NCBI GenBank assembly: GCA_020848855.1
Contig: JADLHH010000481.1
Coordinates: 1 to 7,518 of the forward strand
Reading direction: 5' to 3'
Source of the DNA: Anaerolineae bacterium
GTDB lineage: Bacteria; Chloroflexota; Anaerolineae; Aggregatilineales; Phototrophicaceae
DNA length: 7,518 bases
Shown: in pieces, positions 1 through 7,518 of the stretch
How the letters are laid out: each line of letters starts with the position of its first letter
How positions within the stretch are numbered: the stretch's first letter is position 1
Program-made: the position numbers and the translations under genes
The notes under the pieces: generated by a model
What the model saw: only the letters and a program-made list of their open reading frames with translations
The model's database searches: none
What the model was told of the DNA's origin: nothing

Positions 1-189
1 CTCATTCTGAATCATCGATATCTGCTCCGTGTGCTCAAAGAATATACAACCTACTACAATGTCGCCCGTTCGCATCAAGGCATTCACCAACAAGCTCCCA
101 TTCCGTTCTCCAGTCCGCAGCACGGCAACATCCATTGCCGTGACGTTCTTGGCGGCATTCTGCACGACTACTACCGTGAACCTGCCTGA
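1..189 (+). CDS. Integrase-core (rve-type) transposase, C-terminal end only
   Basis: This reading frame is open at the left edge of the window and ends at TGA 187-189, giving 62 codons with no internal start; the body of the gene lies to the left. The visible protein has the typical tail of DDE integrase-core transposases: a helix with LLRVLKEYTTYYN, then the R-S-H-Q-G motif and a Gln-rich turn (HQQAPIPF), and a closing VLGGILHDYYRE element. Many environmental bacterial integrase-type transposases end in a similar V-L-G-G-L-H-x-x-Y-x-R motif. The DDE residues themselves are not visible, so activity cannot be judged. It is convergent with the large minus-strand operon and marks a mobile-element boundary about 200 bases from the operon's 3' end. 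The family assignment (IS481-like or another integrase-core group) is uncertain; the general call is fairly secure. Confidence 0.82.
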   Translation, partial: LILNHRYLLRVLKEYTTYYNVARSHQGIHQQAPIPFSSPQHGNIHCRDVLGGILHDYYREPA

Positions 190-195
190 ATCCTC

Positions 196-212
196 CCTCA
201 GATGAGGTTTTT
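196..212 (+). terminator. Weak terminator-like hairpin after the transposase
   Basis: CCTC at 196-199 can pair with GAGG at 204-207 around an AGAT loop, followed directly by five T at 208-212. It starts 7 bases after the transposase stop codon, the expected place for a terminator on the plus strand. The stem has only four pairs, so termination would be weak and the structure may be chance. Confidence 0.25.
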
Positions 213-244
213 CCACCATTCACGATACCAAAGTGTTCGGCTAA

Positions 245-376
245 ACAGCAGCGTTATCGATTGGTTTCACGGTCGCGCTCGATGCGCTGTGGGGTGGACC
301 GATCAGCGGCGCGGTCACTTGGTCCGGCGCTGTCGCCTATCAACTAATCCGTGAACCGACGTCCGCGAACGAATGA
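245..376 (+). pseudogene. Possible aquaporin-family remnant (MIP C-terminal part, NPA loop missing)
   Basis: Between stops at 242-244 (TAA) and 374-376 (TGA) the plus strand reads a 43-residue peptide. It contains SIGFTVALDALWGGPISGA and ends in AVAYQLIREP. The first part resembles the fifth membrane helix of aquaporins running into the G-G-P-x-S/T-G-A sequence that normally precedes the second NPA motif; the last part resembles the end of the sixth helix (A-x-x-Y-x-L-x-R). The intervening N-P-A-R-S segment and most of helix six are absent, and there is no plausible start, so this would be an internally deleted, dead fragment. The resemblance is by eye and the fragment is short; a chance hydrophobic frame remains possible. 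It lies between the transposase tail and the operon, consistent with rearrangement at this edge. Confidence 0.4.
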
Positions 377-388
377 GCGCCACGCTCA
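374..388. other. Six-base-pair palindrome at the 3' end of the operon
   Basis: TGAGCG (374-379) and CGCTCA (383-388) form a perfect inverted repeat around a CCA loop. The right arm contains the stop codon of the minus-strand isomerase gene and the left arm contains the stop of the plus-strand aquaporin-like fragment. On the minus strand it is followed by ATTCGTTC, which lacks a proper T run, so it is not a convincing intrinsic terminator. It may still protect the 3' end of the operon mRNA. Confidence 0.3.
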
Positions 389-1828
389 GACGTTCACGCC
401 TTCGAGTTGGACGTAATCGGCATAGGGAATCGGCTTGATCACGTCGATGCCCTTCCAGGCGGCGAACTCCAGCAGTTCGCTGCCGACGCTTCCCTGCCCG
501 ACCGCATAATGATGCTCGTGCCCGGTCACCGTCAGCGTGTTCACCAGATCGATCTGGCTGATCGGCGTCCCATTGAGGCGGAATTCGCTGAACCAGCCGC
601 GCGTCCCGTTGTAGCCGTTCGACGGGCGCTCGACGACATTGGCTTCCAGTGCGAGCAGAGTCGCGCCATCGTGACTGAAGTAGGTGATGGTGGTCGGCTG
701 GGGCGCGAAGACCAGATCGCCCGCCACACCATAGCGCGTCTCGGTCTTGCGTCCCAGTGTGGCATGATCGACCCATTTGATGCCGTCCGCGTTGGCGAAG
801 TGGCGCGGCGAGACGCCGCAGTGCCACAACAGCACATCTCCCGCCTCTGGGTTGAGCACCGCCATGTCGAGCAGGGTGGATGAGCCGTGACGCGCCGTCA
901 GGTTGTTGAGCAGATACATGCCCAGCGCGCCGAGCACGTCGCCCTCGCAGGCGACGGCGACTCCGTCCTCGCTGCCGAGCCAGCTATACGCCATGCACGG
1001 CGCGACGCGGTATAGCTGCTGAATCTCCGACCAGCAGGCGACCGCCAGCGCGTCATAGTCCTGTTCGCGGATCAGGTCGCGCATCGCCAGATACAGCCGC
1101 GCCACCCGGTCAAATGCTGTGTCCTCGCTCACGATGATGGCGCTAGCAGCGCCCTTCACGTCGCGGACAACCTGTGCGACCGGCTGCGGATCGTAAGCCT
1201 TCGCGCGCTCGACCAGCTCGGTCATGGTGTGCGCGGCAATCGTGCTGCCGAGCCGCTGTTTGACCCGATCCGCGTCGAACTGCATGTTGGTGAAGCCCGG
1301 CACGAGTCCGCCGATCCAGCCGATACGCGCCCGCTCCATATTCTTGACGGCAGTCAGCGCGCGGATGGTGATGCCGAAACGCCGCCGGAAGTCGTCGTCC
1401 TCGACCTGCCCGTAGAACCACTTGAACGGGATGCTCTCAGCGCTCAGGTCGCGCCTGAGGATGCTGGCGAAATGGCTCATGGAGACGAACGAGTGCAGCT
1501 TGATGTCGCCTTCGCGCTCCGGCTCTGGCGTCGCCCATAAGCCGAGGCGGGGCGCGGCGTGCGCTAGCGGCGGAAGCTGCTCGCCCATGCTGCACCCCGA
1601 CGTTTGCAGCATCAGAAAATCGACGTTCTGCGCTTTCAGGTAACGGGCGGCGGCTTCGGCGGCTTCCACGCTCATCACGGCATCGCTGACGGCGACCAGA
1701 TCGAAGTCGAGTTCCTGCGCCAGCCGGGTCAGCCCGTCGATGGCGCGCTCGCGCTGGCGGTACTCGCTGGCAAAATAGCTGGAAATCGACGTGCCAACGA
1801 ATCCGACGCGCAGTTTATGCTTCGCCAT
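386..1828 (-). CDS. L-fucose/L-arabinose isomerase-family protein (COG2407-like)
   Basis: This 480-residue protein belongs by overall pattern to the FucI/AraA sugar isomerase superfamily, metal-dependent enzymes that interconvert aldoses and ketoses. The N-terminal part (about 1-170) has the Rossmann-like opening KLRVGFVGTS and an LQTSGCSMGEQLP loop. The later part carries likely metal ligands: Glu268 in ACWSEI, Glu295 and Asp297 in ACEGDVLGAL, and histidines at 336 (LWHCG) and 437-440 (TGHEHHYA); which of these bind metal is inferred from family layout. At 480 residues it is shorter than E. coli-type FucI (about 590) and nearer AraA length, so substrate is open. The start at 1828 is chosen because GGAAGGA lies 8 bases upstream; an ATG at 1852 in the same frame has no such site. 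It overlaps the end of dhaL by 14 bases and is the last gene of the operon. Related isomerases act on several sugars, including modified ones. Confidence 0.8.
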   Translation of the reverse strand: MAKHKLRVGFVGTSISSYFASEYRQRERAIDGLTRLAQELDFDLVAVSDAVMSVEAAEAAARYLKAQNVDFLMLQTSGCSMGEQLPPLAHAAPRLGLWATPEPEREGDIKLHSFVSMSHFASILRRDLSAESIPFKWFYGQVEDDDFRRRFGITIRALTAVKNMERARIGWIGGLVPGFTNMQFDADRVKQRLGSTIAAHTMTELVERAKAYDPQPVAQVVRDVKGAASAIIVSEDTAFDRVARLYLAMRDLIREQDYDALAVACWSEIQQLYRVAPCMAYSWLGSEDGVAVACEGDVLGALGMYLLNNLTARHGSSTLLDMAVLNPEAGDVLLWHCGVSPRHFANADGIKWVDHATLGRKTETRYGVAGDLVFAPQPTTITYFSHDGATLLALEANVVERPSNGYNGTRGWFSEFRLNGTPISQIDLVNTLTVTGHEHHYAVGQGSVGSELLEFAAWKGIDVIKPIPYADYVQLEGVNV

Positions 1829-2456
1829 GCTGATTTTCCTTCCAATAAGCATTCATCGCCGCGAACATGACGCCGATGGAGCGCGCGCCGGCATCGACAT
1901 GACCGAGCGCCCGTTCGCCGACAAAGCGGGCGCGACCGTGCTGGGCGACCATGTTGGCGGTCGCCTGCGCGCCTTTGGCGGCGGCTGCCGCCGCCTGCTC
2001 GAACGACTCGTCCAGCGCTGCGCCCGCTTCGAAAGCGTCAACAGCGGGCTGAAGCGCGTCGATCATGGTCTTGTCGCCGGGCTGCGCCTTGCCGCGCGCG
2101 ATCACGCCGACCAGCGCCGCGTGCCAGAGCGCTTTCATGTCGGCGTGCGAGAGCGTCGCTTTGTCCTTCGCCGCCATACCCGCGCGCAGAAACAGCGTAC
2201 CGTAGAGCGCGCCCGACGCGCCGCCCATCCGGTTCATCAGCGATTGAGCGGTCGCGCTCAGGATGCTGGTCGGCGTTGGCTGGTCGAGCGCGGCGACTTT
2301 GTCGGCAGCGTCGGCGAAGGCGACGCTCAGCGACGTGCCGTGATCGCCGTCGCCGAGCGCCGAATCGAGGCGGTTGAGTTCGTCGCGTGATTCGGCGATA
2401 GCAGCGCTGATCGCGGCGATCATGCCGATGAGTTCGTGGATGCCGATCTCGGTCAT
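1815..2456 (-). CDS. dhaL: Dihydroxyacetone kinase ADP/ATP-binding subunit DhaL
   Basis: This 213-residue protein has the usual length of a stand-alone DhaL and all its signatures. They are an all-helical start, the metal-binding aspartates Asp31, Asp36 and Asp38 in LDSALGDGDHG (matching D30/D35/D37 of E. coli DhaL), the nucleotide loop GGASGALYG at 78-86, GDKTMIDAL at 127-135, and the C-terminal GERALGHVDAGARS at 180-193. It supplies the nucleotide site that phosphorylates substrate held by DhaK, in the cytoplasm. In PTS-linked systems DhaL carries a permanent ADP recharged by DhaM; no DhaM is present here, so the phosphoryl donor could be ATP or a DhaM encoded elsewhere. The ATG at 2456 overlaps the dhaK stop as ATGA, which sets this start rather than a longer one at 2501; the ribosome site is weak, so translation is probably coupled to dhaK. 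Confidence 0.92.
   Translation of the reverse strand: MTEIGIHELIGMIAAISAAIAESRDELNRLDSALGDGDHGTSLSVAFADAADKVAALDQPTPTSILSATAQSLMNRMGGASGALYGTLFLRAGMAAKDKATLSHADMKALWHAALVGVIARGKAQPGDKTMIDALQPAVDAFEAGAALDESFEQAAAAAAKGAQATANMVAQHGRARFVGERALGHVDAGARSIGVMFAAMNAYWKENQHGEA
1837..1843 (-). promoter_or_regulatory. Ribosome binding site of the isomerase gene
   Basis: GGAAGGA on the minus strand, 8 bases before the ATG at 1828. It is embedded in the Trp-Lys-Glu codons near the end of dhaL and decides the isomerase start against the upstream in-frame ATG at 1852. Confidence 0.65.
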
Positions 2457-3469
2457 GGCGCGACCATCTTCAGATACGCGCCGTTCGCCGGGGCATCCCA
2501 CAACCGCTTGAGTTCATCGTCGACCCGGCAGAGCGACAGCGCGAATCCTGCCGTCTCCTGGGTGGTGGCATACGCGCCGATCCACGACCGGTAGACGCCG
2601 ACGCCAGCCGCACTCAGCCGTTCGGCGACGCGGCGGTAGAGGATGAACAACTCCATCAGGGTCATGCTGCCGCTGTTGTTGAGCAACACCAGCACCTCGT
2701 CGCCAGACGCGAAGGGCAGGTCTTCGAGAATTGGCGGGAGCATCAGATCAATCGTCGCGTCGGCGGAGACCAGCTTCTGCCGCCCCATACCAACTTCGCC
2801 ATGTACACCCATGCCGATCTCGATCTGGTCGTCGGGCATCTCGAACATGGTCTCGCCGGTGACCGGGTGGGCGCAGGAGGTCAGCGCGACGGCGAGCGTG
2901 CGGCTGTTATCACGGATTTTTTCGGCGAGCGACTTGCACGCCGGCAGCGAAGCGCCCGTTTCGGCAGCCGCGCCGAGCATCTTCCAGACGAAGAACAGCC
3001 CGGCAGAGCCACGCCGATCTGGCTCGCGTCCTTTGGGAGCGCTGGAAATGTCGTCGTACAGCACAACCATCTCGACGTTCGACGTGCCTTCCATTTCACA
3101 CAGTTCGAGCGCCATCTCGGCGTTCATCAGGTCGCCGGCGTGATGCGAGACGCACACCAGCACGCCCGCGCCCCGGTCGGCAGCTTTGATGCCATCGAGG
3201 ATACGCTCCGGTCCTGGCGCGGTGAAGATTTCGCCGGGGATATTCACGTCGAACAATCCCTCGCCGACCAGCCCGATCATGGCGGGTTCGTGACCGCTGC
3301 CGTTGCCGATCACCAGCCCAACTTTGCCCGCCGCTTTCGGCTGGCGGCGGACGATCAGCCCTGTGTCGGTCAGGCGCACGATGTCGCCGTAAGCGCTGGC
3401 GAAGCCCGCCAGCATTTCGGTGAGGATGTTTTCGGGTCGATTGATCAGTTTCTTCTTGCGCACCGACAT
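2453..3469 (-). CDS. dhaK: Dihydroxyacetone kinase substrate-binding subunit DhaK (divergent)
   Basis: This 338-residue protein matches DhaK, which binds dihydroxyacetone or related short ketoses covalently and presents them to DhaL. It opens with KKLINRPENILTEMLAGF, typical of the family. Key residues are present: GNGSGHEP at 55-62 (His60), Asp113 in the AGD motif, the Asp-Asp pair 139-140, and His223 in GMGVHGEVG, the histidine that forms the hemiaminal with substrate; these correspond to H56, D109 and H218 of E. coli DhaK. Some conserved patches differ from the usual form: SHHAGDLMNAEMA stands where NYTGDxxNFxxA is common, and GNGSG replaces GGGSG. That suggests a divergent branch, perhaps with another ketose as substrate. 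The start at 3469 follows a GGAG 5 bases upstream; the same frame stays open to 3733 but the extra part lies inside the DUF35 gene and does not look like DhaK. Confidence 0.88.
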   Translation of the reverse strand: MSVRKKKLINRPENILTEMLAGFASAYGDIVRLTDTGLIVRRQPKAAGKVGLVIGNGSGHEPAMIGLVGEGLFDVNIPGEIFTAPGPERILDGIKAADRGAGVLVCVSHHAGDLMNAEMALELCEMEGTSNVEMVVLYDDISSAPKGREPDRRGSAGLFFVWKMLGAAAETGASLPACKSLAEKIRDNSRTLAVALTSCAHPVTGETMFEMPDDQIEIGMGVHGEVGMGRQKLVSADATIDLMLPPILEDLPFASGDEVLVLLNNSGSMTLMELFILYRRVAERLSAAGVGVYRSWIGAYATTQETAGFALSLCRVDDELKRLWDAPANGAYLKMVAP

Positions 3470-3471
3470 GA

Positions 3472-3993
3472 TCACTCCAGTGGGACAAAGCGCATCAGGT
3501 GGATGGGGTGGAACACGGCATGATCGACGTACTGCACGCGCACGCGCATCCCAATCGTAACCGATTCGGGCGGCGCGTCCAGCAGGTGCGGAAACAGCGT
3601 CGAAGCACCGTCGAGCAGCACGTATGCCAGCACGTAGGGCGTCGCCAGCGCTTCCACGTCGGGATTGCTGCCCGGCGAGAAGTGCAGCACGGAAAACGTC
3701 TCGACCGTCCCCGTGCCCGGCAGATCGATCCATTCGGCGATCTGCGTGCAGTCCGGGCAGAGCGGGCGCGGCGGGGCGTAGACGCGCCCGCAGTTCGGGC
3801 AGCGCGTCGCCATGAAGCGGCGATTTTCAAGCTCTGCAAAGAAGCGCGAATACTTGCCCAGACTGTGGGTGTAGCGTTGCGCCATTTCGAGATTCAGCCG
3901 CTCAATCAGCCGGAAATCTGCCCAGGGATCATGCGGGTGCTTCAGCGGATCGGGAACGGTTTGCAGGTCCTTCTTGCTGGTCACGTCTGCCAT
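3472..3993 (-). CDS. DUF35 zinc-ribbon/OB-fold protein, partner of the thiolase-like protein
   Basis: A 173-residue protein with the standard DUF35 layout: a helical N-terminal part, then a rubredoxin-like zinc ribbon with Cys65, Cys68, Cys79 and Cys82 (CPNCGRVYAPPRPLCPDC), then an OB-fold of beta strands from about residue 85 to 170, including GTGTVETFSVLHF and YVLAYVLLDG. DUF35 proteins form complexes with thiolase-superfamily enzymes. Known cases are the archaeal thiolase/HMG-CoA synthase complex, where the DUF35 protein bridges the two enzymes, and the Ltp2 aldolase with the DUF35 domain of ChsH2. The stretch before the zinc ribbon (about 60 residues, predicted helical, charged) is longer than in many relatives. 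The ATG overlaps the upstream thiolase-like stop by one base (TGATG), which strongly suggests coupled, stoichiometric synthesis of the two partners. It is not itself expected to be catalytic. Confidence 0.9.
   Translation of the reverse strand: MADVTSKKDLQTVPDPLKHPHDPWADFRLIERLNLEMAQRYTHSLGKYSRFFAELENRRFMATRCPNCGRVYAPPRPLCPDCTQIAEWIDLPGTGTVETFSVLHFSPGSNPDVEALATPYVLAYVLLDGASTLFPHLLDAPPESVTIGMRVRVQYVDHAVFHPIHLMRFVPLE
3475..3478 (-). promoter_or_regulatory. Ribosome binding site of dhaK
   Basis: GGAG 5 bases before the ATG at 3469. It lies in the last sense codons (Leu-Glu) of the DUF35 gene. It supports the short dhaK start, only 2 bases after the DUF35 stop codon. Confidence 0.6.
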
Positions 3994-5198
3994 CAGTCCC
4001 GCCGTTCAAATATGTTGACGACCGCAATCGTGCCGATCCCGGCGTGGGTGTCGGTGAGACCACGCCGCGCGCTGGTGACCTGACGGCGCGGATCGACCTC
4101 GCTCCACAACTGCTGGACGATCTCAATTGCCTGCACGATCCCGGTCGCGCCGACCGGTGCGCCGCGCCCCAGCAGTCCGCCGCTGGTGTTGACCGGCAGC
4201 GCACCGTCCAGATCAAATACGCCGTCGGCGACGCGCTCGCCGCCCTGACCGACTGGGACGAAGCCCAAATCCTCGACCGCCTGAATCTCGACACCGCTGT
4301 AGCTGTCGTACAACTCGGCAACGTCGATTTGTTCGAGCGGATTGCTGATGCCTGCCATCGCATACGCCTGTTGGGCGGCGGCTTGCTTCGCCCGGAAGTG
4401 CATGATTTGCGGGTAGCGGTCGCCCAGGCGCATCGTGTCGGTTCCGCAGCCTGTCGCCGCGTAATAAACCGCCGGACGCTGCGCGAATTTCGGGCTGTGC
4501 GCCTTCGCCCATGCTTCCGTCGCCAGCAGCATCGCCGCCGCGCCGTCGCTCAGCAGGCTGCAGTCGAGCAGTTTGTACGGCTCGGCAACCGGGCGCGACG
4601 CCAGCACGTCGTTGATGGTCAGGTCCATCGGCTTCTGGGCGATGGGATTAAAGCGCGCGTTGCGGCGGTTGCGCACAGCGACGTGGGCGAACTGCGCCTC
4701 GGTCGTGCCGTAGGCGCGCATGTGGGCGCGCATCATGGCGGCGTAGAAGGCGGTGTACGTCCCGCCGATCATCATCTCCCAGTCGAAATCAGCGGAGAGC
4801 GCGAATAACTGATTCGCCGTTTTGGATGACACGCTGCGCCCGTTGGTCTCACCGCCGTAAACGAGGATCGAGTCGCACAGCCCGCTCTGAATGTGCGCCC
4901 AGGCGGTGCGCAGCGCCAGTGCGCCGGTCGCGCCGCCGCCCTCGACGCGCAGCGTCGGCATCGGCGTCAAGCCGATCTGGTCTTGCAGGATGGCAGCCAG
5001 CGTCATCTGGCGGTTGAAGTGGTCGCTCTCGTAGCTCGCCAGCCCGTGTTGGATAGTCCTGATGTCGGTCACGTCGGCGTCGGCGAGGCAATCGAGCACC
5101 GCTTCGGTCACGAGGTCGCGGATATTGCTGTCGGCGCGGTCGGACGCGAACGGCGTCACGCCGACGCCGACAACAACCGGCAGTCGTGTGTCGGTCAT
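3993..5198 (-). CDS. Thiolase-superfamily (SCP2-thiolase-like) protein lacking the canonical Cys and His; possible Ltp2-type aldolase
   Basis: The 401-residue protein has the full SCP2/lipid-transfer thiolase scaffold: VVGVGVTPF at the start, a RVEGGGATGALAL nucleophile-elbow segment at 84-96, LLSDGAAAMLLA at 215-226, NTSGGLLGRGAPVGATG at 337-353, and TIAVVNIFE near the end. The nucleophilic cysteine expected in the C-A-S/T-G motif is Gly89 (codon GGC), and the histidine expected in G-H-P-x-G-A-T-G is Ala347 (codon GCA). The H-D-C/A-F motif reads YDSYS with Tyr297. A normal acetyl-CoA acetyltransferase reaction is therefore unlikely. Ltp2, a thiolase-like retro-aldolase that works with a DUF35 partner, also lacks the thiolase cysteine and depends on tyrosines, so carbon-carbon cleavage or formation on an acyl-CoA is the leading inference; a non-catalytic role is the alternative. 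A strong GAGGAGG site lies 7 bases upstream, and the start overlaps the aldolase stop as ATGA. Confidence 0.85.
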   Translation of the reverse strand: MTDTRLPVVVGVGVTPFASDRADSNIRDLVTEAVLDCLADADVTDIRTIQHGLASYESDHFNRQMTLAAILQDQIGLTPMPTLRVEGGGATGALALRTAWAHIQSGLCDSILVYGGETNGRSVSSKTANQLFALSADFDWEMMIGGTYTAFYAAMMRAHMRAYGTTEAQFAHVAVRNRRNARFNPIAQKPMDLTINDVLASRPVAEPYKLLDCSLLSDGAAAMLLATEAWAKAHSPKFAQRPAVYYAATGCGTDTMRLGDRYPQIMHFRAKQAAAQQAYAMAGISNPLEQIDVAELYDSYSGVEIQAVEDLGFVPVGQGGERVADGVFDLDGALPVNTSGGLLGRGAPVGATGIVQAIEIVQQLWSEVDPRRQVTSARRGLTDTHAGIGTIAVVNIFERRD

Positions 5199-6175
5199 GC
5201 GTCTGCCTCCTCATAGGCACGATACCAGTCGGTTGAGACCGGCTCGCAGGCGATGCGGCTCGTCCAGGGTGCGCCGGTTTGCGCGCACGCCGCGAGTCGC
5301 TGCATTCGCTCGCGCCCGGTCGTATCCAGCCAACGCTGCCGCTCGTCCTCGTCGATCATCAGCGCGGCTTCGCCCCACACGGCGCGCCCGACGATGTAGC
5401 CGGACGCGCCCGCCGCGCAGGCAACCTCAACTTGTCGGCAGAAAGCGTCAAAGCTGACCCCGGCGCTCAGCAGCACCCAGGGGACATCTATCGATGCAGT
5501 TAGCTCGGCGCAGGCATCCCGGCACAACGCTTCGTTCGCCTCCAGCACCGGTGTCACCGGAAATTCCAGCTTGAGCACATCCGCGCCAACTGCGGCAACC
5601 CGGCGCGCCGTCTCGATCACGCGCCGCGTGAACTGTCCGTCGTATACAGTCTGGATTTCGCCAATCGGGTACAGGATCGGCTCGGTATAGAGCGGGATGT
5701 CGTGATCGGCGCAGTCGGCGACCACCTGCCGCAGCAGCGCATCCTGTTTCGCCGCCAGTTCCAGCGCGTCGGGATTGTAGTAAAAGAACAGCTTGACCCC
5801 GTCCGCGCCAATGCGCTTGATGCGGACGACGCTCCAGCCGGGCAAGATTTCGACTTCCAGCGGCATTGGCGCAAGCTGGTAATCGGCTTTTTCCAGCTCG
5901 ACTAGCAGCCCGGCGCTGCCCAGATACCCGCCGCTGATCGCCTGCGCCGCGCTGTAGATCGGGTCGAGCAGCACACCGGATATATCTGAGGCGAGGGCGG
6001 CGACCACCTGCCGCTTAAAGGCAATCACCTGCTCGGTGGTGACAGTTTGCGGCGCGGCGGAGTTCATCGCTCGCTTCAGGGCGTCGCTGTGGTCAAGCGC
6101 CAGAATATTGAAATATCCGTCCGGCGTGCTGGCGCGCTGCAGCGCCCGATATTTCCCAACCGTGACCTGCCTCAT
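5195..6175 (-). CDS. Class I aldolase of the LacD / tagatose-1,6-bisphosphate aldolase family
   Basis: A 326-residue TIM-barrel protein, the usual LacD length. Family residues are visible in order: NILALDHSDALKR at 23-35 (Asp28), ADGVKLFFYYNPD at 124-136 (Lys128), YTEPILYP at 163-170 (Glu165, matching the catalytic Glu163 of LacD), GADVLKLEFPV at 197-207 with Lys202 as the Schiff-base lysine (K205 in LacD), and the phosphate-type loops LLSAGVS at 235-241 and GYIVGRAVW at 259-267. Such enzymes cleave ketose (bis)phosphates to DHAP plus an aldehyde; family members include sulfofructose-phosphate aldolases. LacD usually has D-Q-R-G-A/S-L where this protein has D-H-S-D-A-L, so the substrate may differ. 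With DhaK-DhaL alongside, cleavage of an unphosphorylated or singly phosphorylated ketose is possible. The ATG at 6175 overlaps the aldehyde dehydrogenase stop as ATGA and has GGTGA 8 bases upstream; an in-frame GTG at 6190 would add five residues and is less likely. Confidence 0.86.
   Translation of the reverse strand: MRQVTVGKYRALQRASTPDGYFNILALDHSDALKRAMNSAAPQTVTTEQVIAFKRQVVAALASDISGVLLDPIYSAAQAISGGYLGSAGLLVELEKADYQLAPMPLEVEILPGWSVVRIKRIGADGVKLFFYYNPDALELAAKQDALLRQVVADCADHDIPLYTEPILYPIGEIQTVYDGQFTRRVIETARRVAAVGADVLKLEFPVTPVLEANEALCRDACAELTASIDVPWVLLSAGVSFDAFCRQVEVACAAGASGYIVGRAVWGEAALMIDEDERQRWLDTTGRERMQRLAACAQTGAPWTSRIACEPVSTDWYRAYEEADA
5206..5212 (-). promoter_or_regulatory. Strong ribosome binding site of the thiolase-like gene
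   Basis: GAGGAGG, near-perfect anti-Shine-Dalgarno complement, 7 bases before the ATG at 5198. It lies within the last codons (Glu-Glu-Ala) of the aldolase gene and is the best ribosome site seen in the operon, hinting at high expression of the thiolase-like/DUF35 pair. Confidence 0.75.
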
Positions 6176-7518
6176 TCGTATTTCACCCACACGCTCTTGA
6201 CTTCGCTGTACAGGTCAATTGCCTCTTTGCCCATTTCGCGCCCGTGCCCACTCTGCTTGTAGCCACCGAACGGCGAGGCGGCGTCGGTGTTGCCCCAGGT
6301 GTTGATCCAGATCGTCCCCGCCTGCAGCCTGGCGGCGAAGCGGTGCGCCGTAGCCAGATCGCGCGTCCAGAAACCCGCCGCTAATCCGTAGGGTGTGTCA
6401 TTGGCGCGGCGCAGCAGGTCATCCGGGTCGTCGAACGGCATAGCACACACGACCGGACCGAAAATCTCCTCGCAGACGAGCTTCATGTCGTCGCGGACGT
6501 TGACGAAGATCGTCGGCTCGATGAAATAGCCATCTTGCAGCGCGCCGCCCATGCGTTTGCCGCCGATCATGCTGCTGCCGCCCGCTTCGTAGCCGTTCTG
6601 GATGTAGCCCATGACCGTGTTCATCTGCTCGGCGCTGATTACGGGACCCAACTGCGGTTGGTCGCGCTGCATCCCCATGCCGATCTTGATTTTTTCCGTC
6701 TCGTCCGCCATACCCTCGATCACGCGGTCGAAGATTGGGCGCTGGATGTACAGACGCGACCCCGCCGTGCAGGACTGCCCGTTGTTGCCGAAGATCGCCC
6801 AGGTCGCCCCGGTGATGGCGTTGTCGAGGTCAGCGTCGGCGAAGATGATATTCGGGCTTTTGCCGCCCAGTTCCAGCGAAACACGCTTCAGCGTCGCCGC
6901 CGAACTGCGGATGATCGTTTTAGCCACGCTGACGCTGCCGGTGAAGCCGATCTTGTTGACGCCGAGTTGTTCGACCAGCGCCGCGCCTGCCGTCTCGCCG
7001 TAGCCGGTGATTACGTTGAATACGCCCGGCGGAAAGCCGACTTCCTCGAACAACTGCGCCAGATACAGCGTGCTGAGCGGCGTCTGCTCGGCGGGCTTGA
7101 GGATAATACAGTTGCCCGCTGCCAGCGCCGGGGCAATCTTCCACGACGCCATTAGCAGCGGATAATTCCAGGGGACGATCAGCCCGCAAACGCCGACCGG
7201 CTCGCGCACGGTGTAGTTGAACATGCCTTGCGCGCTGACCGGAATGGTCGTGCCCTCGATCTTGGTGACCCACCCGGAGTAATAGCGGAAATGCTCGGCG
7301 GAGAGCGGCGCGTCGACCGTTTCGGTCACCGAGACGGGTCTGCCGTTGTCGAGCGAATCCAACTGGGCGAAGACCGGCGCACGCGCCTCGATCAGATCGG
7401 CGAAGCGCCAGATCAAGCGGCTGCGGTCGGCGGCGGTCAGCTTGAGATGCCACGCGCCGCTGTCGAACGTCTGCCGCGCCGCGCGAACCGCCTTGTCCAC
7501 GTCCAGCGCGCCGCCCGA
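6172..7518 (-). CDS. NAD(P)-dependent aldehyde dehydrogenase, 5' end beyond the window
   Basis: The frame is open at the right edge; 448 residues are visible and roughly 40-50 N-terminal residues should lie outside. It is a typical ALDH-superfamily enzyme oxidising an aldehyde to an acid. Counting from the first visible residue (Ser at 7518), the signatures are PWNYPL with Asn117, LKPAEQTPL with the cofactor Lys141, FTGSVSVAK, the general-base motif LELGGKSPN with Glu216, the catalytic Cys250 in NNGQSCTAGSR, EEIFGPVV at about 350, and SPFGGYKQSGHGRE near the C-terminus. All catalytic residues are intact. The pattern is that of ALDH1/2- and betaine-aldehyde-type enzymes; the exact aldehyde cannot be told. 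It is the first visible gene of the operon and probably oxidises the aldehyde released by the downstream aldolase, or by the thiolase-like protein. A GTG at 7500 is internal (V in LDVDKAV), not the start. Confidence 0.93.
   Translation of the reverse strand, partial: SGGALDVDKAVRAARQTFDSGAWHLKLTAADRSRLIWRFADLIEARAPVFAQLDSLDNGRPVSVTETVDAPLSAEHFRYYSGWVTKIEGTTIPVSAQGMFNYTVREPVGVCGLIVPWNYPLLMASWKIAPALAAGNCIILKPAEQTPLSTLYLAQLFEEVGFPPGVFNVITGYGETAGAALVEQLGVNKIGFTGSVSVAKTIIRSSAATLKRVSLELGGKSPNIIFADADLDNAITGATWAIFGNNGQSCTAGSRLYIQRPIFDRVIEGMADETEKIKIGMGMQRDQPQLGPVISAEQMNTVMGYIQNGYEAGGSSMIGGKRMGGALQDGYFIEPTIFVNVRDDMKLVCEEIFGPVVCAMPFDDPDDLLRRANDTPYGLAAGFWTRDLATAHRFAARLQAGTIWINTWGNTDAASPFGGYKQSGHGREMGKEAIDLYSEVKSVWVKYE

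Follow-up and report, generated by a model that had tools for sequence, protein, structure and literature searches.

What does a thiolase-fold protein do when both textbook catalytic residues are absent? The question is raised by a gene in a 7,518-nucleotide stretch of an Anaerolineae bacterium genome (Chloroflexota; contig JADLHH010000481.1), the whole of which is referred to here as the window. The gene (3993..5198, reverse strand) encodes 401 amino acids without frameshift or internal stop codon. A sequence-only reading had proposed that the nucleophilic Cys is replaced by Gly89 and the His of the GHP motif by Ala347. Alignments bear out both replacements: Gly89 falls at the position occupied by the Cys, and Ala347 at that of the GHP His, in the SCP2 and archaeal thiolases 6HSJ, 6ESQ and 7YVY, which, unlike the window protein, keep the Cys, the HD pair and the GHP His. 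Cys-bearing Chloroflexota thiolases align in the same way. The first motif reads VEGGGATG from residue 85, with Gly89 encoded by GGC at 4934-4932 (reverse strand), and the second reads GAPVGATG from residue 346. The HDCF motif of thiolases becomes Y297-D-S-Y, within YDSYS from residue 297, and a D383-T-H385 motif follows. Thiolase domains are recognized by Pfam and NCBIfam, and all 25 NCBIfam models listed score the protein under their own cut-offs. The predicted structure has a thiolase fold; the model used comes from a wider alignment (an earlier one had a pLDDT of 79.9 and poor loops), and its weakest part, residues 59-63, belongs to the proposed pocket.

Conservation indicates that these replacements are maintained. 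Three protein searches, with the best 120 matches of each retained, listed 281 different relatives, which are near relatives rather than a random sample and describe the window family, not thiolases at large. Among the matches listed, 161, mostly lacking an organism name, fall on the Chloroflexota side and 120 in an alphaproteobacterial branch with ~40% identity, whose named members are Alphaproteobacteria or unspecified. Gly89, Tyr297 and Asp298 are each present in 282/282 proteins (query plus listed homologs), as are Glu57, Ser58, Asp59, Lys271, Asn337 and Asp383; Ala347 occurs in 281, with Ser in one. Position 384 is Thr or Ser throughout, and His385 is found in all 281 listed proteins that extend to that position. 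Gly89, Tyr297, Asp298 and Ala347 are thus family traits, neither chance nor decay. The uninterrupted reading frame and this conservation in 282 listed proteins rule out a decaying or frameshifted gene, in agreement with the earlier view of a maintained protein. The YDSYS motif highlighted in that reading is present, although its third position is less fixed than was implied: residue 299 is Ser in 260 of the 282 listed proteins and Ala in 22, which argues against Ser299 as the catalytic acid. Residue 300 is Tyr in 265, Phe in 16 and Cys in one.

An ordinary thiolase with an unusual nucleophile would fit the fold and the family scores, and is nevertheless very improbable since the sequence already contradicts it. 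A neighboring Cys or His that could take over from the lost pair, the finding that would have spoken against the earlier reading, is absent from the 282 listed proteins: 20 have a Cys at positions 81-98 and none at 86-93, none has a His at 337-356 in the GHP loop, and Ser299 is itself replaceable by Ala. The sole Cys kept in both branches is Cys213, which also occurs in many Cys-bearing thiolases. The chemistry is almost certainly other than that of a thiolase. The label ‘acetyl-CoA C-acetyltransferase’, given to many relatives by one source, is probably misleading for this family, as the sequence-only reading had warned.

Loss of the Cys alone is not a sufficient signature. A survey covered 301 Chloroflexota genomes, of which 138 have some match at a loose threshold and just two, one of them the window’s own genome, have a match at family level (>700 bits). 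Among 30 loci fetched from this survey, two encode family members and 22 encode proteins with Cys at the nucleophile position; this residue is Gly in L023, L047 and L048, Ala in L039, and Pro in L040 and L049. A missing Cys is therefore not rare, and it is the combination of residues that marks the window family.

The gene directly 3′ of the thiolase-like gene (3472..3993, reverse strand) supplies the DUF35 partner that had been anticipated. Its 173-residue product combines a zinc ribbon (zf-ChsH2) with an OB fold (OB_ChsH2_C), and its start codon shares one base with the preceding stop codon (TGATG). Of 17 loci taken from GTDB genomes, 16 bear the titles Chloroflexi or Anaerolineae/-aceae and one Candidatus Fraserbacteria; a DUF35 gene adjoins the thiolase-like gene in all but one, L005, where the contig ends just past the thiolase-like gene. 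The two proteins very likely form a complex.

Cys-less thiolase-fold aldolases with DUF35 partners are already known, to our knowledge only from steroid, bile-acid and ibuprofen side-chain removal; what seems new here is the active-site set and the sugar context described below. In a search of open-licence literature, neither this set of active-site residues nor the sugar context or the pathway was seen to be described. The steroid aldolase Ltp2-ChsH2(DUF35) (6OK1) resembles the window protein in its thiolase fold, in Gly for Cys and in Tyr-Asp for His-Asp, and to this extent the analogy drawn earlier stands. It fails at the catalytic acid: Tyr344 of Ltp2 corresponds to Ala347 and its His296 to Ser299. 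In the bile acid aldolase Sal-Shy(DUF35) (9MYR), Gly89 and Tyr302 match Gly89 and Tyr297, while the essential Cys304 (YDCY) corresponds to Ser299 or Ala in the window family and Gln352 to Ala. Arg216 of Sal, which contacts the CoA phosphate, is Arg202 in the window protein and Pro or Ala in two alphaproteobacterial members compared. With neither the Ltp2 nor the Sal acid present, the mechanisms of these enzymes are not simply transferable. The lipid-transfer model PRK07855 of NCBIfam, which we take to cover Ltp2, gives the window protein 161.6 bits, under its cut-off of 469.

Phylogenetic trees also place the window family apart from these aldolases. In a 57-row tree, its two branches join with support of 100/98 and have L023, L047 and L048 as sister group (99/96). 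Ltp2, the ibuprofen-plasmid protein L051, L052 and 4U4E group elsewhere (100/99), and the deepest forks are weak. A 32-row tree with CtSal added gives the same picture (supports 97/95, 98/97 and 100/100); Ltp2 lies on a separate branch in both trees, and Sal also branches apart from the window family. Read as close kinship, the earlier link to Ltp2 is disfavored, since the trees prefer PRK06365-like proteins as nearest relatives. Forcing the window family together with the steroid-type aldolases costs 8.9 log units without formal rejection (AU p 0.0696), so that a Cys loss separate from that of the steroid-type aldolases is favored by the sequence comparisons rather than proven.

The nearest relatives, L023, L047 and L048, are of the PRK06365 type (NCBIfam NF004982, a ‘thiolase domain-containing protein’ with no function named). 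They share 42% identity with the window protein and have, like the window family, Gly at the nucleophile position and an S-H-A-G loop. Unlike it, they keep the HD His and the GHP His and have an insert after the D-x-M-R motif. The window protein scores 337.1 bits against NF004982, under the equivalog cut-off of 695, whereas the L023 gene as read in L056 passes with 744 bits. Genes of this type without the nucleophile Cys lie beside DUF35 genes, as in the window, in both loci viewed (L056:8778-10578, over the cut-off, and L057:9787-11493, assigned by similarity), and no sugar gene was recognized among the few neighbors scanned around the L056 gene. PRK06365-type proteins are another unexplained Cys-less thiolase family. 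Two further proteins lie on the steroid-type side. On plasmid pIBU218 of Rhizorhabdus wittichii, a thiolase-like gene of the Gly/YDHF type (L051:4980-6134) is accompanied by genes for DUF35 and a CoA transferase; we take it to be the likely ibuprofen side-chain remover, and in both trees no other row lies as close to TcLtp2 as its product. The ‘putative thiolase’ 4U4E from Sphaerobacter thermophilus has Gly for Cys, Y-D-S-F and a His retained at the GHP position, and, grouping with the steroid-type aldolases, is perhaps also no thiolase.

The surrounding genes are all on the reverse strand, in the transcription order aldehyde dehydrogenase, LacD-type aldolase, thiolase-like protein, DUF35, DhaK, DhaL and SftI-like isomerase. 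The aldehyde dehydrogenase gene (6172..7518) loses its 5′ end at the window edge, and its product is 61% identical to a Paracoccus counterpart. The LacD-type class I aldolase (5195..6190; at most 331 amino acids, start uncertain) matches DeoC/LacD in Pfam and scores 247 bits against PRK12858, above the cut-off of 184; its gene and the thiolase-like gene have four bases in common. The DhaK-type kinase subunit (Dak1; 2453..3469; 338 amino acids with the start taken at the ATG of MSVRKKK) scores 333.1 bits against the canonical DhaK model TIGR02363, under its cut-off of 406. The DhaL-type subunit (Dak2; 1815..2456; ~213 amino acids from the ATG at 2456) scores 187 bits against TIGR02365, over the cut-off of 138, in scans that included one extra upstream codon. 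The last gene (386..1852; at most 488 amino acids, start uncertain) encodes a sugar isomerase of the SftI/L-arabinose isomerase kind, for which a Pfam scan gave no match. Its score against the SftI model NF048012 is 136.3 bits, far under the cut-off of 700, and that for L-arabinose isomerase is 19 bits. This weak SftI match, with no sulfosugar gene recognized among the cluster genes scanned, speaks against a sulfoquinovose pathway. Next to the operon, an open frame at 1-189 (forward strand) shows slight similarity to the terminal part of an integrase core domain (rve_2, 18.3 bits, cut-off 22) and is possibly a transposase tail.

This arrangement recurs beyond the window. Neighbors were counted by tblastn (E 1e-15) within the fetched flanks of the 17 loci. 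DhaK is present in 14/14 and the isomerase in 12/12 of the loci whose contigs reach that far; DhaL occurs in 12 of the 17, and was not found between DhaK and the isomerase in L007 and L009. The flanks also contain genes for LacD (11 loci), aldehyde dehydrogenase (9), an ABC ATPase (12), nucleoside-hydrolase-like (9) and PNP-like (10) proteins, ADP-ribosylglycohydrolase (10), CoA transferase III (7), an MFS transporter (6) and a 3-epimerase-like protein (7). The window has no gene for a CoA activator, and tblastn detected none in the fetched flanks of L001, L003, L008, L010 and L017.

Three alphaproteobacterial plasmids, from Marinovum algicola, Parasedimentitalea marina and Paracoccus seriniphilus, have a matching run of genes: MFS, thiolase-like, DUF35-like, AMP-forming CoA ligase, 3-epimerase-like, DhaL and DhaK, then LacD-type, aldehyde dehydrogenase, GntR, isomerase, ABC transporter and nucleoside hydrolase. 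The Parasedimentitalea run is without aldehyde dehydrogenase, and one lies upstream on the opposite strand. Identity between Paracoccus and Chloroflexota-side proteins is 53% for the nucleoside-hydrolase-like protein (46% to the L016 copy), 40% for the thiolase-like protein, 31% for the isomerase, 25% for LacD and 23% over 90 residues for DUF35. The short DUF35 protein of Marinovum matches no Pfam family at E 1e-5; the ribbon stretch has four Cys in Marinovum and Parasedimentitalea, and the fourth is missing in L012 and L015. Nucleoside hydrolases usually have D-x-D-x-x-x-D-D. The nucleoside-hydrolase-like proteins L008:5634-6716 and L016:7487-8632, inspected by eye, have D-T-D-x-H-N-[EQ]-I-D-D near the N-terminus, which is two residues longer, a difference that may mean a substrate other than an ordinary nucleoside. 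The gene neighborhood points to sugar or riboside breakdown rather than to steroids, and no steroid gene was recognized among the cluster genes scanned by family models. Breakdown of a sugar or riboside is, on these gene families, the likely context, one that the sequence-only reading did not bring up.

The kinase and the LacD-type aldolase bear on how such a sugar could be handled. All 13 LacD-type proteins aligned keep L-K-x-E-[FLI]-P and G-R-A-x-W, which presumably provide the Schiff-base Lys and phosphate contacts as in known LacD-type members. Retention of these stretches favors a ketose 1-phosphate as intermediate, with DhaKL acting as ketose kinase; alternatively, a free ketose could be cleaved first and a dihydroxyacetone kinase act afterwards. 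DhaK keeps G-M-G-V-H-G-E in 15/15 aligned proteins. In the stretch where the usual DhaK has N-Y-x-G-D, the window protein has S-H-H-A-G-D, L016 has S-H-H-E-G-D and two alphaproteobacterial copies have S-Q-H-S-G-D, a deviation that hints at another substrate. DhaM was found in 1/9 genomes searched; in the remaining eight the PTS probably does not donate the phosphate, which speaks against a PTS-fed dihydroxyacetone kinase there.

The closest neighbors of the thiolase-like gene, DUF35, DhaK and the isomerase, would suit a different role, in which the complex is itself a sugar aldolase that splits a free ketose, without CoA, into an aldehyde and dihydroxyacetone for DhaKL. LacD was not found by tblastn in the fetched flanks of L007, L011, L012 and L017, which is consistent with this role. 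It is unlikely, because a LacD-type gene is present in 9/9 genomes searched, linked or unlinked, because the conserved stretches are kept in all the LacD-type proteins aligned, and because the clusters contain CoA-activating enzymes of two unrelated kinds.

From the enzyme families we infer instead a set of reactions, their order, a CoA substrate and a complex. A nucleoside-hydrolase-like enzyme would release the sugar; the isomerase, joined in some loci by the 3-epimerase-like protein, would convert it to a ketose; and DhaKL with the LacD-type aldolase would yield dihydroxyacetone phosphate and an aldehyde. Oxidation of the aldehyde by aldehyde dehydrogenase would give an acid, from which a CoA ligase or CoA transferase would form a thioester, and the thiolase-like enzyme would act on this thioester, probably a short polar acyl-CoA of sugar origin. 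There is an even chance that the enzyme depends on DUF35 and cleaves or forms a C-C bond of a polar acyl-CoA, within a sugar pathway that has yet to be described, and the odds that its reaction is lyase chemistry on acyl-CoA are likewise about even; bond breaking is the more likely direction. The loci in which no CoA activator was recognized, and the Pro or Ala of two alphaproteobacterial members at the site of the CoA-phosphate Arg, count against this proposal. A pentose would lead to glycolyl-CoA, which has no beta-hydroxyl to cleave; the starting sugar would then have to be bigger or carry a substituent, or else the enzyme would catalyze an addition. A heptose would give tetronyl-CoA, which a retro-aldolase could split.

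In the proposed mechanism, the enzyme and DUF35 would perform acid-base C-C chemistry next to a CoA thioester without a covalent acyl-enzyme. The acyl-CoA would occupy the old thiolase cleft, where Gly89 would free space and offer a backbone amide at the former Cys site. Tyr297 would deprotonate a beta-hydroxyl, the C-C bond to the alpha position would then be cleaved, and the enolate would be protonated from the D383-[T/S]384-H385 loop. Classical thiolases have their second Cys at this site, in a CxG loop. The proton source would thus be a loop, rather than the Cys of Sal or the Tyr of Ltp2. Ala299 in part of the family disfavors the HDCF Cys position as the acid without establishing His385 in that role. 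His385 is not the direct counterpart of the classical Cys, as in the fuller alignment Thr384 takes that position and His385 is the next residue; its placement against the Asn of relatives differs by one residue between alignments.

Other acyl-CoA enolate chemistry, such as decarboxylation or aldol addition of glycolyl-CoA (from glycolaldehyde) to an aldehyde, seems unlikely. The Cys-less Y-D-C-F protein TbSLP offers a precedent, as it decarboxylates malonyl-CoA at 0.005 per second, although the same authors suspect that TbSLP may itself be an aldolase (PMC12329534). A pentose route would supply glycolaldehyde, glycolate and glycolyl-CoA, and the Marinovum ligase is scored best by an acetate-CoA ligase model (353 bits, under the cut-off of 729); against this, the scans of the cluster genes revealed neither a carboxylating enzyme nor a product or an acceptor. 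A dead pseudo-thiolase that holds pathway enzymes together with DUF35 is quite unlikely. Absence of both catalytic residues would suit such a scaffold, and DUF35 is a bridging protein in known complexes, where its contacts bind thiolase to HMG-CoA synthase and PhlC to PhlA (PMC12329534). Tyr297, Asp298, Lys271, Asn337, Asp383 and His385 are, however, fixed like glycines down to ~40% identity, which a scaffold would hardly need.

The lyase proposal has a parallel in the DHAP shunt of 5-deoxyribose and 5′-deoxynucleoside breakdown, which takes a nucleoside-derived sugar through a ketose phosphate to dihydroxyacetone phosphate and an aldehyde (PMC6079011, PMC12632272). The logic is the same, but family scans of the cluster genes name DhaK/L, SftI-like and LacD-type proteins rather than the families of mtnK, mtnA and ald2, and an oxidative branch through aldehyde dehydrogenase and CoA activation is added, together with the thiolase-like pair. 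Our fullest reading, tentative and at somewhat less than even odds, is that the protein is a third, separately derived thiolase-fold C-C lyase, using Tyr297 and the Asp-Thr-His loop, that ends an undescribed riboside-sugar pathway in which the sugar is cut to dihydroxyacetone phosphate and an aldehyde, and the aldehyde is converted to a hydroxyacyl-CoA and split again. If true, thiolase-fold aldolase chemistry would extend from side chains to carbohydrates in Chloroflexota and marine Alphaproteobacteria, and a pathway now hidden by the annotation ‘acetyl-CoA acetyltransferase’ would be defined. The family would also provide a test case for how a single fold can give up its nucleophile and acquire a lyase function.
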